A stretch of 64,000 nt of DNA from a virus: positions 124,001 to 188,000 of IMG/VR virus record IMGVR_UViG_3300035698_035366; one strand, written 5' to 3'. Below, piece after piece: positions 1 to 64,000 of this stretch. The notes beneath the pieces were generated by a model. It did no database searches. It worked only from the letters and a program-made list of their open reading frames with translations, and was not told the DNA's origin. How positions within the stretch are numbered: position 1 is the first letter of the stretch; each line of letters starts with the position of its first letter. Both the position numbers and the translations under genes were made by a program.

Positions 1-1
1 T

Positions 2-1426
2 CACCGCTTTGAAACAAGAGATGCACAAACAGAACAAGATTTTGGTGGACGACCAAAACCAAAATTCCTGTTTGGTGTGCGATTCATAACTCAGTTCAAT
101 TCACCGGCCTTTGGACAATTTTCTGACCAAAATGGCGACGTCGCTTTTATGGTTAAAACTGTTGATAAACCAAAAATTGATTTTGACGTCACAGTTATGA
201 ATCAATATAATAAGCGTAGATTAGTTCAAACAAAAATAAAATATCAACCAATTAATATGCGTTTTTATGATTCAGTAGATGAAAGACTATCAAAATTTAT
301 ATTATCATACATGCAGCATTACTATGGTGATCATTTAGCAGAAAATGTTGATCAATGGAGTTATGATAAAATTTCTTCAGAATTCAATAATGGTGTAGAT
401 GGTTGGGGTTACAGAGGTATTTCCCAACCAGGCCGCTCAAATTCTGCCCCTTTCATGTCACATATTGAACTTTATCAATTCTTTGGTGGTAATTTTTCTC
501 GTTGGGTTTTTGTTAACCCATTGATTACTAGCTTTGATCATGATAATGTTGATGCAGAATCGGGCAATGTTGCACAAGAAGCAAGTATGTCAGTCGAATT
601 TGAAGGACTTCTTTATAGAGAAAAAAATATCCCATTAGCAACATCTAAAGTTGGTCGCGCAGCAATTGATTTCTTCAAGCTAGAAGAGTTCGCTGATAAT
701 TTAGAATTACCTGATGCACTACAAATCGGCGGTTTAAATCTCGGTGGTATTAGTGATCTTGCATCGGCTAGATCAGTTTTTGGTCGAGAACTTGGTAGGA
801 AAACAATCGAAGTTTTGAGCGGTAGCCCAATCGATACATCAGGCATTTCTAGAACATCATCATCGGCATTAACACCGTTTGGTAACTTTGATTTTGGTTC
901 AGTTATTGTTGGTGAAGGTGTTGATGGATTAATTAGTAGCGGTGTAAGTGGATCGACAGGTGCGGTTTCAAACGCCATTAGAGCTGGTACTGCAAACGTT
1001 GCACGTGATGCTCTTAACTTGGTTAGAGGTAATATTCTTGGAACAGGTGGTACTCGACTCAATGACGGCGCTGCCTCGTTTTGTGCTGACCCAGCAACAG
1101 GATCTGGGACTTCACCGTCCGCATCCCCGGCAGGTGCCGCCAAAGCTGTTGGTCAAACAGGTGGGTTTTCCACACCAGGAGTAGCAGCAGATGAAAATTC
1201 AGCAGTTGTACAGTTTGCAGGAGCGGTGACAACTGGTGTTGATACAGTGGTCAAAGGGGTTGGTGATGGTTTACAGTTTGGATTAGAGACCATCGGGCTT
1301 AGAAATTCCCAATCTACTACAGGAAACCAAATTGGAGTAACAGCTAAACCATTTGTTGACCCAGATTCATTAACGCCTTCACAACGGGCTATTCGGGCAC
1401 AAAACCAATTTCCGGATAACACCTGA
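2..1426 (+). CDS. Tail-tube-fold baseplate protein, 5' partial
   Basis: The reading frame is open to the left edge, so the true start lies outside the window; a GTG at 77 is internal. The visible 474 residues begin with a segment RPKPKFLFGVRF followed by a region with MVKTVDKPKIDF and NQYNKRR, the pattern of gp19-type tail-tube folds in T4-like baseplate and tube-initiator proteins. The C-terminal half (from about residue 230) is Gly/Ser/Ala-rich and looks like a flexible extension. It would act at the junction of baseplate and tail tube. Its stop overlaps the start of gp4 by one base. The exact T4 equivalent (gp48, gp54 or an extra tube protein) cannot be settled by eye. Confidence 0.6.
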   Translation, partial: HRFETRDAQTEQDFGGRPKPKFLFGVRFITQFNSPAFGQFSDQNGDVAFMVKTVDKPKIDFDVTVMNQYNKRRLVQTKIKYQPINMRFYDSVDERLSKFILSYMQHYYGDHLAENVDQWSYDKISSEFNNGVDGWGYRGISQPGRSNSAPFMSHIELYQFFGGNFSRWVFVNPLITSFDHDNVDAESGNVAQEASMSVEFEGLLYREKNIPLATSKVGRAAIDFFKLEEFADNLELPDALQIGGLNLGGISDLASARSVFGRELGRKTIEVLSGSPIDTSGISRTSSSALTPFGNFDFGSVIVGEGVDGLISSGVSGSTGAVSNAIRAGTANVARDALNLVRGNILGTGGTRLNDGAASFCADPATGSGTSPSASPAGAAKAVGQTGGFSTPGVAADENSAVVQFAGAVTTGVDTVVKGVGDGLQFGLETIGLRNSQSTTGNQIGVTAKPFVDPDSLTPSQRAIRAQNQFPDNT

Positions 1427-1857
1427 TGGCTAAGTATGGTCATGTGCATAGTGGTGAATTTACGCCCAGCAATCCGGCAAAATATAAAGGTTCATATCCA
1501 ATAACATATAGAAGTTCATGGGAACTCACTGTATTCAACATGTTTGATTCGCACCCCAACGTTTTAGAATGGGCAAGTGAAAGCATAAAAATACCTTATA
1601 TGCACCCATTTAAGGGTAGAATGTCATTTTATATCCCAGACATTGTTGCAAAATTCGTGGATAAAAAAGGAAAAACTCATGTTGAGGTTATCGAGATAAA
1701 GCCTTTGAAAGAAACTTTGGCAGAACATGCCAAATCCAGGTATGATCAAGCACAATTAGCGGTTAATCATGCTAAATGGAAATCGGCTCAAGCTTATTGT
1801 GCAAAAGTCGGTATGAAATTTAGGATTTTAACCGAAAAACAAATATATAGAAATTAG
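1426..1857 (+). CDS. 4: Head completion protein gp4 (nuclease-like)
   Basis: This 143-residue protein matches the T4 gp4 (also called gp50) family in length and motifs: YRSSWELTVF near residue 28, then IPYMHPFKGRMSFYIPD and EVIEIKP, an arrangement of a TnsA-like PD-(D/E)XK nuclease (Glu, Asp, ExK). gp4 acts after DNA packaging to stabilise or trim the DNA end so that the neck can attach. It starts on the last base of the preceding tail gene and is followed by the terminase genes, so it sits in a head-completion and packaging block. The same YRSSWE/ExKP motif set reappears in the putative homing endonuclease at 19082-19975. Confidence 0.8.
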   Translation: MAKYGHVHSGEFTPSNPAKYKGSYPITYRSSWELTVFNMFDSHPNVLEWASESIKIPYMHPFKGRMSFYIPDIVAKFVDKKGKTHVEVIEIKPLKETLAEHAKSRYDQAQLAVNHAKWKSAQAYCAKVGMKFRILTEKQIYRN

Positions 1858-1954
1858 CAATTACTTAGTGCAATTGCGGTTTATACAACTTCTTTGCTGT
1901 GAACCTTACGAAATTCGTTTTGTAAATAATAAAAATATATTGAGGAGATATTGT

Positions 1955-2542
1955 ATGCCTAAACAGCAAAAAACAAAACTTGAAGAAACCTTGGATTTGC
2001 CCAGTTTATCTGACGCATTAGAAGAATCAAAAGTGTCAAAAGAAAAAGAAGCACTCGATGCTGAAGAAAAAGAAGTGGATGAATTGGAAGAAACAATGAA
2101 AGAACTTTCAGCAACCAATCCACAGTCTGCTTCAGATTTTAAAAATGCATTGGATTCAGCAGCTGAATTAGAAAACACTGTCGCTAGGCATGCTGATTTC
2201 AAAGAACATGATGATGAAATGAATGAAGTTTCTGCACACGCAATGGAAAGTTATGAAATGCTAATGGATTTTGGAATGAACTGTACACCAGCTCATGCCG
2301 GATCAATATTTGATACCGCCGCCACTATGTTAAAGATTTCCCTTGATGCTCGAAATTCTAAATCAGATAAAAAATTAAAAGTTTGGCGTTTACAAATTGA
2401 ACAAGCCAGATTGATGCGTGATATGGAAAAACAGCGAGATGATAGTGGTGAAATTATTGATAATAACAATAACCAAATTAAAGGTTCTAGAAATGCGATT
2501 ATTGAGGGAATCAAATCTGGTAAGATCAGCTTGGACGATTAA
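1955..2542 (+). CDS. 16: Small terminase subunit gp16-like
   Basis: The chosen ATG follows a strong ribosome binding site (TGAGGAGA, 1941-1948), giving 195 residues; the frame is open further upstream but without a good start. The protein is charged and helical, with a central piece DFGMNCTPAHAGSIFDTAATMLKISLDARNSK and a following KKLKVW that resemble the conserved core of T4-like gp16 proteins. gp16 recognises phage DNA and stimulates the large terminase. Its position between gp4 and the large terminase gene (5880) supports this, although three other genes separate the two subunits, which are adjacent in T4. Confidence 0.7.
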   Translation: MPKQQKTKLEETLDLPSLSDALEESKVSKEKEALDAEEKEVDELEETMKELSATNPQSASDFKNALDSAAELENTVARHADFKEHDDEMNEVSAHAMESYEMLMDFGMNCTPAHAGSIFDTAATMLKISLDARNSKSDKKLKVWRLQIEQARLMRDMEKQRDDSGEIIDNNNNQIKGSRNAIIEGIKSGKISLDD

Positions 2543-2555
2543 AAACAATCAACCA

Positions 2556-2565
2556 GCTAAATATA
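2556..2565 (+). promoter_or_regulatory. Late-promoter-like box GCTAAATATA
   Basis: GCTAAATATA lies 33 bases before the ATG at 2598, in the gap after the small terminase gene. The GCTAAATA core is shared with gaps before 28907, 32924, 37584 and 48869, and resembles the T4 late promoter TATAAATA read by gp55. Inferred from recurrence only. Confidence 0.45.
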
Positions 2566-2597
2566 AAGAAATACAATTCTTTTAAAGGCTTTGGAAT

Positions 2598-3425
2598 ATG
2601 AAAAAAACATTTATTGAACATTTGATAGAGAGCGATCGGGAATACAGCTACCGAATTAAATCGGTTGTTGATTTTGACGATACCCAAATGGAGAAATTGG
2701 AGAGATTGGTTCAAAAATATGAACTACGTGATATGGAATCTCCAAGAAAGACTATTATTCAAGATCATCCACTTGATTTCCCAGATGTGAACCATGCAGA
2801 AGTTTATATTATTGATATTGTCACTGGTGTACCAGTATCATCATATATATTACAACAAGAAATCCGAGAGAATTTGAAAGTACCGGAAAAGTTTATTGTT
2901 GTTCGTTCTGAGAATGATCCTCTAGAGATTGAAACAGAAAAAATGCTTGCAATGAAAGATATGCGTGATGAAGCTGAAAAGAAAGGCCTTGAACGAGATG
3001 CATTACTTTCAACTTCAAGTGTTTATGTTGAAGATGAAAACTCAGTTCCTGGTGAAGAAATGTATGGGGATATATATAATAAGAGATTTCTAGATACTCT
3101 TGCCCAAATATCAGCAACTCGTTCCCCAGAATTCATTGAAAACAAAGGCACGGGGATTTTCTCGTGGTTGAACAATGAAGTTGACGATGTTCCTGAAATT
3201 ATGACAGACGATAGTTTCAACAGTGGTAAAGAATACGAATATGCTCCAAAACCAACACCGTGGTGGAAAGCTTCCAGCGTTGATCACAGGTTACATGATG
3301 ATTTAAGTTTGGGAACAGCCGGAAACTTTGATGACGATTCAAAATTATATCATCAAAAATATAAAAAGATTGATGGAGAAGAAGTCCATATGATCCGTAA
3401 AACAGAGGGAATTCAAGATGACTAA
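2598..3425 (+). CDS. Probable virion/head-assembly protein
   Basis: This 275-residue acidic protein starts MKKTFIEHLIES, a style of N-terminus common in virion-associated proteins of T4-like phages. Residues 15-100 form the best-ordered part (YSYRIKSVVDFDD, then KTIIQDHPLDFPDVNHAEVYIIDI), and the rest is polar. I recall conserved proteins of this pattern between the terminase genes of marine T4-like phages, but no function is known to me. It overlaps the next gene by 8 bases, so the two are translationally coupled. Not an enzyme by any motif I can see. Confidence 0.75.
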   Translation: MKKTFIEHLIESDREYSYRIKSVVDFDDTQMEKLERLVQKYELRDMESPRKTIIQDHPLDFPDVNHAEVYIIDIVTGVPVSSYILQQEIRENLKVPEKFIVVRSENDPLEIETEKMLAMKDMRDEAEKKGLERDALLSTSSVYVEDENSVPGEEMYGDIYNKRFLDTLAQISATRSPEFIENKGTGIFSWLNNEVDDVPEIMTDDSFNSGKEYEYAPKPTPWWKASSVDHRLHDDLSLGTAGNFDDDSKLYHQKYKKIDGEEVHMIRKTEGIQDD

Positions 3426-5472
3426 CGAATTGGATAGAATGATTAAACTAGCGGGCATTCGTCTTGCAGAAGATAATATGACCACTGACGGATTTGATTT
3501 CTCAGGAATTTCAAAACTCGTTGATGAAAATAAAATCAATACATTACCATATGGTGATCAAAAAGAAATTTTTAGACTGTCAAGTATGATTGGTGATGGT
3601 GGTATCCATGATGCAGTTTCCAGAGCGAAGGCGATGATACAGAAAGATCCATCGATGAGTTCAACTATGCAGAGTATATTACAAGACCTAATTTCAAATA
3701 GTGGTGTCAGTGATGTACAGGAAAATCTTAGTCCAATCCATGGTTCTCCTGAGAATCCAGATGAGGATCTTTATCCAGATCAGGAAGTTCACCAACATGA
3801 TCACGATTGGAACAATAACGATTCGTCCGAAGCAACAGATGATGATGGGCATCTAGTAGAAGATGAAGGTTCGTTAACATTTAAACTTTCAAGAAAGAAA
3901 ACTGAAGACGGGGAATTTGTAGTTAAAGCATACAAAAATGGCAAATATTATGAGCCAGCAAGCTACTATACAGATGATTGGGAAGATGCAGTTGGAACTA
4001 AAGCTGATATGGAGAAACGTGAAGGCATCAAGGAAGATGGTGACATGGGCGAAGCGCGTGAATTACCAGATGCAGTTAAAAATAATTTTGAATATGATCC
4101 AGATGCAGAAGCAACCGAAATTAGCTTTGATACAGAAGAACCTATTTCGGAAGAAAATACAACAGAAGGTGTTGTCAAACTAATATCAATGCTAGACGGT
4201 GATAGAAAAACTGCTAAAGAAATTGTAAAGCAATTGGATGAATGGGTTAACTTTGCTGGTGAAGATTGGTCTTCTGATGATTTTGTTGATGAACTCATGA
4301 ATGCATTTCCTGACCTAAGTGAAGAGATGGCTACTGAAATTCTTGAAATGCATGAAATGGGTGAAATTGGCGTCTCGGCATCATCATATAATGAATTTGG
4401 TGAATCAATCAAAGAAGACGTTCGTCAAGACGTTCCTGTTCTTGAATTCGATTCAACAGGTGATGCTTATGATGCGTGCCAGTATGATGACAATATAAAG
4501 AATGGTGATGTACTTTTAATTCCATCCGAAGGTGTGGTTGGAATAGCTGGTACGTGGCCCGTGGCAGTCACAATAGAAAATGGTAATCTCCATTCAGCAA
4601 AGGATGGTGAGTTATCACTTTACTTGGATGAACAAAATATGGGAGCCGGATTAGATAAAGCTGTTGCAACTGCAAATGATCACGGCTTTGAAATTGTTCC
4701 TGAAATGGCACAAGAAATAACTGAAGGATTTATGGATGATCTTCGTTCAGCAGCCAGTGATTTAGAAGGTGAGCTTGTTGTTATGCGTGAAACCCCAGAT
4801 GAAAGCGAATATGGTGCGGTAGAGGCCTTGGTTCGGGATATGGCACAAGCATATCATGTCGATGAAGATAGTTTATCTAGAACATTTGAAGATGTTTATG
4901 GTGTACATCCAGAAGAATATATGATGCAAACCGAATCGATGAACGAAATTAATGAAGATTGGGGCTCATCAGATTGGTATCCAATCATACAAAATATCGA
5001 TCAGGCAATTGAAAGAGACGGTGTATCACCTGAATCTATTGAAAATGCGGCACGCGATAGTGCAGAAATGTATTACGACCACATGGGATATGAATCAGTA
5101 GATGATGCAGTAGATCCAATTATCAATGGTTGGATGCGCATGTCAAAGAAAGGTAAACAGCTTTCTGCTATGTTCGCACCAAAAGAGACTATGGATGAAC
5201 ATGAAAACGGTGAATACGATTTTGGTCACCGTCAGATGGGTTACAAAGATTATCAACAGGATGTTTTTGATTATAGAGGACGAGCAGAAACTTCTGGCTC
5301 CAAACTTCGAGTTGTTAATAATTATGGCGATAACCCAATGATTGAAGAAGACCCTAGAAATGATAATGGTATTCGTGGAAAGCGGTTTTATGAAAATCAA
5401 GATCCTATTGCTGTTCGTGAAGCTCAATATGCTAAAGAATTCCGAGCGTTTTTAAAAGAAGGAAAGAAATAA
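3418..5472 (+). CDS. Large acidic virion-type protein with SEYGAV domain
   Basis: This 684-residue protein is very acidic and mostly low in complexity. It begins with MIKLAGIRLAE, a motif echoed in the genes at 37584 and 39560. Residues about 440-510 hold a compact domain with SEYGAVEALVRDMAQAY and a GVHPEEY tail, which is repeated with about half identical residues in the 771-residue protein at 7534. The C-terminus (KEFRAFLKEGKK) is basic. Position between the two terminase genes suggests a head or DNA-packaging-associated role, but this is inference; it may be an internal head or scaffold-like protein. Confidence 0.75.
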   Translation: MTNELDRMIKLAGIRLAEDNMTTDGFDFSGISKLVDENKINTLPYGDQKEIFRLSSMIGDGGIHDAVSRAKAMIQKDPSMSSTMQSILQDLISNSGVSDVQENLSPIHGSPENPDEDLYPDQEVHQHDHDWNNNDSSEATDDDGHLVEDEGSLTFKLSRKKTEDGEFVVKAYKNGKYYEPASYYTDDWEDAVGTKADMEKREGIKEDGDMGEARELPDAVKNNFEYDPDAEATEISFDTEEPISEENTTEGVVKLISMLDGDRKTAKEIVKQLDEWVNFAGEDWSSDDFVDELMNAFPDLSEEMATEILEMHEMGEIGVSASSYNEFGESIKEDVRQDVPVLEFDSTGDAYDACQYDDNIKNGDVLLIPSEGVVGIAGTWPVAVTIENGNLHSAKDGELSLYLDEQNMGAGLDKAVATANDHGFEIVPEMAQEITEGFMDDLRSAASDLEGELVVMRETPDESEYGAVEALVRDMAQAYHVDEDSLSRTFEDVYGVHPEEYMMQTESMNEINEDWGSSDWYPIIQNIDQAIERDGVSPESIENAARDSAEMYYDHMGYESVDDAVDPIINGWMRMSKKGKQLSAMFAPKETMDEHENGEYDFGHRQMGYKDYQQDVFDYRGRAETSGSKLRVVNNYGDNPMIEEDPRNDNGIRGKRFYENQDPIAVREAQYAKEFRAFLKEGKK

Positions 5473-5520
5473 CCCTTAATTTTAGTGAGCAGCCTTATCA
5501 ATCTTAAAAAGGAAATTAAA

Positions 5521-5793
5521 ATGAAAGTATCAAAGGATTTTCAAGAACAGTTTGTTTACGGTAAGGTTAATACTACAATTCATGTTTATTATCACTTACC
5601 AGATTATAATTCTATAATACAGGAATTTGTCTGGAGAACTCTTGATCTTGATCCACATTTCCCTAGAATCCATCAATTTTTGGATCATTGGGATAGAAAT
5701 ATCGATGCACCAATAAAGGAAGCTTTCATCTCCTGTGATAAAGGAAACTTCAAACCAGAGTTCAGAAATGTTACTGCTTGGTTTAATGCCTAG
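5521..5793 (+). CDS. Small conserved-looking hypothetical protein
   Basis: The ATG at 5521 follows an AAGGAA ribosome binding site; a GTG at 5485 lacks one and was not chosen. The 90-residue product has several aromatic and acidic residues (HVYYHLPDYNSIIQEFVW, FLDHWDRNID) and no recognisable motif. It sits directly before the large terminase gene, separated by a gap with a late-promoter-like box, so it ends the previous transcription unit. Confidence 0.65.
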   Translation: MKVSKDFQEQFVYGKVNTTIHVYYHLPDYNSIIQEFVWRTLDLDPHFPRIHQFLDHWDRNIDAPIKEAFISCDKGNFKPEFRNVTAWFNA

Positions 5794-5809
5794 ACCTACG
5801 TTTTTGCGT

Positions 5810-5819
5810 TATAAATATA
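5810..5819 (+). promoter_or_regulatory. Late-promoter-like box TATAAATATA
   Basis: TATAAATATA is an exact match to the T4 late promoter core TATAAATA and lies 60 bases upstream of the large terminase start, as expected for a gp55-dependent late packaging gene. No -35 element is evident, which also fits a late promoter. Confidence 0.55.
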
Positions 5820-5873
5820 ATACTTACAACATGTTACAGAACGTGTTTGTAGATTATTAATTATACGGGGTAA

Positions 5874-7490
<1,617 letters not shown>

Positions 7491-7494
7491 CCTA

Positions 7495-7503
7495 GCATAA
7501 ATA
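7495..7503 (+). promoter_or_regulatory. Late-promoter-like box GCATAAATA
   Basis: GCATAAATA lies 30 bases before the ATG at 7534, in the 43-base gap after the terminase gene. The same 9-mer recurs before the gene at 41354. It fits the T4 late promoter core with one change. Confidence 0.45.
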
Positions 7504-7533
7504 AAGTATATAATGATAATATAAGGGTTTAAC

Positions 7534-9849
7534 ATGGCTGATAAGTTTGGTCTCTTGGCAGAAAGAATATTTAGTATTTTCAAAGGAACGGGGCACACCC
7601 TTAGACTCTTCGATGAGCAGGGAAACCAAACAATTGATCCTGAAAATGCTCGGCATTTCTTTGCTGTTGAAGACCGTATTATGGTTACTTTGCATCAAGA
7701 CAATGCGGATAACAATGAATTAACGTTAATGATTCCGGAAAAGAATGATAAGGGTGATGTCCGCCATTTTGCCGATATGATTAGATCTTTAAGACGGTCA
7801 GCACAACACTTTAATATTATGTTTACAGTTAGAAAATTTGGGCATGAGATTACACCGAAAGATGTGATCCATAAAATAAAAGAATCATGGAGTAATGACA
7901 TGGAAATCGCAGAACAGATGAATCCAAAGATGACGGGAACCTCTCGCACAAGTCATCAAAAGTGGAATGAAGCAAGACTAATCGTCAAGCACTCAAAAGT
8001 TGTAAATGAAGAACAACGGGGCGCTCGATCCAGAAATATTAGTCGGCTTTTTGTAGAAACCGCTGAAGGCGAACGTTTCTTGTTCCCTACAAAGAACTTA
8101 CAAGCTGCGAGAGCATGGTGTCGTCATCTGGGTGCGGGGGGTGTTGCTAATGACATAGTTAGTGAGCATATCAAAAGCCTAAGCAATGAAATGGAAACAT
8201 TGAAGGAATTTTCCGCACATATTTTCCGCAATAGGACAACTTTGGAAGAATCAGCACTTGCTGTTCGTTCATCTGCCCGCACTAGAATTGACGAGATCCG
8301 TAATGAGCTAGGTCGTTTTATGACTAAGAGAGCATACTTTACGGTTGCTGAAGAAATCGAAAGTTCTGAAACCAGCGGTGATACACTTGTCGAATCACAC
8401 ACCGATTTATCTGAGCGTTTAGAATGGTTGTCAGACACGTTAGCTATTGCAGAAGATCATGATTTATATGGTAAATTGTCTTCTTTAGTTGAATTTACCG
8501 AACCAGCTGTTGCTGACGAAGAACCAATGGAAGGACAATTTACTCCGGACGATGTTGCCCAAGCATATGAATTCCGTGGTGCAGATAATGCAGCCCGTGA
8601 CCCGGAAGGCACATTTGATTGGGAAGCAATCAATAAAGATACTCCTCCGGAGCACAAAGATCACCTGAAACCACCTGCCGTAGAACGTTTATATTTTGAA
8701 GAAGCTGCGGCCCTACTTAATACAAATGATTTTACGTTTTTTGACAAATACACCGATGACGACGCAAACAAACCAGATGAATGGACCCCTCGTGGAAAAT
8801 TAGCTTGGCGTTTAGCTTCAATCGCAAAGAGACTTGATCCAAAGGTTAAGGGACAATTGGTTCTTTCAAATATTCTTTCCTATGTGGCAGATAAGATGCA
8901 AGAAGGCGCAAGACCAAATCCACAAGCACAACGCATCGCTGGTCACTTCATTACAAATATTGCTCCAACAATTCATGAATCAATCAGCGTTCGTTTAGCA
9001 CAAATTGAAGAAAGTGTAAAACTTGGAGAATCATGGCTTGAAGATTTGGAATCAGCGGTTAATGATTTAGAAGCAGAGCTCGAAGCATTCATTGACAATG
9101 ACAGTGAATATGGCGCAGTTGACCCATTAATATACGATATGGCACAAGCCTATGGTGTAGATGTAGCAAGCTTGGCCAATGCATTCCACGACATGAAAGG
9201 TATACCACCAGAAGACTTCGTGTTTCGCGGTCGATCATTTGGTGAAAGCCGTGAACTAGACGAATGGTTCGAAGGATTTGATCCATTGAGAATTATTAAG
9301 GAATCTTCAAAAAAACTAACCGATGATATTCCAGTAATTCCGGGTGACATGGGAAAGGATTTTGAGGATGAAATTACAACCGATGGTTATGACCATGGTG
9401 AAGACGCGCAAAACATTATAAACTCAAACGACGAAATCGATACAGAGATGTATGAAGAAGTTGAATTGGCTAACGGTATGAAAGTTAAGTTTACTCCGGA
9501 TTATGCTGGTAATGACGCCGGTGAGGTTTTCACTTTAACGGGATGGGATGGCAAGCGTGGTCGAGTTGAAGATTCTCAAGGTCGTGGTTGGGGGGTTAGT
9601 GGTTATCAAATCGAGCCAGCTTTTTCAAGTCAAGACGACGATTACGATGATGATTCAATCCCAACGCAGGGATCATCCCGTGATCTGAGAGATATTAATG
9701 AAATTGCAGAATGGGCAGCTGATGCAGTTACCGATGGTAGAATGAATTTTGATGAAGCCGTTGAAGATTATTACCAAGACAATTTCGAAGAGAGTGGAAT
9801 TATGATTGGTAAATTCGAACAGATGGTTCAGGCACATTTGGATAGCTAA
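7534..9849 (+). CDS. Large conserved virion structural-type protein
   Basis: This 771-residue protein follows the terminase. Its N-terminal third (GTSRTSHQKWNEARLIVKHSK, then RGARSRNISRLFVETAEGERF and NLQAARAWCRHL) has the pattern of a large virion-associated protein that I recall as conserved in marine T4-like phages. The middle is helical and acidic. Residues about 503-570 contain the SEYGAVDPLIYDMAQAYGVD domain also found in the protein at 3418. The last 120 residues include an SH3-like stretch (KVKFTPDYAGNDAGEVFTLTGWDGKRGRV). The preceding ribosome binding site is AAGGG. Function within the virion is unknown. Confidence 0.8.
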   Translation: MADKFGLLAERIFSIFKGTGHTLRLFDEQGNQTIDPENARHFFAVEDRIMVTLHQDNADNNELTLMIPEKNDKGDVRHFADMIRSLRRSAQHFNIMFTVRKFGHEITPKDVIHKIKESWSNDMEIAEQMNPKMTGTSRTSHQKWNEARLIVKHSKVVNEEQRGARSRNISRLFVETAEGERFLFPTKNLQAARAWCRHLGAGGVANDIVSEHIKSLSNEMETLKEFSAHIFRNRTTLEESALAVRSSARTRIDEIRNELGRFMTKRAYFTVAEEIESSETSGDTLVESHTDLSERLEWLSDTLAIAEDHDLYGKLSSLVEFTEPAVADEEPMEGQFTPDDVAQAYEFRGADNAARDPEGTFDWEAINKDTPPEHKDHLKPPAVERLYFEEAAALLNTNDFTFFDKYTDDDANKPDEWTPRGKLAWRLASIAKRLDPKVKGQLVLSNILSYVADKMQEGARPNPQAQRIAGHFITNIAPTIHESISVRLAQIEESVKLGESWLEDLESAVNDLEAELEAFIDNDSEYGAVDPLIYDMAQAYGVDVASLANAFHDMKGIPPEDFVFRGRSFGESRELDEWFEGFDPLRIIKESSKKLTDDIPVIPGDMGKDFEDEITTDGYDHGEDAQNIINSNDEIDTEMYEEVELANGMKVKFTPDYAGNDAGEVFTLTGWDGKRGRVEDSQGRGWGVSGYQIEPAFSSQDDDYDDDSIPTQGSSRDLRDINEIAEWAADAVTDGRMNFDEAVEDYYQDNFEESGIMIGKFEQMVQAHLDS

Positions 9850-9852
9850 GTC

Positions 9853-10437
9853 ATGCGCTTAGTTGAATTCGAAGATCCTGGAGTTTATGTTGCGTTTAAA
9901 CTTGATTTATCAAGTGCTACGCAATTATCAGATTTTGTTGAAAACGAGTTGGACATGAAGCCAATTCCTAAAGATTTAATGCATGTCACAGTGGCGTCAT
10001 TCAAAACTGGAACCATTAATGAGTCGACCTTTCCAAAAATAAATTTCCCAATTGAAATTGATATTGCGGATTCATTTAGTACCTTTGGTTTCTTTACACT
10101 TCCATTTAAAGGGATTTATAATGCTGCATATATCAATCTAGAAAATAACCGAGAACTAATGATTGCTAGGGGTAACATTTTAGATTGGATGGACGATTGC
10201 GGAATATCAACAAAAACACCAGGTGGTAGATTTAGAGCCAGATGGCGGGGATGGACCCCGCATGTTTCTGTTACTTTTCAGGATACAGAAAAAAATAAGC
10301 TTCCTTGGGAAGGGGGTAATATGATTAAAGTCAAAAACTTTTTAAGAGGGACTGTGGATCTACCAATTTCAACTATAAAAGTGTCAGATATAATTCTAAC
10401 GCCGCATGATAAGAATTGGGGAGCAGATTTAGTTTAA
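9853..10437 (+). CDS. 2H phosphoesterase, anti-CBASS Acb1-like
   Basis: This 194-residue protein carries the two histidine motifs of 2H phosphoesterases: H44-V-T46 (LMHVTVASF) and H137-V-S139 (TPHVSVTF). The N-terminus GVYVAFKL followed by a loop ending in PIPKD resembles the start of T4 gene 57B product, Acb1, which cleaves cyclic oligonucleotides made by bacterial CBASS defence. If the homology holds, it degrades the host alarm nucleotide in the cytoplasm. It starts three bases after the virion gene at 7534 and is followed by a strong terminator, so it ends a late operon. The alternative is a general 2'-5' RNA ligase-like or cyclic phosphodiesterase role. Confidence 0.65.
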   Translation: MRLVEFEDPGVYVAFKLDLSSATQLSDFVENELDMKPIPKDLMHVTVASFKTGTINESTFPKINFPIEIDIADSFSTFGFFTLPFKGIYNAAYINLENNRELMIARGNILDWMDDCGISTKTPGGRFRARWRGWTPHVSVTFQDTEKNKLPWEGGNMIKVKNFLRGTVDLPISTIKVSDIILTPHDKNWGADLV

Positions 10438-10462
10438 CTATTTGAAATATATTGTTTAACTT

Positions 10463-10489
10463 GGGCGGGAGAAATCCCGTCCTTTTTTT
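10463..10489 (+). terminator. Rho-independent terminator
   Basis: An 8-bp stem (GGGCGGGA with TCCCGTCC, one G-T pair) closes a GAAA tetraloop and is followed by seven Ts. It separates the late operon ending at 10437 from the gp32 gene. Confidence 0.9.
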
Positions 10490-10541
10490 GTGATTTTTTC
10501 ATTGATTTTTCGCCTATTTTTATATTGTTATTAACTTCAAG

Positions 10542-10549
10542 TATAAATA
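10542..10549 (+). promoter_or_regulatory. Late-promoter-like box TATAAATA
   Basis: An exact TATAAATA lies in the 260-base gap between the terminator at 10463 and the gp32 start. It is 149 bases upstream of the ATG, so the gp32 leader would be long, leaving room for translational control of the kind known for T4 gp32. The rest of the gap shows no other clear element. Confidence 0.45.
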
Positions 10550-10697
10550 TAATTAACATACAGTAAAGGGAAGCTTTATTGTGTGTTTAGGCAAAAGCAA
10601 AAAGTATTGGTGAAGTATTCATATTTTAATATTGATATCTTCACTGTACAGGCATTATATTATAGGCACTAACATAGGCAAAAAGGAAAACATAACT

Positions 10698-11759
10698 ATG
10701 GCAACATTAGCAGAAATCAGAGCAAAGCTCGCAGAACAAGAAGACCGTAAGTCATCTTACGGAAACAAAAAATCCAACAACGAAGTATATCCATTCTGGA
10801 ACATCGCAGACGGCTCAACGGCATTAGTCCGTTTCCTACCCGATGGCGATGACAATAATATCATGTTCTGGAAGGACCGTCAGATTATTAAGATCCCATT
10901 CGATTATGAAGGTAAGGAAGTTGAAGTCCAAGTTCCTTGCATGGATATGTATGGTAAGAAGTGTTTCATCACAGAAGAAATTAAGCCTTGGTGGAATGAT
11001 GACGACCTAATGCCACTAGCTCGTAAGTATTACAAGAAGCGCTCATATATCTTCCAGGGATTTGTGGTAAATAATCCACTTGAAGGCGATGAATGTGAAA
11101 CACCAATCCGTCGATTCGTAATCAATAAGAGCATTTTTGATATCATTAAGGCCAGTCTGCTAGATGCGGATATGGAAGATAGCCCAGTAGATTTTGATGC
11201 TGGTCGTGATTTCAAGATTACTAAGACAAAGAAAGGTAAGTATGCAGATTATACTACATCTGCATGGTCTATGAAGAGCCGCTCACTAAGCGACGAAGAA
11301 CGCGCAGCAATTGTTGAGCCAGGTCTTCATAATTTAAATGATTTTCTTCCAAACGAACCAAACGAAGAACAGCTAGTAGCAATCAAAGAAATGTTTGAAG
11401 CTAGTGTTAACGGTGACCCATACGATCTAAATCGTTGGGGCAACTTTTACCGTCCATATGGTATCCAGGCTCCAGAAGAATCCTCATCAGCCCCTGTTTC
11501 AAAGCCTACTACGCCCAAGCCAGTAGAAAAGGTAGCTGAAAAAGCAACTGAAACAGTCGTTGAAGACTCCGATGACAGCGTCCCTTTTGATGTCGACGAG
11601 TCAAACTCTCCAAAAGAAGACTCTTCAGCAGTTTCGTCCTTGAAAGACCGTGTTGCTGACGATGCACCTGCCCCTACAGGTAGTGATGATAGCTCGGAAG
11701 ATAAGCCCGATCCAAAAGCTATTATTGCGATGCTTCGTAACCGCAAAAAAGCTGAGTAA
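10698..11759 (+). CDS. 32: Single-stranded DNA-binding protein gp32
   Basis: The ATG at 10698 has an AAGGAA ribosome binding site; upstream in-frame codons were ignored. The 353-residue product has the gp32 layout: a basic N-terminal cooperativity region, an OB-fold core (YPFWNIADGSTALVRFLPDGD, then KKRSYIFQGFVVNNPL, then RRFVINKSIFDII), and a Ser/Asp-rich acidic C-terminal tail that contacts other replication proteins. The T4 zinc site (His and three Cys, with a CxxC) is not conserved: only CMDMYGKKC is present at the equivalent place. Codon use is strongly biased, as in an abundant protein. It coats ssDNA in replication and recombination beside UvsX and UvsY. Confidence 0.9.
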   Translation: MATLAEIRAKLAEQEDRKSSYGNKKSNNEVYPFWNIADGSTALVRFLPDGDDNNIMFWKDRQIIKIPFDYEGKEVEVQVPCMDMYGKKCFITEEIKPWWNDDDLMPLARKYYKKRSYIFQGFVVNNPLEGDECETPIRRFVINKSIFDIIKASLLDADMEDSPVDFDAGRDFKITKTKKGKYADYTTSAWSMKSRSLSDEERAAIVEPGLHNLNDFLPNEPNEEQLVAIKEMFEASVNGDPYDLNRWGNFYRPYGIQAPEESSSAPVSKPTTPKPVEKVAEKATETVVEDSDDSVPFDVDESNSPKEDSSAVSSLKDRVADDAPAPTGSDDSSEDKPDPKAIIAMLRNRKKAE

Positions 11760-11771
11760 GAAGAGCATATC

Positions 11772-11812
11772 TACCGGACGGTGCTCCCCGCGCCGTCCGG
11801 TACCTTTCTTTT
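11772..11812 (+). terminator. Rho-independent terminator after gp32
   Basis: A perfect 10-bp stem TACCGGACGG / CCGTCCGGTA (11772-11781 and 11793-11802) encloses an 11-base loop and is followed by CCTTTCTTTT. It isolates the strongly expressed gp32 gene from uvsX. Confidence 0.85.
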
Positions 11813-11881
11813 ATAGTATTACTTAAAAGATAAGCGTAGGATATAAGTATGGTTGGTTACAAAAAATGAGGAAAAATAAAA

Positions 11882-13018
11882 ATGAAACCATTTGATTTAA
11901 CAAAATTTCGTAAAAAAGTAGATGGAAAAATTGAAGGCCTTAGCGTTGGCTTTCATGACCCAAGCACTTGGTTGTCTACTGGTAATTATACGCTCAACTA
12001 TTTGATCAGCAACAATTTCCACCGCGGTATTCCACTAAGCCAAATAACAATGTTGGCAGGTGAATCGGGTTCCGGTAAGAGTTTGATTGCTGCTGGTATC
12101 ATTAGTTATGCACTTGATAACGGTATTTCGGTCGTGGCGTTTGATTCAGAGAATGCATACACTGAAGAATGGTTAACAAAAGCTGGTGTTGATGTTAAAA
12201 AGTATGACAAGGATCTCGGTGGTAATGGTATGCTTATGCGTATCCAGGTTAGTCTTGTTGATACTGTTGCAGAGACAATTTCCAGTTTTATGGAAGATTA
12301 TAAGAGAGAGTATAAAGACGTTGACCGCGATGACCGTCCACCTATGCTCATTGTCGTTGACAGTCTTGGTATGTTATTGACTCGTACTGATATGGATCAA
12401 TTCCAAAAAGGCGACCTTAAAGGTGATATGGGTCGTAAGCCAAAGGCGCTAAATGCTTTGGTAAGAAATTGTGTCGTTCAGTTCGCTGAATATAATGTTG
12501 GAATGTTGGCAACTAACCACACTTATGCATCACAGGACATGTTTGACCCAGATGATAAAATTTCTGGAGGTGGTGGATTTATCTTTGCTTCAAGTATTGT
12601 TATCGCAATGCGAAAATTGAAGCTAAAAGAAGATGAAAGTGGTAACAAAGTAACAGATGTTCGTGGTATACGAGCAGCCGTTAAGGTTGTGAAGTCCCGC
12701 TATAACAAACCATTTGAATCAGTGCAAGTTCGTGTTCCATATGAATCAGGAATTGATCCATACTCTGGTCTTGTTGATTTATTTGAAAAGCAGGAATTGC
12801 TAGAAAAGGTTGGTAATAAATTACAATATGTGGATTTAGAAGGAAATGAACACAAATATTTCCGTAAGTATTTTTTCACAGAAAAAGGCCATGAACTACT
12901 AAATCTTATGATGGCTGAACATGATGCACAAATGAATCTCAAACATGCATCCGGAGAGTTTGAGGTTATGGACGAACTAGAAGGAGAGGAAGGGGACGAC
13001 GATGAATCTATCGAGTGA
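11882..13018 (+). CDS. uvsX: UvsX RecA-like recombinase
   Basis: This 378-residue protein is the phage strand-exchange recombinase. It shows a Walker A GESGSGKS near residue 60, a Walker B LIVVDSLGMLL near 158, and a glycine-rich loop ISGGGGFIFASS near 223, all in RecA/UvsX order. It forms filaments on ssDNA together with gp32 and UvsY to drive recombination-dependent replication. The start has a GAGGAA ribosome binding site. Its last 17 bases overlap the next small gene. The C-terminus is acidic (EGEEGDDDES), like T4 UvsX. Confidence 0.95.
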   Translation: MKPFDLTKFRKKVDGKIEGLSVGFHDPSTWLSTGNYTLNYLISNNFHRGIPLSQITMLAGESGSGKSLIAAGIISYALDNGISVVAFDSENAYTEEWLTKAGVDVKKYDKDLGGNGMLMRIQVSLVDTVAETISSFMEDYKREYKDVDRDDRPPMLIVVDSLGMLLTRTDMDQFQKGDLKGDMGRKPKALNALVRNCVVQFAEYNVGMLATNHTYASQDMFDPDDKISGGGGFIFASSIVIAMRKLKLKEDESGNKVTDVRGIRAAVKVVKSRYNKPFESVQVRVPYESGIDPYSGLVDLFEKQELLEKVGNKLQYVDLEGNEHKYFRKYFFTEKGHELLNLMMAEHDAQMNLKHASGEFEVMDELEGEEGDDDESIE

Positions 13019-13235
13019 TTTCGTAGCTGATTTTTGGGAATCAGTAAAACCATTGGTTACTAAAGAGAACCGTGAAGAATTTGTAGAAAAACTTTATATT
13101 ATTCTTCAGGAGTATGGAACAGACCCAGACGACTTAAAGGCCGCTGGCCATGAGGATGAAATCCTTGACATGGTTTGGGAAAATATGTTTCATGACCCTG
13201 ATGCGGAATTTTTTGAAGACGACGATGAAATATGA
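13002..13235 (+). CDS. Small acidic protein overlapping uvsX
   Basis: This 77-residue acidic protein (VADFWESVKPLVTKEN, then a tail FFEDDDEI) begins inside the 3' end of uvsX behind a GGAAGGGG ribosome binding site, so it is co-translated with the recombinase. No motif is recognised. Its place between uvsX and uvsY suggests a role with the recombination machinery, but that is inference from position alone. Confidence 0.65.
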   Translation: MNLSSDFVADFWESVKPLVTKENREEFVEKLYIILQEYGTDPDDLKAAGHEDEILDMVWENMFHDPDAEFFEDDDEI

Positions 13236-13251
13236 GCGAATTTGAAAATTA

Positions 13252-13740
13252 ATGGACAGATATTACCAAGTTACCTCTGCCAATTCTGATGATCTTTCGG
13301 AGTTAGTGTCAGCTGTTGCTGATATTTTAAGCTATTTCGAAGATGAATATATGGAAGGCAAAATTGATATCCAGATTAAGGGGGCGGTCGAACGGGCCGC
13401 CTCCAAAATCCCTGGTATCACCGAGCATCGATGGTCACAACTCCAAGAATTAGAGGCCATTGTTGTTTATATTGAAACCGTTGTAAAAAAAGCTAAACAG
13501 CGAGCATTCAAGAAATATTTTGAAAATTACAACCGCCAGCTATCGAGTCGCGATGCGCAAATTTATGCAGACGCCGATGATGATGTTTTGAATAAAGCTG
13601 AGGTTTTGAACCAAGTTACCTTCATGCGTAATAAATTTTTAGGAATTTATAAGAGCATCGAAGCGAAGCATTGGCAACTCAACAACATAACAAAGTTGCG
13701 AACATCCGGAATGGACGACGCGTTTATTGATTACGATTGA
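13252..13740 (+). CDS. uvsY: UvsY-like recombination mediator
   Basis: This 162-residue helical protein has the UvsY layout. A central run of basic residues and short helices (VVKKAKQRAFKKYFENY) is followed by ADDDVLNKAEVLNQVTFMRNKF and a terminal helix LGIYKSIEAKHWQLNNITKL, the position where T4 UvsY has its oligomerisation helix. UvsY loads UvsX onto gp32-coated DNA. It is somewhat longer than T4 UvsY (137 residues). It lies just downstream of uvsX, as in related phages. No strong ribosome binding site precedes it, so coupling to the upstream gene is likely. Confidence 0.7.
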   Translation: MDRYYQVTSANSDDLSELVSAVADILSYFEDEYMEGKIDIQIKGAVERAASKIPGITEHRWSQLQELEAIVVYIETVVKKAKQRAFKKYFENYNRQLSSRDAQIYADADDDVLNKAEVLNQVTFMRNKFLGIYKSIEAKHWQLNNITKLRTSGMDDAFIDYD

Positions 13741-13748
13741 TTATATAC

Positions 13749-13777
13749 TTGACTTATCATATTATGCTATGTATAAT
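13749..13777 (+). promoter_or_regulatory. Sigma70-type promoter
   Basis: TTGACT and TATAAT are separated by exactly 17 bases. It lies 27 bases before the ATG at 13804, behind uvsY, and would be read by the unmodified host RNA polymerase. Confidence 0.7.
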
Positions 13778-13803
13778 TAAGTTTAATAGATAGAGGTATA
13801 TCA

Positions 13804-14517
13804 ATGTCGACGCACTTAGAAACCATTGTTGAAGAAGTTGCAGGTATATTCCATCATCTTCAATGGGACCAAGATAAATCCTTGAAAGTTTCACCCGCTG
13901 ATTTCAAATTCATTACTGATATCGCTGGCAAAACGAGTCAAGGTAAGCAAATCTCAACCAAGCAAGCCGAGGTTGCAATTCGTATTTTGCAGAAATATAT
14001 TACTGTACTTCCCACAAGGGACAATTTTCCATGGTCTGAGGAAGAGTTAAGCGCGGCAATTTCTATGCCCATTTATCGTCAACCCCCCTATCAAAGCGTT
14101 CCAGTCCGCCGTGAAGTTCGGTATATTGGTAATCGCAAAATAGCACTTCGGTCGAAATTTTCCCCTCAAGTTACGAAGAGGATACGATCAACAGTTGATA
14201 AAAAATGTATCCGTAATGTTATTGGTCGTTCTAGATATAACCATAACCAATTTGATTTTCCACGTTTTAATAAGAAACACAGACTCTGGGTAATCGAGGT
14301 TACCGAGGGAAACCTAGAAGCTGTAATGAGAACAGTTAAGAAAGCTAATTTTGAGTTCGATGATTCGGTCGTACAATTTCTAACGGATTGTGCAAACACC
14401 GTTGAAAACGAAACCACTATCAGCTCGGTTGATAATGAAATTGAAATTATCGTACAAAACGATGAATTTATGTCTTTGTGGTTAGATGATACCTTTAAGG
14501 AGAAGAAAAGTGTTTGA
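13804..14517 (+). CDS. Helicase N-terminal-like protein (function uncertain)
   Basis: This 237-residue protein starts a three-gene run under its own host-type promoter. Residues 100-165 (REVRYIGNRKIALRSKF, then FDFPRFNKKHRLWVIEVTEGN) resemble the pre-helicase region found before SNF2/HARP-type helicase domains, where a charged strand-rich domain precedes the ATPase. No ATPase motif is in this protein itself. It overlaps the next gene by 8 bases. Read together with 14510-15445 it may be the front part of a split, degenerate helicase. That reading is tentative; an unrelated phage protein family is equally possible. Confidence 0.6.
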   Translation: MSTHLETIVEEVAGIFHHLQWDQDKSLKVSPADFKFITDIAGKTSQGKQISTKQAEVAIRILQKYITVLPTRDNFPWSEEELSAAISMPIYRQPPYQSVPVRREVRYIGNRKIALRSKFSPQVTKRIRSTVDKKCIRNVIGRSRYNHNQFDFPRFNKKHRLWVIEVTEGNLEAVMRTVKKANFEFDDSVVQFLTDCANTVENETTISSVDNEIEIIVQNDEFMSLWLDDTFKEKKSV

Positions 14518-15445
14518 TCGAGTAAGAATACCGAGAACTCCAAAGAACGCCCGGAAATTGATATATTGGGGGAATGTGAATTATACCACAATTCCTGATG
14601 ATCTTCAGAACCTTGCAATGCAGGATCATGTTTACCATCCAGATCCACAAGTACAAGAAGCCTGGCAGTATCTCATTGACAGAGATAATCGAGCAGTTAT
14701 TATGAACGATGTAGATGATATGCATCGTAATAAGAATCTTGTTTTTGATCACTTCACTAATCAAAAATTATTCCCGATGGTAATTATCGCTACTGAAGAG
14801 TTTGATGAATGGCTTAAAATTGCCAGCAATTTTGCAACTACGCATGAAAAGACAATGCAGATTGTGACAGGTAAGGATAATGCAAGTTCAATCGATGAAA
14901 ATTTAAAAACATCTGTGGTCGAAAACGCTGAAAACGGCCATGACATCTATGTCATAGACACAGTAAAAGATATAAACATTATATTGGACAGTATTTTTCC
15001 AGCAACTTCGATAAAATCATTAATTTATGATGTCACGGAAAAACACAGAGACAAAGGCCAGAGTAATCGGTATACTTTTGGTCTCCGCCAACGATATGAG
15101 TCTAACGACACTCTTCGGGCATTGTTTCTGGAAATCCCAAATGCTGTTATTCTTGCATCATACGAGGATATTTTTTCATTGCATAAAGGAAATAATGGGA
15201 AAAGAATAAACGATGTATCTTTGGATACGGAAGGTTTTGCATTTATTAACCATTTGCTGTATAATGAGAAAATACTACCAAAAGCATTCCCAATTGAACA
15301 TGATAGTATCAAGAAACAATTAAGCGACAGTGGTTATAAACTAACCGACGAAACGTTTTTAGCATACTTTCCTTTAATTGGCATTTCAACCGCCCTTTTA
15401 GGAGACAACCATGGATCAACTGCAAACAATGTCATTCCTGAGTAG
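14510..15445 (+). CDS. Degenerate SNF2-helicase-like protein
   Basis: A GTG at 14510 preceded by AAGGAG is the likely start (311 residues); an in-frame ATG at 14486 lacks a ribosome binding site. The order of conserved-looking strands resembles lobe 1 of an SNF2 helicase with its catalytic residues lost: NRAVIMNDVDDMHRNKN where the Walker A should be, PMVIIATEEFDEWL for motif Ia, SLIYDVTEKHRDKGQSNR for motif II, and PNAVILASYEDIF for motif III. Without Walker residues it should not hydrolyse ATP. It sits between two other odd genes and overlaps the next by 35 bases. The family assignment is an inference by eye. Confidence 0.6.
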   Translation: MFDRVRIPRTPKNARKLIYWGNVNYTTIPDDLQNLAMQDHVYHPDPQVQEAWQYLIDRDNRAVIMNDVDDMHRNKNLVFDHFTNQKLFPMVIIATEEFDEWLKIASNFATTHEKTMQIVTGKDNASSIDENLKTSVVENAENGHDIYVIDTVKDINIILDSIFPATSIKSLIYDVTEKHRDKGQSNRYTFGLRQRYESNDTLRALFLEIPNAVILASYEDIFSLHKGNNGKRINDVSLDTEGFAFINHLLYNEKILPKAFPIEHDSIKKQLSDSGYKLTDETFLAYFPLIGISTALLGDNHGSTANNVIPE

Positions 15446-16049
15446 AAATAATAAGAACAAACTTGTGACGCTTAGAATAAGCAGGTCAGTTGACCCGTTC
15501 GAACAAAAGAATTTTCGATACATTAATCGCCAACTTCATATGACTGTAGGTGTAACTTCACCTACAAGCAAGCCGGAAGAATGGATTGAAGTTGAATCAT
15601 TCGAAGATGCTGAGCGCCAAGCTGTAAGGCTTATGGTTGATTTGGAGCCAGATTTTGAAATCAATCTCAATTCACGTCGAGCAAGAGATGTTCTTGCGGC
15701 AATGGGAAACCGTGTCGCAACCCTGTCTACTCGAGGCAATGCAACCAATTATATTGTGCATCCCAATCATGAAGAAACGCTTCATAGCCTTCTAAAAAGT
15801 TCTAACCGCGCATCAGTTTATGCAAACAAATATTGTCCAGAAGATAAAATGATGGTAGTTTTCAAAAATGCGCTACCTACAATGGCTATCGACGGGGCTT
15901 TTCATTATCTGTATGACAATGAGAGTGGCAAGCATTGGTTATGCACGGTGAAGGGGAAACCTACTGATATTACCTGGAAGCATTATATTTCTGTTGCTCA
16001 TATCGTTAACGGAACTGATTCCGATGAAGAGGATGAATCTTTTGACTAA
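15411..16049 (+). CDS. Capsid C-terminal-domain-like protein (uncertain)
   Basis: This 212-residue protein overlaps the previous gene by 35 bases and starts after AGGAGA. Its second half resembles the C-terminal part of T4-type major capsid proteins (gp23): STRGNATNYIVHPNH compares with the gp23 segment TGRGNGNFIIASRN, and VYANKYCPEDKMMVVFKN compares with VYIDQYAVNDYFTVGFKG, in the same order and spacing. The shell-forming N-terminal half of gp23 is missing. It would be a capsid paralogue or relic embedded among recombination genes. The similarity is weak and unverified; treat it as a hypothesis. Confidence 0.6.
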   Translation: MDQLQTMSFLSRNNKNKLVTLRISRSVDPFEQKNFRYINRQLHMTVGVTSPTSKPEEWIEVESFEDAERQAVRLMVDLEPDFEINLNSRRARDVLAAMGNRVATLSTRGNATNYIVHPNHEETLHSLLKSSNRASVYANKYCPEDKMMVVFKNALPTMAIDGAFHYLYDNESGKHWLCTVKGKPTDITWKHYISVAHIVNGTDSDEEDESFD

Positions 16050-16425
16050 ACCTAGATTTAAATTCGGCCCAATCCCCGAGGGTTATCACATGATTGACCC
16101 AAACGTTTATCTCCCTATGGATGAAAACGAAACGGTTTGGGAGAGCCTGTTGGGTTTTGAATTTGGTGGTGACGTCCGATGGAAGCTATCGAAGATCCAT
16201 GTCTATGAAAATGGATACAGATTCTCAAAGAGTATAAAGATATTGTATTTCGAGGATGAAGCTGATTTGGTCATGCTTAGGCTTATGCTTGACCGAAACG
16301 AACATAAGTCCGAACGGGTTTTTACTCTAGATGAACACGAGAAGATGAAGAAGATTCGGGATATAGCGATCGCCCGTGGTCGTATTAAGAATGCAAATAA
16401 TCCTGATTCGAATTCTATTTTTTAA
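16024..16425 (+). CDS. Small protein with C-terminal EDEADLVMLRLML motif
   Basis: The product is 133 residues from ATG 16024, or 130 from ATG 16033; neither has a clear ribosome binding site because the start lies inside the previous gene. Near residue 85 it holds KILYFEDEADLVMLRLML, a variant of the E-D-A-x-x-F-K-L motif that ends a family of small proteins elsewhere in the window (24277-26892 and others). Here the motif is followed by a charged 40-residue tail. Function is unknown. Confidence 0.65.
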   Translation: MKRMNLLTKPRFKFGPIPEGYHMIDPNVYLPMDENETVWESLLGFEFGGDVRWKLSKIHVYENGYRFSKSIKILYFEDEADLVMLRLMLDRNEHKSERVFTLDEHEKMKKIRDIAIARGRIKNANNPDSNSIF

Positions 16426-16451
16426 AAGTCTGAAGATATAATAAGAAAGAT

Positions 16452-16476
16452 GGGCCCGAAAGGGCTTATTTTTTGA
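16452..16476 (+). terminator. Rho-independent terminator
   Basis: GCCC and GGGC form a short stem around a GAAA tetraloop, flanked by additional pairing (ATAAG with CTTAT) and followed by TATTTTTTG. It ends the 13.8-16.4 kb operon. Confidence 0.7.
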
Positions 16477-16486
16477 CTAAAATTCC

Positions 16487-16512
16487 AAGTAATACCAAAT
16501 AATTATTAAATT
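16487..16512 (+). repeat. Left copy of imperfect direct repeat
   Basis: This 26-base segment (containing GTAATACCAA and TTAAATT) matches 17935-17960 at 21 of 26 positions in direct orientation. The two copies bracket the methyltransferase/nuclease pair and may mark its insertion or a duplicated regulatory region. Confidence 0.45.
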
Positions 16513-16579
16513 GCTGTATCCTAGTAATAAATAAAGTATATTATAAACTACCCTAATTATTGAATTAATTACTTTAAAT

Positions 16580-16610
16580 TTGACAAGAGTAATAGTATTC
16601 GTGTTATTAT
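16580..16610 (+). promoter_or_regulatory. Putative sigma70-type promoter
   Basis: TTGACA at 16580 is followed after 16 bases by TGTTAT or after 19 bases by TATTAT. It is 33 bases upstream of the ATG at 16643 and would give the cassette its own host-read promoter. Confidence 0.5.
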
Positions 16611-16642
16611 TTCCTAATAATAAATTAATAAAGGAAATAATA

Positions 16643-17089
16643 ATGAATATAGAATGTAATAAAGTATTTGAATTTAGTTTAGAAAATATACAATTCGCAT
16701 ATCTTAGTCGGGAAGAAGTATTTAATATATTGTCCGATGGTCGAGTATCAAGTCATTTTTTAGAAAAATTACTTGAAAAATGGTTCCCGGAACTTGTACA
16801 TGTTGATAAAAAAGGATATGACCATATAGATTCTTTTAATTTTAAATACGACCAAAAATGTTTCACATTTAATGGTTTGAAGTTTATGCCAAGTAATCAG
16901 ATTGGTCAAGGTAGAAAATTTGATATAGAAAAATCACACATACATGCCCAAGAAATAACTTATATATGCTGTAGTGTATATGATTTGCCAACCGTTCGTG
17001 TTATTTTCAAAAAAGGTCGAGATTTAGTTAGAGATTTCCCTCAATGTCAAATTAAGTTCAATGACCGATCCTATTTGTTTAATAACTAA
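16643..17089 (+). CDS. Putative type II restriction endonuclease-like protein
   Basis: The ATG at 16643 follows AAAGGAAAT, giving 148 residues; the upstream in-frame extension is non-coding promoter sequence. The product begins with a short helix region, then GRVSSHFLEKLLEKWFPEL, DHIDSFNFKYDQKCFTFNGLKFMP and GQGRKFD, ending with VRVIFKKGRDLV. That order recalls small type II restriction enzymes of Campylobacterota-type systems as I remember them, and the gene is immediately upstream of an adenine methyltransferase gene. I cannot point to a certain catalytic triad. The cassette has higher A/T and different codon flavour from uvsX, suggesting acquisition. It could instead be a regulator or an inactive partner. 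Confidence 0.5.
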   Translation: MNIECNKVFEFSLENIQFAYLSREEVFNILSDGRVSSHFLEKLLEKWFPELVHVDKKGYDHIDSFNFKYDQKCFTFNGLKFMPSNQIGQGRKFDIEKSHIHAQEITYICCSVYDLPTVRVIFKKGRDLVRDFPQCQIKFNDRSYLFNN

Positions 17090-17121
17090 ATATACAAAAA
17101 TAAAGGGAGCAATATTTGCAT

Positions 17122-17919
17122 ATGACGTCAAGAGATTTAGATCAATTTTATACGAAAGAATCAATTTCTTTGGAATTGTACAATATATCTAAAAACTATA
17201 TTACCGATTTTAATGATTACGATATTATATTGGAACCGTCGGCCGGATCAGGATCTTTTTTCAAATTATTTCCTGAAAAACAAAGACTTGGTTTAGATAT
17301 CGAGCCAAAATTCAACGATATAGTTAAACAAGATTTCTTTGAGTTTAAACCAAATCCATTTTTAAGTTATATAACAATTGGAAATCCTCCATTTGGTAAA
17401 AATGCAAGTTTAGCAATTAAATTTTTTAATAAATGTTCTGAATTTTCTAATTATATATGTTTTGTGGTCCCTAAAACATTTCGTAAAGTTTCGTTACATA
17501 ATAAATTAAGTTTAAACATGCATCTTATATATGATAAGGAATTGCCGGAGAATTCATTTATATTTAATGATAATCCATATAATGTACCATGCTGTTTCCA
17601 AATTTGGCAGAAAGCTACAACGAAACGGAAAATTATCCCCCCTATTTCTTATCATACCGATTTTGAGAGGGTTGATGATGTTTCCCTAGCAGATTTTATT
17701 TTTCAGCGCGTTGGCGCGCGCGCTGGAACATTAAAAACAGACAATCTTCTAAAATGGGGGAAAACTAGTCATTATTATATCCGCTCAAAGATTGATAAAC
17801 AACTTATTATTTCTAGATTCAACGAATTAAACTTCGATGAAGTTAAATATAATACTGCTGGAAATCCAAGCATCTCATATTCTGAAATCATACGTTTATA
17901 TACAGATAGATATACTTAA
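17122..17919 (+). CDS. N6-adenine DNA methyltransferase
   Basis: The protein is 265 residues from ATG 17122 (a TTG at 17116 has better spacing to the AAAGGGAG site and is an alternative). It has DQFYT near residue 7, a SAM-binding LEPSAGSGSFF near 40, and the catalytic NPPFGKNASLAI near 92, the NPPF form of motif IV of N6-adenine methyltransferases. It would modify phage DNA in a specific sequence context, protecting it from host or own nuclease. The gene pairs with 16643-17089. A GC-rich inverted repeat lies within it at 17704-17725. Confidence 0.85.
   Translation: MTSRDLDQFYTKESISLELYNISKNYITDFNDYDIILEPSAGSGSFFKLFPEKQRLGLDIEPKFNDIVKQDFFEFKPNPFLSYITIGNPPFGKNASLAIKFFNKCSEFSNYICFVVPKTFRKVSLHNKLSLNMHLIYDKELPENSFIFNDNPYNVPCCFQIWQKATTKRKIIPPISYHTDFERVDDVSLADFIFQRVGARAGTLKTDNLLKWGKTSHYYIRSKIDKQLIISRFNELNFDEVKYNTAGNPSISYSEIIRLYTDRYT
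17704..17725 (+). repeat. GC-rich inverted repeat inside methyltransferase gene
   Basis: CAGCGCG (17704-17710) and CGCGCTG (17719-17725) form a perfect 7-bp stem around an 8-base loop. It stands out in an AT-rich gene. It may be only a coding consequence of FQRVGARAG, a conserved-looking stretch. Confidence 0.4.
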
Positions 17920-17934
17920 ATTATTAATCAGCGC

Positions 17935-17960
17935 AGGTAATACCAAGTACTCGTTAAATT
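17935..17960 (+). repeat. Right copy of imperfect direct repeat
   Basis: This is the partner of 16487-16512 (21 of 26 bases identical), placed just after the methyltransferase gene and before uvsW. Confidence 0.45.
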
Positions 17961-18033
17961 ATATTGAAACCATTACTTGTTTTATACTATAGTAAATATA
18001 GTAATAATAATAACAAGGCTAATAAACAAAGTA

Positions 18034-19062
18034 ATGGCAAAAGACCAATGCACACTAGTAATTGAAGATGAAGTCAACATTAAGTTCAACAATTTAGATC
18101 CAGCAACAAGGCGGAAAGTTGTAACAGAACTAAAATTCTTTGTCCCTTATGCACGTCACACACCAAGCTTCAAGCTTGGTAGATGGGATGGCACTATAAG
18201 CTTAGCCACAACAGGTGGTCGTACTTTCTTCAACCTTCTTGACCGTGTCCTTCCCATAATTATGGATGAAGGTTATGAAATTAAAATTGAGGATCAGCGG
18301 GCTAGTCTTGAACTAGAATTTCCAAAGGCAACGGTTGATATGTTCTCCGATACATTATGGCCAAAAGGTCATATGAATGAGGGAGAACCAATCATTCTAC
18401 GGGATTACCAAGCAGATGTTATTGATGCGTTCTTGCGCAACCCACAGAGTTTACAAGAGATTGCCACCGGCTCCGGTAAGACGATCATAACGGCGGCTCT
18501 TTCAAAACTTTGTGAACCATATGGAAGAACAATTGTTGTTGTCCCAAATAAGGATCTAGTCACACAGACAGAAGCTGATTATATCAACCTTGGACTTGAT
18601 GTTGGTGTATTTTTTGGTGACAGAAAAGAATGGAATAAAACTCATACTATTTGTACATGGCAATCATTGTCGGTTCTTGATAAAAAATCTAAAAATAAAT
18701 TGGCCCTAACCGATGAAGAACTAAACGATTTCCTCAACAATGTTCAAACTATTATTGTTGATGAATGTTTTCACGGGGATTCGTTGGTATTAACCCCAAA
18801 TGGATATATACCTATAAAAGATATTAAATCGGGAGATATTGTTGTTAATTATGATGAAAAAGAGAAATTATTCAAAAACGATGTTGTTAAACAAATATAT
18901 GAAAATTTAACAAATTCATCTAAGGAAGAAATGCTTGAACTTGTATTTGATAATGGTAAAATAATTAAAGTTACAGCTAATCACAAATTCCTAACAAATA
19001 AAGGCTGGATTAGGGCCGATGAATTAAATGAACATCTAACCATTATTGACATAAATACATAA
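18034..19062 (+). CDS. uvsW: UvsW helicase N-terminal part fused to split-intein N-half
   Basis: The 342-residue product is two parts. Residues 1-244 are the N-extein: UvsW N-terminal domain (FFVPYARHTPSFKLGRWDG), Q-motif and Walker A (ILRDYQADVI; ATGSGKT near 150) and the start of motif II, IIVDE. At residue 245 a Cys begins an intein: CFHGDSLVLTPNGYIPI is block A and TANHKFLTNKGW is block B. The frame then stops with TAA after 98 intein residues. The rest of UvsW is encoded at 20077-20805 behind the intein C-half. UvsW is the recombination helicase that unwinds branched DNA and R-loops. ATG 18034 was chosen because T4 UvsW starts at the equivalent residue; the ribosome binding site is weak. 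Confidence 0.9.
   Translation: MAKDQCTLVIEDEVNIKFNNLDPATRRKVVTELKFFVPYARHTPSFKLGRWDGTISLATTGGRTFFNLLDRVLPIIMDEGYEIKIEDQRASLELEFPKATVDMFSDTLWPKGHMNEGEPIILRDYQADVIDAFLRNPQSLQEIATGSGKTIITAALSKLCEPYGRTIVVVPNKDLVTQTEADYINLGLDVGVFFGDRKEWNKTHTICTWQSLSVLDKKSKNKLALTDEELNDFLNNVQTIIVDECFHGDSLVLTPNGYIPIKDIKSGDIVVNYDEKEKLFKNDVVKQIYENLTNSSKEEMLELVFDNGKIIKVTANHKFLTNKGWIRADELNEHLTIIDINT
18766..19059 (+). other. Split intein, N-terminal fragment (IntN)
   Basis: This segment encodes 98 residues from Cys1 to the end of the gene. It has the Hint-fold blocks A (CFHGDSLVL) and B (TANHKF, the TxxH motif that drives the N-S shift). It lacks blocks F and G, which are found at 19972-20076. Length is in the usual range for IntN fragments of phage split inteins such as gp41-1 (88 residues). 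Confidence 0.9.
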
Positions 19063-19081
19063 AGCTAAAGGAGATGTATTT

Positions 19082-19975
19082 ATGCCAAAAAAATTTAATA
19101 TAATCAGATTTAATCAATTATTAATGAAACATAATCAAATATTACAAGCCAAATATATCAACAAACAAATAATGCTTACTAATGGAGTTGAGATTATCAC
19201 AATTCCGGAAGTTAGAAAATGTAAACGTCGGGTAATGAATGAATCTATTGAATATATTACCAGATTTGATTTAATATATTCCGGTAATGAAAATTTAGCT
19301 AAAAACGCATTACATGAAGCAAAATCTAAATCAGCATCTGTTGGTGGTAAGAAATGTCAAGAAAAGCATGGTGATTTAATAAAGAAAAATCTTAACACTG
19401 GCATACCTTGGAACAAAGATACTCAAGGTAATTATCCATATTCATTTCCATGTACCAAACAAACCAGAGAAAAAATAAGTAAAGCTAATTCAGGAAAACA
19501 TAATGGAATGTATGGTAAGAAAATGTCAGAATTTGATAAGAGTTATCGAAGCGAACTAATGAAAAATAAAATCAAAAATGGTGAATTTACACCTAATAGT
19601 AATAATAGAAATACTCATTGGGATTCGCATTATGATGGTAATAAATATAGAAGCTCATGGGAAGCACTTTATCATGCTAGTGATCAGGCGGCAGAATATG
19701 AAACTCTTCGAATACCATACAATATAAATGGTGTTGAGCGAATTTATATAGTTGATTTTGTAAATCATTCTACTAAAAAGGCAATCGAAGTAAAACCAAA
19801 ATCACAATTACAAAATTGCTATGAGAAAATAGAAGCATTAAAAGAATGGTGTTATAATAATAATTATGAAATGATAATAGCTGATGAAGATTATCTTCAA
19901 AAAATAGATAAAACAAAAATTAATTTTTCGTTGTTTGATGAAAAAACATTAACTAAAATTGGTAATATTAGATGA
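19082..19975 (+). CDS. Freestanding homing endonuclease-like protein between intein halves
   Basis: This 297-residue protein has its own ribosome binding site (AAAGGAGAT) and lies exactly between the two intein halves. It carries a NUMOD3-type DNA-binding motif near residue 137 (KISKANSGKHNGMYGKK). The C-terminal third (YRSSWEALYHASDQ, then IPYNINGVERIYIVDF, then AIEVKPK) is a PD-(D/E)XK nuclease like TnsA and like gp4 at 1426. It presumably cuts intein-less uvsW genes so that the whole split-intein locus is copied in. Similar arrangements (fractured genes with an endonuclease at the break) are known for gp41 and nrd genes from marine metagenomes, where the enzyme is Vsr-like; this nuclease has different motifs. 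Stop overlaps the next ATG (ATGA). Confidence 0.8.
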   Translation: MPKKFNIIRFNQLLMKHNQILQAKYINKQIMLTNGVEIITIPEVRKCKRRVMNESIEYITRFDLIYSGNENLAKNALHEAKSKSASVGGKKCQEKHGDLIKKNLNTGIPWNKDTQGNYPYSFPCTKQTREKISKANSGKHNGMYGKKMSEFDKSYRSELMKNKIKNGEFTPNSNNRNTHWDSHYDGNKYRSSWEALYHASDQAAEYETLRIPYNINGVERIYIVDFVNHSTKKAIEVKPKSQLQNCYEKIEALKEWCYNNNYEMIIADEDYLQKIDKTKINFSLFDEKTLTKIGNIR

Positions 19976-20076
19976 AATTAGTTTCTACAAAAATTATTGA
20001 AAAACCAGAAACCGTATATAATTTAGAAATCGAAAATGATCATAATTATATTGTTGAAGGAGCAGTTGTTTCAAAT
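19972..20076 (+). other. Split intein, C-terminal fragment (IntC)
   Basis: This segment encodes 35 residues with a start Met, block F, and a terminal Ser-Asn followed by Cys+1 at 20077. The length agrees with known phage IntC fragments (about 35-40 residues). Confidence 0.9.
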
Positions 20077-20808
20077 TGTCACATGGCAAAGGCTGATGTT
20101 CTAAAAGGTCTTCTAACATCTGCATTCAAGGATTGTCCAATTCGTTGGGGGTTAACCGGGACCATTCCAAAAGAAGATCACGAATTCCTTTCAATTCTTT
20201 CAAGTATTGGCCCAGTCGTTGGAAGCCTAGCAGCAAAAGATCTTCAAGACATGGGTGTTCTTTCAAACTGTCATGTTGAGATTTGTCAACTTCAAGATCA
20301 GCAAGTATTTGGTGATTATCATTCAGAGCAAAAATTCTTATCAGAAAACCCCAACCGTTTAGATTGGGTCTCAAAATTTGTTGAAAATATTTCTAAAGAT
20401 GGCAATTCTTTAATTCTTGTAAATAAGATAGCGACGGGTGAAGCGTTACAAGCAGCAATTCCAGATTCAGTGTTTATATCAGGCAAAGTCAAAAGCGTTG
20501 ATCGAAAAGACGAGTATGATGCAGTATCGTTGGAAGATGGTAAAGTAATCATTGCAACTTATGGAGTTGCAGCCGTTGGAATTAACATACCGCGTATCTT
20601 TAATTTGTTCTTGTTTGAGCCTGGCAAATCCTTTGTCCGGGTTATTCAAAGCATTGGTCGCGGACTACGTAAAGCAAAAGATAAGGATTATGTTCAAATT
20701 TATGATATAACATCTAGTTGTAAATTCAGTAAGAGACATTTAACAGCTAGAAAACGTTTTTATAAAGATGCTGGGTACCCTTTTCGTGTAACCAAAGTTA
20801 AAATATGA
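19972..20808 (+). CDS. uvsW: Split-intein C-half fused to UvsW helicase C-terminal part
   Basis: The product is 278 residues: 35 intein residues, then 243 residues of UvsW. The intein part has block F (VYNLEIENDHNYIVEGA) and ends VVSN before Cys+1. The C-extein opens CHMAKADVL, which completes the DECH box, and continues with motif III (WGLTGTI), a lobe-2 core (ATYGVAAVGINIPR) and motif VI (QSIGRGLRKAKD). It ends in a basic tail. The ATG is coupled to the stop of the endonuclease gene. The penultimate intein residue is Ser, not the usual His, which could slow but need not prevent splicing. Spliced UvsW would be 487 residues (T4: 503). Confidence 0.9.
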   Translation: MKLVSTKIIEKPETVYNLEIENDHNYIVEGAVVSNCHMAKADVLKGLLTSAFKDCPIRWGLTGTIPKEDHEFLSILSSIGPVVGSLAAKDLQDMGVLSNCHVEICQLQDQQVFGDYHSEQKFLSENPNRLDWVSKFVENISKDGNSLILVNKIATGEALQAAIPDSVFISGKVKSVDRKDEYDAVSLEDGKVIIATYGVAAVGINIPRIFNLFLFEPGKSFVRVIQSIGRGLRKAKDKDYVQIYDITSSCKFSKRHLTARKRFYKDAGYPFRVTKVKI

Positions 20809-21365
20809 CAGAAAAATATATTGAAGACCCATCGAACGCAAGATTAGTGGACCATTTATATACAAATTATTTGGTACTGTGGTATTCTTTGTTTTCTTTA
20901 TCAGCACTACAAGATATACCTGATCGAGGAGATGTTACTGTTGGGATGAGCACCGGATCGAAAAATTTTAAAACAATGTTTTTGGATCAATATTCTGATT
21001 ATGAAGAACATATTAGAGACATTGCAATTGTTACCGCAGCAAGGGGATATTTAAAAGAAAACTTCCGCCTAACAAAAAATTATCTTGACGAGTGTGGTCA
21101 ATTGGATAGGATGCAAAATCGTCCTTGGTATCAATTCACTAGAATCCTAGTAAATTGTTTATCTCATAATATGGTTTTTGATTTCAGTACGGTCAATCCA
21201 AACCACCTGCCTGCTCGATATAATGATTATTATATTACTGAAGATATGGATGGGACCTACCCACCACTTGATTTTGATGCAGAGCTTTATATTAACCTCG
21301 GTGATAACATTAGGTATTTTGTAAATGTTAATCCGGACTTATTTGATACAAAGGGTAAAAAATAA
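20805..21365 (+). CDS. Hypothetical protein downstream of uvsW
   Basis: This 186-residue protein starts on the last codon of uvsW (ATGA overlap), so it is co-translated with the UvsW C-part. It is mixed alpha/beta with an N-terminal hydrophobic stretch (YLVLWYSLFSLSAL) too short and polar-flanked to call a membrane helix with confidence. No known family recognised. Confidence 0.75.
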   Translation: MTEKYIEDPSNARLVDHLYTNYLVLWYSLFSLSALQDIPDRGDVTVGMSTGSKNFKTMFLDQYSDYEEHIRDIAIVTAARGYLKENFRLTKNYLDECGQLDRMQNRPWYQFTRILVNCLSHNMVFDFSTVNPNHLPARYNDYYITEDMDGTYPPLDFDAELYINLGDNIRYFVNVNPDLFDTKGKK

Positions 21366-21367
21366 TA

Positions 21368-21907
21368 ATGAGAATTCTAACAAACGAAAATGATGTTTAT
21401 GAAATGAACAACTTACCTGAAGAAGTTAACGAATTGAACTATTGCGTGCTTGATTATTCTAATGCTGCTGATGTTGATTTTTATTTCGTCCCAATGCTAT
21501 TTATGGATACGTTTAGGTCACCCGCAGCCCTTTTACAAATTGGGCCGTATCAAGTACAAGTTCCTCTTGATTGGTCTCTTATAATTGGGGATAAACATTT
21601 AGGTGATTTGGAAATCTTAGAGATTATTAAAATTAATGACCGGGATTTTGATGTATTTACTTTTAATCCAATATCATCATATATGCCCGATTTTCAACAG
21701 TTGGCTATACTGGATATTTTCCCAGATATCAAATGGCATTTCCCAAAATTGAAGTTTGGTCATATTTTACCAATACCACTAGGTGAAAAGAAACAATGGC
21801 CCATGACGAAGGGACCTGAGCCTAAATTAAGCCCGGAATGCTTTTATATTGTTAAAGATATCAATAAGTTATCAGACAGTTTAGACATCGGTAAAGTCAT
21901 TGTATAA
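21368..21907 (+). CDS. Conserved T4-like hypothetical protein
   Basis: This 179-residue protein has a compact hydrophobic core (YFVPMLFMDTFRSPAALLQIG, VPLDWSLIIGDKHLGDLEIL, NDRDFDVFTFNP). I recall proteins of this pattern in many marine T4-like phages near the replication genes; none has a known function. It is three bases after the preceding gene and is followed by a hairpin that ends the uvsW operon. Confidence 0.8.
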   Translation: MRILTNENDVYEMNNLPEEVNELNYCVLDYSNAADVDFYFVPMLFMDTFRSPAALLQIGPYQVQVPLDWSLIIGDKHLGDLEILEIIKINDRDFDVFTFNPISSYMPDFQQLAILDIFPDIKWHFPKLKFGHILPIPLGEKKQWPMTKGPEPKLSPECFYIVKDINKLSDSLDIGKVIV

Positions 21908-21924
21908 CATTGTATAAAAACGAA

Positions 21925-21949
21925 TGAAGCGGGGTATTACCCCGCTTCA
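21925..21949 (+). terminator. Terminator-like hairpin
   Basis: A perfect 10-bp stem TGAAGCGGGG / CCCCGCTTCA closes a 5-base loop. The following T-tract (AACTTGTTT) is weak, so it may be a partial terminator or an RNA-stabilising hairpin. The remaining 150 bases before 22097 hold nothing else clear. Confidence 0.65.
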
Positions 21950-22096
21950 AACTTGTTTAAGAAATTGTTCTGTTTTATCTTATACCGATGGTCGAGTTTT
22001 ACTTCCAACTTGGTGCTCGGTAAAACATCATTCGGAAGAAATATTGAATTACTTATTACTTATATTTATACTACATAGTGGTAATTGGAGATTTAC

Positions 22097-22732
22097 ATGG
22101 CTAAAACAGTGAAAAATACAAATAAAAACCCATATATGGAAGCATTGGCTGCATTAGACAGGGGTGATTTAGAGTATTGGAACCGTTTAGAGGAAGATGA
22201 TAGAAAGAAGATTCCTCCTTTTATTCTTGTGCAATATATGGCTTCCTATGCAGACAGTGAAGTTGATTGGAATGAAGCAAAGAGTCAAGGGCGTAAAAAG
22301 GGTGATGGTAAGGGTGCATGGCCACAACGATTATCTGATAATGCAGTTACTGAAGATTATTTGATACTCGTAAATGAAATGATTAACTTGAGTCTTTGGT
22401 CAATTATTGGTAAACCAGATATGGCATGGAGACTACTGGCCTATATTGGAAGAACTGTGAATAGTTCGAGCTTTTCTCCGAATCGAAATAGCCAACATGT
22501 TTGGATTAATCCAGGAAAGATGAGCACCACACCGAAACTAGATGAATTATTGCATAAATTATACCCATTGGCAAATGGCGATGAAATTGATTTAGTTCGA
22601 AATAATATGTCGGCCAAAGATGTTCAAGATATATGTGAAGATTCCGCAATGGATGCAGCAAAAGTAAAAACATATGTGAAAGAAATGCGTGATTATATTA
22701 AATCTAGAGATGAAGATGACGAATCCGAATAA
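22097..22732 (+). CDS. Probable clamp-loader small subunit gp62
   Basis: The ATG at 22097 follows TTGGAG, giving 211 residues. The protein is helical: YMEALAALDRGDLEYWNRL, then PPFILVQYMASYA, TEDYLILVNEMINLSLWSIIGKP and AWRLLAYIGRT. This matches my memory of gp62 proteins in marine T4-like phages, where a conserved 'N..N..L......HP...W.LL' stretch occurs, but the T4 gp62 sequence itself is very divergent. gp62 with gp44 loads the gp45 clamp. gp44 and gp45 are not in this window. A different helical replication accessory protein remains possible. Confidence 0.55.
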   Translation: MAKTVKNTNKNPYMEALAALDRGDLEYWNRLEEDDRKKIPPFILVQYMASYADSEVDWNEAKSQGRKKGDGKGAWPQRLSDNAVTEDYLILVNEMINLSLWSIIGKPDMAWRLLAYIGRTVNSSSFSPNRNSQHVWINPGKMSTTPKLDELLHKLYPLANGDEIDLVRNNMSAKDVQDICEDSAMDAAKVKTYVKEMRDYIKSRDEDDESE

Positions 22733-22749
22733 TTTTGCAGTAAAAAACC

Positions 22750-23421
22750 ATGTCATACACTTGTGAATTTTGTAAAAAATCGTTTGTGAAAGAACGAACA
22801 TTAATGGTTCATGTTTGTGAAAAGAAACGCAGATGGATGAATCGAGATGAGCAATATGTAAAAATTGGTTTTATGTCATTCCAGAGATGGTATAAAATGA
22901 ATGGATATAAAAAGGAGAAGACGTACGAAGATTTTATGCAATCAACTTTTTACATAGTATTTACAAAATTTGGAAGGCATTGTATTGATATTCGGGCCAT
23001 TGAAATTGACTCATTTATTGATTTTTTAATCAAAGGAACTGTTAAGGTTGATCGATGGCATAGAGACGAGGTATATATGGAATTCGTTCGTCATCAAACT
23101 TCTAGGGAATCAGCTGAACGCGCAGTTGCAAGAAATGTTCTACTCATGCAACAATGGGCTATGGAAAATTATGAAGAATGGACTGACTTTTTCCGACAAA
23201 TACAAACAGGTGATGCAATACGTTATATAAACACCGGAAGATTAAGCCCCTGGCTACTGTTAAACTGTCCTTCAGCCGAAGAGTTGTTAAATAAAATGAG
23301 CGATGAACAAATGGGAATTGTATCAAAAATGGTCAATCCCAGGAGTTGGCAACGTAAATTTAGAGAAGACCCAGAAGCTGTCATAATGATAAAAGACTGG
23401 GCTAAGGAAAGTGGGCTATGA
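22750..23421 (+). CDS. Zinc-finger protein conserved in T4-like phages
   Basis: This 223-residue protein begins with a C2HC-type finger: C5-x2-C8, H21 and C23 (YTCEFCKKSF...VHVCEKKRR). The remainder is helical and basic-aromatic (FGRHCIDIRAIEIDSFIDFL). Proteins with this exact opening are, as I recall, conserved in marine T4-like phages next to gp62, without a known function. DNA or RNA binding is likely from the finger. It overlaps the next gene by 4 bases. Confidence 0.8.
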   Translation: MSYTCEFCKKSFVKERTLMVHVCEKKRRWMNRDEQYVKIGFMSFQRWYKMNGYKKEKTYEDFMQSTFYIVFTKFGRHCIDIRAIEIDSFIDFLIKGTVKVDRWHRDEVYMEFVRHQTSRESAERAVARNVLLMQQWAMENYEEWTDFFRQIQTGDAIRYINTGRLSPWLLLNCPSAEELLNKMSDEQMGIVSKMVNPRSWQRKFREDPEAVIMIKDWAKESGL

Positions 23422-23696
23422 CAAACTTAAAAAAAATGCAATATCAAGAAAAAAGAACTCAAGAGGAAATTGAGGCGGCTAAGCCCGATCCAATTCCTCT
23501 ACCATTTGTTCAAGCCAAAGAAGCTGTTACTGTTGTTGGTACCGATAATCCAAAGCATCAAGAGACAGTAATAAAACACGACCGAGAAATAAAGAAATTG
23601 ACAAATCAATTACGTAATGCTATGTTAACTATACGTAATATGGAAAATAGAATTAAAGTATTAGAGAGAGAACGACAAAGCGCAGCAAGATGGTAA
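23418..23696 (+). CDS. Small coiled-coil protein
   Basis: This 92-residue protein starts at an ATGA overlap with the zinc-finger gene and itself overlaps the DnaE-like gene. Residues 48-88 form a predicted coiled coil (EIKKLTNQLRNAMLTI with heptad spacing). The first half has a Pro-rich linker. No function recognised. Confidence 0.65.
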   Translation: MTNLKKMQYQEKRTQEEIEAAKPDPIPLPFVQAKEAVTVVGTDNPKHQETVIKHDREIKKLTNQLRNAMLTIRNMENRIKVLERERQSAARW

Positions 23697-24280
23697 AAAC
23701 GGTAACAGATATTGACATTGATTTTGGCGGTCGAGATAATGTTTTGGAATTAATTCCTCACATCACTGCAAGCCGGTTAGATGGAAATATGCTTGTCAAA
23801 CACAATGTTGGGGTTTATCTCCAGGAAATACCAATGGACCCAATAACTGGGTTATCCACTATTCCATATCAAGAAGCAGAAGAACGTGGATATTTTAAGT
23901 TTGATTTCCTTAATGTCCGGGCTTATGGTTTGGATCAAATCGAAGATGAAGATCATTTATTAAGACTTATTGATCAAGAACCAATTTGGGATATGTTGCG
24001 TTATCAAGATATCACTAACCAACTATTCCAAGTTAACGGAGAGGAAAATTTCCGTCTATTGCAATTAATGCACCCGAAATCAGTTGAACAACTAGCAATG
24101 ACTTTGGCATTACAACGACCCGGAAAACGGCATTTAGTTGGGAAATCATGGGAAAAAATTGAAGAAGAAGTTTGGGATGCCACTGGCGATGGTTATGTCT
24201 TCAAGCGCAGTCACGCTACTGCTTACGCGATAGCGATTGTGGTGCAATTAAATTTATTAACGGAACAAGCGATTGGATGA
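23690..24280 (+). CDS. DnaE-like (DNA polymerase III alpha) fragment
   Basis: This 196-residue protein looks like a miniature of bacterial DNA polymerase III alpha. It has, in DnaE order, DIDIDFGGR (the paired catalytic Asp motif), KHNVGVYL, YFKFDFLNVRAYG, LFQVNGEENFRLL with PKSVEQLAMTLALQRPG, and YVFKRSHATAYAIAI. The PHP, OB and most palm/finger regions are absent, so it is far too short for a working polymerase (about 1,100 residues). I recall the same mini-protein in cyanophages. It may act as a regulator or a host-replisome mimic. It forms an overlapping operon with the genes before and after. Confidence 0.8.
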   Translation: MVKTVTDIDIDFGGRDNVLELIPHITASRLDGNMLVKHNVGVYLQEIPMDPITGLSTIPYQEAEERGYFKFDFLNVRAYGLDQIEDEDHLLRLIDQEPIWDMLRYQDITNQLFQVNGEENFRLLQLMHPKSVEQLAMTLALQRPGKRHLVGKSWEKIEEEVWDATGDGYVFKRSHATAYAIAIVVQLNLLTEQAIG

Positions 24281-24606
24281 CAAGCTGGAAATCTTACGAC
24301 TGGTATAAGGTAGAGAGGTGCCCACAATTCGTTCAAGATGCTGATTGTTGTGATATAAATGATGATGGTGTGTTACCAATTAAATTAGATGTTCCGCAAA
24401 TGAAATTACATCATTTGTTTTGGTGTGTTGATAATTGTGAAGGTTTATTCCATCGATGCCGGCAAGAAAAAATTGACCCAATAGCTGATAATTCGGATAT
24501 AGCTTGGGTTCCGGTAGTAAATGTTATGGCTTTCGAAAATAAAAATGATGCAATTATGTTTAGGCTTAGATGGGGAATGATAGACGATGGCTCCGAAATT
24601 ATTTGA
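24277..24606 (+). CDS. Small EDA-motif family protein 1
   Basis: The ATG overlaps the stop of the DnaE-like gene (ATGA); the product is 109 residues. It shows both signatures of a local paralogue family: WCVDNCEGLFHR near residue 51 and the C-terminal FENKNDAIMFRLRWG. The family consensus is W-C-x-D-N-C-x-G-x-F followed 20-50 residues later by E-x-D-A-x-x-F-K-L-x-W-G. Function unknown; see the findings. Confidence 0.75.
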   Translation: MTSWKSYDWYKVERCPQFVQDADCCDINDDGVLPIKLDVPQMKLHHLFWCVDNCEGLFHRCRQEKIDPIADNSDIAWVPVVNVMAFENKNDAIMFRLRWGMIDDGSEII

Positions 24607-24928
24607 TCACTTAGAACCAACCGATGGGCGAACATTTGAAGAGCTTCACCGATTTCTAACTGGCGAACGAAACGAAAATCACGCAAATAGAATTACTAAA
24701 ATAAATAAATCCAATATAACGCTCCTTAATTCATTAGATTTTGATTGGATGGTTAACAAAGTATTACCTTGGCCTGTTAAATTAAATGACGGTCCACCCT
24801 ATAAGAATTTCGACGCTATTGAAGAATGGTTGATGGATAATTGTCTTGGTCGATATTATGGTAATTATGGGTCGTTTAGATTTGAAATTAAAGATGATGC
24901 AATACGATTCAAAATGACCTGGATGTAA
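24587..24928 (+). CDS. Small EDA-motif family protein 2
   Basis: This 113-residue protein overlaps the previous gene by 20 bases. It has EEWLMDNCLGRYYGNYG near residue 79 and ends FEIKDDAIRFKMTWM, so it belongs to the same paralogue family. The N-terminal 60 residues are unrelated to its neighbours. Confidence 0.75.
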   Translation: MAPKLFDHLEPTDGRTFEELHRFLTGERNENHANRITKINKSNITLLNSLDFDWMVNKVLPWPVKLNDGPPYKNFDAIEEWLMDNCLGRYYGNYGSFRFEIKDDAIRFKMTWM

Positions 24929-24929
24929 A

Positions 24930-25127
24930 ATGCATATCGTTGTTATTAAAAATGAAACGCAAGAAGAACGAGCAGAGATGAAGCGATGGTTCATTGATAA
25001 ATATGGTTCTTTGAATAGACGCCGTGATGCATCATTATTTGATTCCGGTAATTTAGCCAAACTCACTTCTTGGGGATTCTTTTTTGAAGAAGAGGACGCG
25101 ATCTTGTTTAAGTTGACTTGGGGATAA
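24930..25127 (+). CDS. Small EDA-motif family protein 3 (short)
   Basis: At 65 residues this is close to a minimal family member: EMKRWFIDKYGSLN near residue 16 replaces the W-C-x-D-N-C-x-G element, and it ends FFEEEDAILFKLTWG. It starts one base after the previous stop. Confidence 0.7.
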   Translation: MHIVVIKNETQEERAEMKRWFIDKYGSLNRRRDASLFDSGNLAKLTSWGFFFEEEDAILFKLTWG

Positions 25128-25180
25128 AGGTTGACTTACGCCTCCCAATAAATTATATTAATGCAATCTTACGTATATAA

Positions 25181-25234
25181 GAAGATGAGATATTGTTTAA
25201 ATTAAAATTGGATTTCAGTGATGCAAACATATAA
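25181..25234 (+). pseudogene. Remnant of an EDA-motif family gene
   Basis: Between two intact members, a 17-codon frame directly after a TAA reads EDEILFKLKLDF, the family's C-terminal motif without any N-terminal part. It ends at a stop inside the start of the next gene. This looks like the tail of a decayed or recombined family copy. Confidence 0.6.
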
Positions 25235-25457
25235 CATGGATGAATTTAAGCATTTCGTGCCGATACCTGAAAAAATGCAAGGAGTATCCTGGAAGATAAC
25301 AGATTTGCTATACGACGTTAAACCAAAAGACTATATGATTTTATATAATCTTTACCATGAAGCGAATGGACAATGGCATACTGGGCCATCTACTGTAGCT
25401 GTAGTAATCGCCTTTAAAAATGAGGAAGACGCGGTTAAACTTAGGTTGCAGTTATGA
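25221..25457 (+). CDS. Small EDA-motif family protein 4
   Basis: The ATG at 25221 is preferred over the adjacent GTG at 25218; the product is 78 residues. It ends FKNEEDAVKLRLQL, the family motif with Leu in place of Phe. The W-C-D-N-C element is not visible. It overlaps the next gene by 4 bases. Confidence 0.65.
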   Translation: MQTYNMDEFKHFVPIPEKMQGVSWKITDLLYDVKPKDYMILYNLYHEANGQWHTGPSTVAVVIAFKNEEDAVKLRLQL

Positions 25458-25717
25458 GGTTGTTTTTCTGGAGAAAAGACGAATGTGAACTTCCTACTCA
25501 AATAGAGGAAACTTGGTATGACGAATTTCCTCATGAAATAATTTTGAACTCAATTATAACGATTACTTCAACAGATGTTTATCAATTTCTGAGAGAGAAC
25601 TTTGAAATTGGATCATACCGGGATATCAGGCAACAACAGGGATTTTTTACAGTTACAATTGGATATAAATTCAAGAACGAGGAGGATGCCGCACTCTTTA
25701 AGCTTTGTTTTTTGTAA
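25454..25717 (+). CDS. Small EDA-motif family protein 5
   Basis: This 87-residue protein starts by ATGA overlap and ends YKFKNEEDAALFKLCFL. Its last 16 residues closely match the preceding gene's end (KNEEDA), suggesting a recent duplication of the tail. The first half has basic and aromatic residues (MRLFFWRKDE). Confidence 0.7.
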   Translation: MRLFFWRKDECELPTQIEETWYDEFPHEIILNSIITITSTDVYQFLRENFEIGSYRDIRQQQGFFTVTIGYKFKNEEDAALFKLCFL

Positions 25718-25728
25718 ATAAGAGCGTA

Positions 25729-26061
25729 ATGCATGATACGATGAAATACTTGAAACTTCGAGAACCTTATCAAGATACTGAGCATGATCTTCTGATTAAA
25801 TCCAAATGGAGAAAAACTGAAAAAATATGTGAAGATAAATGGGATCATGACCTTGATAGGGGATATATTTCAAGTGATAAAAATAAGGCTTATTCTTATC
25901 AAGTGATTGTCGATCAGGTGATAGCGCATAATGAATTGCGTTGGTGTGGTGAGAATTGTAGCGGTAAATTTTATAGAGACCGACAATTTAAATCAGGTTG
26001 TTTGAACATTATGGTGTTTGAATTAGAAGAGGACGCCATATTATTCAGGATGGCTCATTAA
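25729..26061 (+). CDS. Small EDA-motif family protein 6
   Basis: ATG 25729 is the first ATG; the upstream TTG is inside the previous gene's end. The 110-residue product has LRWCGENCSGKFYRDRQ near residue 73 and ends FELEEDAILFRMAH. It is the closest relative of member 1, sharing both the Cys-Cys element and a following R-Q pair. Its stop overlaps the next start by one base. Confidence 0.75.
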   Translation: MHDTMKYLKLREPYQDTEHDLLIKSKWRKTEKICEDKWDHDLDRGYISSDKNKAYSYQVIVDQVIAHNELRWCGENCSGKFYRDRQFKSGCLNIMVFELEEDAILFRMAH

Positions 26062-26600
26062 TGACCAAAATAATTAAACCAATACTAAAAAATACCAATA
26101 TGAGTTTGCTAAGATCATGGCTTGAAGAAGATATGAGCTATGTATCTTGGGAAATAGTGGGAAACGCGATCGAATTCAAAGATGATGGAACAACGGCTTC
26201 GCAATGTGATATAAACCATTATGATACAATGTGGGCTGTCACTTATCCTGATAATGTAGTATTACTTCCAATACACAAAAATGAAGAAATGTTGGCAACA
26301 TGGTTTAATTTGACATGTGATAAAACTTATATACTTAACGAATTTATGATAACAGAAAATTTAAGAACCGTTATACAAGATTCAAAAGATAAGTCAGTTC
26401 ATATAATGTGTAAAAACACTGGGGCATCTTCAATCTCTAAAATTGAAATTGTTGATTTTCATTATGTTTCTAATTGTTCAGTATTATCTACCCCTATGAA
26501 TATAATATCCACTAGCATTGCAATAACATTTGAAGATTATGATGAACAGGTAGAATTTGTTCTTACGTGGGGAGATGCCCGCCATGATACGAATGATTAA
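26061..26600 (+). CDS. Hypothetical protein with degenerate EDA tail
   Basis: This 179-residue protein sits inside the paralogue cluster and ends with ITFEDYDEQVEFVLTWGDA, a divergent form of the family motif in which the central D-A is replaced. Residues 15-35 (LLRSWLEEDMSYVSWEIVGNAIEF) suggest an internal earlier domain. It may be a fused or duplicated member. Overlaps the next gene by 17 bases. Confidence 0.65.
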   Translation: MTKIIKPILKNTNMSLLRSWLEEDMSYVSWEIVGNAIEFKDDGTTASQCDINHYDTMWAVTYPDNVVLLPIHKNEEMLATWFNLTCDKTYILNEFMITENLRTVIQDSKDKSVHIMCKNTGASSISKIEIVDFHYVSNCSVLSTPMNIISTSIAITFEDYDEQVEFVLTWGDARHDTND

Positions 26601-26892
26601 CCTTGATACCTTTGAACAAGAACAATGGAACCATAAGAACGAAGATAAACGGAAACCATTTGTATGGATTAATGGCAACACTGGTTTTAACGCAACTGAA
26701 TTGATACAATGGGTTAATGATAATTGTAAAGGGCGTTTTTTCATACCGGCCACCATGGCCGCCAATCCTAAAATGTTTAGTCATGATATTCTTCGAATTG
26801 GAACTTGGCGTATATGGTTTGAAGAAAAAGATGATGCGGTATTATTTATTTTGACATTTGGTAAAGGTAAAAGCCCGTTTGAATTATCTTAG
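26584..26892 (+). CDS. Small EDA-motif family protein 7
   Basis: ATG 26584 has GGGGAG upstream at proper spacing; the product is 102 residues. It shows IQWVNDNCKGRFFIPA near residue 40 and ends FEEKDDAVLFILTFG plus a 10-residue tail. It ends the plus-strand cluster and converges with the minus-strand gene at 26889, sharing a TTAG stop. Confidence 0.75.
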   Translation: MIRMINLDTFEQEQWNHKNEDKRKPFVWINGNTGFNATELIQWVNDNCKGRFFIPATMAANPKMFSHDILRIGTWRIWFEEKDDAVLFILTFGKGKSPFELS

Positions 26893-27284
26893 TCCATTTT
26901 ACGAACAAGTGAAATTGTTCTTTTCTTAATCCTCTTTGACATAATATCTTGTAAAGAAATAATCGGACCAAAAACAATTGTAAAATCTTTGCGATTAAAT
27001 GTTTTTAAAATGGGTCTAAACGGCTCAAAATCTCTTTTAATAAAAATGTTGATTGGTATTGTGCGATTGCTTTCCCACCACCAATGATCACCCAGCTCTA
27101 AAAATTTATTTTTGTCGTCGTCATTGATAATTTGATTCCAGCAATAGATACTGATAATTTGGTTATCACAATTCTGAACTATTCCCACATAATCTTTATC
27201 TAAATATTGTCCATACGTCATGAATGGAAATTTTTCACGTATACGAATATAAGCTGGATTGATATTTTCTAAATTTTCTTCCAT
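26889..27284 (-). CDS. Conserved T4-like hypothetical protein
   Basis: The ATG at 27284 gives 131 residues; the longer frame upstream is AT-rich and has no ribosome binding site. The protein has a strongly aromatic core (KDYVGIVQNCDNQIISIYCWNQI, LGDHWWWESNRTIPINIF) and a basic C-terminus (KRIKKRTISLVRKMD). I recall this pattern in marine T4-like phages as a protein of unknown function. It is an isolated minus-strand gene between plus-strand operons. Confidence 0.7.
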   Translation of the reverse strand: MEENLENINPAYIRIREKFPFMTYGQYLDKDYVGIVQNCDNQIISIYCWNQIINDDDKNKFLELGDHWWWESNRTIPINIFIKRDFEPFRPILKTFNRKDFTIVFGPIISLQDIMSKRIKKRTISLVRKMD

Positions 27285-27396
27285 TGGTAACCCGATATTG
27301 TTAGTGATCCCCGATCTTCTAATATTTAGCAGTACAAAAATTAAGACTTTGAAATAAATATAATAGTTATAATGTATTACATTCGGAGACTTAACA

Positions 27397-28317
27397 ATGG
27401 ATCGACTAGTTTTAAATAACCTCAATGACCTGAGACAACTTCATACCAATCAAGGGGATGGTTTTGAATTTTTTACACTTTCAAAAGAATTCCCATTGAA
27501 AGCAGAAAAGGAGTATTCATCTATAACTGCTTGGTGGTGTGCTGAATTCGCTAGATTGGCGTATGTTGAAGATGTGACTCGAATTAAAGATGAATGTATT
27601 AAACATGGATTTAAAATTGAGTTGTTTTATGTAGATGACACCGAGGCACATATTGCGTGGGATGATGATCATATTATCTGCTTCTTCCGTGGAACCCAAC
27701 CAGATCAAATTGGTGATATTGTAACTGATTTGCGTTTTTTCAAAGAGCAGTCGCGTACCCATGGGCTTGTTCATGGTGGATTCAAGGATTCGTTGGATGA
27801 AGTATGGAATGATATGGAAATATTACTCAATATTATAGATAATGGAAAAAGAAAATTCCTATTTACTGGGCATTCATTGGGGGCCGCCCTGGCAACTCTA
27901 GCAGCATCGAGATGGTTAAAAGAAACAATTGTATATACATTTGGGTCACCTCGATGTGGTAATAAACAATTTGCAACTGGGTTTGATGCAGAAAATGTAC
28001 ATCATCGATTTACAAATGACAATGATATAGTACCACACATCCCACCGAGGTTTATGGGTTTTGTTCACACTGGTCAACGACATGTTATTGATTATAATGA
28101 AGCATTTGAATACCATGATGACGGAAAGGGTAGTAAAATATATCAAAAAGTAATGAAGATTATATTGTCCGTAACGAAGCTATGGGTGAGAACAGTTATA
28201 GCGACCACTGCTATCATCGTTCGTAAACTGGTTACTGAAAAAATAACTGATCACAGCATGGCCCATTATTCAAAATATTTAGAGAATCACCTACGTGAAA
28301 TGTTATCGGTTAAATAA
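27397..28317 (+). CDS. Class 3 lipase-like hydrolase
   Basis: This 306-residue protein is a lipase_3-type alpha/beta hydrolase. It has the oxyanion-region FFRGTQ near residue 89, the nucleophile elbow GHSLGAALATLAASR near 157, YTFGSPRCGN near 177, the acid DNDIVPHIPP near 207 and a likely catalytic His near 287 (DHSMAHYSKYL). All triad residues look intact. No signal peptide is evident, so it would act in the cytoplasm unless released by lysis. A hydrophobic segment near 250-270 (IILSVTKLWVRTVIATTAIIV) may bind membrane. Lipases are unusual in T4-like phages; host phospholipid attack at lysis is one possibility. A GGAG site precedes the start. Confidence 0.85.
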   Translation: MDRLVLNNLNDLRQLHTNQGDGFEFFTLSKEFPLKAEKEYSSITAWWCAEFARLAYVEDVTRIKDECIKHGFKIELFYVDDTEAHIAWDDDHIICFFRGTQPDQIGDIVTDLRFFKEQSRTHGLVHGGFKDSLDEVWNDMEILLNIIDNGKRKFLFTGHSLGAALATLAASRWLKETIVYTFGSPRCGNKQFATGFDAENVHHRFTNDNDIVPHIPPRFMGFVHTGQRHVIDYNEAFEYHDDGKGSKIYQKVMKIILSVTKLWVRTVIATTAIIVRKLVTEKITDHSMAHYSKYLENHLREMLSVK

Positions 28318-28346
28318 GTGAGTAGTTAATTAATGAGGTAGAATGT

Positions 28347-28877
28347 ATGTTTAAATTAAAAATATGCGGTTTATACGAATCAGGATATTTTATGAATCAA
28401 TGTACGAAAGCGATTGGTATCGTTAATCCTGATGCAGAAGTAACACCAACAGAAAAATATCATGTAACTGTGTGTCATGATATATCTGAGAATATGGAAG
28501 ATTGGTATGTGCTACCAACAATTGAAATGTTTGAAGAGGTTTTAGAATTCTCCAAGGGTTTCGTAGAGTATGATAAAGTTATGATTCATTGCTCGGCAGG
28601 AATAGCAAGAAGCACAGCCACAGCTTTAATGGTATTATTACAGCATGGCGCAACAATAGAAGAAGCATATGATATTGTATTTGAAGCTAGGCCACATATG
28701 AATCCAAATACATTGATACTTTCTTTTGCTGATAACTTATTAGGTTATTCGGGAGAATTGATTGATTATCATAAAAAATGGGCAAAAAACAAACGAATCA
28801 ATCCTACTAATTTTGCTGGACAGAAACTCGCTAACCCAGAAATCGACACCATGAAGAAAATGTTAGCACGACTTTGA
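28347..28877 (+). CDS. Dual-specificity protein phosphatase
   Basis: This 176-residue protein has the cysteine phosphatase signature HCSAGIARSTATALMVL near residue 82 (C-x5-R with following S) and a candidate general acid Asp (CHDISENMED) about 35 residues before it. It fits the DSP/PTP-like fold of 150-180 residues. It would remove phosphate from Ser/Thr/Tyr or from phosphorylated nucleotides or RNA in the host. It follows the lipase gene by 29 bases with a GAGGT ribosome binding site. Confidence 0.85.
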   Translation: MFKLKICGLYESGYFMNQCTKAIGIVNPDAEVTPTEKYHVTVCHDISENMEDWYVLPTIEMFEEVLEFSKGFVEYDKVMIHCSAGIARSTATALMVLLQHGATIEEAYDIVFEARPHMNPNTLILSFADNLLGYSGELIDYHKKWAKNKRINPTNFAGQKLANPEIDTMKKMLARL

Positions 28878-28878
28878 G

Positions 28879-28885
28879 CTAAATA
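28879..28885 (+). promoter_or_regulatory. Late-promoter-like box CTAAATA
   Basis: The 8-mer GCTAAATA (from 28878) begins right after the phosphatase stop and 28 bases before the start of the structural gene at 28907. Confidence 0.4.
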
Positions 28886-28906
28886 AGCTAATAAAGGTGG
28901 ATAATC

Positions 28907-29734
28907 ATGCCCAGAGCAAAAGTGAAACTATATGTTTATCCATGGAAAGTTCAGCTGACACTGGGCAACCATGGAGTGGAGAATTATAATATGCCATTTG
29001 GTGAAGCGGATTTTCGTGTATACAAAGGATCAACGACTAATATCGATTTTGAGATTAAAGACGTTGATCGCAAACCAGTTAGTGCAATTGGTAAAAATGC
29101 AATCATAACAATCCTTGATCATGAGAATCGTTTCGAAGTTCTTACCAAGGATTTGGAAGTGATTAATGATCTAAAAGGAAAACTACAATTACAGTTGACA
29201 CCAACTGATGTTAATAGTTTGGATGATGGTTGGTATGACTATGTTGTTCTGTTAGAGAATGAAGATGGTACGCAAAATGTTCTTTATACTGATCAAACAA
29301 TGACGGCCAGGGGATATTTTGAAATTATCGGTGATATGCTCCCTCCAAATGTTATGTCTATGGATTTTGGTGACCCAATGACTGATTGGTTGGCCTCCAC
29401 CAATGCTGATACTTTGATTACAACGTATTATAGCGCACCAGAGCTGGGTGATGCATCAATAGGCGATGAGTGGGGCCTACACACAGCGGCTATTTACCTA
29501 ACTGACTATTCCGGTACAATTAAGATTCAGGGATCACTGGAAAGCACTGCGCCATCTGATAACGCACAGTGGTTTGATATTTCCATTACACCTAATACCT
29601 TTGAAGCAGTTTTTGAGAATGTTTCAGGTATTCAGGCGTATAATTTTGAAGCCAATGTTACATGGGTGCGTTTTTGTCGTGTTGATGCTACTCTAAATAC
29701 CGGTACAGTAGATAAGGTCCTTCTTAAACTATAA
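28907..29734 (+). CDS. Virion structural protein with BppU-like N-domain
   Basis: This 275-residue protein is all-beta. Its first 140 residues (FRVYKGSTTNIDFEIKD, then GKNAIITILDHENRF, then GWYDYVVLLENEDGT) look like the Ig-like domain at the N-terminus of baseplate upper proteins. The second half (YYSAPELGD, IYLTDYSGTIKIQGSLEST, TWVRFCRVDAT) looks like a carbohydrate-binding-type beta sandwich. It would be a tail or head decoration/fibre part. It has its own late-promoter-like box and a GGTGG ribosome binding site. Confidence 0.7.
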   Translation: MPRAKVKLYVYPWKVQLTLGNHGVENYNMPFGEADFRVYKGSTTNIDFEIKDVDRKPVSAIGKNAIITILDHENRFEVLTKDLEVINDLKGKLQLQLTPTDVNSLDDGWYDYVVLLENEDGTQNVLYTDQTMTARGYFEIIGDMLPPNVMSMDFGDPMTDWLASTNADTLITTYYSAPELGDASIGDEWGLHTAAIYLTDYSGTIKIQGSLESTAPSDNAQWFDISITPNTFEAVFENVSGIQAYNFEANVTWVRFCRVDATLNTGTVDKVLLKL

Positions 29735-29769
29735 ATTGATAATTATCAAGTATTATGTTAAATTAAAGT

Positions 29770-30099
29770 ATGGAAAACTATATGTTTGCATATTTTGAAA
29801 CAACTGACCGTCTCAAAATGTATAAGGATAATACACTTGGGGCGATTTCGCTTGACGAAAATGTCAAACTTTGGGCAGAAAATAATGGGATTAATTATAA
29901 CATCCCCAAAATTAGATTTATAACATTGGATCATTTAGATACACGTCTGTCAATGACTGGTTCGCACCCAATGATCGGATATAGACTCATAGAATCGGAT
30001 GCTGTATTATTTAAGTTAGAGTTTATGCTTGCCAAGTTTGAAAAAATTGGATCAAGGGAATATGATGAAATTGATTATATAAAGATAAAAAGAATATGA
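29770..30099 (+). CDS. Small EDA-motif family protein 8
   Basis: This 109-residue protein contains KLWAENNGINYNIPK near residue 35 and GYRLIESDAVLFKLEFM near 80, followed by a basic 25-residue tail. It belongs to the paralogue family but sits alone before the primase gene, with which it overlaps by 4 bases. Confidence 0.7.
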   Translation: MENYMFAYFETTDRLKMYKDNTLGAISLDENVKLWAENNGINYNIPKIRFITLDHLDTRLSMTGSHPMIGYRLIESDAVLFKLEFMLAKFEKIGSREYDEIDYIKIKRI

Positions 30100-31124
30100 A
30101 TATAGTTGATGAAGTACGAAGGCATTTACCTTCAAAAAGACGGCAAGTCGCCGCGGGTTGGATTTCATTTGACTGTCCAGCCTGCATCGCAGCGGGTGAG
30201 TCTAGAGAAGATACCCGGAGTCGAGGTGGGATATTGTTTTCACCTGATGGTGGTATTGTATATCATTGTTTCAATTGTAAGACCAAAGCCCGTTGGGAAC
30301 CAGGAAATCGTTTTTCTGCGAAGATGAAGTTTGTATTTAAGCAATTGGGTATCCCATATGAGCTTATACGTAAAATGGATTTCGAAGCTTGGAGAATGGA
30401 AGAATTAGAGAAGCTCGATGATAATTCATTAGCTGAACGTTATCAGAAGCTTGAACTAAATTTTGATGTGAAAAGCTTACCCAAAGGAACAAAATCATTT
30501 AATGAATGGTTGAAAGAAGAGATAATTCCGGAAAAGTGCATTGATGCAATAAACTATGTCAAAGAACGTGGCCCTCATTTACTAACACATTATAATTTTT
30601 ATTGGTCTCCCGGTCGAAGGAACCAAATGAATGAGAGAGTAATTGTACCATTCACCTATAAAGGTGATATTGTTGGTTATAACGCACGTTTATTTGGTAC
30701 CGGTAAGAATAGATATTATGGTGATATTCCTACAAATTTCCTGTTTAATAATCAAGTATTGGAAAAACATGATAGGAAATATGTATTAGTAGTTGAAGGC
30801 ATTTTTGACGCATATGCAGTTGATGGTGTATCGGCATTGGGATCAACTCTATCTAAAATACAACGACAATGGATTAATGAATCCGGATTGATACCAGTTG
30901 TCATAGCTGATAAAGATAAAGGTGGACAATCTTTGATTGATGCAGCTATTGAAGAACGTTGGGCCGTGTCTTTTCCATATTGGGAAGAAGGCATCGGGGA
31001 TCCTGCAAAAGCTGTGGAAGAATATGGTAGATTGTTTGTTATCAAGTCAATAATTGATAATATAGAGACTAGTAAAATAGCTATTAATGTAAGAAGGAAA
31101 AGGTGGTATGACAATGCAAATTAA
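30096..31124 (+). CDS. 61: DNA primase gp61
   Basis: This 342-residue protein is the T4-type primase. It has an N-terminal zinc-binding region (CPAC near residue 28 and CFNC near 55), and a TOPRIM domain with VVEGIFDAYAVDG near 229 and VIADKDKGG near 268. Length equals T4 gp61 (342). It makes RNA primers at the fork in complex with gp41, encoded two genes later. The start overlaps the preceding stop by ATGA. Confidence 0.92.
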   Translation: MNIVDEVRRHLPSKRRQVAAGWISFDCPACIAAGESREDTRSRGGILFSPDGGIVYHCFNCKTKARWEPGNRFSAKMKFVFKQLGIPYELIRKMDFEAWRMEELEKLDDNSLAERYQKLELNFDVKSLPKGTKSFNEWLKEEIIPEKCIDAINYVKERGPHLLTHYNFYWSPGRRNQMNERVIVPFTYKGDIVGYNARLFGTGKNRYYGDIPTNFLFNNQVLEKHDRKYVLVVEGIFDAYAVDGVSALGSTLSKIQRQWINESGLIPVVIADKDKGGQSLIDAAIEERWAVSFPYWEEGIGDPAKAVEEYGRLFVIKSIIDNIETSKIAINVRRKRWYDNAN

Positions 31125-31422
31125 TTTTGAGATAAAAGCAACTGAAATTGAATATATGCCTTATTCAACGGTTTATAATACAACTTCAAATGGCGGACAG
31201 CCTGTTTATGATAACATTGCAAAATATCTAGATCAAAACGTTGAAACTCGCAATCTAGAAATAGATGATAGACTAAATGAACTGGTGAGACGTTTAGATA
31301 GGCTTGAAGAACAAATGAACCAAGAAAAAGAAATTCGAGAAAATAATGAATTCGTCAACGATTTGTATATGCAATATCAATCTGCATTGAAATTAGTAAC
31401 AGATTCAGATAATATTAAATAA
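31108..31422 (+). CDS. Small coiled-coil protein between primase and helicase
   Basis: This 104-residue protein starts within the 3' end of the primase gene behind AAGGAAAAGG. Residues 50-85 are a predicted coiled coil (ELVRRLDRLEEQMNQEKEI). The position between gp61 and gp41 hints at a primosome accessory role, but no homology is recognised. Confidence 0.65.
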   Translation: MTMQINFEIKATEIEYMPYSTVYNTTSNGGQPVYDNIAKYLDQNVETRNLEIDDRLNELVRRLDRLEEQMNQEKEIRENNEFVNDLYMQYQSALKLVTDSDNIK

Positions 31423-31446
31423 TAAACAGTTGGAGGTTTATAAGTA

Positions 31447-32868
31447 GTGAATTACGGCGAAGACACACAGAAAATTTTATTGAGTCTTTTATCGAGTAGC
31501 GAGGAATTATTCATTCGTGTTAGGTCAATTATCAAACCGTATTACTTTGATAAGAAATTCCAAAAGACCGTAAAGTTTATTATCACATATGCTGACGAGC
31601 ATAATGCATTACCTGATGAAAGAATAATTTCGTCCGAGACTGGTTTAGAAGTTGAGACCTTTCCGGATATCGATAGGGGAACCGGAGAATGGTTTCTAAA
31701 AGAGATTGAAAATTTCTGCAAGTATAAGGCATTGGAATATGCTGTAGAATCAGGCCCTGAAATGATTGATAAGGGCGACTATGCTAAACTTGAGAAAAGA
31801 ATTAAAGATGCAATCCTTATTAGCCTGAATAAAGAACTTGGCGTTAATATGTTTGATAACCCAGCATCGGTAATCCAAAGATTAAAAGACAATAATGGTC
31901 AAGTGGGTACAGGTTGGAAAACTATGGATACTATTATCTATGGTGGATTTAATCGAGGAGAATTAGAAATCTTTGCAGGTGCTCCAGGTACCGGTAAGTC
32001 AATTTTCCTACAAAACTTAGCAATCAATATGATTGAACAAGGATTAAATGTTGTTTATTTCACATATGAATTGAGTGAAGAATTAGTTGCCCAGCGGCTT
32101 ATGGCAATGATGGCTGGTGTATCAACCAAAGATGTTATGCGAAAAACCGATGATGTATCTCTTACCATCATGCAACAAAAAAGAAAGAATTCATATGGTG
32201 AGTTACACGTCAAATACATGGGTGCAGGTTCCTGTACAAACGATCTTAAAAGTTATTTGAAGGAATATGAAATACAAACAGGTAACAAAATTGATGTAAT
32301 TGTTCCTGATTACTTGGATTTGATGAGTCCAAATAATAAACGGGTAAGCCCATCAGATTTGTTCATTAAAGATAAGTATGTTTCGGAAGAATTGCGTTCA
32401 CTAGCTGCTGAACTAAATGCTATTTGCATTACGGCATCACAGTTAAACAGAGCAGCAATGGAAGAACAGGATCACGAAATGTACCACATCGCTGGTGGCG
32501 TCTCAAAGATTAACACCGCTGATAATGTTATGACGATTTATACTTCTGAAAGTTTGAAAGAACGTGGTGAATATCGGGTACAGTTTATTAAAACTCGATC
32601 ATCAGCCGGCGTCGGTAAACGATTGAATCTCGCGTTCTCCACCAATTCATTACGGCTTAGTGATTTGGATGAAGATACTGCAACACAAACCAGACAAACA
32701 ATTACTGATATTGGTACCACTTTAAATCGCAAAACTACAATTAAGGCTGTCGATGCGGTGCAAGACGACATTGATGAAAATGATCAAACCGAGAAAGCCA
32801 AACAACAAATTGCTGATAAAGGTAAAAATCTTCGGAGCATTATTAGCAACATACGCAATGATGGTTAA
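31447..32868 (+). CDS. 41: Replicative DNA helicase gp41
   Basis: This 473-residue protein is a DnaB-family hexameric helicase. It starts at GTG with TTGGAGG upstream. Walker A is GAPGTGKS near residue 180, the motif 2 region is DVIVPDYLDLM near 283, and motif 3 is ICITASQLNRAA near 325, with ADNVMTIY and an arginine-finger-like KTRSSAGVGKR near 383. It is uninterrupted, which matters because gp41 is a known split-intein host gene in other phages. It unwinds the fork together with the gp61 primase. Confidence 0.95.
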   Translation: MNYGEDTQKILLSLLSSSEELFIRVRSIIKPYYFDKKFQKTVKFIITYADEHNALPDERIISSETGLEVETFPDIDRGTGEWFLKEIENFCKYKALEYAVESGPEMIDKGDYAKLEKRIKDAILISLNKELGVNMFDNPASVIQRLKDNNGQVGTGWKTMDTIIYGGFNRGELEIFAGAPGTGKSIFLQNLAINMIEQGLNVVYFTYELSEELVAQRLMAMMAGVSTKDVMRKTDDVSLTIMQQKRKNSYGELHVKYMGAGSCTNDLKSYLKEYEIQTGNKIDVIVPDYLDLMSPNNKRVSPSDLFIKDKYVSEELRSLAAELNAICITASQLNRAAMEEQDHEMYHIAGGVSKINTADNVMTIYTSESLKERGEYRVQFIKTRSSAGVGKRLNLAFSTNSLRLSDLDEDTATQTRQTITDIGTTLNRKTTIKAVDAVQDDIDENDQTEKAKQQIADKGKNLRSIISNIRNDG

Positions 32869-32885
32869 TTACAATTTACACCTAA

Positions 32886-32893
32886 GCTAAATA
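32886..32893 (+). promoter_or_regulatory. Late-promoter-like box GCTAAATA
   Basis: GCTAAATA lies 31 bases before the GTG at 32924 and opens the long run of virion-type genes. Confidence 0.45.
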
Positions 32894-32923
32894 GTTGATA
32901 GAATTGTATTTAGGAGTATTAGT

Positions 32924-33529
32924 GTGAGTAATTTACACCATTTAGATCAAATGAAGGACTTCATCGCCGCCGCCTATGGCGTCGAACGACCAAGTCTTAG
33001 TGAAGAATCCGAAGAACAATATATTCCAAAATTTGCTCTAGACACATTCAATATGAGTGAAACGTTACTTGAAATGAACATTGACCGTATAAGCAGCATG
33101 TTGGGTGACCGAACGTCTGCAGAAATTGTTCTCGAATCATGCGAAAATTTACGTAATAAAATGGCTGAACAAGATTACCAAGCAGTATACGAAGTAGGTG
33201 AATGTTTAGCGTCAATATTGAAAGATGTTACCAATGACGATACCCCAGAACAATTAACTGAAAGTATGCAACGTAATCGTTATATGTATGATTCAGTCAT
33301 TGAGGATATAAGTGATAAAAAAGAAAAGGTATTGGCTGAAAGTATAGAAAAAATTATCGACGATTGGGAAATGTATTCCGATACTGAAGATAGGGAGGGA
33401 ACATTCTCTGAAGGCGTGGAATATGGTTATACTCTAGCAGCACAAAAAATGCGTGAGATTCTAGAAGCACATACAAAAGAAGAGATTGAACAAGACGAAC
33501 GCGAGGAAAATAATGAAAAACATTATTGA
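32924..33529 (+). CDS. Acidic helical protein, probable virion-associated
   Basis: This 201-residue protein begins at GTG with TAGGAG upstream. It is acidic and helical with no recognised motif (ESCENLRNKMAEQDYQAVYEV, then SEGVEYGYTLAAQKM). It leads a chain of overlapping or closely packed genes up to 36903 under a late-promoter-like box, so a late role is likely. Confidence 0.65.
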   Translation: MSNLHHLDQMKDFIAAAYGVERPSLSEESEEQYIPKFALDTFNMSETLLEMNIDRISSMLGDRTSAEIVLESCENLRNKMAEQDYQAVYEVGECLASILKDVTNDDTPEQLTESMQRNRYMYDSVIEDISDKKEKVLAESIEKIIDDWEMYSDTEDREGTFSEGVEYGYTLAAQKMREILEAHTKEEIEQDEREENNEKHY

Positions 33530-33752
33530 AGAACTTGATAAGATTGAAAAAGATAATAATAGATATCTTTTTATTGAATCAAAAGCCAACAACGCAATTG
33601 TCGCTGCAATAAATGTATTGCGTCAAATTAATGAAACCTTTAACCCGGAAGAAGCAGATGAACTAAAGCGTCGGCTGGTTAATTCAATCAAAGGGGAAGA
33701 TCCTCGGAAATTCCAACGAAAGATTCGCCAGTTAAAGGAATCTAAGGAGTAA
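33513..33752 (+). CDS. Small charged helical protein
   Basis: The ATG at 33513 follows CGAGGAAAA and overlaps the upstream gene's end; the product is 79 residues, highly charged and helical (KNIIEELDKIEKDN; KRRLVNSIKGED). No family recognised. Confidence 0.65.
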   Translation: MKNIIEELDKIEKDNNRYLFIESKANNAIVAAINVLRQINETFNPEEADELKRRLVNSIKGEDPRKFQRKIRQLKESKE

Positions 33753-33754
33753 TT

Positions 33755-33952
33755 ATGTCTAACGTATCCATTATGAGATCGATAATCAACGATTTGGCTA
33801 ATGAAAAAAGAATTTCGTTAATCGAAAATCCCGGCGTTACTATGCCAGACCAACGGTCATTACGTGATCAATTGTGGGATTTGCATTCTCTAGCAAATCG
33901 AAATAAATTATACGATGCTGCTGATTGGTTGAAAAGGTATTTGGAGAAATAA
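33755..33952 (+). CDS. Small hypothetical protein
   Basis: This 65-residue protein starts two bases after the previous stop behind TAAGGAG. It is helical (MRSIINDLANEKRISLIE; DAADWLKRYLEK). Its MRSIINDLA start resembles MRDILDNMP of the next protein and other virion-type N-termini in this run. Confidence 0.65.
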   Translation: MSNVSIMRSIINDLANEKRISLIENPGVTMPDQRSLRDQLWDLHSLANRNKLYDAADWLKRYLEK

Positions 33953-33954
33953 AT

Positions 33955-35181
33955 ATGTCTTCAGCTAATTATATGCGCGACATTTTAGATAATATGCCCC
34001 ATCGTTTAGATGAGAAAGGTATTATTGGTAGAGCTATGGGTTCTGCCAAACGCAAAGCTTCTAAGCGTATAGGACAAGCCAGGGTTGATAGCGGAAATGC
34101 TAAAAAATCTGCTAAAGGATCTCAACAAGTGCAAGATGTGGATTCTTATGATAATATGGTTGATGCGTTTGGTTATACGTGGAATACATGGTCGAGTAAT
34201 AAAAAAGATAATAATAAATGGCCTGATGCAGATCGCAAACGTAATGGTACAAAAACAAAAACTGTTGGTAATCTGGCATTGTATCTTTTTGGCTTGGGGC
34301 TTGAAGTAACAGAAATTAGAGACTTCTTCAGTCAAGCTAAACTTGATGCACGAGAAGGATTAGGGAAAATTAAAAACCATTTGGATGCAACGGGATTGGG
34401 GAATCAACCGAAAGACACGAAAGACACGAAAGACCCTAACGTCGCGAAAGACACTAACGACACCGAAGACCCAGACGATTTACGCAATATACTTGATTCA
34501 ATGCGTATACCAACTTCAGCTGATAGATTCATGCTATTAGAATTTGTTGTGTTATTAACCGAAGCCGGCGCGTCTTTCAACTTGAAGTCAGTAGCTGACG
34601 ATTTTGCAAACTGGGCCATTGATACTGGCAAAGATTATTTGGGAATCGGTAATGATGATGGTACTGACGGTGCAGGTGAAGAGAAAGTAGATACTGAAGA
34701 GTTTCGAAAAGATTTAATCTCAGCACTTCTAAAATATGGTAAAGGGACCAGTAAGAACCCTGAATGGGTTCAGAACCGCCTCCTACCAGATTCCAAAATG
34801 GAATTATTGCAAAAATTGAATAAACTTAATAACAAGGATGCCAAAAACCCCGAGGAAGAATTAAATGGTACTTTGATAAATGACGAAAAGAATCGAAAAT
34901 TTATCGAGTTTGCCCATATACTTTTGGGAATGTATAAAGATAACAAAGAAAAGTACAGTTTGTTGAGTAAAGAGATAATGAAGGCTATGGTTAAGGCTGG
35001 CCCCGCGGATGGAAAAAGTGCTGGGAAAGAAATTGAAGATGGTTTAAAGAACTACTTACGGCAAATATCTGGTCCTATGAAAAATAATGCGTATGAACAG
35101 GGAACAGCTAGAAAGCTTTGGGCATTTGGATATGCCGGAGCAAGGTATATTAACAATAAGAAGTTATACGTGGAGAAATAA
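33955..35181 (+). CDS. Helical virion-type protein with KDT repeat
   Basis: ATG 33955 follows TTGGAGAAAT; the product is 408 residues. It begins MSSANYMRDILDNMPHRLDE and has a basic patch near residue 25-50 (SAKRKASKRIGQAR) that could bind DNA. Near 157 a short tandem repeat (KDTKDTKDP...KDTNDTEDP) makes a flexible linker between two helical halves. No family is recognised. It is likely part of a head or neck assembly given its setting. Confidence 0.7.
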   Translation: MSSANYMRDILDNMPHRLDEKGIIGRAMGSAKRKASKRIGQARVDSGNAKKSAKGSQQVQDVDSYDNMVDAFGYTWNTWSSNKKDNNKWPDADRKRNGTKTKTVGNLALYLFGLGLEVTEIRDFFSQAKLDAREGLGKIKNHLDATGLGNQPKDTKDTKDPNVAKDTNDTEDPDDLRNILDSMRIPTSADRFMLLEFVVLLTEAGASFNLKSVADDFANWAIDTGKDYLGIGNDDGTDGAGEEKVDTEEFRKDLISALLKYGKGTSKNPEWVQNRLLPDSKMELLQKLNKLNNKDAKNPEEELNGTLINDEKNRKFIEFAHILLGMYKDNKEKYSLLSKEIMKAMVKAGPADGKSAGKEIEDGLKNYLRQISGPMKNNAYEQGTARKLWAFGYAGARYINNKKLYVEK

Positions 35182-35182
35182 T

Positions 35183-35956
35183 ATGACCTTTGAACTGTTT
35201 AATGATTTGTTGGAAAGTAGATTAATAAGGAGTCGATCGGCTTTATCAAAATATGATGCACAGGACATTGCTAATCTAACATTTCTATATTTTATTGCTA
35301 TGGAAATTTTATCACAGGAGTTTTCAACAACTAGATTTGCAAGTAATTATGCTCGAAAGACCATTACATATAATAATTTTGATAGGCTAATAACCGCATC
35401 TACTGATTTATATGTACTAATGCATGTATTGATGGGTAAGAATAGCGAGGAAGCCCGTAAGCAATTAAAAAATGATTCATCGAATGATGTTTTTTTCCAA
35501 GGATTGAATTTACCGCTTCCACAAATTAAAAAATATTTTAACGATATTCATAAAAATAAACGGGATACTGGTTTTTCGAGACGTTTATTATACACACTAC
35601 AAAGCAAATTAAGAATATCCAATTCAAATTATCGCTCGATGCGAATATTAGCAAGTGATTGGTCTGAACAGACAGAAGAGCGTAAGCGTTTAACAATGAC
35701 TAGGTTGCTTATGGCATTACGAAAAAATGCAATTATGAGTGAACTTCTACCGGTATTAGAAAAAGTGGCTAAGAGTAATAAATATGAGATAAAAGGAGCC
35801 AATAATCCAGAAGAAGAACAGCCAAAGAAAAATGGTAGTAATTTTTGGAAAACATTGGCTGTTGGGGCATTAGGTGCCGCAGGTGGCGCATATGCTGGAT
35901 ATAAATTAGTTCAAAATCCAAATATAAGGAAACAGAGATCATGGTCAACCAAATAA
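35183..35956 (+). CDS. Helical protein with C-terminal glycine-zipper membrane segment
   Basis: ATG 35183 with GGAGAAA upstream gives 257 residues. Most is helical and basic. Near residue 225 is a Gly/Ala-rich hydrophobic segment (LAVGALGAAGGAYAGYKL), like glycine-zipper helices that insert in membranes, then a short basic tail. It could be an ejected internal protein or a membrane-associated factor; I do not recognise the family. It overlaps the next gene by 16 bases. Confidence 0.65.
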   Translation: MTFELFNDLLESRLIRSRSALSKYDAQDIANLTFLYFIAMEILSQEFSTTRFASNYARKTITYNNFDRLITASTDLYVLMHVLMGKNSEEARKQLKNDSSNDVFFQGLNLPLPQIKKYFNDIHKNKRDTGFSRRLLYTLQSKLRISNSNYRSMRILASDWSEQTEERKRLTMTRLLMALRKNAIMSELLPVLEKVAKSNKYEIKGANNPEEEQPKKNGSNFWKTLAVGALGAAGGAYAGYKLVQNPNIRKQRSWSTK

Positions 35957-36903
35957 AGAGAGAGATGCGTAAATTGTTGGATCATATTAATGATGGTTAT
36001 AATAATACGACACCAAAGAAAAAGTTGAATGAGAGTCGTATTGTGATGGAAGCTGATAATGATTTCACAGATGCTCTACGCCAGAAGATCGTTAATGACG
36101 ATGATTATAAAAATGGTGACGTACATCAAGCAATTTTGAATGTCGCATATGATGATTGGCAAAATAATGATAAAATGCAAGGTTATAGAGATATGATTGA
36201 ACATACCCATGTTACTTATGGTCCATTGGCTGCATTTGCAGTTCTTGCAGGAAAGCACAACCAACAAGTTGAGAATGGTGGCCATGCGCAATATTTCGAT
36301 AATGGTTATGCTGGTGGTGATGGGCCGGGTGGTCGGAAAGATGAAAGTGATACAGAATTGCATCAAATGCTCATTGAATTCGCCAATCAATATAATATTT
36401 CATCCTTATCCGGTGGTTCAGATGCTTTAGAAATTTATAATGAATGGAAACCAAGTCAATCAGATTGTGATGAATGCGGCGGTAATGGACACTACGAAGA
36501 AGACTGTCCTGACTGTCATGGTCAAGGTATGGATGATGAAGGAGAAACGTGTGAATACTGTGATGGTAGCGGAGTTGATCAAGGCGAATGTAGTCAATGC
36601 TGGGGAAGTGGTGAAGGTGAAGTTACCGGAGAAGCTGATTATTTAGATAGTGCATGGTATAAACTTAACGGACCATACATGAAAGCATTAAACAGTTTCT
36701 TTGCCAGCAAGCTAAAATCCAATACAACAGAAGAAAGCTTTAACCATGTAGAAGAAACAGCTACTTCCGGTGGATCAAGTGCTGGTGGTATCGCGTCTGT
36801 ACCTGGATCTTTGGGTGCGGGATTCGGCGGAGACCCAAAAGCAAGCATTTATCACAAAAAAGAAAAGAAAAACCGGAAAAAGCCTACCATAATTAAGAGA
36901 TAA
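35941..36903 (+). CDS. DMP19-like domain plus DnaJ-type zinc-finger protein
   Basis: This 320-residue protein joins two modules. Residues 75-150 (GPLAAFAVLAGKHNQQVENG, GHAQYFDNGYAGG) resemble the DMP19/DUF4375 family, some members of which are DNA-mimic proteins. Residues 175-225 hold four CxxCxGxG-like repeats (CDECGGNG, CPDCHGQG, CEYCDGSG, CSQCWGSG), the cysteine-rich zinc domain of DnaJ. The tail is Gly/Ser-rich then basic (KKEKKNRKKPTIIKR), a type of end common in virion proteins. No J domain is present. It might be a virion-assembly chaperone, which is inference. Confidence 0.75.
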   Translation: MVNQIKREMRKLLDHINDGYNNTTPKKKLNESRIVMEADNDFTDALRQKIVNDDDYKNGDVHQAILNVAYDDWQNNDKMQGYRDMIEHTHVTYGPLAAFAVLAGKHNQQVENGGHAQYFDNGYAGGDGPGGRKDESDTELHQMLIEFANQYNISSLSGGSDALEIYNEWKPSQSDCDECGGNGHYEEDCPDCHGQGMDDEGETCEYCDGSGVDQGECSQCWGSGEGEVTGEADYLDSAWYKLNGPYMKALNSFFASKLKSNTTEESFNHVEETATSGGSSAGGIASVPGSLGAGFGGDPKASIYHKKEKKNRKKPTIIKR

Positions 36904-36926
36904 GGTGCAACAAAATATACTTCTTG

Positions 36927-36934
36927 TATAAATA
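36927..36934 (+). promoter_or_regulatory. Late-promoter-like box TATAAATA
   Basis: An exact T4-type TATAAATA lies 61 bases before the ATG of the strongly codon-biased gene at 36995. Confidence 0.55.
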
Positions 36935-36994
36935 ATATTACACGGACTCAAAATATTTGAGGCCATATTAACACATTTATTGGAGACAAATAAA

Positions 36995-37447
36995 ATGGTA
37001 ACTAAAGTAAACGGTTTTAGCCAGACAGGAGTAGAAGCTCTTACTGGTAATCTAGACTTCTTCACAGTTCGCACACTTGAGCCAATCCTAACAGATGGCC
37101 AGGATGAAGGAACGCCAGTATCTGGTGAAGTAACACAGGGCGACGCAACCACACAGGCTGCCCTAGACCTCCTAATCGAAACAATTTCACAGCGTGCTCA
37201 GCCAGTAATTCTTTCCAACGTTGCTGTTTCTCGTGAAGCGGTTGCCGGTATCACTGACCTTCCAGCAGTTGCCGACGATGGTGATACAAATGATACAGTT
37301 TATGTATTCAAGTTTGCAATCGAGCATACAGAAGCATGGGATGCAGACCTACTAGCAGAAGCACTTGACTCTGCAAACGGTGTATTCGTATTCCGTACAC
37401 CAACAACAAACAACAACGTTGCAATCGTTCGTAACGCAACTCTATAA
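36995..37447 (+). CDS. Abundant virion-type protein, possible decoration protein
   Basis: The ATG at 36995 follows TTGGAG; the product is 150 residues. It is beta-rich and neutral-acidic (MVTKVNGFSQTGVEALTGN, ILSNVAVSREAVAG, YVFKFAIEHTEAWD). Codon choice is biased like gp32, the gene stands alone between a TATAAATA promoter box and a perfect terminator, and it lies among head-type genes. All this fits a protein made in large amounts, such as a capsid decoration or small structural protein. The family resemblance to virion proteins of other marine phages is from memory. Confidence 0.75.
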   Translation: MVTKVNGFSQTGVEALTGNLDFFTVRTLEPILTDGQDEGTPVSGEVTQGDATTQAALDLLIETISQRAQPVILSNVAVSREAVAGITDLPAVADDGDTNDTVYVFKFAIEHTEAWDADLLAEALDSANGVFVFRTPTTNNNVAIVRNATL

Positions 37448-37472
37448 TATTTAGAGTAATTGTTTAACATTT

Positions 37473-37497
37473 AATGGCGGGGCTTGTCCCCGCCATT
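37473..37497 (+). terminator. Terminator-like hairpin
   Basis: A perfect 10-bp stem AATGGCGGGG / CCCCGCCATT encloses a 5-base loop and is followed by CTTGTAT, a weak T-tract. It ends the single-gene unit at 36995. Confidence 0.75.
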
Positions 37498-37521
37498 CTT
37501 GTATCTAGAACTTCAGAATCT

Positions 37522-37529
37522 GCTAAATA
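37522..37529 (+). promoter_or_regulatory. Late-promoter-like box GCTAAATA
   Basis: GCTAAATA lies 55 bases before the ATG at 37584 in the gap after the terminator. Confidence 0.4.
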
Positions 37530-37583
37530 AATATAATATACTGTGGCATAATGTCACCATGACAAATTGAAGGGATTTAGGGA

Positions 37584-38555
37584 ATGTTAACAACTAAAAA
37601 CTTTAGAAATAAACTTATTCGAGAAGCAATTGAATCTTTGCTTGAAACAGGATTTAATTTGAAAGAATATGATATCGAAGAGCTTAAACGCGGGATCCTG
37701 AAGAATTTCGCCAGGTCGACGGAAGCGCGTTTTGATGTGGATAGTATAGATGATGCGACCAATATGCGTGGTATGTTTACTAGGCTTGCTAAAAAATCAT
37801 TTGCAGATCAAGAAATTCCACTTGAATCAACCAATGAAGATACTCAATTAGGACCAGATGGCCGCGGTGCATGGAAAGTTACTTATGTTTCTCCAGATAA
37901 GAAAGACATCGGTAATGATAATTTTGAAACTGAACGTGAAGCCAGACGATTTGCTCGCGCTTTAAAACGTAAAGGATATAACGATGTCCACGTTGAATTA
38001 GGTCAACTTGGTGAGGCCTACCCTGATGATTTTGACTCCAAAGCCGCTGATGCTTATTGGGGTGACAATGAAGAAGAATTCGAAAAGATGGCTGAAGCTT
38101 TAAAGTATGAAATTGATAATGTTGACCTAGAAGGGCATTCTAAAGATCCAGAAGATTATGAATATAATATGGAACATCTACTTGATGCGTTAGTTGGCGG
38201 TTTAAAATCCCGAGCAGAAGATGAAAATGCATTCCATGACATGTACAAAGATCTTTACAACTATGGTGAGAAAATTCTTGCTCCCAAGTTAAAAAAATAT
38301 ATGGGAATGGTTGATGAGGGTTATCATGTAGTTCCGGGAATTAATACAGAAAGATATCAAGAACGCGCCGGCTTAGAAGGACCATTCGGAACTAGAAGTG
38401 GGAAGGTTGTTTATTATGACCCGAAGGAAGGAAAATATTATGATTCGGATAGTGATATGTATTTGAGTCATGATGAATACGAGGCACTCAATTCAAATAG
38501 AAACGTTCATGAGAATGCACTTGTTAAACTTAGAAGATTATCAGGCATAAAGTAA
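37584..38555 (+). CDS. Acidic virion-type protein
   Basis: This 323-residue protein follows a AAGGGATTTAGG region. Residues 95-145 form a small domain (AWKVTYVSPDKKDIG, NFETEREARRFARALKRKGY). Near residue 270 there is a YYDPKEGKYYDSDSDMYL stretch, a Tyr/Asp pattern I associate with virion proteins of marine T4-like phages. It ends LRRLSGIK, similar to the LAGI motif of the genes at 3418 and 39560. Function unknown. Confidence 0.7.
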   Translation: MLTTKNFRNKLIREAIESLLETGFNLKEYDIEELKRGILKNFARSTEARFDVDSIDDATNMRGMFTRLAKKSFADQEIPLESTNEDTQLGPDGRGAWKVTYVSPDKKDIGNDNFETEREARRFARALKRKGYNDVHVELGQLGEAYPDDFDSKAADAYWGDNEEEFEKMAEALKYEIDNVDLEGHSKDPEDYEYNMEHLLDALVGGLKSRAEDENAFHDMYKDLYNYGEKILAPKLKKYMGMVDEGYHVVPGINTERYQERAGLEGPFGTRSGKVVYYDPKEGKYYDSDSDMYLSHDEYEALNSNRNVHENALVKLRRLSGIK

Positions 38556-38596
38556 TAAATACAACTAACTAGGGTTAAACACAGAAGGGCAATAAA

Positions 38597-38905
38597 ATGA
38601 CACTTGACGAATTATTTGAAGATGATGATTTCGAGAAAGAACTTGGGGAATCAGTAAAACGTATTTGGGCGAGATCTGGTAAGAAGGTTGTTCGTAAATT
38701 CAGGTGTACTGCTGGCCCAAAACAAGGTCGTATTGTTGCATCCGCCGCCGCATGTGGACGCGCACCTGATCCTAAAAAGCGTATGACGTTGAAAAAAACA
38801 AAAGCTGCTAAGGGAAAGCGTATGTCCCGTAAGGCCTTAAAGACAAAAAAGAGAAATCCAGCTTCAATTAGAGTTCAAAGACTTAATAAACAGGCAGGTA
38901 AGTAA
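38597..38905 (+). CDS. Small basic protein, possible head core or DNA-binding protein
   Basis: This 102-residue protein has an acidic start (DELFEDDDFEKE) and then is strongly basic to the end, with VRKFRCTAGPKQGRIV, two Cys, and many Lys/Arg (KKTKAAKGKRMSRKALKTKKR). It could bind packaged DNA or act in the prohead core; I recall similar proteins in marine T4-like phages. Its stop overlaps the next start by one base. Confidence 0.65.
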   Translation: MTLDELFEDDDFEKELGESVKRIWARSGKKVVRKFRCTAGPKQGRIVASAAACGRAPDPKKRMTLKKTKAAKGKRMSRKALKTKKRNPASIRVQRLNKQAGK

Positions 38906-39558
38906 TGACTGAAAAAACTCTAACTGAGGTTTTGCGAGACTATCAAAATTCAATTGAACGGAGCCTAGCTGGTGCAATTACCGGTAAAAAAGATGACGAG
39001 CTTGATAATTCGGATATCGAATCAGCCCAACAAATAGCAGCGAAAACAACAGATTCTTCGTATATGGCACTCGCAAATGCATTAGATATCGATGATGCGA
39101 AACAAGTACAAGATATAGTACATAGTATTAATCCGACTATAAAATTTGTAGAAATGAGGGAAACTAACTTGTTAGATCGAGACATGCTGGAATCTGCTGG
39201 TTTCACTTATGCTGCAATAGTACCACAAGAGTTGACTAAAAGGATTTCAGATTATTTGGATGAAAACGAAATTGATTATATGGATGATGGTACAGGAAAC
39301 TACCAGTTAAAACTCGGTGACCGAGAATCAGCATACAAAATTGGGCGTGGATTAAACAAAATGCTTACAGCAAGCCATATAGTTAGAGATTCAAAAGAAG
39401 AAGAAAACAAAACCAAGAAAAAAATTGTCAAAAGACATCGAACAGGGCTCGCTGGTATACAACAAACGGGTTCTGGTCCACACACCGCAGCTAAATATAC
39501 TAAACAAGATAGACGTGGTGGAAAGCACCGCAAAGAATTTAATTCGGGAGACGAATGA
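38905..39558 (+). CDS. Virion-type protein with basic tail
   Basis: This 217-residue protein has an acidic first two-thirds, including a small alpha/beta piece (LLDRDMLESAGFTYAAIVPQ; YQLKLGDRESAYKIGRGLNK), and a basic tail (KKKIVKRHRTGLAG, DRRGGKHRKEF). The opposite charges of head and tail suggest interaction with DNA or with acidic neighbours. No family recognised. Confidence 0.65.
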   Translation: MTEKTLTEVLRDYQNSIERSLAGAITGKKDDELDNSDIESAQQIAAKTTDSSYMALANALDIDDAKQVQDIVHSINPTIKFVEMRETNLLDRDMLESAGFTYAAIVPQELTKRISDYLDENEIDYMDDGTGNYQLKLGDRESAYKIGRGLNKMLTASHIVRDSKEEENKTKKKIVKRHRTGLAGIQQTGSGPHTAAKYTKQDRRGGKHRKEFNSGDE

Positions 39559-39559
39559 T

Positions 39560-40369
39560 ATGACAAAAGATAATAAATTAGATGAGCAGGTTCTTGGCTT
39601 CGCAAGTGTTGGTCGTCTACAGAAACTAGCAGGAATCCACAGTAATCTTCCGATTGTTAAACAAATCGATGAAGAAGATGATAAAAAACCTGACGAAGAT
39701 GGTGATGGTGTTCCTGATTGGGCCGATAAGAAGTCTGGAAAAGATGACAAGGAAGCCGTTAACGAAGATGAGTTTGATGGAATTGATGACTTCGATGATG
39801 ATCCGGTAATCGACCCAATGGGCGATAGCGGAATGCCTGGCGAATTGGGAGATGAACCAGTTGAAGAACCATTTGATCCAGAAATGGATGATATGGCACC
39901 AGAGCTCGACGATATGCCAGGAGATGACATGGGTCCTGATATGGACGATGACATGGTTTCAATGGATGATCTACCATCAGTAGAACCAGAACCAATGATG
40001 CCAGATTCAAGAATGGATATGGGAATGGGATCTGATATGGTTGGTGACGTTCGTTCAGAAATGGAAAGCAATTTAGACAGTTTATTGTCTTCTGCACCAA
40101 ACTTGAAGATTGCAGATTTCAAGGATGTTTTACACCACGCTGAAGAAGTTGTTGCGCAGATCCGTGCAATGGGTGCGCAGTACCTCAAGGAAGGTCGAGT
40201 AACAAGGCGTAATGCAAACAAAACGCTCCGTGAAGGATCAAATGCTTCTGGTTCAGGTTTCCGCAAGTCACTGTTTGAAGTTAATACAATTGTTAGTGAT
40301 AAAAAATATTCTAATAAAACCCACCCAACTCACCGATTGAAGCGTGGCAAAACAGCCGCAACCAAATAA
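39560..40369 (+). CDS. Asp/Met/Pro-rich virion-type protein with calcium-loop motif
   Basis: ATG 39560 follows CGGGAG; the product is 269 residues, and the longer upstream frame overlaps the previous gene. It begins with SVGRLQKLAGI. Residue 45-60 holds DEDGDGVPDWADKKSG, matching a DxDGDGxxD calcium-binding loop. Residues 75-150 are low-complexity, repeating short DDM/PDMDD units. The last 120 residues are ordered and end basic. It may be an assembly scaffold or calcium-stabilised structural protein. Confidence 0.7.
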   Translation: MTKDNKLDEQVLGFASVGRLQKLAGIHSNLPIVKQIDEEDDKKPDEDGDGVPDWADKKSGKDDKEAVNEDEFDGIDDFDDDPVIDPMGDSGMPGELGDEPVEEPFDPEMDDMAPELDDMPGDDMGPDMDDDMVSMDDLPSVEPEPMMPDSRMDMGMGSDMVGDVRSEMESNLDSLLSSAPNLKIADFKDVLHHAEEVVAQIRAMGAQYLKEGRVTRRNANKTLREGSNASGSGFRKSLFEVNTIVSDKKYSNKTHPTHRLKRGKTAATK

Positions 40370-40599
40370 TGCGTTGGATAGAAGTCCTTGGTGGATTACG
40401 AATGCCAATCAACAACGAGGAATCCAAGCTCGTTGATAAGATTGACGAATCCAAAGAATTTGATAAGGAAAAACTGTCAGAAAGAGAGCAAGAATTGGCT
40501 CGCAATCTCGTATCACGTGGAGTTTTAAATAGATTTTCCAATGATGATAGTATAGTATATTATACAGTTAATAAAATTCAACCAGCCTGGAGGGAATGA
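40369..40599 (+). CDS. Small charged protein
   Basis: This 76-residue protein starts on the last base of the preceding stop (TAATG) and is helical and charged (KLVDKIDESKEFDKEKLSER), with an ordered winged-helix-like end (ARNLVSRGVLNRFSND). No family recognised. Confidence 0.65.
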   Translation: MRWIEVLGGLRMPINNEESKLVDKIDESKEFDKEKLSEREQELARNLVSRGVLNRFSNDDSIVYYTVNKIQPAWRE

Positions 40600-41288
40600 T
40601 GGTTTCCACTGAAGAAAAGAATGAAATGAAGAGACTACGTGCTATCTTGGATTCAGGATTTGACGGATCAGTTCATTCGGATCCAGAAATACCATTCACG
40701 GAAACACCAAATACCGATGGTAAGATAGCCCCTCCAGCGTTATCATCGGCTAGAGATCCACAAATGGCTAAATTTTTGGCCATTACTGAAGGCTTTACCG
40801 ATACAGCAGAAAAATCTGCACAGTCATTACAAGAAAGCAATGACCCTGAAATACGGGAAGCACTCAATACTAATCACAGCGATGATAGTATTAGTATCGG
40901 AAATTGGAAGATTAAAATAGTTGAAAGGCCATCATATTCAAAGAAAAATATTAAGACATATGATATTATCAATAATTTGAACAACCAAGTAATAGTTGAG
41001 GGGTTGTATATTTATGAAGCCGCTCGCGGTCTTGTTCGACTACTAAACAAAGGTATTCCTTTAAACCAAACATCTCCACAACATATCATCCAGCTTGAAG
41101 CAAAATATGTCGCATTGCGTGATGATTTATATCGAGCAATGAAAAAACGCATTAAACTACGCGAAGAAGGTCACCTGAGCCAGTCAGGCATTTATAAGGC
41201 CCGAGCCGAAGATTATCAAGAGAAGGCATTTCTTACTAAAAAACAGATCATTGAGGCTTCAAACAACGCTCTGCGCCTACTTAGATAA
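40596..41288 (+). CDS. Virion-type hypothetical protein
   Basis: This 230-residue protein starts at an ATGATG just before the previous stop with GGAGGGA upstream. The first 100 residues are disordered-looking and Pro/Ser/Asp-rich. Residues 100-150 (SIGNWKIKIVERPSY, YDIINNLNNQVIVEGLYIYEAA) form a compact strand-rich domain, and the end is a charged helix pair. Similar architecture occurs in virion proteins, but no function is known to me. Confidence 0.7.
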   Translation: MMVSTEEKNEMKRLRAILDSGFDGSVHSDPEIPFTETPNTDGKIAPPALSSARDPQMAKFLAITEGFTDTAEKSAQSLQESNDPEIREALNTNHSDDSISIGNWKIKIVERPSYSKKNIKTYDIINNLNNQVIVEGLYIYEAARGLVRLLNKGIPLNQTSPQHIIQLEAKYVALRDDLYRAMKKRIKLREEGHLSQSGIYKARAEDYQEKAFLTKKQIIEASNNALRLLR

Positions 41289-41313
41289 AAATTGAAATCG
41301 TACAACTAGTCAG

Positions 41314-41322
41314 GCATAAATA
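41314..41322 (+). promoter_or_regulatory. Late-promoter-like box GCATAAATA
   Basis: GCATAAATA lies 32 bases before the ATG at 41354. The same 9-mer precedes the virion gene at 7534. Confidence 0.45.
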
Positions 41323-41353
41323 GTATATTAGTATACTAAAAGGGCTTGAACAA

Positions 41354-42643
41354 ATGGTTATTGATCAATTAGAATCTGGCACAGATCTTAATAAAATTTT
41401 AAACCTTCTGCGTAAACGCTTTGGTGTTGACTTGCGATTGCATGAATCAACCAAAGATGAAGTGGAACAAATTCTAGAACATTACGAGAATGTTAAGCGA
41501 ACAATTGCCTTAGCAGAATCTTTCAATACGACAATCAGTCATCCTGAATATGCAAAAGCAATTTTGATATGTGAGGCTTGCCGATTGTTTCTACATGAGA
41601 TTGCTCCTGCACGCAAGAACGCAAAGGTTCGCACTAAGAAGCAACAGAAAGCAGAAAAAACTATAGATGGCTCCGTTACTGAAGACATTTCTCCAGAATT
41701 ACAGATTGGTAAAGATTTTGAAGATGCCGGTACATGTTTTGATGGAGAAGATCATACACGGGATTACCGAGCAGATCGTAATCCAGCAAATCCGAAATCA
41801 TTTTCGTTTGATTATACAAAAGATGATTCAGCTGTTTTTGTCAAGGACGAATCACCTGAAACTTTACCAATTGATACAGAGAAATCATTTGAGGTTGTTT
41901 CGAAAGATGACGAATCGGGTGTTGTTGCTCGATATTCAGTACATAGAAACTTAAACCCAGATGATTATGCGGACGATCGAGATCCACGATCAATAACACC
42001 TGAACCAGAATCATCTAATCCAATGGATGCATTACGTGCAAGGTCCGACGCCGACAATCCAGAAACGAAGACGGGATTGGATCCAAGTCTTGAAACCGGT
42101 ATGACTATAGAAAAACCAAAATTTGTTGGCAGTGGAATACGGAAGAATATGAAAAAGGGATCATCAAATCCTACTCAACGAGAAATACCAGATCCAAATG
42201 ATCTACAAGCCGGAAACAAACAATTTTATAATAACGGTCACGTAAATGAAGCATCATTGGCATTGGCTTGGATTAACAAAATTAATGATAAAAAATATTA
42301 TAATAAAATCTTAGAAGCTGCTGATGCAGTCGCCACAGAACGAGATAAAGATATTATTCATATATTGAATGCTGTTGAAACTTATGGTCATCGTTATGCA
42401 AATTCAAAAAATGATGAGTATACTTTGGCTATGGTTGAAGCACTTAATATGCTAGGTGACGTTTCGGATCTTAATATTATAATGGAGGCACGATCCTCCG
42501 GCGATAAACATCGAAAATTATTCAATAAATTACTAAATAACTGTAGACAATTTAACCTGACTGAGGGACAGAAAAAGCGTTTTGTGTATGCTGCTCATAA
42601 TGCCTTGTTCCAAACAAATTTGGTTAAACATAATATTTTATAA
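41354..42643 (+). CDS. Virion-type protein with conserved N-terminal helical domain
   Basis: This 429-residue protein has an N-terminal helical domain (residues 30-90: EVEQILEHYENVKRTIALA, SFNTTISHPEYAKAILICEA, LHEIAP) that I recall in virion proteins of marine T4-like phages. The middle 200 residues are disordered and Asp/Pro-rich. The C-terminal 150 residues are helical (LALAWINKINDKKYYNKIL). Likely a virion or head-assembly protein. Confidence 0.7.
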   Translation: MVIDQLESGTDLNKILNLLRKRFGVDLRLHESTKDEVEQILEHYENVKRTIALAESFNTTISHPEYAKAILICEACRLFLHEIAPARKNAKVRTKKQQKAEKTIDGSVTEDISPELQIGKDFEDAGTCFDGEDHTRDYRADRNPANPKSFSFDYTKDDSAVFVKDESPETLPIDTEKSFEVVSKDDESGVVARYSVHRNLNPDDYADDRDPRSITPEPESSNPMDALRARSDADNPETKTGLDPSLETGMTIEKPKFVGSGIRKNMKKGSSNPTQREIPDPNDLQAGNKQFYNNGHVNEASLALAWINKINDKKYYNKILEAADAVATERDKDIIHILNAVETYGHRYANSKNDEYTLAMVEALNMLGDVSDLNIIMEARSSGDKHRKLFNKLLNNCRQFNLTEGQKKRFVYAAHNALFQTNLVKHNIL

Positions 42644-42661
42644 GGGCACAAGGAGTCAATT

Positions 42662-44329
42662 ATGAACAAGAAATCACTTGCCGCAGCGAAACTGAAGGAA
42701 ATGACGCGTCTCGCTCAAAAGCGACAATCTCTTCTAGAAGAAAAAAGATTGCGTGATAATCCTGCATTGGGAATGTCATTACTGCTTGAAGGCGATTTAG
42801 AACAAGCCGAGATTGCTCTTGCAATCCAGTCAATGGAAGCCGATATCCAGAGCATGGCAGAAAAGGTTGCAAAAATGTCAGTTGAGGAGGTTATGCCACT
42901 GACTGACCGCATCCGTGAACAGTTCGGTACAGATAAAGCTGATGCATTTGATGCCGCCGCCAATGAAACACTAACCACTTTATTAGATGCAGTTAAGGAC
43001 ACACGTGAAGCACTTTCCCAGCAGAGTCTAATCATTCAGGGAAAAGCCGAAGCCAGTGAATTTTCCGATATGGGAAAGGATGATGGTGGTGAAATGGATT
43101 TAGATGGTGCTGATATGGATTTGGGAGATGGGGAAGAGGATTCAAGCGGAGACAGCGAAATTGATGATTTATTTAATGGGTCTGAAGCTGCATCAGGACC
43201 TGAGGAAGAGCCATTAGGTCGTGCCAAGAAAGAATCGGCACGCAACTCAAAGAAAGTTCTTGAGTCTAAAAAAAAAATCTACGAAGATGAGAAGCTAACC
43301 TCTGCATTAGAAGAAATCAGTCAAGCTGAAACCGTGTTCGAGCAAGAACTTATTGCTGATCGTCACGGTTTCCTTCTTGAAGAACTTACCGAATTTTTAG
43401 AATCAAACGATGCTGCGGAAGCCGAAGAACTCTTGCGTAAAATTAGGACGCCTGGTTCAGCTATTCGTGAAGCCCTTGGAATTGAAGAGGGTGTTCTTGG
43501 TGATCTAGCATTAACAGCCGCAAAATGGATCCCTAGCCCAATAGCACCAATTGCTAGGGCTGCTGATGCACTCGGTGCCTTTGACGATAATGACGAAAAC
43601 GCTGATGATCCAAAGACCGGCGAAGATGCCGCTCAAGCAGCCAAAGATGAAAAAATTAAAAAAATGCCAATGGTTAAGCAAGCCATACAAAAGGTATCAA
43701 ATAAGGTTGCTAAGAATCCAGCCGTTAAAAAAGTAGCTGATGCACTTGGTGTCGATCCAGAATCCGCTGCTGAATTGGCAACAGGATTAACTGACTCAAT
43801 TGAGTATTCATCACCAATCCTTGAACACGCTATTGTTGAAATGGTAGATGATTCCGAGATGCGTGAATCAGAAGCAATTGATCTCCTAAAAAATAAAATG
43901 TCGGCGGCCCGTGCAGGAAAATCAATTGCAGAAACTGAAGCATTTGATGGAGGAATGACATTATCTACTCCTCGCAGTTTAATGAAGCAACTCACCAAAA
44001 AGTATGGATCACCAGATGGGTGGCAGATTGCTGAAAACGATGAGGGTGGTTATTACGTTATTTCTGAGCGTATTCCAGAAACACTCCGTGCAAAAGAAAT
44101 TGAAAAGACACTTGAGTCACTTGATGCCGAGTCTGCAAACCTTCGAGAAGAATACGGTGATTTGGAAGAAGATTTTCAGCTACCACAAGAAATCCGCGCA
44201 ACCAAATTGAGAGATCAACTTAAAGAACTTGCACAAGGTTATCACCACCCAGTTGCGCGTTGGTGTACAATGGACGAGGCCCGTTCAATTGTTGCACTAG
44301 GTCGCCGCTGGTTTGGAAAAGAAGCCTAA
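42662..44329 (+). CDS. Large helical acidic virion-type protein
   Basis: This 555-residue protein follows a CAAGGAG ribosome binding site. It is rich in Ala, Glu and Lys. Residues 20-130 are long helices, 140-200 are acidic low complexity (DMDLGDGEEDSSGDSE), 285-320 include a hydrophobic stretch (LALTAAKWIPSPIAPIARAADALG), and the end has an ordered piece with YHHPVARWCTMDEARSIVALG. It may be an internal or scaffold protein. No family recognised. Confidence 0.7.
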   Translation: MNKKSLAAAKLKEMTRLAQKRQSLLEEKRLRDNPALGMSLLLEGDLEQAEIALAIQSMEADIQSMAEKVAKMSVEEVMPLTDRIREQFGTDKADAFDAAANETLTTLLDAVKDTREALSQQSLIIQGKAEASEFSDMGKDDGGEMDLDGADMDLGDGEEDSSGDSEIDDLFNGSEAASGPEEEPLGRAKKESARNSKKVLESKKKIYEDEKLTSALEEISQAETVFEQELIADRHGFLLEELTEFLESNDAAEAEELLRKIRTPGSAIREALGIEEGVLGDLALTAAKWIPSPIAPIARAADALGAFDDNDENADDPKTGEDAAQAAKDEKIKKMPMVKQAIQKVSNKVAKNPAVKKVADALGVDPESAAELATGLTDSIEYSSPILEHAIVEMVDDSEMRESEAIDLLKNKMSAARAGKSIAETEAFDGGMTLSTPRSLMKQLTKKYGSPDGWQIAENDEGGYYVISERIPETLRAKEIEKTLESLDAESANLREEYGDLEEDFQLPQEIRATKLRDQLKELAQGYHHPVARWCTMDEARSIVALGRRWFGKEA

Positions 44330-44332
44330 ATA
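44325..44332 (+). promoter_or_regulatory. Late-promoter-like box CCTAAATA
   Basis: CCTAAATA overlaps the stop codon of the previous gene and is 21 bases before the ATG at 44353. It is a weaker match than the other boxes. Confidence 0.3.
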
Positions 44333-44352
44333 ATTTTGTCTCAAGGAGATAT

Positions 44353-44784
44353 ATGATGCGCTTAAAAGAGTTATTTGAAAATTTGGATACCATTATATAT
44401 TATTCGCCGGAGGTTGATGATCTTACGGAAGAGTCTGAAACTTTGGAAGACATAGAGCGATCAATAATTGATTCGTTAGTTTATGCACGAGCACAAAATC
44501 TTGAACATATTTATCTACACCATATTGAAGATAGAGTTAGAAAACAAGGTATGGAAATACCAAAAGATTTCCTAATGGATTTTTTAATGTCTCGACCTGA
44601 TATTGAAAAGATTGCTCCTATCGATGCAAAACATCACGGTGACGAAGTTTTCGAAATTGTATTTACTGACCAGGATGCTGATGTGCATCAAAGAGTTGAT
44701 CAAGATAAAGAAGCAATGGATCAAGAGATGATCGATAGAAAAGCCAAAGCCCAAGCAAAGAAAAATGTTAAGGATAAAGAATAA
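44353..44784 (+). CDS. Small acidic helical protein
   Basis: The first ATG of an ATGATG pair after CAAGGAGAT was chosen; the product is 143 residues. It starts MMRLKELFENL, has a helical centre (EHIYLHHIEDRVRKQGMEIP) and a highly charged C-terminal helix (DQEMIDRKAKAQAKKNVKDKE). No family recognised. Its stop overlaps the next start. Confidence 0.65.
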   Translation: MMRLKELFENLDTIIYYSPEVDDLTEESETLEDIERSIIDSLVYARAQNLEHIYLHHIEDRVRKQGMEIPKDFLMDFLMSRPDIEKIAPIDAKHHGDEVFEIVFTDQDADVHQRVDQDKEAMDQEMIDRKAKAQAKKNVKDKE

Positions 44785-45116
44785 TGAGTGAAGTATTTCC
44801 AACAGCATCTGAATTGCGTACACGCAAGACAAAGAGCCGAACAATACAGGAAGAAATTTCTGCTATTCAACTCGGTATTTTAACCGCCGACGAAGCGGGT
44901 GCAATCGAAACAACATTAGCTAATACTCCGTTTACAATACCAGGTGATGCTGATGCGGAATTTAGGTATGAAGTATTTAAAAAAACTGAAACAGATCGAT
45001 TGGTTTCATTGGAACTGTCTGAGGTTGAAAATTATTTTTCGACCAGAGGGTATAGCATAGTAAAATTAACAAATGGTGATACCGGTAACACCTTTTTATG
45101 GAGTATAAAATGGTAA
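44784..45116 (+). CDS. Small hypothetical protein
   Basis: This 110-residue protein has a helical first half (TIQEEISAIQLGILTADEAGAIE) and a strand-rich second half ending GDTGNTFLWSIKW. That ending is a typical beta-hairpin close. It overlaps both neighbours, so it is translationally coupled in a virion-type operon. Confidence 0.65.
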   Translation: MSEVFPTASELRTRKTKSRTIQEEISAIQLGILTADEAGAIETTLANTPFTIPGDADAEFRYEVFKKTETDRLVSLELSEVENYFSTRGYSIVKLTNGDTGNTFLWSIKW

Positions 45117-46363
45117 ATAATTTTAAGAAGCTTGTTAGGGAAAGCTTGGATATCGTCGAATCAGGCAATAAACCATTGATGGAATTTAGTGCAATAAGGA
45201 CCATTGATTGGGTTAAAAAGAACGTTGATAATTTTGACTCAGTTGATGAGATCATTGATGCTTTAAAAAACAAAGTAACAAATCCAAAGCTACTTAAAGA
45301 TCCAAAAGCAATGGACTATTTTGTAAAGAATATTTTTGAACCAGTAGCAACAAAAGCTATGAAAAATAAGGATCAATCCAAGGAAGTTAACGAGTCAGAC
45401 AACCCAGATGATTGGATCGATATTTTTGAAAATCTAAAGAAGGGTGATCGCCTACAATTAGCATGGAAAGGAGTTATGTCTGGTGGACCGGATACCCCAA
45501 TTACAATGGTTGCTGTTCGTAAAAGCTATTCTAAAAAATATAATGTTACAAGATGGGTTGTAGTTAAAGAAGGTGCAACACCAACACCAAAAAAATCAAA
45601 TAAAATGAATACATACTGCCTATACCAAAGAGGTGAGGGGAAACCTATCACTATGGCACATGGTGATATGGGAATTATGTTGAAATATATGAGTAAGGAT
45701 CTTGGTGAATCCATGGATCTTTCAGAAGATGCAATGGATGATGCAATGCATGATCTAGACAATGAAGGCATTGATGCATTGAATGATATCGCCGCTGATT
45801 ATAATCTTGATCCAGTAGTTGTTGCAAGCCAGTATCGTCAATGGCAAGAGCGTGGAGAGGCTTCTAGAGTTGCTTCTAAAGTACACCAGTCTGAATTGGA
45901 TAGAGCTGAGGCAGAAATGCGTGCTGTCACTAAAGCAAACCGATCAGCCGCCGCCAAGAAAGCCGCAGCTAATCGCGCACCATATTATGTACAGTCTGAA
46001 CGATATTATGACGAAAGGGTTCCAGTAACACATGATGATATACAAGAACTCGGACATTATATGATGGGAGCCGCCGGCGAATCATTTCCGGACGGTGACC
46101 CAAACAATCAATTAATGCGTTTCTTCCGGCAGAAAGGTTGGGATTCAAGTAATGCATTTGAAAAACTTGTTCCAGTCGCCGCTAGAAAGGTATTACAGAC
46201 AAACTCCTATAATGAGTATCTAGCTGATATGTGGGATGATTTCTATGGTGACGCTAAATATGATGCCGAACATCCAATAAAGAATCCTGATGGAAGTGAA
46301 TATTATGATACTTCTAGACTAGATATGCTTGGCGGAGCCAATGCACATAATCCTTGGAGATAA
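45110..46363 (+). CDS. Virion-type protein with SH3-like insertion
   Basis: ATG 45110 has GGAG at the right distance; the product is 417 residues. Residues 105-185 (LKKGDRLQLAWKGVMSGGP, TRWVVVKEGATPT, MNTYCLYQRG) look like an SH3-like barrel. The rest is helical with an Ala/Lys-rich stretch near 270 (RSAAAKKAAANRAPYY). The end is Asp/Tyr-rich. It closes the long virion-type run. Function unknown. Confidence 0.7.
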   Translation: MVNNFKKLVRESLDIVESGNKPLMEFSAIRTIDWVKKNVDNFDSVDEIIDALKNKVTNPKLLKDPKAMDYFVKNIFEPVATKAMKNKDQSKEVNESDNPDDWIDIFENLKKGDRLQLAWKGVMSGGPDTPITMVAVRKSYSKKYNVTRWVVVKEGATPTPKKSNKMNTYCLYQRGEGKPITMAHGDMGIMLKYMSKDLGESMDLSEDAMDDAMHDLDNEGIDALNDIAADYNLDPVVVASQYRQWQERGEASRVASKVHQSELDRAEAEMRAVTKANRSAAAKKAAANRAPYYVQSERYYDERVPVTHDDIQELGHYMMGAAGESFPDGDPNNQLMRFFRQKGWDSSNAFEKLVPVAARKVLQTNSYNEYLADMWDDFYGDAKYDAEHPIKNPDGSEYYDTSRLDMLGGANAHNPWR

Positions 46364-46409
46364 TAAATGCCTAGGATTAATAAAACTTATATAGGATGAA
46401 TAATTTATT

Positions 46410-46856
46410 ATGAGAGCACGAGAATTTTTGTTTGAATTATTTTTTAATGGGTTTGAGAACAGAAATAGGAAATATGTTGAACTGTTTATTAATCCAACTA
46501 GTAAAGAATTGCAGCAATTAGAAAGTCATGATACAATAAGAGCATTTTTAACAGAAGATGATTGTATAGCATGGGATTCAAATTTGGCATTGCACTATGA
46601 AGTTTCGGAAAATATAAATTTAGATAAAAACACAGTATCAATTTTACTGTATTATACCCCATCTGAACCAAACATATTAATATTAGTCACTGATTTTACG
46701 AAAAAAAGCCAATGGTTCCATAATCCTAATTTAGCAGATTGGATTAAAGATCATCCTTATATACAATCACTCGCCGATGAAGGTTATATCGATATATCTT
46801 ATTTCGATGAAGATATATATGGTGATTGGGAAAACCTAGAAGATGAGAGCTCATAA
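46410..46856 (+). CDS. Hypothetical protein with MRAREFLFE N-terminus
   Basis: This 148-residue protein begins MRAREFLFELF, a start often seen in proteins of T4-like phages of Alphaproteobacteria. It is acidic and aromatic (TDFTKKSQWFHNPNLADWI). No ribosome binding site is obvious. No family recognised. Confidence 0.65.
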   Translation: MRAREFLFELFFNGFENRNRKYVELFINPTSKELQQLESHDTIRAFLTEDDCIAWDSNLALHYEVSENINLDKNTVSILLYYTPSEPNILILVTDFTKKSQWFHNPNLADWIKDHPYIQSLADEGYIDISYFDEDIYGDWENLEDESS

Positions 46857-46865
46857 GTAATAATA

Positions 46866-46895
46866 TTGACAATAAAGTATTCGTAGTGTTAATAT
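46866..46895 (+). promoter_or_regulatory. Putative sigma70-type promoter
   Basis: TTGACA and TAATAT are separated by 18 bases, 29 bases before the exonuclease ATG at 46925. Confidence 0.55.
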
Positions 46896-46924
46896 AAGTA
46901 ATAATTAACTAAAAAGAAGAAAAG

Positions 46925-47611
46925 ATGATCCCAATAGTTGAAAAATTCGAATATCCAACGCTAAAACAGATCAATAATTATCAGGGAACAAAAACTCGCC
47001 GTTACGAAACCCCCGATAATGAAAAGCTTCCAAGCGTAACAACAATCCTTAGTGCTACTGGTGATAAAAGCGGTCTTAAAGCTTGGCGAGATTGGGTAGG
47101 CGACAAAGAAGCCGACCGTCAGATGAAAGAAGCTGCTGGTATTGGTTCGTTGATGCACACACATCTAGAAAATTACATTGATGGTGTTGAGCGCCCAAGG
47201 GGAAATAACTTGGCTCGGGTTATGGCCAGAAAGATGGCGGACGAAATTATTAACCGGGGATTGTTTGAGGTTAGTGAAATATGGGGATTAGAGAAGAAAC
47301 TATATTTCCCGGGCCTCTATGCCGGAACCGCCGATGTTATTGGTCTCTGGCGTGGCCTTCCTGCAATTATGGATTATAAGTCATCAAAGAAGATTAAAAA
47401 AGAAGAACATATGCAGGATTATTATTGTCAATTATGCGCTTACTCGATGGCCCATGATGAATTGTTTGGGACAAAAATAAAACACGGTGTTATTTTTATG
47501 GCTGATAGAGAATATAATTACCAGTCGTTTATCATCGATGGTATTAAATTTCAAGAGAAACAGGATATGTGGCTTGGTCGCTTAGATGAATATTACAATA
47601 AACAAATTTAA
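46925..47611 (+). CDS. PD-(D/E)XK exonuclease
   Basis: This 228-residue protein has the RecB/Cas4/MGME1-like exonuclease order: GSLMHTHLENYI near residue 75 (His motif), GTADVIGLW near 138 (Asp), AIMDYKSSKK near 150 (D-x-K), and HMQDYYCQLCAYS near 162 (the Q-x3-Y helix). It probably degrades or processes DNA ends in recombination or host DNA breakdown. It has its own host-type promoter and an AAAGAAG ribosome binding site. Its stop shares a TTAA with the convergent gene. Confidence 0.85.
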   Translation: MIPIVEKFEYPTLKQINNYQGTKTRRYETPDNEKLPSVTTILSATGDKSGLKAWRDWVGDKEADRQMKEAAGIGSLMHTHLENYIDGVERPRGNNLARVMARKMADEIINRGLFEVSEIWGLEKKLYFPGLYAGTADVIGLWRGLPAIMDYKSSKKIKKEEHMQDYYCQLCAYSMAHDELFGTKIKHGVIFMADREYNYQSFIIDGIKFQEKQDMWLGRLDEYYNKQI

Positions 47612-47922
47612 CCAAAAGAAGATTTAAATAAAACTGCATCTTCTTGATATTCAAACAACACTAGATAAAAATTATTTTTGGAATCTGGTAAAGTTTGGAT
47701 TGTTGGTTTCAATACAAGATCACCGAACGGTGTTTGGCCATTGTTCTTCGCAGCACAACCTATTATTGCATCACTTGAGCATTTAGTTGTAAAGAACATT
47801 CCAGTGCAATTATCTGAGCACCATTCTTTTATCTCTGTTACTTTGCTAAAAGAGAGACTTTCAGACATAACCATAATGACATGGTTGAATTTTAATTCAT
47901 CGTTTCCTGAAAGAGCTTTCAT
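47608..47922 (-). CDS. Small EDA-motif family protein 9 (minus strand)
   Basis: This 104-residue protein has IKEWCSDNCTGMFFTT near residue 31 and ends VLFEYQEDAVLFKSSFG, so it matches both signatures of the cluster at 24.3-26.9 kb but lies on the other strand 21 kb away. It is 3 bases downstream of the next minus-strand gene. Confidence 0.75.
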   Translation of the reverse strand: MKALSGNDELKFNHVIMVMSESLSFSKVTEIKEWCSDNCTGMFFTTKCSSDAIIGCAAKNNGQTPFGDLVLKPTIQTLPDSKNNFYLVLFEYQEDAVLFKSSFG

Positions 47923-47925
47923 TAT

Positions 47926-48369
47926 TTAATCCCCCAAAATATGATCATTAAAAAAATCTGGTAATTGTAATTTGAAATTAATGGCATCTTTGATATCCGA
48001 AAAGGTTAAATCTAATTCATATTCAAATCTTTTAGTTTCGTATAATGACATATGCGTGTCAAAGCCATCATAGATTCGTAATTTATAGTAAATGAAAAAT
48101 GGATATGACGGCAGTGAATTATTAAGCAAGTGTAGAAAAGATTCATTTTTAATAACTATATCTCTATGCCCTCCCAATTCTTCATTGTGCATAAACGTAA
48201 CGTTTATTGATTTGGTAAACCTAAATTTAAGAGTATATGAATGACATACTATTGCCTTAATCCATTTGAATACATACCAAAACGATGGCTTTTTGCTAAT
48301 AAAAAATTCTTTATTTATTAAAAACTCATCAGTAGAACCAGTATATTTCCATATATTAATCAACATCAA
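47926..48369 (-). CDS. EDA-family-related protein, minus strand, copy A
   Basis: This 147-residue protein shares a pattern with its upstream neighbour: a W-F/K-rich start, YPFFIYYKLRIYDG in the middle and SDIKDAINFKLQLPD near the end. The D-A-x-x-F-K-L is the family motif, but it is followed by extra residues. The two genes appear to be a local duplication. Confidence 0.65.
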   Translation of the reverse strand: MMLINIWKYTGSTDEFLINKEFFISKKPSFWYVFKWIKAIVCHSYTLKFRFTKSINVTFMHNEELGGHRDIVIKNESFLHLLNNSLPSYPFFIYYKLRIYDGFDTHMSLYETKRFEYELDLTFSDIKDAINFKLQLPDFFNDHILGD

Positions 48370-48769
48370 TTTTAAACTCTGCTAACGAAGACATTGATAA
48401 GAGCGATAAAATGGCGTCAGATTTGACCATTGTGATTCGTAAATTTATATGATGCATCTCCCATGAAGTAGAACCGGGATTATCGAGATCATATGCAATA
48501 ATACTATTATATGATATAAAAAATGGATATTCTGTATCCAAGTTTTCTAACTCGTCGAATATTTTTACATTTCCCACTGTTGGTTTATCAATGCCATCGT
48601 TGAATATACTAACACCATTTCTTCCGTGAACAAATTTATAGTCTGCTATATGTTTTTTACGAAACAGTGAGAACCATGATTTTGGCAACTTTGATAATTC
48701 TGGTCGGATGATAATACTTACCGATTGTTCGGCCCATCCACGACCATGATTGTGCCTGTTGTTAAACAT
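48356..48769 (-). CDS. EDA-family-related protein, minus strand, copy B
   Basis: The start is uncertain (ATG 48769 or 48775; no ribosome binding site); about 137 residues. It contains YPFFISYNSIIAYD and VKSDAILSLLSM, paralleling the previous entry with a decayed motif. It overlaps copy A by 14 bases. Confidence 0.6.
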   Translation of the reverse strand: MFNNRHNHGRGWAEQSVSIIIRPELSKLPKSWFSLFRKKHIADYKFVHGRNGVSIFNDGIDKPTVGNVKIFDELENLDTEYPFFISYNSIIAYDLDNPGSTSWEMHHINLRITMVKSDAILSLLSMSSLAEFKIDVD

Positions 48770-48827
48770 TAACATAAAATTAATATAACAGTATATAATA
48801 TCCAATGTCAATATCTAAGTTGGCTTG

Positions 48828-48835
48828 CTAAATAC
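48828..48835 (+). promoter_or_regulatory. Late-promoter-like box GCTAAATA
   Basis: GCTAAATA lies 34 bases before the tailspike ATG at 48869. Confidence 0.45.
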
Positions 48836-48868
48836 TATAAGAAACATAGTTTGAAGAGGATTTTAACA

Positions 48869-51295
48869 ATGCCCATTACTCAAGTATCTAGAATAATGCA
48901 CCGTCGGGGGCTATCTACTGAGTTACCACTAGCTCTAAATGAAGGTGAGATTGGTCTAACAACTGATACAGGCCAAGTTTTTATTGGTTCTCCCAATTTT
49001 GCGCCTATTGTCAACCGAGTGGATTTTCCATTTCAAAATATCGAACTCCTTACTGAATTTTCCATAGCTAATCTTTTAGAGACTTCAGCGACTTATACTT
49101 ATCGTTACCAGGATCCAACCAGTATACAATTCCCTGGTCCTGGTTCGTTTAGAACAACACCTGCGTTTACTGCTGAAGGAGAGCGTCTTCTCCAGGAACG
49201 TTTGGATGAATCAGTAAGTGTTAAAGCTTATGGAGCAATCGGTGATGGTATTAAAGATGATACACTGGCAATTATACGGGCCTGTCAGGATATTTTCTCA
49301 AATGAAGCATTATTAGAAGGACCAGCTAGAACATTGTTTTTCCCTGCTGGAGAATATATAATTACATCTACGATACCACTTTATCCATTCACAAAATGGC
49401 TTGGAGAGGGTATTGGAAAAACAAAAATTACTCTAACATCGGTGATTTCAATTGATAGTCTTGGTACATTGACTGTTGGAGTCGACGCTCTTCCTAGCAG
49501 CCCAACCGCCGGTGATCGTTACATCGTATCTGGCACAGGTAATTTAATCGATGGTAGTTTTTCAATTGCAGTCAGTGATGGAGATCAAATTATCGCAACT
49601 GGGATTGATGTTAGCGTCGGCGATCCTTGGAAATTATCCAATGAAATATTAAAAGCCGTTGCTGAAACCGTCGATGGTCAAGGCAATACGGGACTAAACA
49701 TAACTGATCTACATACAATACCGCAAGACATTGAGGTTATTGGTATTGACTTCCAGCTTTCCGACAGTGTTTCAATTGATGCTATTGGTATCGAAGGAGC
49801 AACTGATATTATCCAGCTCAATCGTTCAAATAATGTTAGGTTTGCTTATTGTAGATTTGCGGGTAATTTCGAATGTGCTGACCTAGAAAACAAGATTGAA
49901 TTCGGTGGATATTTCGATGAACCAGGTGCTATTGATTCTAATTTCATGTTACATGGAAAATTTGACATTGATCGTGATGGTATGTGTGTTCGTATTGATT
50001 CATTGAGCAATTTAACACCAGAGATTTTTTCACGTTCTAATTATCAATTTATAGGATGTGAATTCTCTAATCAACCATATGCATTTTATATCACAGATTC
50101 AGTGATTAATGTGAATGTTACTGATGCTAAATTTTATGAAAATTACCGCTCAATCGTTCTTGGAGAAGGCTGTATACCAGGTTTCGCCATAGCAACCGGA
50201 GATTTGACTATTCCATCACCGTTTGTCCCCTTAACAAAGTTTGGACCTAAAAATTTCCGAGTAACCAACTCATTGTTTGAAAATATCGCTGGACCAGGTT
50301 TTAGTGTTTATTCAACCAACTCGGATAACATTTCAGCATATAATGCCTATCGTCATTATGGGCGTGGATGTATCACAACTGAAGATCTAATTCTTGAACC
50401 ATTCATTGCGCCGGGCGTATTCTTTTATGGTGACCCAGAGAATGATTTAGTTACAACTGGTAATGCTTCAGTTAATGATGATTTTGATTATGAACCAGAC
50501 CAGGATAGAGTCGCTGCTCTTAGTGTATTTGCTGATCAAGATAATCGCAGAGTGTTTACATTGTCAAACACCAACACTATTACTGGTTCATCTTTAATTG
50601 ATCATCATCCCAAGGGAACGCAATCAGGTGCAATTACACGAGGCGAAATGGAGCCAACGGTTATTGAACTTGAGAATAATATTTTAGCAGAGCCACAACA
50701 AATTAATAAACCAACTGGTATCATTCTTGAATTAGACGGTGAACAAAAAGCTGACACTATTATTATTGATTATTCATTACGACGAGGGTTTTCATCCCGA
50801 AAGGGCCAACTTCATATTTGTGCTGACTCTTCGGGTTCAGACATTGAATGGGATGAGCATGTTGTTGAGGTGGGTAACGTAGCCATAGATGTTGACTTTG
50901 ATGTTACATTGGCTGTATTATCAAGCCCTGAACTCGCTGATCCATTATTTGTTCGTGTAAAATATACCGATAATGCTGATCCAGTTGATTATGGCAACCC
51001 AGGTTTTCACGAATCAACCGACAAGATATATCTTAAATGGGCCGCTACTTATTGGGATAGTTCAATAACATCATATGGGACGACCACCCCTGCAGAGCTT
51101 GAGCCAAACGGTCTTATTGATATTGCTGATCAAGCGGGCGTTCTTGATTATGGTTTCGTTACTGACCTTCTACCGGATCAGGAAGACTTTGAATCAGTTG
51201 ACGGATCTCCAGAATCATTAACCGCACCGAATGCTAATATGACATTACCAATGGAAGCCCCAGATAGTCCTCCAACTGTCTACGGCACTTTATAA
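48869..51295 (+). CDS. Tailspike protein with pectate-lyase-type beta-helix
   Basis: ATG 48869 follows GAAGAGG; the product is 808 residues. The N-terminal 60 residues (RGLSTELPLALNEGEIGLT, then TGQVFIGSP) match the phage hyaluronidase/tail-fibre anchor domain. Near residue 120, AYGAIGDGIKDDTLAI is the pectate-lyase_3 signature of right-handed beta-helix depolymerases. The following 400 residues have strand repeats typical of such helices. It would bind and possibly degrade a host surface polysaccharide at adsorption. No chaperone gene is evident next to it. Confidence 0.85.
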   Translation: MPITQVSRIMHRRGLSTELPLALNEGEIGLTTDTGQVFIGSPNFAPIVNRVDFPFQNIELLTEFSIANLLETSATYTYRYQDPTSIQFPGPGSFRTTPAFTAEGERLLQERLDESVSVKAYGAIGDGIKDDTLAIIRACQDIFSNEALLEGPARTLFFPAGEYIITSTIPLYPFTKWLGEGIGKTKITLTSVISIDSLGTLTVGVDALPSSPTAGDRYIVSGTGNLIDGSFSIAVSDGDQIIATGIDVSVGDPWKLSNEILKAVAETVDGQGNTGLNITDLHTIPQDIEVIGIDFQLSDSVSIDAIGIEGATDIIQLNRSNNVRFAYCRFAGNFECADLENKIEFGGYFDEPGAIDSNFMLHGKFDIDRDGMCVRIDSLSNLTPEIFSRSNYQFIGCEFSNQPYAFYITDSVINVNVTDAKFYENYRSIVLGEGCIPGFAIATGDLTIPSPFVPLTKFGPKNFRVTNSLFENIAGPGFSVYSTNSDNISAYNAYRHYGRGCITTEDLILEPFIAPGVFFYGDPENDLVTTGNASVNDDFDYEPDQDRVAALSVFADQDNRRVFTLSNTNTITGSSLIDHHPKGTQSGAITRGEMEPTVIELENNILAEPQQINKPTGIILELDGEQKADTIIIDYSLRRGFSSRKGQLHICADSSGSDIEWDEHVVEVGNVAIDVDFDVTLAVLSSPELADPLFVRVKYTDNADPVDYGNPGFHESTDKIYLKWAATYWDSSITSYGTTTPAELEPNGLIDIADQAGVLDYGFVTDLLPDQEDFESVDGSPESLTAPNANMTLPMEAPDSPPTVYGTL

Positions 51296-51325
51296 AACCA
51301 CATATAGTCTAACGGGAGAAATCCA

Positions 51326-51757
51326 ATGACCGACTTCAATCTACCGCCAGAACGCCGGCTTGAAAATTGGCAGAATTTCAGGGAATCATTAAACACGCAA
51401 GACGATTTTACACAGTTAGAAAGTGTAGCAACATATTGGTCAATGGCCCCGATATTAAATTGGTATTTGGATGATGAGCATCCGGAAGAATGGCCAACCC
51501 CGTGGGAAATCATTTATGACGGAAATTATTGCTCAACAACTATTGCGTTTTTGATGAAGGAAACATTACGCCTATCTAATGGTGATAAATGGGAAAATAG
51601 CAGATTTTCAATTAAGTTTATCAAGGACTTAAAACATGATAAAATGGTGACCGCACTAATAGTAGACGATGAGTGGGTTTTGAATTATGATTGGTCTAAA
51701 GTAATAAATTGGTCAAGTATTGCTTCTCATGTTACAATAATCAATTCAATAGAATAA
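51326..51757 (+). CDS. Conserved T4-like hypothetical protein
   Basis: This 143-residue acidic protein has a Trp-rich core (WPTPWEIIYDGNYCSTTIAF, MKETLRL) that I recall in many marine T4-like phages without a known role. The start has CGGGAG upstream. The gap to nrdA holds only a promoter. Confidence 0.75.
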   Translation: MTDFNLPPERRLENWQNFRESLNTQDDFTQLESVATYWSMAPILNWYLDDEHPEEWPTPWEIIYDGNYCSTTIAFLMKETLRLSNGDKWENSRFSIKFIKDLKHDKMVTALIVDDEWVLNYDWSKVINWSSIASHVTIINSIE

Positions 51758-51892
51758 ATTAATTTAGCTTTGTATTTTTGTAATAACGTTGTAGTTTAAC
51801 TACGAATATTTGATTAATAAATAACTTTAATCAACAACTGATAGAATTACTTGGAAAATCCAAATATAAGTGGCAATCGACCAGAATTAATA

Positions 51893-51921
51893 TTGATTGA
51901 ACAGTGGTTTTATCTTATAAT
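51893..51921 (+). promoter_or_regulatory. Sigma70-type promoter for nrd operon
   Basis: TTGATT and TATAAT are separated by 17 bases, 34 bases before the nrdA ATG. It would allow early expression by host polymerase, as nucleotide supply needs. Confidence 0.65.
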
Positions 51922-51955
51922 ACATAGAAATTATAAGAAAGGATAGCAAGTAAAA

Positions 51956-54256
51956 ATGAAAGTAAGAAAAAGAACAGGGGAACTGGTTGAGCTAGATATC
52001 AATAAAATGCATAAGGTTGTATACTGGGCGACAGAGGGAATCGCTGGCGTATCTGCATCTGAAGTCGAATTGAAATCTCATTTGCAATTTTACGAAGGTA
52101 TTGAAACGAGCAATATACAGGAAACTTTGATCAAAGCCGCTGCTGATTTGATTACGGAGGAAACACCGAATTATCAGTTTGTTGCTGGTAGATTGATTTC
52201 ATATCATTTGCGGAAACAGGTTTATAATCAATATGAACCATGGCATTTATATGATCTCGTTAAAAAGAATGTTGATATTGGATTCTATGATCCTGAACTT
52301 CTTGAGACCTATACCGAAGATGATTTCAATAAACTAAACTCATATATCAACCATGACCGGGATATGAATTTAACATATGTCGCAATGGAACAGTTTCGTG
52401 GTAAGTACCTAGTACAAAACCGAGTAACGGGTAAAATATTCGAAACACCGCAAATGTCATATATTTTAATTGCTGCTTCATTGTTTTCTGATTACCCAGT
52501 CGAAACAAGAATGCAATATATTCGAGAATATTATAATGCCATTTCAACATTTGCTATCAGCTTACCAACTCCGGTTATGGCCGGTGTTCGTACACCACAA
52601 CGCCAATTTTCCTCTTGCGTTTTGATTGAGACCGATGACAGTTTGGATTCAATTAGTGCAACTTCAGCAGCTATTGTTCGTTATGTTTCCCAAAAGGCGG
52701 GTATTGGTATTGGTGCGGGCCGAATCCGCGCCATTAATTCACCTATTCGTAATGGCGATGCATATCACACTGGTGTTATTCCTTTCTATAAAATGTTTCA
52801 GGCGGCTGTTAAAAGTTGCTCACAGGGCGGTGTAAGGCGCGCCGCCGCCACATTATATTATCCAGTGTGGCATTTAGAAGTCGAAGATTTGCTTGTATTA
52901 AAGAACAATAAGGGCACTGAAGATAACCGTGTTCGTCAACTTGATTATGGGGTCCAATTTAGTAAGCTCTTTTATGAACGGCTTATTAAAGGTGAAAACA
53001 TAACATTGTTCAGTCCAAAAGATGTTCCTGGATTATATGATGCCTTTTTCAACGATGAAGAACTATTTCGTAAATTATATGAAGAGGCCGAAAATGATTC
53101 AACATTACGGAAAAAGACAATCAAAGCAAATGATTTGTTTACTTCTTTCATGCAGGAAAGAAAAGATACGGGTCGCATATACTTGATGAATGTAGATAAT
53201 GCAAACCAACATTCTTCTTTCGATGAAAAAGTTGCTCCGATTTATATGTCCAATCTTTGCTGCGAGATAACGCTTCCAACAAAGCCCTTGAATGATATAA
53301 ATGACCCGGATGGCCGAATAGCCCTCTGTACACTCTCAGCAATTAATTGGGGTGTTATTAAAAACCCTGAAGATTTTGCAAAACCATGTGATCTAGCAAT
53401 CCGTGGACTTGATGCATTATTGGATTACCAAAAATATCCTGTATTGGCTGCACAATTACATTCAATTGAATGGCGCCCACTCGGTGTTGGTATAATTAAT
53501 CTTGCATACTTTCTAGCAAAAAATGATACCAATTATACCAACCCAAATTTGGAATTAGTTGACGAATATGCAGAAGCTTGGAGTTATTATCTAACTAAGG
53601 CAAGTGCTGATTTGGCTACTGAAAAGGGTGCATGTTTGTCAAATAATAATACCAAATATAGTAGGGGTATTTTACCTATTGATACACGTAAACCAGCAGT
53701 GGATGAACTGGTTCCGTATAAAGAACGTATGCCGTGGGAAGAGTTGCGTCAACAATTGAAAGAAACAGGGATTAGAAATGCAACGTTAATGGCTCTTATG
53801 CCAGCAGAAACATCAGCGCAAATTAGTAATTCGACCAATGGTGTTGAACCACCCCGTTCATATGTTAGTATTAAGCAAAGCAAGCACGGTGTTTTGAAGC
53901 AAGTTGTTCCAGAATTTCGCCGCCTGAAAAACAAATATGAATTACTTTGGGATCAGGAAAGCCCTGAGGGCTATTTGAAGATCATGGCTGTATTACAAAA
54001 ATATGTTGACCAAGCAATTAGTGTAAATACATCATATAACCCAAAATTCTATGAAGATGAAAAAATTCCGATGTCGGAAATGTTGAAGCACCTTTTGATG
54101 TTTTATAAGTACGGAGGGAAACAACTCTATTATTTCCAGACACATGACGGCGCCGGAGAAATTGATTTCGGTGATATTGAAACAAGTGACACATCCAATC
54201 TAGAAGTATTAACCTCACTTGATGATGAGGAAGGTTGTGATAGTTGTATTTTATAA
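51956..54256 (+). CDS. nrdA: Ribonucleotide reductase alpha subunit NrdA (class Ia)
   Basis: This 766-residue protein reduces ribonucleotides for phage DNA synthesis. Visible residues include the N-terminal ATP-cone-like region, FSSCVLIETDDSLDSI near 220 (redox Cys), SNLCCEITLP near 435 (the N-x-C-x-E active site), ALCTLSAIN near 460 (second redox Cys), and a C-terminal CDSCIL that passes electrons from glutaredoxin. The frame is uninterrupted; nrdA is a known intein host in other phages, but none is here. It forms an operon with nrdB and the glutaredoxin gene. Confidence 0.95.
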   Translation: MKVRKRTGELVELDINKMHKVVYWATEGIAGVSASEVELKSHLQFYEGIETSNIQETLIKAAADLITEETPNYQFVAGRLISYHLRKQVYNQYEPWHLYDLVKKNVDIGFYDPELLETYTEDDFNKLNSYINHDRDMNLTYVAMEQFRGKYLVQNRVTGKIFETPQMSYILIAASLFSDYPVETRMQYIREYYNAISTFAISLPTPVMAGVRTPQRQFSSCVLIETDDSLDSISATSAAIVRYVSQKAGIGIGAGRIRAINSPIRNGDAYHTGVIPFYKMFQAAVKSCSQGGVRRAAATLYYPVWHLEVEDLLVLKNNKGTEDNRVRQLDYGVQFSKLFYERLIKGENITLFSPKDVPGLYDAFFNDEELFRKLYEEAENDSTLRKKTIKANDLFTSFMQERKDTGRIYLMNVDNANQHSSFDEKVAPIYMSNLCCEITLPTKPLNDINDPDGRIALCTLSAINWGVIKNPEDFAKPCDLAIRGLDALLDYQKYPVLAAQLHSIEWRPLGVGIINLAYFLAKNDTNYTNPNLELVDEYAEAWSYYLTKASADLATEKGACLSNNNTKYSRGILPIDTRKPAVDELVPYKERMPWEELRQQLKETGIRNATLMALMPAETSAQISNSTNGVEPPRSYVSIKQSKHGVLKQVVPEFRRLKNKYELLWDQESPEGYLKIMAVLQKYVDQAISVNTSYNPKFYEDEKIPMSEMLKHLLMFYKYGGKQLYYFQTHDGAGEIDFGDIETSDTSNLEVLTSLDDEEGCDSCIL

Positions 54257-54276
54257 GGTAGATGGATTAACCAATA

Positions 54277-55416
54277 ATGAAAAAGTTTAGCGTTTTCAAT
54301 ACTAATAATCATTCCGATCATACAAAAAATAAAGCTTTTCTTGATGAATCTGGATCAATAACATTACAGAGGTATGAGTCTTTAAAATACCGACAGTTTG
54401 ATAAGCTTACAGATAAATCATTGGGTTTTTTCTGGAGACCAGAAGAGGTTGACGTGGTCGGTGATTCGAAAGATTTTAAAGAACTCAATGAGCATGAACG
54501 TCATATTTTTACATCAAACCTAAAACGACAAATACTTCTAGATTCTGTACAAGGTAGATCACCCAATTTGGCATTCTTACCAATTGTAAGTGTTCCTGAA
54601 ATTGAAGCATTTATTGAAACATGGGCATTCTTTGAGACAATTCATAGTCGAGCATATACGCATATCATCCGTAATGTTTATTCGAACCCAAGTAAGGTGT
54701 TTGATGAAATGATGGACTTGGAAGAAATTGTAAAATGTTCAAAGGATATATCGGTACATTACGATGAATTAATAGAATTATCAAATTGGTATAGATTGCT
54801 TGGCGAAGGAACACATACCGTCAATGGTGAAAAAATACCAGTTAAGCTATATGACTTAAAGAAATTGTTATGGCTTGCAATCATGAGCGTTAACATATTG
54901 GAAGGAGTACGTTTTTATGTGAGTTTTGCATGTTCATGGGCGTTCGCAGAATTAAAGAAGATGGAAGGAAACGCAAAACTCATTAAATTTATTGCTAGAG
55001 ATGAAAATGTTCATCTTGCAGCAACGCAACAATTAATAAAAATCTTACCACAAGACGACCCAGATTTTATAAAGATTAGAAAAGAAACAATGGATCAATG
55101 TACTGAAATGTATGTTGAAGCTGTTAGTCAAGAAAAAGATTGGGCCAAATTTCTATTTAACGATGGATCAATGATTGGACTCAACGAATTATTACTATCT
55201 GAATATATTGAATGGATTGCTTCAAAGAGAATGCAAGCAGTGGGGATAAAAAGCCCATATAGCGTGCCACAAGCAAATCCATTACCCTGGACACAGAAGT
55301 GGATCTCAGGAAGTGAAGTACAGGTAGCACCACAAGAAACTGAAATATCAAGCTATGTCATTGGTGGAACCAAGCAAGACGTAGATGAAGATACATTTAA
55401 AGGATTTGAACTATGA
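54277..55416 (+). CDS. nrdB: Ribonucleotide reductase beta subunit NrdB (class Ia)
   Basis: This 379-residue protein carries the diiron-tyrosyl radical site: FETIHSRAYTHI near residue 117 with the E, H and radical Tyr, DEMMDLEE near 146, and RDENVHLAATQQL near 243 with the D-E-N-V-H iron ligands. It has the usual NrdB length. It ends with an ATGA overlap into the glutaredoxin gene. Confidence 0.95.
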   Translation: MKKFSVFNTNNHSDHTKNKAFLDESGSITLQRYESLKYRQFDKLTDKSLGFFWRPEEVDVVGDSKDFKELNEHERHIFTSNLKRQILLDSVQGRSPNLAFLPIVSVPEIEAFIETWAFFETIHSRAYTHIIRNVYSNPSKVFDEMMDLEEIVKCSKDISVHYDELIELSNWYRLLGEGTHTVNGEKIPVKLYDLKKLLWLAIMSVNILEGVRFYVSFACSWAFAELKKMEGNAKLIKFIARDENVHLAATQQLIKILPQDDPDFIKIRKETMDQCTEMYVEAVSQEKDWAKFLFNDGSMIGLNELLLSEYIEWIASKRMQAVGIKSPYSVPQANPLPWTQKWISGSEVQVAPQETEISSYVIGGTKQDVDEDTFKGFEL

Positions 55417-55670
55417 TTACATTATACACAAAAAACAATTGCCCGTATTGCAAAATGACTAAAACCTTATTAGGAGAAAACGGTCTTTCTTTCAGAGAAA
55501 TTAACATTGAGGAAATACATACTGCCCGAGAGTTCTTGATCGAAAATGGTCACAAAACTGTCCCACAAATTTATTTCAATAATGAAATATTAGTTGAAGG
55601 CGGTTTTACAGGTTTATCTAACGTTGATTTTGACCTATTAAAGCAGCGAGTTTTTGTCGAGGCGGCTTAA
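55413..55670 (+). CDS. Glutaredoxin (NrdC-like)
   Basis: This 85-residue protein has the glutaredoxin active site CPYC at residues 11-14 (TKNNCPYCKMTKTLL), the cis-Pro region KTVPQIY near 48 and EGGFTGLS near 63. It delivers electrons to the CDSCIL tail of NrdA. It is co-translated with nrdB and its stop overlaps the next start. Confidence 0.92.
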   Translation: MITLYTKNNCPYCKMTKTLLGENGLSFREINIEEIHTAREFLIENGHKTVPQIYFNNEILVEGGFTGLSNVDFDLLKQRVFVEAA

Positions 55671-56029
55671 TGGATGAAATGCAAAATCCAGTTTATGTAT
55701 ATCAAGGAAGCCGAATATCCGTAGGGCAAAAATTTAAATTGGATATTGAGACGGGTGATTCTTGGTTTGAATTAGATGCTACTTTAAGCAAAATTTTAGT
55801 AGGTCATACTATTGTACAAATAAATCATGGACAATTACTACAATTAGTTAAGTCATCTGAATTCCAAGACCACATGTATGAAACTTCATATAGAGATTGG
55901 TATAACAAACGTTTATTAGATCGAAACCCAACGGCACCATCGACGGTAGTTAATAACGCAAAGACGCAAGACACACTTACCGACCTTAATGGATTAGGTG
56001 CGCTGGGGGTTCGAATTCAACGACATTGA
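55670..56029 (+). CDS. Hypothetical protein in nrd operon
   Basis: This 119-residue protein starts on the last base of the glutaredoxin gene and is followed by the Sm-like gene. It has a strand-rich first half (FKLDIETGDSWFELDATLSKI) and an Asn/Thr-rich tail. No family recognised. Confidence 0.65.
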   Translation: MDEMQNPVYVYQGSRISVGQKFKLDIETGDSWFELDATLSKILVGHTIVQINHGQLLQLVKSSEFQDHMYETSYRDWYNKRLLDRNPTAPSTVVNNAKTQDTLTDLNGLGALGVRIQRH

Positions 56030-56040
56030 AAGGAATAAAC

Positions 56041-56394
56041 ATGCTAGAAATTAAATCCCAAAAATTAAAAACAACTGACATCGCAGTTCTAAAATTAAAT
56101 TCCGGAGAAGAAGTTATTGGTCGTGTTACCAATATTGCCAATGGCTCCATTACGATTACCAAGCCTGGAACCCTTGGACCAGTTCAAACTGCACAAGGAA
56201 TTACAATAGCAATGCAGCCATTTATGTTTGGTGTAGATGCAGATGGATCATTTGTATTCACTTCTGACAAATATATCGTTGCGCTACCAGCAATGAAACA
56301 AGCGGCAGATATGTATACCAAGCAGACATCAAGTATTCAGTCAGCATCGTCCGTTGACCTTTCGGGAATTGATTTATCAAATTTAAAAACTTGA
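56041..56394 (+). CDS. Sm-like (LSm-fold) protein
   Basis: ATG 56041 with AAAGGA upstream gives 117 residues. The N-terminal 45 residues (IAVLKLNSGEEVIGRVTNI, SITITKPG) match the Sm1 motif of LSm/Hfq-like folds, and residues 60-80 (ITIAMQPFMFG) fit the second half. Proteins like this are common in marine T4-like phages. An RNA-binding ring is the natural guess; whether it acts on sRNA is unknown. The tail is Ser/Asp-rich. Confidence 0.7.
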   Translation: MLEIKSQKLKTTDIAVLKLNSGEEVIGRVTNIANGSITITKPGTLGPVQTAQGITIAMQPFMFGVDADGSFVFTSDKYIVALPAMKQAADMYTKQTSSIQSASSVDLSGIDLSNLKT

Positions 56395-56418
56395 CAATGA
56401 CCACAATTGTGTTATAAT
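56391..56418 (+). promoter_or_regulatory. Consensus sigma70 promoter
   Basis: Both hexamers are perfect: TTGACA and TATAAT, separated by 16 bases. It overlaps the stop of the Sm-like gene and lies 21 bases before a tiny ORF that precedes the Thg1-like gene. Confidence 0.75.
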
Positions 56419-56438
56419 AAAACTATAGAAGGAAACAA

Positions 56439-56549
56439 ATGATGAAAATATTTCTAGTATCTATAATTTTGATGTCTTTGATGATGGCTACTGGTTTAGT
56501 TGTCAATAATGATGTTTTTGCAGCTAGGGTTATTGGACCGTCAATTTAA
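56439..56549 (+). CDS. Tiny signal-peptide-like ORF
   Basis: This 36-codon frame follows GAAGGAAAC and reads like a signal peptide: two Met, one Lys, then a hydrophobic stretch (IFLVSIILMSLMMATGLVV), and a polar end with NDVFAARVIGPSI. An AxA-like cleavage site (VFAA) is present. It may be a small membrane or secreted peptide, or a leader for the next gene. Confidence 0.5.
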   Translation: MMKIFLVSIILMSLMMATGLVVNNDVFAARVIGPSI

Positions 56550-56569
56550 TTTGCTTTTAGGAGGATATT

Positions 56570-57385
56570 GTGGATAAAACTCCCCTTGGTGATCGCATGA
56601 AAGCGTATGAAAATCAGGAAACTGGACGCAAATTAATGCCTGGACTTCCTGTTTATGCACGAGTAGATGGGCGAAGTTTCAGTAATTTTACAAAGAAATT
56701 TAAACGACCATTTGATTATGATATGTCGGCTATGATGGTCGCAACCACAAAATACCTAGTTGAAGAAACTCATGCTATCGTTGGTTATACCCAAAGCGAT
56801 GAGATTAGCCTTGCGTGGTTACCAAGCGAAGATCAAAATAACATGATTTTTGCAGGGAAGATTTTCAAATTGGTTAGTAACATTGCATCACTAGCAACGG
56901 TTAAGTTTAACCATTTGGGCGTTAACAGTGAAAACAAAGAAATTCTAAAGGCAACGTATTCTAAATTACCAACCTTTGATTGTCGAGTATGTCAAATACC
57001 CGATGAGGATGAACTCCTGAGCATGTTTATTTGGCGTGAACGGGATGCAATGAAAAATGCAGTTAGTATGGCAGCATCCGCCTATTTCTCCCACAAGTCA
57101 TTGAATGGTCTCACTGGTTCAGAAAAGCAGGAAAGGCTTTTTCAAGAAAAGGGGATTAATTTTAACGATTATCCGTCATTCTTCAAGCGTGGAACTTATG
57201 TTCGTCGTGTCAATGTTGAACGTCATCTCACCGATTATGAGATGGAAGACATTCCAGAACAACATCGTCCAACTGGTCCAGTTATTCGAAGTAAAATTGT
57301 TAGTCTTGATATTCCACCAGTTGCAAAATTGGATAATGCAAAGACTGTATTGTTTGGTGATCTTCCTTCATCTTGCTATAAATAA
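56570..57385 (+). CDS. Thg1-like 3'-5' nucleotidyltransferase
   Basis: This 271-residue protein starts at GTG behind AGGAGGA. It has the Thg1 active site: VYARVDGRSFSNF near residue 28 (metal Asp, Gly, Arg) and GYTQSDEISLAW near 72 (the S-D-E metal site). Thg1 adds G to the 5' end of tRNA-His; Thg1-like proteins repair 5' ends of truncated tRNAs. In a phage it could repair tRNAs cut by host defence nucleases. It is under a perfect host promoter, so early expression is likely. Confidence 0.88.
   Translation: MDKTPLGDRMKAYENQETGRKLMPGLPVYARVDGRSFSNFTKKFKRPFDYDMSAMMVATTKYLVEETHAIVGYTQSDEISLAWLPSEDQNNMIFAGKIFKLVSNIASLATVKFNHLGVNSENKEILKATYSKLPTFDCRVCQIPDEDELLSMFIWRERDAMKNAVSMAASAYFSHKSLNGLTGSEKQERLFQEKGINFNDYPSFFKRGTYVRRVNVERHLTDYEMEDIPEQHRPTGPVIRSKIVSLDIPPVAKLDNAKTVLFGDLPSSCYK
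57375..57384 (+). promoter_or_regulatory. Possible late-promoter-like box GCTATAAATA
   Basis: TATAAATA occurs at the stop codon of the Thg1-like gene, 10 bases before ATG 57395. It may be chance, since it encodes the last residues. Confidence 0.25.
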
Positions 57386-57394
57386 GTAAAGAAC

Positions 57395-57559
57395 ATGAGA
57401 AACTTAGTTAAGTATCCGTTGACTCTAGATGAAATAGAGAAATATTTGGAAGATCAAATGAATCAATTGCAAAATTTGGAAGAGAGACCAATTGGCAGCA
57501 TGGAACCATTAATTTTACAAACCTTGTTATCGTGGGTTAAAGAGAAGAAAGAGGGGTAA
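57395..57559 (+). CDS. Small helical protein
   Basis: This 54-residue protein fills the gap between the Thg1-like and acetyltransferase genes. It is helical and charged (LDEIEKYLEDQMNQLQNLEE, then LLSWVKEKKEG). The ribosome binding site is weak (TAAAGAA). Its end carries GAGGGG, the ribosome binding site for the next gene. Confidence 0.55.
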   Translation: MRNLVKYPLTLDEIEKYLEDQMNQLQNLEERPIGSMEPLILQTLLSWVKEKKEG

Positions 57560-57563
57560 GTTA

Positions 57564-58016
57564 ATGGAATGGGAACAATTACAACCTTCACAATTGCAAG
57601 AACTCGTTGATTACGAAGTTGGTATTTTTGATGAACCTGACCGAAGCACTGTTCAAGAATATCTTAACCATATAAAAACAAATAATTTACATATTCACGT
57701 ATTGCGTGACTCTTCCGGAATTATTGGTTGTTATCAAATATTACCTGAAGAAGATCGGGTTTTTATGTGTGGTTTCTCCATACATCCAAATCATCGCGGT
57801 GGGGATTTATCTAGAATACTTATGAATCATCTTATCCACAATTACCTTGATCAAGGGATTGTTTGTAAAACATTAGCCAATCATCCAGCAATGCGCAAAA
57901 TATTGAATTCATCTGGTTGGAAAAATGATCTAGATAAATTTGAAAAGGGAATTTTGTGGAGTTGGTGGTATATCAATAATGATACCATTGCTAAAAAAGC
58001 TGGCTTGAAGCCTTAA
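57564..58016 (+). CDS. GNAT-family acetyltransferase
   Basis: This 150-residue protein has the GNAT acetyl-CoA motif FSIHPNHRGGDLSRILMNHL near residue 73 (R-x-x-G-x-like turn) and the preceding strand VFMCGF. It would acetylate an amine, possibly a host protein or tRNA. It ends in the TTAA shared with the large minus-strand gene. Confidence 0.8.
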   Translation: MEWEQLQPSQLQELVDYEVGIFDEPDRSTVQEYLNHIKTNNLHIHVLRDSSGIIGCYQILPEEDRVFMCGFSIHPNHRGGDLSRILMNHLIHNYLDQGIVCKTLANHPAMRKILNSSGWKNDLDKFEKGILWSWWYINNDTIAKKAGLKP

Positions 58017-60697
58017 ATTTCTAGTTCTTTTGGAATTGGGATACCATCACCTTCTAAACGTTCTTTAAATCGCTGGAATACAATCTTACGCAATTCAATT
58101 GGTTTCTTTTTAAGTAACGGCATTATGGTTTCAACTCTATCTAGATCCGCGGCGGTTACATCAGTCTTTACATCACCAAACAAAAATTGGGCAATATCAT
58201 TTGGGTTATCCATAGACCACTTTTTTCCAAACTTATCAATTTCAACGCTGGTGAATTCTTTCTTAAAATTCTCTATGTCTACCGTCTGTTCACCCTTTAG
58301 TCTTGGCTTACTAGCAAGATCAACGCCTTGCTTAATTTCCTTTTTCGTAAGCTTTTTTCTTGGGCGCAATTTGGCGCGGATATTTAATCCAGTGCTTGGT
58401 GCAAAGGCTGGGCCAAATCGACCAACCAATTCATCATCTCCTTCATCATAGAAGATTTGGTTCATAGCACTAGCCATACTTGCTATTAATATCGTACGAA
58501 GAACACCTTTATATTTTGATTTATCACCCGCAGAATGATATCCAAATTTTAGGGTATTTGCATTACCAAACATAAAATCTACTTGCACCATGCCAGTGCG
58601 TTCTTTATCTGTTTGATCATTTATGCTTTCATCGTAACCAGCAATTTTCATTGGGAATGAAATGACCGCTCCGAGCCTTGGATTAAGACCGGCTTTTTTG
58701 AGTTCATTGAATACTTCTTGTTTATCATGCAACCCATCATCCAGCGCAATATCAATATCACCTGAGAATTTGGCCTTACCAACGGATCCAAGAGTACCAT
58801 TCTTAATTTCACTAAATGGTATATCAGCAGCCTTTGCGATTTCTTTTAACGTGGCGGGAATTTCCCCTATATAAATTGCACCACCCCCCTCAATAGCTCG
58901 ACCACCTTCCATAATTATAGATTCAGTAACGGACTCATGAGCAAGAAGAGCAATCAAATCATCCATTTGTTCTTCATCAAAATCACCAAGTTCAGAATAT
59001 TGTTTTTGCAATTCCGAGCGAATCTTATTAACTGCTAATGCAGTTTTTCCACGGCGTTTTGCATTGGTATAGAACGATCGTAGTTTGGTGAGCCTTCCAC
59101 CTTTTGATAGGTCAGTTGCAACTCTAGCGACATCATCGCCCTTGTTTGCCAAAGACTTACCAATTTTTATAGCACCTTGTCCTAGTTTACCAACACCACG
59201 TGCAAGAGCTGAAACTCCTTTACCAACACCTGAGATAATTCCTTCGTCGATATATTCCTCAGTTGTAATGGATGATAATTTATCACCAGCAAAAATTACA
59301 ATCAAATCTTCTGGTGTTTTAGCTGTTTTCAATGCTTTTAAATAATCAGCAAGTAATTCATGTGTTTCTGCAAATGTTTGTAATGTACGTTCTTTTACAC
59401 CTTCTTGATAATCTATGTTAGCATACTGACCAGTTTTGTTTTTGAAATTCTCTAAATTATCTAATAGTTCTTTGTTAGCTACCTTAACTTGTTGGACAAA
59501 AACCTTCTTAACTTTGGGGAAATTCATATCTGATGCTAGATTAACTGTTTGTTCTTCTGCACTGTTACCGAATTTTTTAGCATACCTCTTCGCTTGGGCA
59601 CCACTTAATGGACCATGACCCATTACATTGGCTACTTCATGTCGCATTTTCATAACAACTGATTCTGAGTTACGACTATCATAAATGTCGTTCCGAACTA
59701 GCCAATTATAATTATTGATTGAAGTGAAACCTTCTTTGTCTACGATTTTAGTCATTGCTCCTTCTTGATCTTTAGCAACGACCCCTTCGATCCAACCCCC
59801 GTTCTCAATATCAGGACCAAAGTCAGATTGTTGATTATGCACAAAAGCAGAAAGGAGTTGGTTTTTAATCTCCAGCTTGGATGACATTAATGCCTTTTTG
59901 ATTTCTTCTTGTTTTTCTTTTACCAGGGCCTTAATTTCTTTCCAATTGCCGTCACCAAGCCAATCTGGCTTTTTATTAAGTGGAATGGCAATAACTTCTT
60001 TAACTAAGAGTTCTTTTTCACCAACTTTGATATTTCTATCAAGTAAAACTTCTATCTTCTTAACTTCCTCATCTACTATCTGTTGAGCTTCTTCATTGCT
60101 CATTTGATCAGCACGTTTTTTTGGAACAACTGCAACGACCCATTCATGTTCCTCATCTCTACGATTAATGGAGATACCATTTTCAGTATATGGAACATTT
60201 TCAACTTGAACAGTTACTTCATGATCTTCCAGAACTTTGTTCATGTGTTCAAGAGATTTTCTAGCCTCATCACTGTCCTTTTCAGAGTCTTTTGAAAGTA
60301 AAATTATTTGGTTAATTTCACCACTATAAAGAACAGCATTTGGTAATTTTCCAAATAAAATCTCTACGGAGAAAACATCACCTGTTTGTATAATCTTTCG
60401 TTTACGTAATGGAGTCATTAATTTCTTTAGGGCATCATGCGCAGAACGAAAACCAGTCGACATAAATTTAGTTCCCCATTCATCTCCATTACGAATCCGT
60501 CGATCGTCACCTTTGTTTTCCCTACTTGTAAAAAACCCGTCATCATCGAAGCCAAATCTCATAGCGGCACCATCGACTTTTTCGGAGATTTCCCATGAAT
60601 TGAGGTTCTTTACAGCTCGAAGAAACTCATCCTCGCTTAGATCCTCAATATGGGTAATACCCTCGTTTAGATCTACATATAATTCGTTGAGTATCAT
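58013..60697 (-). CDS. Fusion protein: ligase-type KxDG domain plus pol-beta-type nucleotidyltransferase
   Basis: This 894-residue protein combines two nucleotidyl-transfer folds. Residues 35-330 look like a covalent nucleotidyltransferase (DNA/RNA ligase type): WEISEKVDGAAMRFGF (motif I, K-x-D-G), FSVEILFGKLP (motif III-like) and WIEGVVAKD (motif IV, E-G-x-V-x-K). Residues 480-520 are Gly/Ala-rich and hydrophobic (ISGVGKGVSALARGVGKLG), possibly membrane-active. Near residue 640, GTLGSVGKAKFSGDIDIAL is a pol-beta-family GS...D-x-D metal site. KxDG proteins are known to me in marine T4-like virions; this combination in one chain is unusual. It may repair or modify nucleic acid ends or be an injected virion enzyme. 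Confidence 0.7.
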   Translation of the reverse strand: MILNELYVDLNEGITHIEDLSEDEFLRAVKNLNSWEISEKVDGAAMRFGFDDDGFFTSRENKGDDRRIRNGDEWGTKFMSTGFRSAHDALKKLMTPLRKRKIIQTGDVFSVEILFGKLPNAVLYSGEINQIILLSKDSEKDSDEARKSLEHMNKVLEDHEVTVQVENVPYTENGISINRRDEEHEWVVAVVPKKRADQMSNEEAQQIVDEEVKKIEVLLDRNIKVGEKELLVKEVIAIPLNKKPDWLGDGNWKEIKALVKEKQEEIKKALMSSKLEIKNQLLSAFVHNQQSDFGPDIENGGWIEGVVAKDQEGAMTKIVDKEGFTSINNYNWLVRNDIYDSRNSESVVMKMRHEVANVMGHGPLSGAQAKRYAKKFGNSAEEQTVNLASDMNFPKVKKVFVQQVKVANKELLDNLENFKNKTGQYANIDYQEGVKERTLQTFAETHELLADYLKALKTAKTPEDLIVIFAGDKLSSITTEEYIDEGIISGVGKGVSALARGVGKLGQGAIKIGKSLANKGDDVARVATDLSKGGRLTKLRSFYTNAKRRGKTALAVNKIRSELQKQYSELGDFDEEQMDDLIALLAHESVTESIIMEGGRAIEGGGAIYIGEIPATLKEIAKAADIPFSEIKNGTLGSVGKAKFSGDIDIALDDGLHDKQEVFNELKKAGLNPRLGAVISFPMKIAGYDESINDQTDKERTGMVQVDFMFGNANTLKFGYHSAGDKSKYKGVLRTILIASMASAMNQIFYDEGDDELVGRFGPAFAPSTGLNIRAKLRPRKKLTKKEIKQGVDLASKPRLKGEQTVDIENFKKEFTSVEIDKFGKKWSMDNPNDIAQFLFGDVKTDVTAADLDRVETIMPLLKKKPIELRKIVFQRFKERLEGDGIPIPKELEI

Positions 60698-60725
60698 GTT
60701 TGTGCCTTTAATTATGTGCTATTAT

Positions 60726-62837
60726 TTAGCGACGTCTAATTGTATTAAACAGGGTTCGGAATTCTATAAATGCCGTGGTCATTTCGCCTCTCGAGTCCGA
60801 ATATGCAATGTCATATGCTAGATCCATTAATCTCTCAATTTCATCACTGGTTGCCTTCTTTCGAACAATAACAACTAAACGTACCCATCTAAATGGCACT
60901 GGATATCCCGGATACTTATCACCTCGAACTGGTCTATAACCAGTATCAGGAACTGATTCCTCTGGCACCGGCACTATGGTATCAGACATTTTTTCTGTTT
61001 CAATTTCAGTTGTTATATTAAACGATGATTCAGTTGTGGTTTTCTTCTCCCCGAGTTCAGTAGTCTGAGACCCATCTGACCATTTAATTGTTGTAACTGT
61101 CCAAGTTGTTAAAGTGGTAACGGTTTCAGTTTTAATTTGGAAATGATGATCTTCATAAACAACTGTATGAACATCACCATTGTCATGTGTGTGGGTTTCT
61201 GTTCTTTGTTCAACATGGGTCTCTTGACGAATTGGATCCAAAACTTGGATATTTTCAATTTTTTCAAGGTTTACAAATCTACCAGTTTCTTTTAGTTCTT
61301 TCTCCAAAATGGGTGTAAGTTTACTGTCGATAACTTCGTGAGAATGCGATACACTAACATCATCCTTGATTGTAATGCCCTCAAATGGTTCACCCTGTTT
61401 AACACCAATTGTACCATCAGAATATTTGGTTGTTGTAACCCATGCTTTGGTTATTATTGTGGAAATTTTTATCGTTGTAACGTGTTTGTAAAAACGAACC
61501 AACTCCCACAGGATAGAACCATCACTTTGTTCCGTTTCTTGTTCCTTATCTTCAAACGTAGTAACTGTTATTGGATCACCTTCACTTACCACTGTTGATA
61601 ATGTTTTGTATTCAGTCTTAACATCAACCACAGTAATTTCCTCAACAACCGGCTCTGGTTTAGCTTTTTCAATAATTGGTTCTAGATCAACATATAACGC
61701 TCTATTTGCTGAGGTTTGTGTAGCTCTTGAATGTAATGCTAATGTATCTTTGATAGATGAATTAACAACCCATTCATGAACATGTTCAACGTCCTTTGCA
61801 TTAGCGGTTGTTTCCATTCCTTGAGCATAAAGGGCGCAGGCTCCAGCAACGTGGGGTGAAGCCATCGAGGTACCTGAAAGCATATTTTCAGAATCAACGC
61901 CATCTTTTCCAGCAGCGCAAATATAATGGCCAGGGGCAAAAACGTCAACTGTTTTACCATAATTGGAGAATGAAGAAATTCTATCCTTGATATCATGTGA
62001 ACCAACAGTAACAGCGCGGGCAACTTCAGCAGGCATAACATCGTAACCAACTTCTGCAAGATCCCTGCCATCGTTACCAGCAGCAACAACACAAATTATT
62101 CCTGCATTGATGCAGTCATTTACAACCTGTTCTTCGGTCTTGTGTGCTGGCCCACCAAGTGATAGGTTCATAATGCTTGGGTTCATATTACCTTGAGCAC
62201 GCTTATTACGGTGATGCTTTAGGCACGCATCAATTCCAGAAACGATAGCAGCAAGAGAAGCACCACCAGTTTCAAACACCTTACTAATAAGAAGATTGCA
62301 TTCCTTAGCTACGCCATACTTCACCCCACCAACTGTAGATGCAACATGAGTTCCATGTCCCTGTTGATCAAACCCATAACCTGTTTGTCCTTTCTTCGCA
62401 TAGTAATCGAAGATTGGAACAGCGCGGCCTTGGAAATCATTATGAGAAAAGTTACAACCAGTATCAACTATATAAACGTCAACATTTTTTCCTGTTCGGT
62501 TATATTCGTATTTTCCATTAAATGGGTACCAGTTGCTATCATTCCATTCGTCACCGTGTGTAATTCTACTTAGTCCCCAATTATCACCAAAACCATATCG
62601 GGAAACAGCAATATTCTGAATAGCTTTAAATTCAACAATAGCATCCGCGGGTGCGACATGTTCGATCTCTCGTTCAGTTTTCAACTTGGTCTTTTTCATA
62701 TCGTCCATTGTAATTTTGAACATACGCTCTAAACCACGATAATCTTCGTCAATCGTAGCGTTATATCTAGAAGCTAGATTTTTGAATCTTTGGTTACTAC
62801 AACCCATTTTAACTGTTACGATATATTCTTTGTTCAT
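60726..62837 (-). CDS. Subtilisin-like serine protease (S8)
   Basis: This 703-residue protein has an N-terminal propeptide-like region (EYIVTVKMGCSNQRFKNLAS) and a complete subtilase triad: VYIVDTGCN near residue 124 (Asp), HGTHVASTVGG near 162 (His) and GTSMASPHVAG near 320 (Ser), with oxyanion VVAAGNDGR near 249. Proteinase K-type order is preserved. After residue 380 comes a long Thr/Glu-rich beta-type stalk with repeats of TTxKWSDGxxTT type, unlike bacterial subtilases. No signal peptide is seen. It may be a virion-linked protease or process capsid or host-surface proteins. Confidence 0.9.
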   Translation of the reverse strand: MNKEYIVTVKMGCSNQRFKNLASRYNATIDEDYRGLERMFKITMDDMKKTKLKTEREIEHVAPADAIVEFKAIQNIAVSRYGFGDNWGLSRITHGDEWNDSNWYPFNGKYEYNRTGKNVDVYIVDTGCNFSHNDFQGRAVPIFDYYAKKGQTGYGFDQQGHGTHVASTVGGVKYGVAKECNLLISKVFETGGASLAAIVSGIDACLKHHRNKRAQGNMNPSIMNLSLGGPAHKTEEQVVNDCINAGIICVVAAGNDGRDLAEVGYDVMPAEVARAVTVGSHDIKDRISSFSNYGKTVDVFAPGHYICAAGKDGVDSENMLSGTSMASPHVAGACALYAQGMETTANAKDVEHVHEWVVNSSIKDTLALHSRATQTSANRALYVDLEPIIEKAKPEPVVEEITVVDVKTEYKTLSTVVSEGDPITVTTFEDKEQETEQSDGSILWELVRFYKHVTTIKISTIITKAWVTTTKYSDGTIGVKQGEPFEGITIKDDVSVSHSHEVIDSKLTPILEKELKETGRFVNLEKIENIQVLDPIRQETHVEQRTETHTHDNGDVHTVVYEDHHFQIKTETVTTLTTWTVTTIKWSDGSQTTELGEKKTTTESSFNITTEIETEKMSDTIVPVPEESVPDTGYRPVRGDKYPGYPVPFRWVRLVVIVRKKATSDEIERLMDLAYDIAYSDSRGEMTTAFIEFRTLFNTIRRR

Positions 62838-62885
62838 ACCTGAATCTCCTTAGTCGGAATTATATAATTATTTATCATAAAAGTG

Positions 62886-62914
62886 TTGACTTTCTATAGG
62901 GATTGTTGTATAAA
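62886..62914 (+). promoter_or_regulatory. Sigma70-type promoter for tmRNA
   Basis: TTGACT and TATAAA are separated by 17 bases. The -10 is also inside TATAAATA (62909-62916), the late promoter core, so both early and late transcription are possible. It lies just upstream of the tmRNA acceptor piece. Confidence 0.7.
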
Positions 62915-62924
62915 TATACTTGTA

Positions 62925-62983
62925 AATGCTTGATGCTAATAATAGCAAATCAGGACCCGGGCTCGTTCCCGGCATCTCCACCA
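62925..62983 (+). ncRNA. ssrA: tmRNA acceptor piece (permuted two-piece tmRNA)
   Basis: The segment ends with a T-arm (CCGGG, loop CTCGTT, CCCGG), an acceptor strand CATCTCC, discriminator A and encoded CCA at 62981-62983. The acceptor strand pairs over 7 bp (one G-T) with GGGGATG at 63010-63016. Its 5' end is not fixed by eye. In this order (acceptor piece before coding piece), the RNA is permuted, as in Alphaproteobacteria, and would be cut in the 26-base spacer. The T-loop is 6 bases instead of 7. Confidence 0.8.
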
Positions 62984-63009
62984 ACACTTCGGTGGCATCT
63001 CTTTTTTAT

Positions 63010-63188
63010 GGGGATGAAAGGTTCGACTGGTGCGTGAAAGTTTAGTTTAGTTTACATCGGATTGGTGAGCCGACCACAAAGTAACCCGTTTTAAATGCAA
63101 ACGACAATGCTCCCGTACAGGAAATGCGCCTAGCGGCCTGATCCTGGTAGGGAAATTCCGGAGACGAATGCGATCTTCGGTGGAGTTT
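63010..63188 (+). ncRNA. ssrA: tmRNA coding piece with tag ANDNAPVQEMRLAA
   Basis: It begins GGGGATG and GGTTCGACTGG, the conserved 5' region of tmRNA. The tag frame starts at GCA 63097 and reads ANDNAPVQEMRLAA to a TGA at 63139-63141. The ANDN start and LAA end are the hallmarks of alphaproteobacterial tags. Downstream are pseudoknot-like GC stems (for example CCTGATCCTGG and the CCGG/GGTGG parts). It would rescue stalled ribosomes and tag proteins for degradation with host SmpB. Confidence 0.85.
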
Positions 63189-63221
63189 GGAGGGCACTCA
63201 TCATCAGGAGCCCTCCGTTTT
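63189..63221 (+). terminator. Rho-independent terminator of tmRNA
   Basis: A 7-bp stem GGAGGGC / GCCCTCC (63189-63195 and 63210-63216) encloses a 14-base loop and is followed by GTTTTATT. It also marks the 3' end of the convergent nuclease gene. Confidence 0.75.
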
Positions 63222-64000
63222 ATTCCATAATTTCCAATTCAAGTTCCTCTAATAATATAGAAGAATCACTGCTTTTAGAACTATTTTCAGATACTGTTAA
63301 AAATTCGCAATTTTTTATATGTCCTATTATGGATGGGTCGATTTGATTGTTATAACCATAATGTATACTTAATCGATGATCTTTAACAACCCCACCTGGA
63401 TTATTTTTAGGATGAAACCATCCCAATTTAACCAATAAATCATATCCTTTGATTCCCTTTATATTTTCTGGTGTAATATGAAATGAACAAATAGAACGAT
63501 ATGAATGTATATCTTTTTCAGAACTGGATAAAATACGTTGTTGTTCCTCATTTAATGAGGTTATTTCGTGGTCCATAATTAATTGTAATTCTTTAATTAA
63601 TTCAGAGTATTTAGGATTGGTAATTTCTATTCTCTTTTGTATATGCTCCAATTTTCTAAACGTTGAGAAATTCCTTAAAAACATTTTTCGTATAGATTTG
63701 GTCTTGCGTTTTTGATTAAGTTTATAATAAATAGATTTTGGTATTAAATTATAGGCTAACAGCATCCTGTCCGCAAATATATAATTAGCAAACCCTACAT
63801 CCGATTGATCTATATCAATATTAAATAATGATTTTAACATTAATGATAATTCACTATGTGTTATATTAGGTAATTTCTTTTTGATAACGCCACCAAAGGA
63901 CTGATGCAAATCTGCTAACCCGTCAACTACAATTTCGGTATATGGATAATCGTTACTGTCTGAAGATAATGAACTATTAATATAGGCCCGTAGTTTGATA
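63220..64000 (-). CDS. HNH-type endonuclease-like protein, 5' partial
   Basis: The frame is open to the right edge; a TTG at 63909 is internal, so the true start lies beyond the window. The visible 259 residues end in an HNH-like core: HSYRSICSFHITPENIKG, GVVKDHRLSIHYG, DPSIIGHIKNCEFLT and a K-x3-SSI-like end, the order of small HNH homing endonucleases. The first part is helical and basic. It lies next to the tmRNA and could be a mobile freestanding homing endonuclease. The final Glu-rich 30 residues are unusual for the family. Confidence 0.65.
   Translation of the reverse strand, partial: IKLRAYINSSLSSDSNDYPYTEIVVDGLADLHQSFGGVIKKKLPNITHSELSLMLKSLFNIDIDQSDVGFANYIFADRMLLAYNLIPKSIYYKLNQKRKTKSIRKMFLRNFSTFRKLEHIQKRIEITNPKYSELIKELQLIMDHEITSLNEEQQRILSSSEKDIHSYRSICSFHITPENIKGIKGYDLLVKLGWFHPKNNPGGVVKDHRLSIHYGYNNQIDPSIIGHIKNCEFLTVSENSSKSSDSSILLEELELEIME

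What the first reader, a model, noticed from the sequence alone, without database searches (positions are those of the whole stretch)
18034..20808. UvsW helicase fractured by a split intein inside its DECH box
The uvsW gene is broken between the GAA and TGT codons of the DECH motif. The upstream gene ends with 98 residues of intein (Cys1 block A, TxxH block B) and a stop. The downstream gene starts with 35 residues of intein (block F, terminal Asn) followed by Cys+1 and the rest of the helicase. Ligation would restore DECHMAKAD, comparable to T4 UvsW DECHLATGK, and a 487-residue protein. Split inteins with a gene break are known for gp41, NrdA, NrdJ and IMPDH from marine phage metagenomes; I know of none in UvsW. 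Placement in the catalytic box means unspliced UvsW is certainly inactive, so splicing is a built-in switch.
Basis: partly seen in the sequence, partly recalled or inferred. Interest (0 to 1): 0.95.

Follow-up and report, generated by a model that had tools for sequence, protein, structure and literature searches.

The report
Phage helicase gene split by intein
In this giant phage the repair helicase UvsW is made as two half-proteins that a split intein should weld together, with the gene for a DNA-cutting homing enzyme lying between the halves; it belongs to a large, previously unremarked family of mobile elements that always hit the same catalytic spot of uvsW.

Summary
ORF 18034-19062 is UvsW residues 1-244 plus a 98-residue IntN. 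ORF 19972-20808 is a 35-residue IntC plus UvsW residues 245-487. The break lies in motif II (DE|CH). This is the known 'fractured gene' arrangement. It is not unique in uvsW: Salmonella phage S16 and kin, Proteus phage PM2, Prevotella Lak phages and about 75 distinct environmental phage alleles carry it at the same site.
Comparisons support a mobile element. Near-identical uvsW genes exist with and without it (S16/STML-198; L010/L036). Near-identical elements sit in diverged uvsW genes. Both intein halves are under strong purifying selection (dN/dS about 0.09), and the phage has no other uvsW. Decayed-endonuclease and contiguous mini-intein alleles nest among the split ones, and one contiguous clade keeps a scar of the endonuclease, so splitting is reversible. 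In this clade all 44 sampled IMG/VR empty alleles read DEVH, so the +1 Cys apparently travels with the element.
Trans-splicing is very likely and untested. The 'built-in switch' is unsupported. Verdict: new member of a known kind, with an unusually informative family.

The parts
18034..18765 (+). N-extein: UvsW residues 1-244, Walker A (ATGSGKT) and motif II up to Asp-Glu
   Evidence: ResIII E 3e-15, phrog_16259 E 9e-54
18766..19059 (+). IntN, 98 codons: Cys1 (block A), TANHK (block B); stop TAA 19060-19062
   Evidence: TIGR01445 E 1e-11 on the 98 aa alone; conserved in 13 aligned alleles
19050..19084 (+). Leader signal of the endonuclease gene: ATAAATAC (T4-late-promoter-like) in an inverted repeat ATAAATACAT / ATGTATTTAT; Shine-Dalgarno AAAGGAG (19067-19073) in the loop, start codon in the stem
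   Evidence: z -4.1; hairpin in 6 sequences; motif in 57/63 alleles with the endonuclease, 2/11 without; conserved in different reading frames
19082..19975 (+). Free-standing homing endonuclease gene, 297 aa: N-terminal helical part, NUMOD3, C-terminal TnsA-like PD-(D/E)XK nuclease (E194, D225, E236-x-K238)
   Evidence: NUMOD3, TnsA-like N above cutoff; catalytic residues conserved in 49; AlphaFold pLDDT 89; best PDB match TnsA 1t0f, probability 1.0
19972..20076 (+). IntC, 35 codons: block F (DHNY), terminal Asn; start ATG overlaps the endonuclease stop (ATGA)
   Evidence: (TIGR01443 E 2e-5)
20077..20805 (+). C-extein: Cys+1 (TGT 20077-20079) and UvsW residues 245-487, helicase C domain; stop 20806-20808

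Best explanation
This is a mobile 'fractured gene' element, IntN + endonuclease gene + IntC (1311 bp, 18766-20076), inserted between Glu and Cys of motif II of the only uvsW of a jumbo phage. Two separate polypeptides are made, UvsW(1-244)-IntN and IntC-UvsW(245-487). The intein halves associate, and the standard Cys1 / TxxH / Asn / Cys+1 chemistry joins the exteins into an active 487-aa UvsW (inferred). The TnsA-like endonuclease cuts intein-free uvsW alleles at the same site in co-infecting phages; repair copies the whole element with a few flanking bases, including the +1 Cys codon (inferred from before/after allele pairs and element-extein incongruence). The endonuclease probably has its own expression signal inside the element (inferred). 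When the endonuclease decays the intein stays, because uvsW needs it, and the halves can fuse back into a contiguous mini-intein (indicated by scars in relatives).
For: Intein and UvsW profile hits to both halves. Same order and site in S16, PM2 and Lak-B4 and in 79 distinct alleles. All 151 loci from the endonuclease and IntN scans carry the uvsW element, except that 3 are truncated contigs that still run into uvsW. No other uvsW in the record. Intein dN/dS median 0.093 over 118 pairs, also about 0.1 where the endonuclease is gone. Before/after pairs: L010 against empty L036, flanks 94-95% nt identical; S16 against empty STML-198, 95.3% and 98.5%. Horizontal movement: L103/L104 exteins 77% but inteins 100% and endonuclease 99.9%; L139/L144 75% against 99.7/99.9%; L061/L016 exteins 96-99.9% but element 67-78%. 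Intein presence changes at least 13 times on the extein tree, at least 6 forced by well-supported branches. Decay and re-fusion series nested among split forms. TnsA-like nuclease fold.
Against: No splicing, cleavage or homing was observed; everything is comparative. The penultimate IntC residue is Ser, not the usual His (also Ser or Ala in relatives, His in S16), so splicing rate cannot be guessed. The best TnsA match has E 6e-3 and low TM-score. The ATAAATAC motif is not enriched elsewhere in this phage, so its use as a late promoter is unproven. Most relatives are metagenome contigs, and only the best 80 matches per scan were examined.
Confidence: 0.9

Rival explanations
1. Genes in pieces: the halves associate and work without ligation, as with the mobE-split NrdA (Friedrich et al. 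2007), and the intein stubs are remnants.
For: A precedent exists for an endonuclease-split phage enzyme that keeps function as two chains (cited in PMC3322345 and PMC10448857).
Against: Cys1, TxxH, block F and terminal Asn are conserved in both halves, dN/dS is about 0.09 even where the endonuclease is lost, and contiguous alleles keep the full intein. A helicase cut inside motif II is unlikely to work unligated.
Confidence: 0.04
2. Dead gene: the element has inactivated uvsW.
For: The break is in the catalytic box; many phages live without a close UvsW homologue (general knowledge).
Against: Both exteins are intact open frames with helicase profiles, no second copy exists, and selection on the intein halves is strong.
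Confidence: 0.03
3. Built-in switch: the split intein is kept because splicing regulates UvsW activity.
For: Conditional splicing is known for some inteins (for example mycobacterial DnaB, PMC6195587, listed).
Against: Patchy presence among close relatives, empty alleles 95-98% identical, recent horizontal transfer and conserved-site targeting are what a selfish homing element gives without any regulatory benefit.
Confidence: 0.05
4. Assembly or frameshift artefact that breaks a contiguous intein.
For: Metagenome-derived sequence; contiguous alleles exist.
Against: A second contig is identical, the same split is in isolates S16, STP4-a and PM2, and 894 bp of coding sequence lie between the halves.
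Confidence: 0.01

Closest known systems
Fractured genes with split inteins (Dassa et al. 2009, NAR 37:2560; not held in the library, known from its title, citations and memory)
   Same: Conserved phage DNA-metabolism gene broken by a split intein with a free-standing endonuclease gene between the halves
   Different: Target is motif II of uvsW; the endonuclease is TnsA-like with NUMOD3, not the Vsr-like family named there. Whether uvsW is among the eight gene types of that paper could not be checked
Split uvsW of Salmonella phages S16, STP4-a, SEA1, CF-SP2 and of Proteus phage PM2 (GenBank, annotated as two helicase ORFs plus a hypothetical protein)
   Same: Same site, same order, homologous IntN (about 50% identity to the window in the alignment), homologous endonuclease (40-42% over the C-terminal two thirds), homologous IntC
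   Different: T4-type UvsW rather than jumbo-phage type; no ATAAATAC leader; a near-identical empty allele is known in isolate STML-198
Split PolB intein with HNH endonuclease in Pseudomonas jumbo phage MIJ3 (PMC6892783)
   Same: Fractured gene in a jumbo phage of the PA5oct group, a relative by UvsW
   Different: Other gene, other intein, other endonuclease class
gp41-1, NrdJ-1 and IMPDH-1 split inteins used as ligation tools (PMC7090010)
   Same: Split inteins that splice in trans, from metagenomic sources
   Different: Activity demonstrated there, not here; other host proteins
T4 I-TevI-type endonuclease control (late promoter plus hairpin over the ribosome site; from memory)
   Same: ATAAATAC box in the 5' arm of a hairpin that holds the start codon
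   Different: Seen only in sequence; not all relatives keep the hairpin; motif not enriched in this phage

Membership tests
Intein (Hint fold, class 1) | Nucleophile at position 1, block B TxxH, block F, terminal Asn, C/S/T at +1 | tested here: met
   C1, TANH, DHNY, N, C+1, conserved in relatives
Intein (Hint fold, class 1) | Penultimate His in block G (common, not universal, so not disqualifying) | tested here: not met
   Ser here, Ser or Ala in most relatives, His in S16
Split intein | Two separate ORFs, each with one intein part and one extein | tested here: met
   stop at 19060, new start at 19972, 894-bp gene between
Split intein | Trans-splicing activity | not testable with these tools
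   Indirect only: dN/dS 0.09, single uvsW copy
Fractured-gene arrangement (Dassa 2009) | Endonuclease gene between the split-intein halves of a broken conserved gene | tested here: met
UvsW helicase | Homology to T4 UvsW over both helicase domains | tested here: met
   contiguous relative model best matches 2oca
Vsr-like (EDxHD) homing endonucleases | Vsr-related nuclease domain | tested here: not met
   TnsA-like domain, no Vsr match listed
TnsA-like PD-(D/E)XK nuclease | Profile and fold match with E / D / ExK residues conserved | tested here: met
   (30.1 bits, cutoff 26.5), (fold E 6e-3)
Homing endonuclease | Cuts the empty allele and promotes copying of its own element | not testable with these tools
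   Indirect: before/after pairs and incongruence

The most novel reading that the evidence does not exclude
Fracture of uvsW is a reversible phase of a homing cycle: the element enters uvsW alleles that lack a usable +1 residue (DEVH) and brings its own +1 Cys by co-conversion, so each transfer rewrites a residue of the helicase's catalytic box; after endonuclease loss the two genes fuse back into one gene with a contiguous mini-intein, the reverse of the usual contiguous-to-split view of split-intein origin.
Probability: 0.6. Interest if true: 0.72.

Novelty: new member of a known kind. Interest (0 to 1): 0.58.

Why it matters
It adds uvsW motif II as a heavily used fractured-gene site with a TnsA-like endonuclease, and a family that shows every stage at one site: empty, split with endonuclease, split with decayed endonuclease, re-fused. 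It offers dozens of new split-intein pairs to test as ligation tools. Isolated Salmonella phages with and without the element (S16, STML-198) make homing of a split intein, never followed in a phage cross as far as I know, directly testable.

Tried and rejected
- Unique to this phage: rejected, same arrangement in isolates and many contigs.
- Vsr/EDxHD endonuclease, expected from the fractured-genes literature: rejected for this gene; an EDxHD-like nuclease seems to sit in a different, Walker A element of relatives (read by eye only).
- Late-promoter use by this phage: TATAAATA and ATAAATAC are not enriched in window or genome; the motif stays as a signal of the endonuclease gene only.
- First extein identities for L103/L104 (67%) were wrong because some relatives carry a second intein in Walker A; recomputed after Walker A (77%).
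- Structure of the assembled intein: the contiguous relative L012 gave low confidence in the intein part, so not used as evidence.
- Bacterial genome relatives: one scan, a single unrelated-looking match.
- Endonuclease against PDB by sequence: no match.
- Literature: no open paper found that links UvsW with a split intein; Dassa 2009 not held.

Full report
Observation. The two half genes are there exactly as described. ORF 18034-19062 encodes 244 residues of UvsW ending IIVDE, followed by 98 residues CFHGDS...DINT; ORF 19972-20808 encodes 35 residues ending VVSN, followed by CHMAKAD... and 243 residues of UvsW in all. The intein halves pass the curated NCBIfam cutoffs for intein_Nterm and intein_Cterm. 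The exteins match PHROG helicases and T4 UvsW. PHROG families 16259 and 9690 match across the intein parts as well, so other phages already have the same truncated halves.

Between the halves lies a 297-aa gene (19082-19975) with a NUMOD3 motif and a TnsA-like N-terminal domain. Its AlphaFold model (49 sequences, pLDDT 89) best matches TnsA of Tn7 (probability 1.0, E 6e-3), and E194, D225 and E236 are invariant, K238 nearly so. By order and content the locus is a 'fractured gene': split intein plus free-standing endonuclease gene (Dassa et al. 2009; known to me from memory and citations, the paper is not held). The endonuclease stop and the IntC start overlap (ATGA).

Same element elsewhere. 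The same order at the same site is in Salmonella phage S16 and kin, Proteus phage PM2 and Prevotella phage Lak-B4. Scans of IMG/VR with the N-half, the endonuclease and IntN gave 79 distinct DE|C alleles including these. The DE|C search string was mine, but all 151 loci fetched with the endonuclease and IntN profiles turned out to be this uvsW element, except that 3 were truncated contigs, which still run into uvsW. So this endonuclease lineage appears specific for uvsW, at least among the best 80 matches per scan.

Mobility. Occupied and empty alleles exist in near-identical genes: L010 and L036 (flanks 94% and 95% nt identical, dropping to 75-80% in the 20 nt nearest the site), and the isolates S16 and STML-198 (95.3% and 98.5%). 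Conversely, L103/L104 share a 100% identical intein and 99.9% identical endonuclease in exteins only 77% identical, L139/L144 99.7/99.9% in 75%, and L091/L092 92/95% in 60.5%. L061 and L016 have exteins 96-99.9% identical and elements 67-78% identical, that is, one element replaced by another. On a tree of the exteins, presence of the intein changes at least 13 times, at least 6 forced by well-supported branches. Chimeric assembly cannot easily explain this, since a chimera at the element would itself require the element to be shared by different phages.

Selection and function. Over 118 allele pairs the intein parts have a median dN/dS of 0.093 (maximum 0.17), the same where the endonuclease is decayed (0.096) or the intein is contiguous (0.105). 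The record has no other uvsW. Together with the conserved catalytic residues this makes trans-splicing by far the best explanation. It has not been shown.

Life cycle. Six alleles are split but have only scraps of the endonuclease (L180, L182, L187, L197, L208, L220), and five are contiguous mini-inteins of 130-141 aa (L012, L018, L184, L193, L199). On the intein tree both kinds lie scattered among endonuclease-bearing split alleles (cis: 3 changes, at least 2 forced; few columns, so weakly resolved). L184, L193 and L199 still contain the IntN tail (INTYN or similar) followed by the last codons of the endonuclease read out of frame, with the IntC start codon changed to Ile or Thr. This clade went from split to contiguous. 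For L012 and L018 the direction rests on the tree alone.

The +1 residue. In the 45 intein-free alleles read from the first scan set (44 IMG/VR contigs and Phosso) motif II is DEVH in 44 and DEAH in Phosso, never DECH, whereas every occupied allele has Cys. In L010/L036 the codon pair is TGT/GTA. Inteins are expected before an existing C, S or T (PMC2814812). The likely reading is that the Cys codon is co-converted with the element. An alternative is that Val alleles are the ones that stayed free because they resist insertion. Empty alleles with DECH do exist further away (STML-198, Atu_ph07, SCTP-2, Vibrio 2.275).

Leader of the endonuclease gene. ATAAATAC is present in 57 of 63 alleles with the endonuclease and 2 of 11 without (Fisher p 2e-6, related sequences not corrected for), and it is conserved in different reading frames relative to IntN, so it is a nucleic-acid signal. 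In the window it forms the 5' arm of a hairpin (z -4.1) with the Shine-Dalgarno in the loop and the start codon in the stem; six sequences share the hairpin without two-sided compensatory changes. This resembles T4 late promoters and the hairpin control of I-TevI (memory). The motif is not enriched in this phage, so the promoter reading is tentative.

The switch idea. Insertion in a catalytic motif is normal for inteins and is usually explained by endonuclease targeting and difficulty of loss. Patchy presence, recent transfer and near-identical empty genes argue against a needed regulatory role. I give it 5%.

Novelty. The kind is known; uvsW motif II with a TnsA-like endonuclease is a member I could not find described in the open papers searched. 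Whether Dassa 2009 lists uvsW is unknown to me. The new information is the size of the family, the before/after pairs, the scar-bearing re-fused alleles and the travelling +1 Cys.

Noticed in passing
L061 1954-4579 (also L079, L086, L088, L104, L120, L145, L169, L220): A second intein element in Walker A (GAGK|...HHN|T) of uvsW. In L061 a short IntN start (CRTYDSTMDIDVG) runs on without a stop into a nuclease-like ORF, and a long IntC part follows, so uvsW is fractured twice. The near-identical L016 lacks it. It resembles atypically split inteins with a very short IntN.
   Followed up: partly
window 1426-1857: A 143-aa head-closure protein (phrog_218) is homologous to the nuclease domain of the uvsW endonuclease (hhalign probability 96.8; shared GEFTP...YRSSWE...IPY), suggesting common ancestry of a phage structural gene and a homing endonuclease.
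   Followed up: partly
G000:C1:64066-64461 (L002): A contiguous intein with an HNH-like endonuclease region inside what looks like the portal protein of the same phage.
   Followed up: no
L007 2668-5196 (Vibrio phage 159E43-1b): A contiguous intein at the same DE|CHH position of a different SF2 helicase, so motif II is a recurrent intein site.
   Followed up: no
L213 4037-5296: The IntN stop is lost, giving IntN fused to the whole endonuclease in one 419-codon frame.
   Followed up: no
phage records H175-H200: Relatives of this endonuclease (36-41% identity) lie in or next to terminase large subunit genes of T4-like phages such as HY03 and PspYZU05.
   Followed up: no
window 23690-24280: ORF with a weak match to the bacterial DNA polymerase III alpha finger domain.
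   Followed up: no
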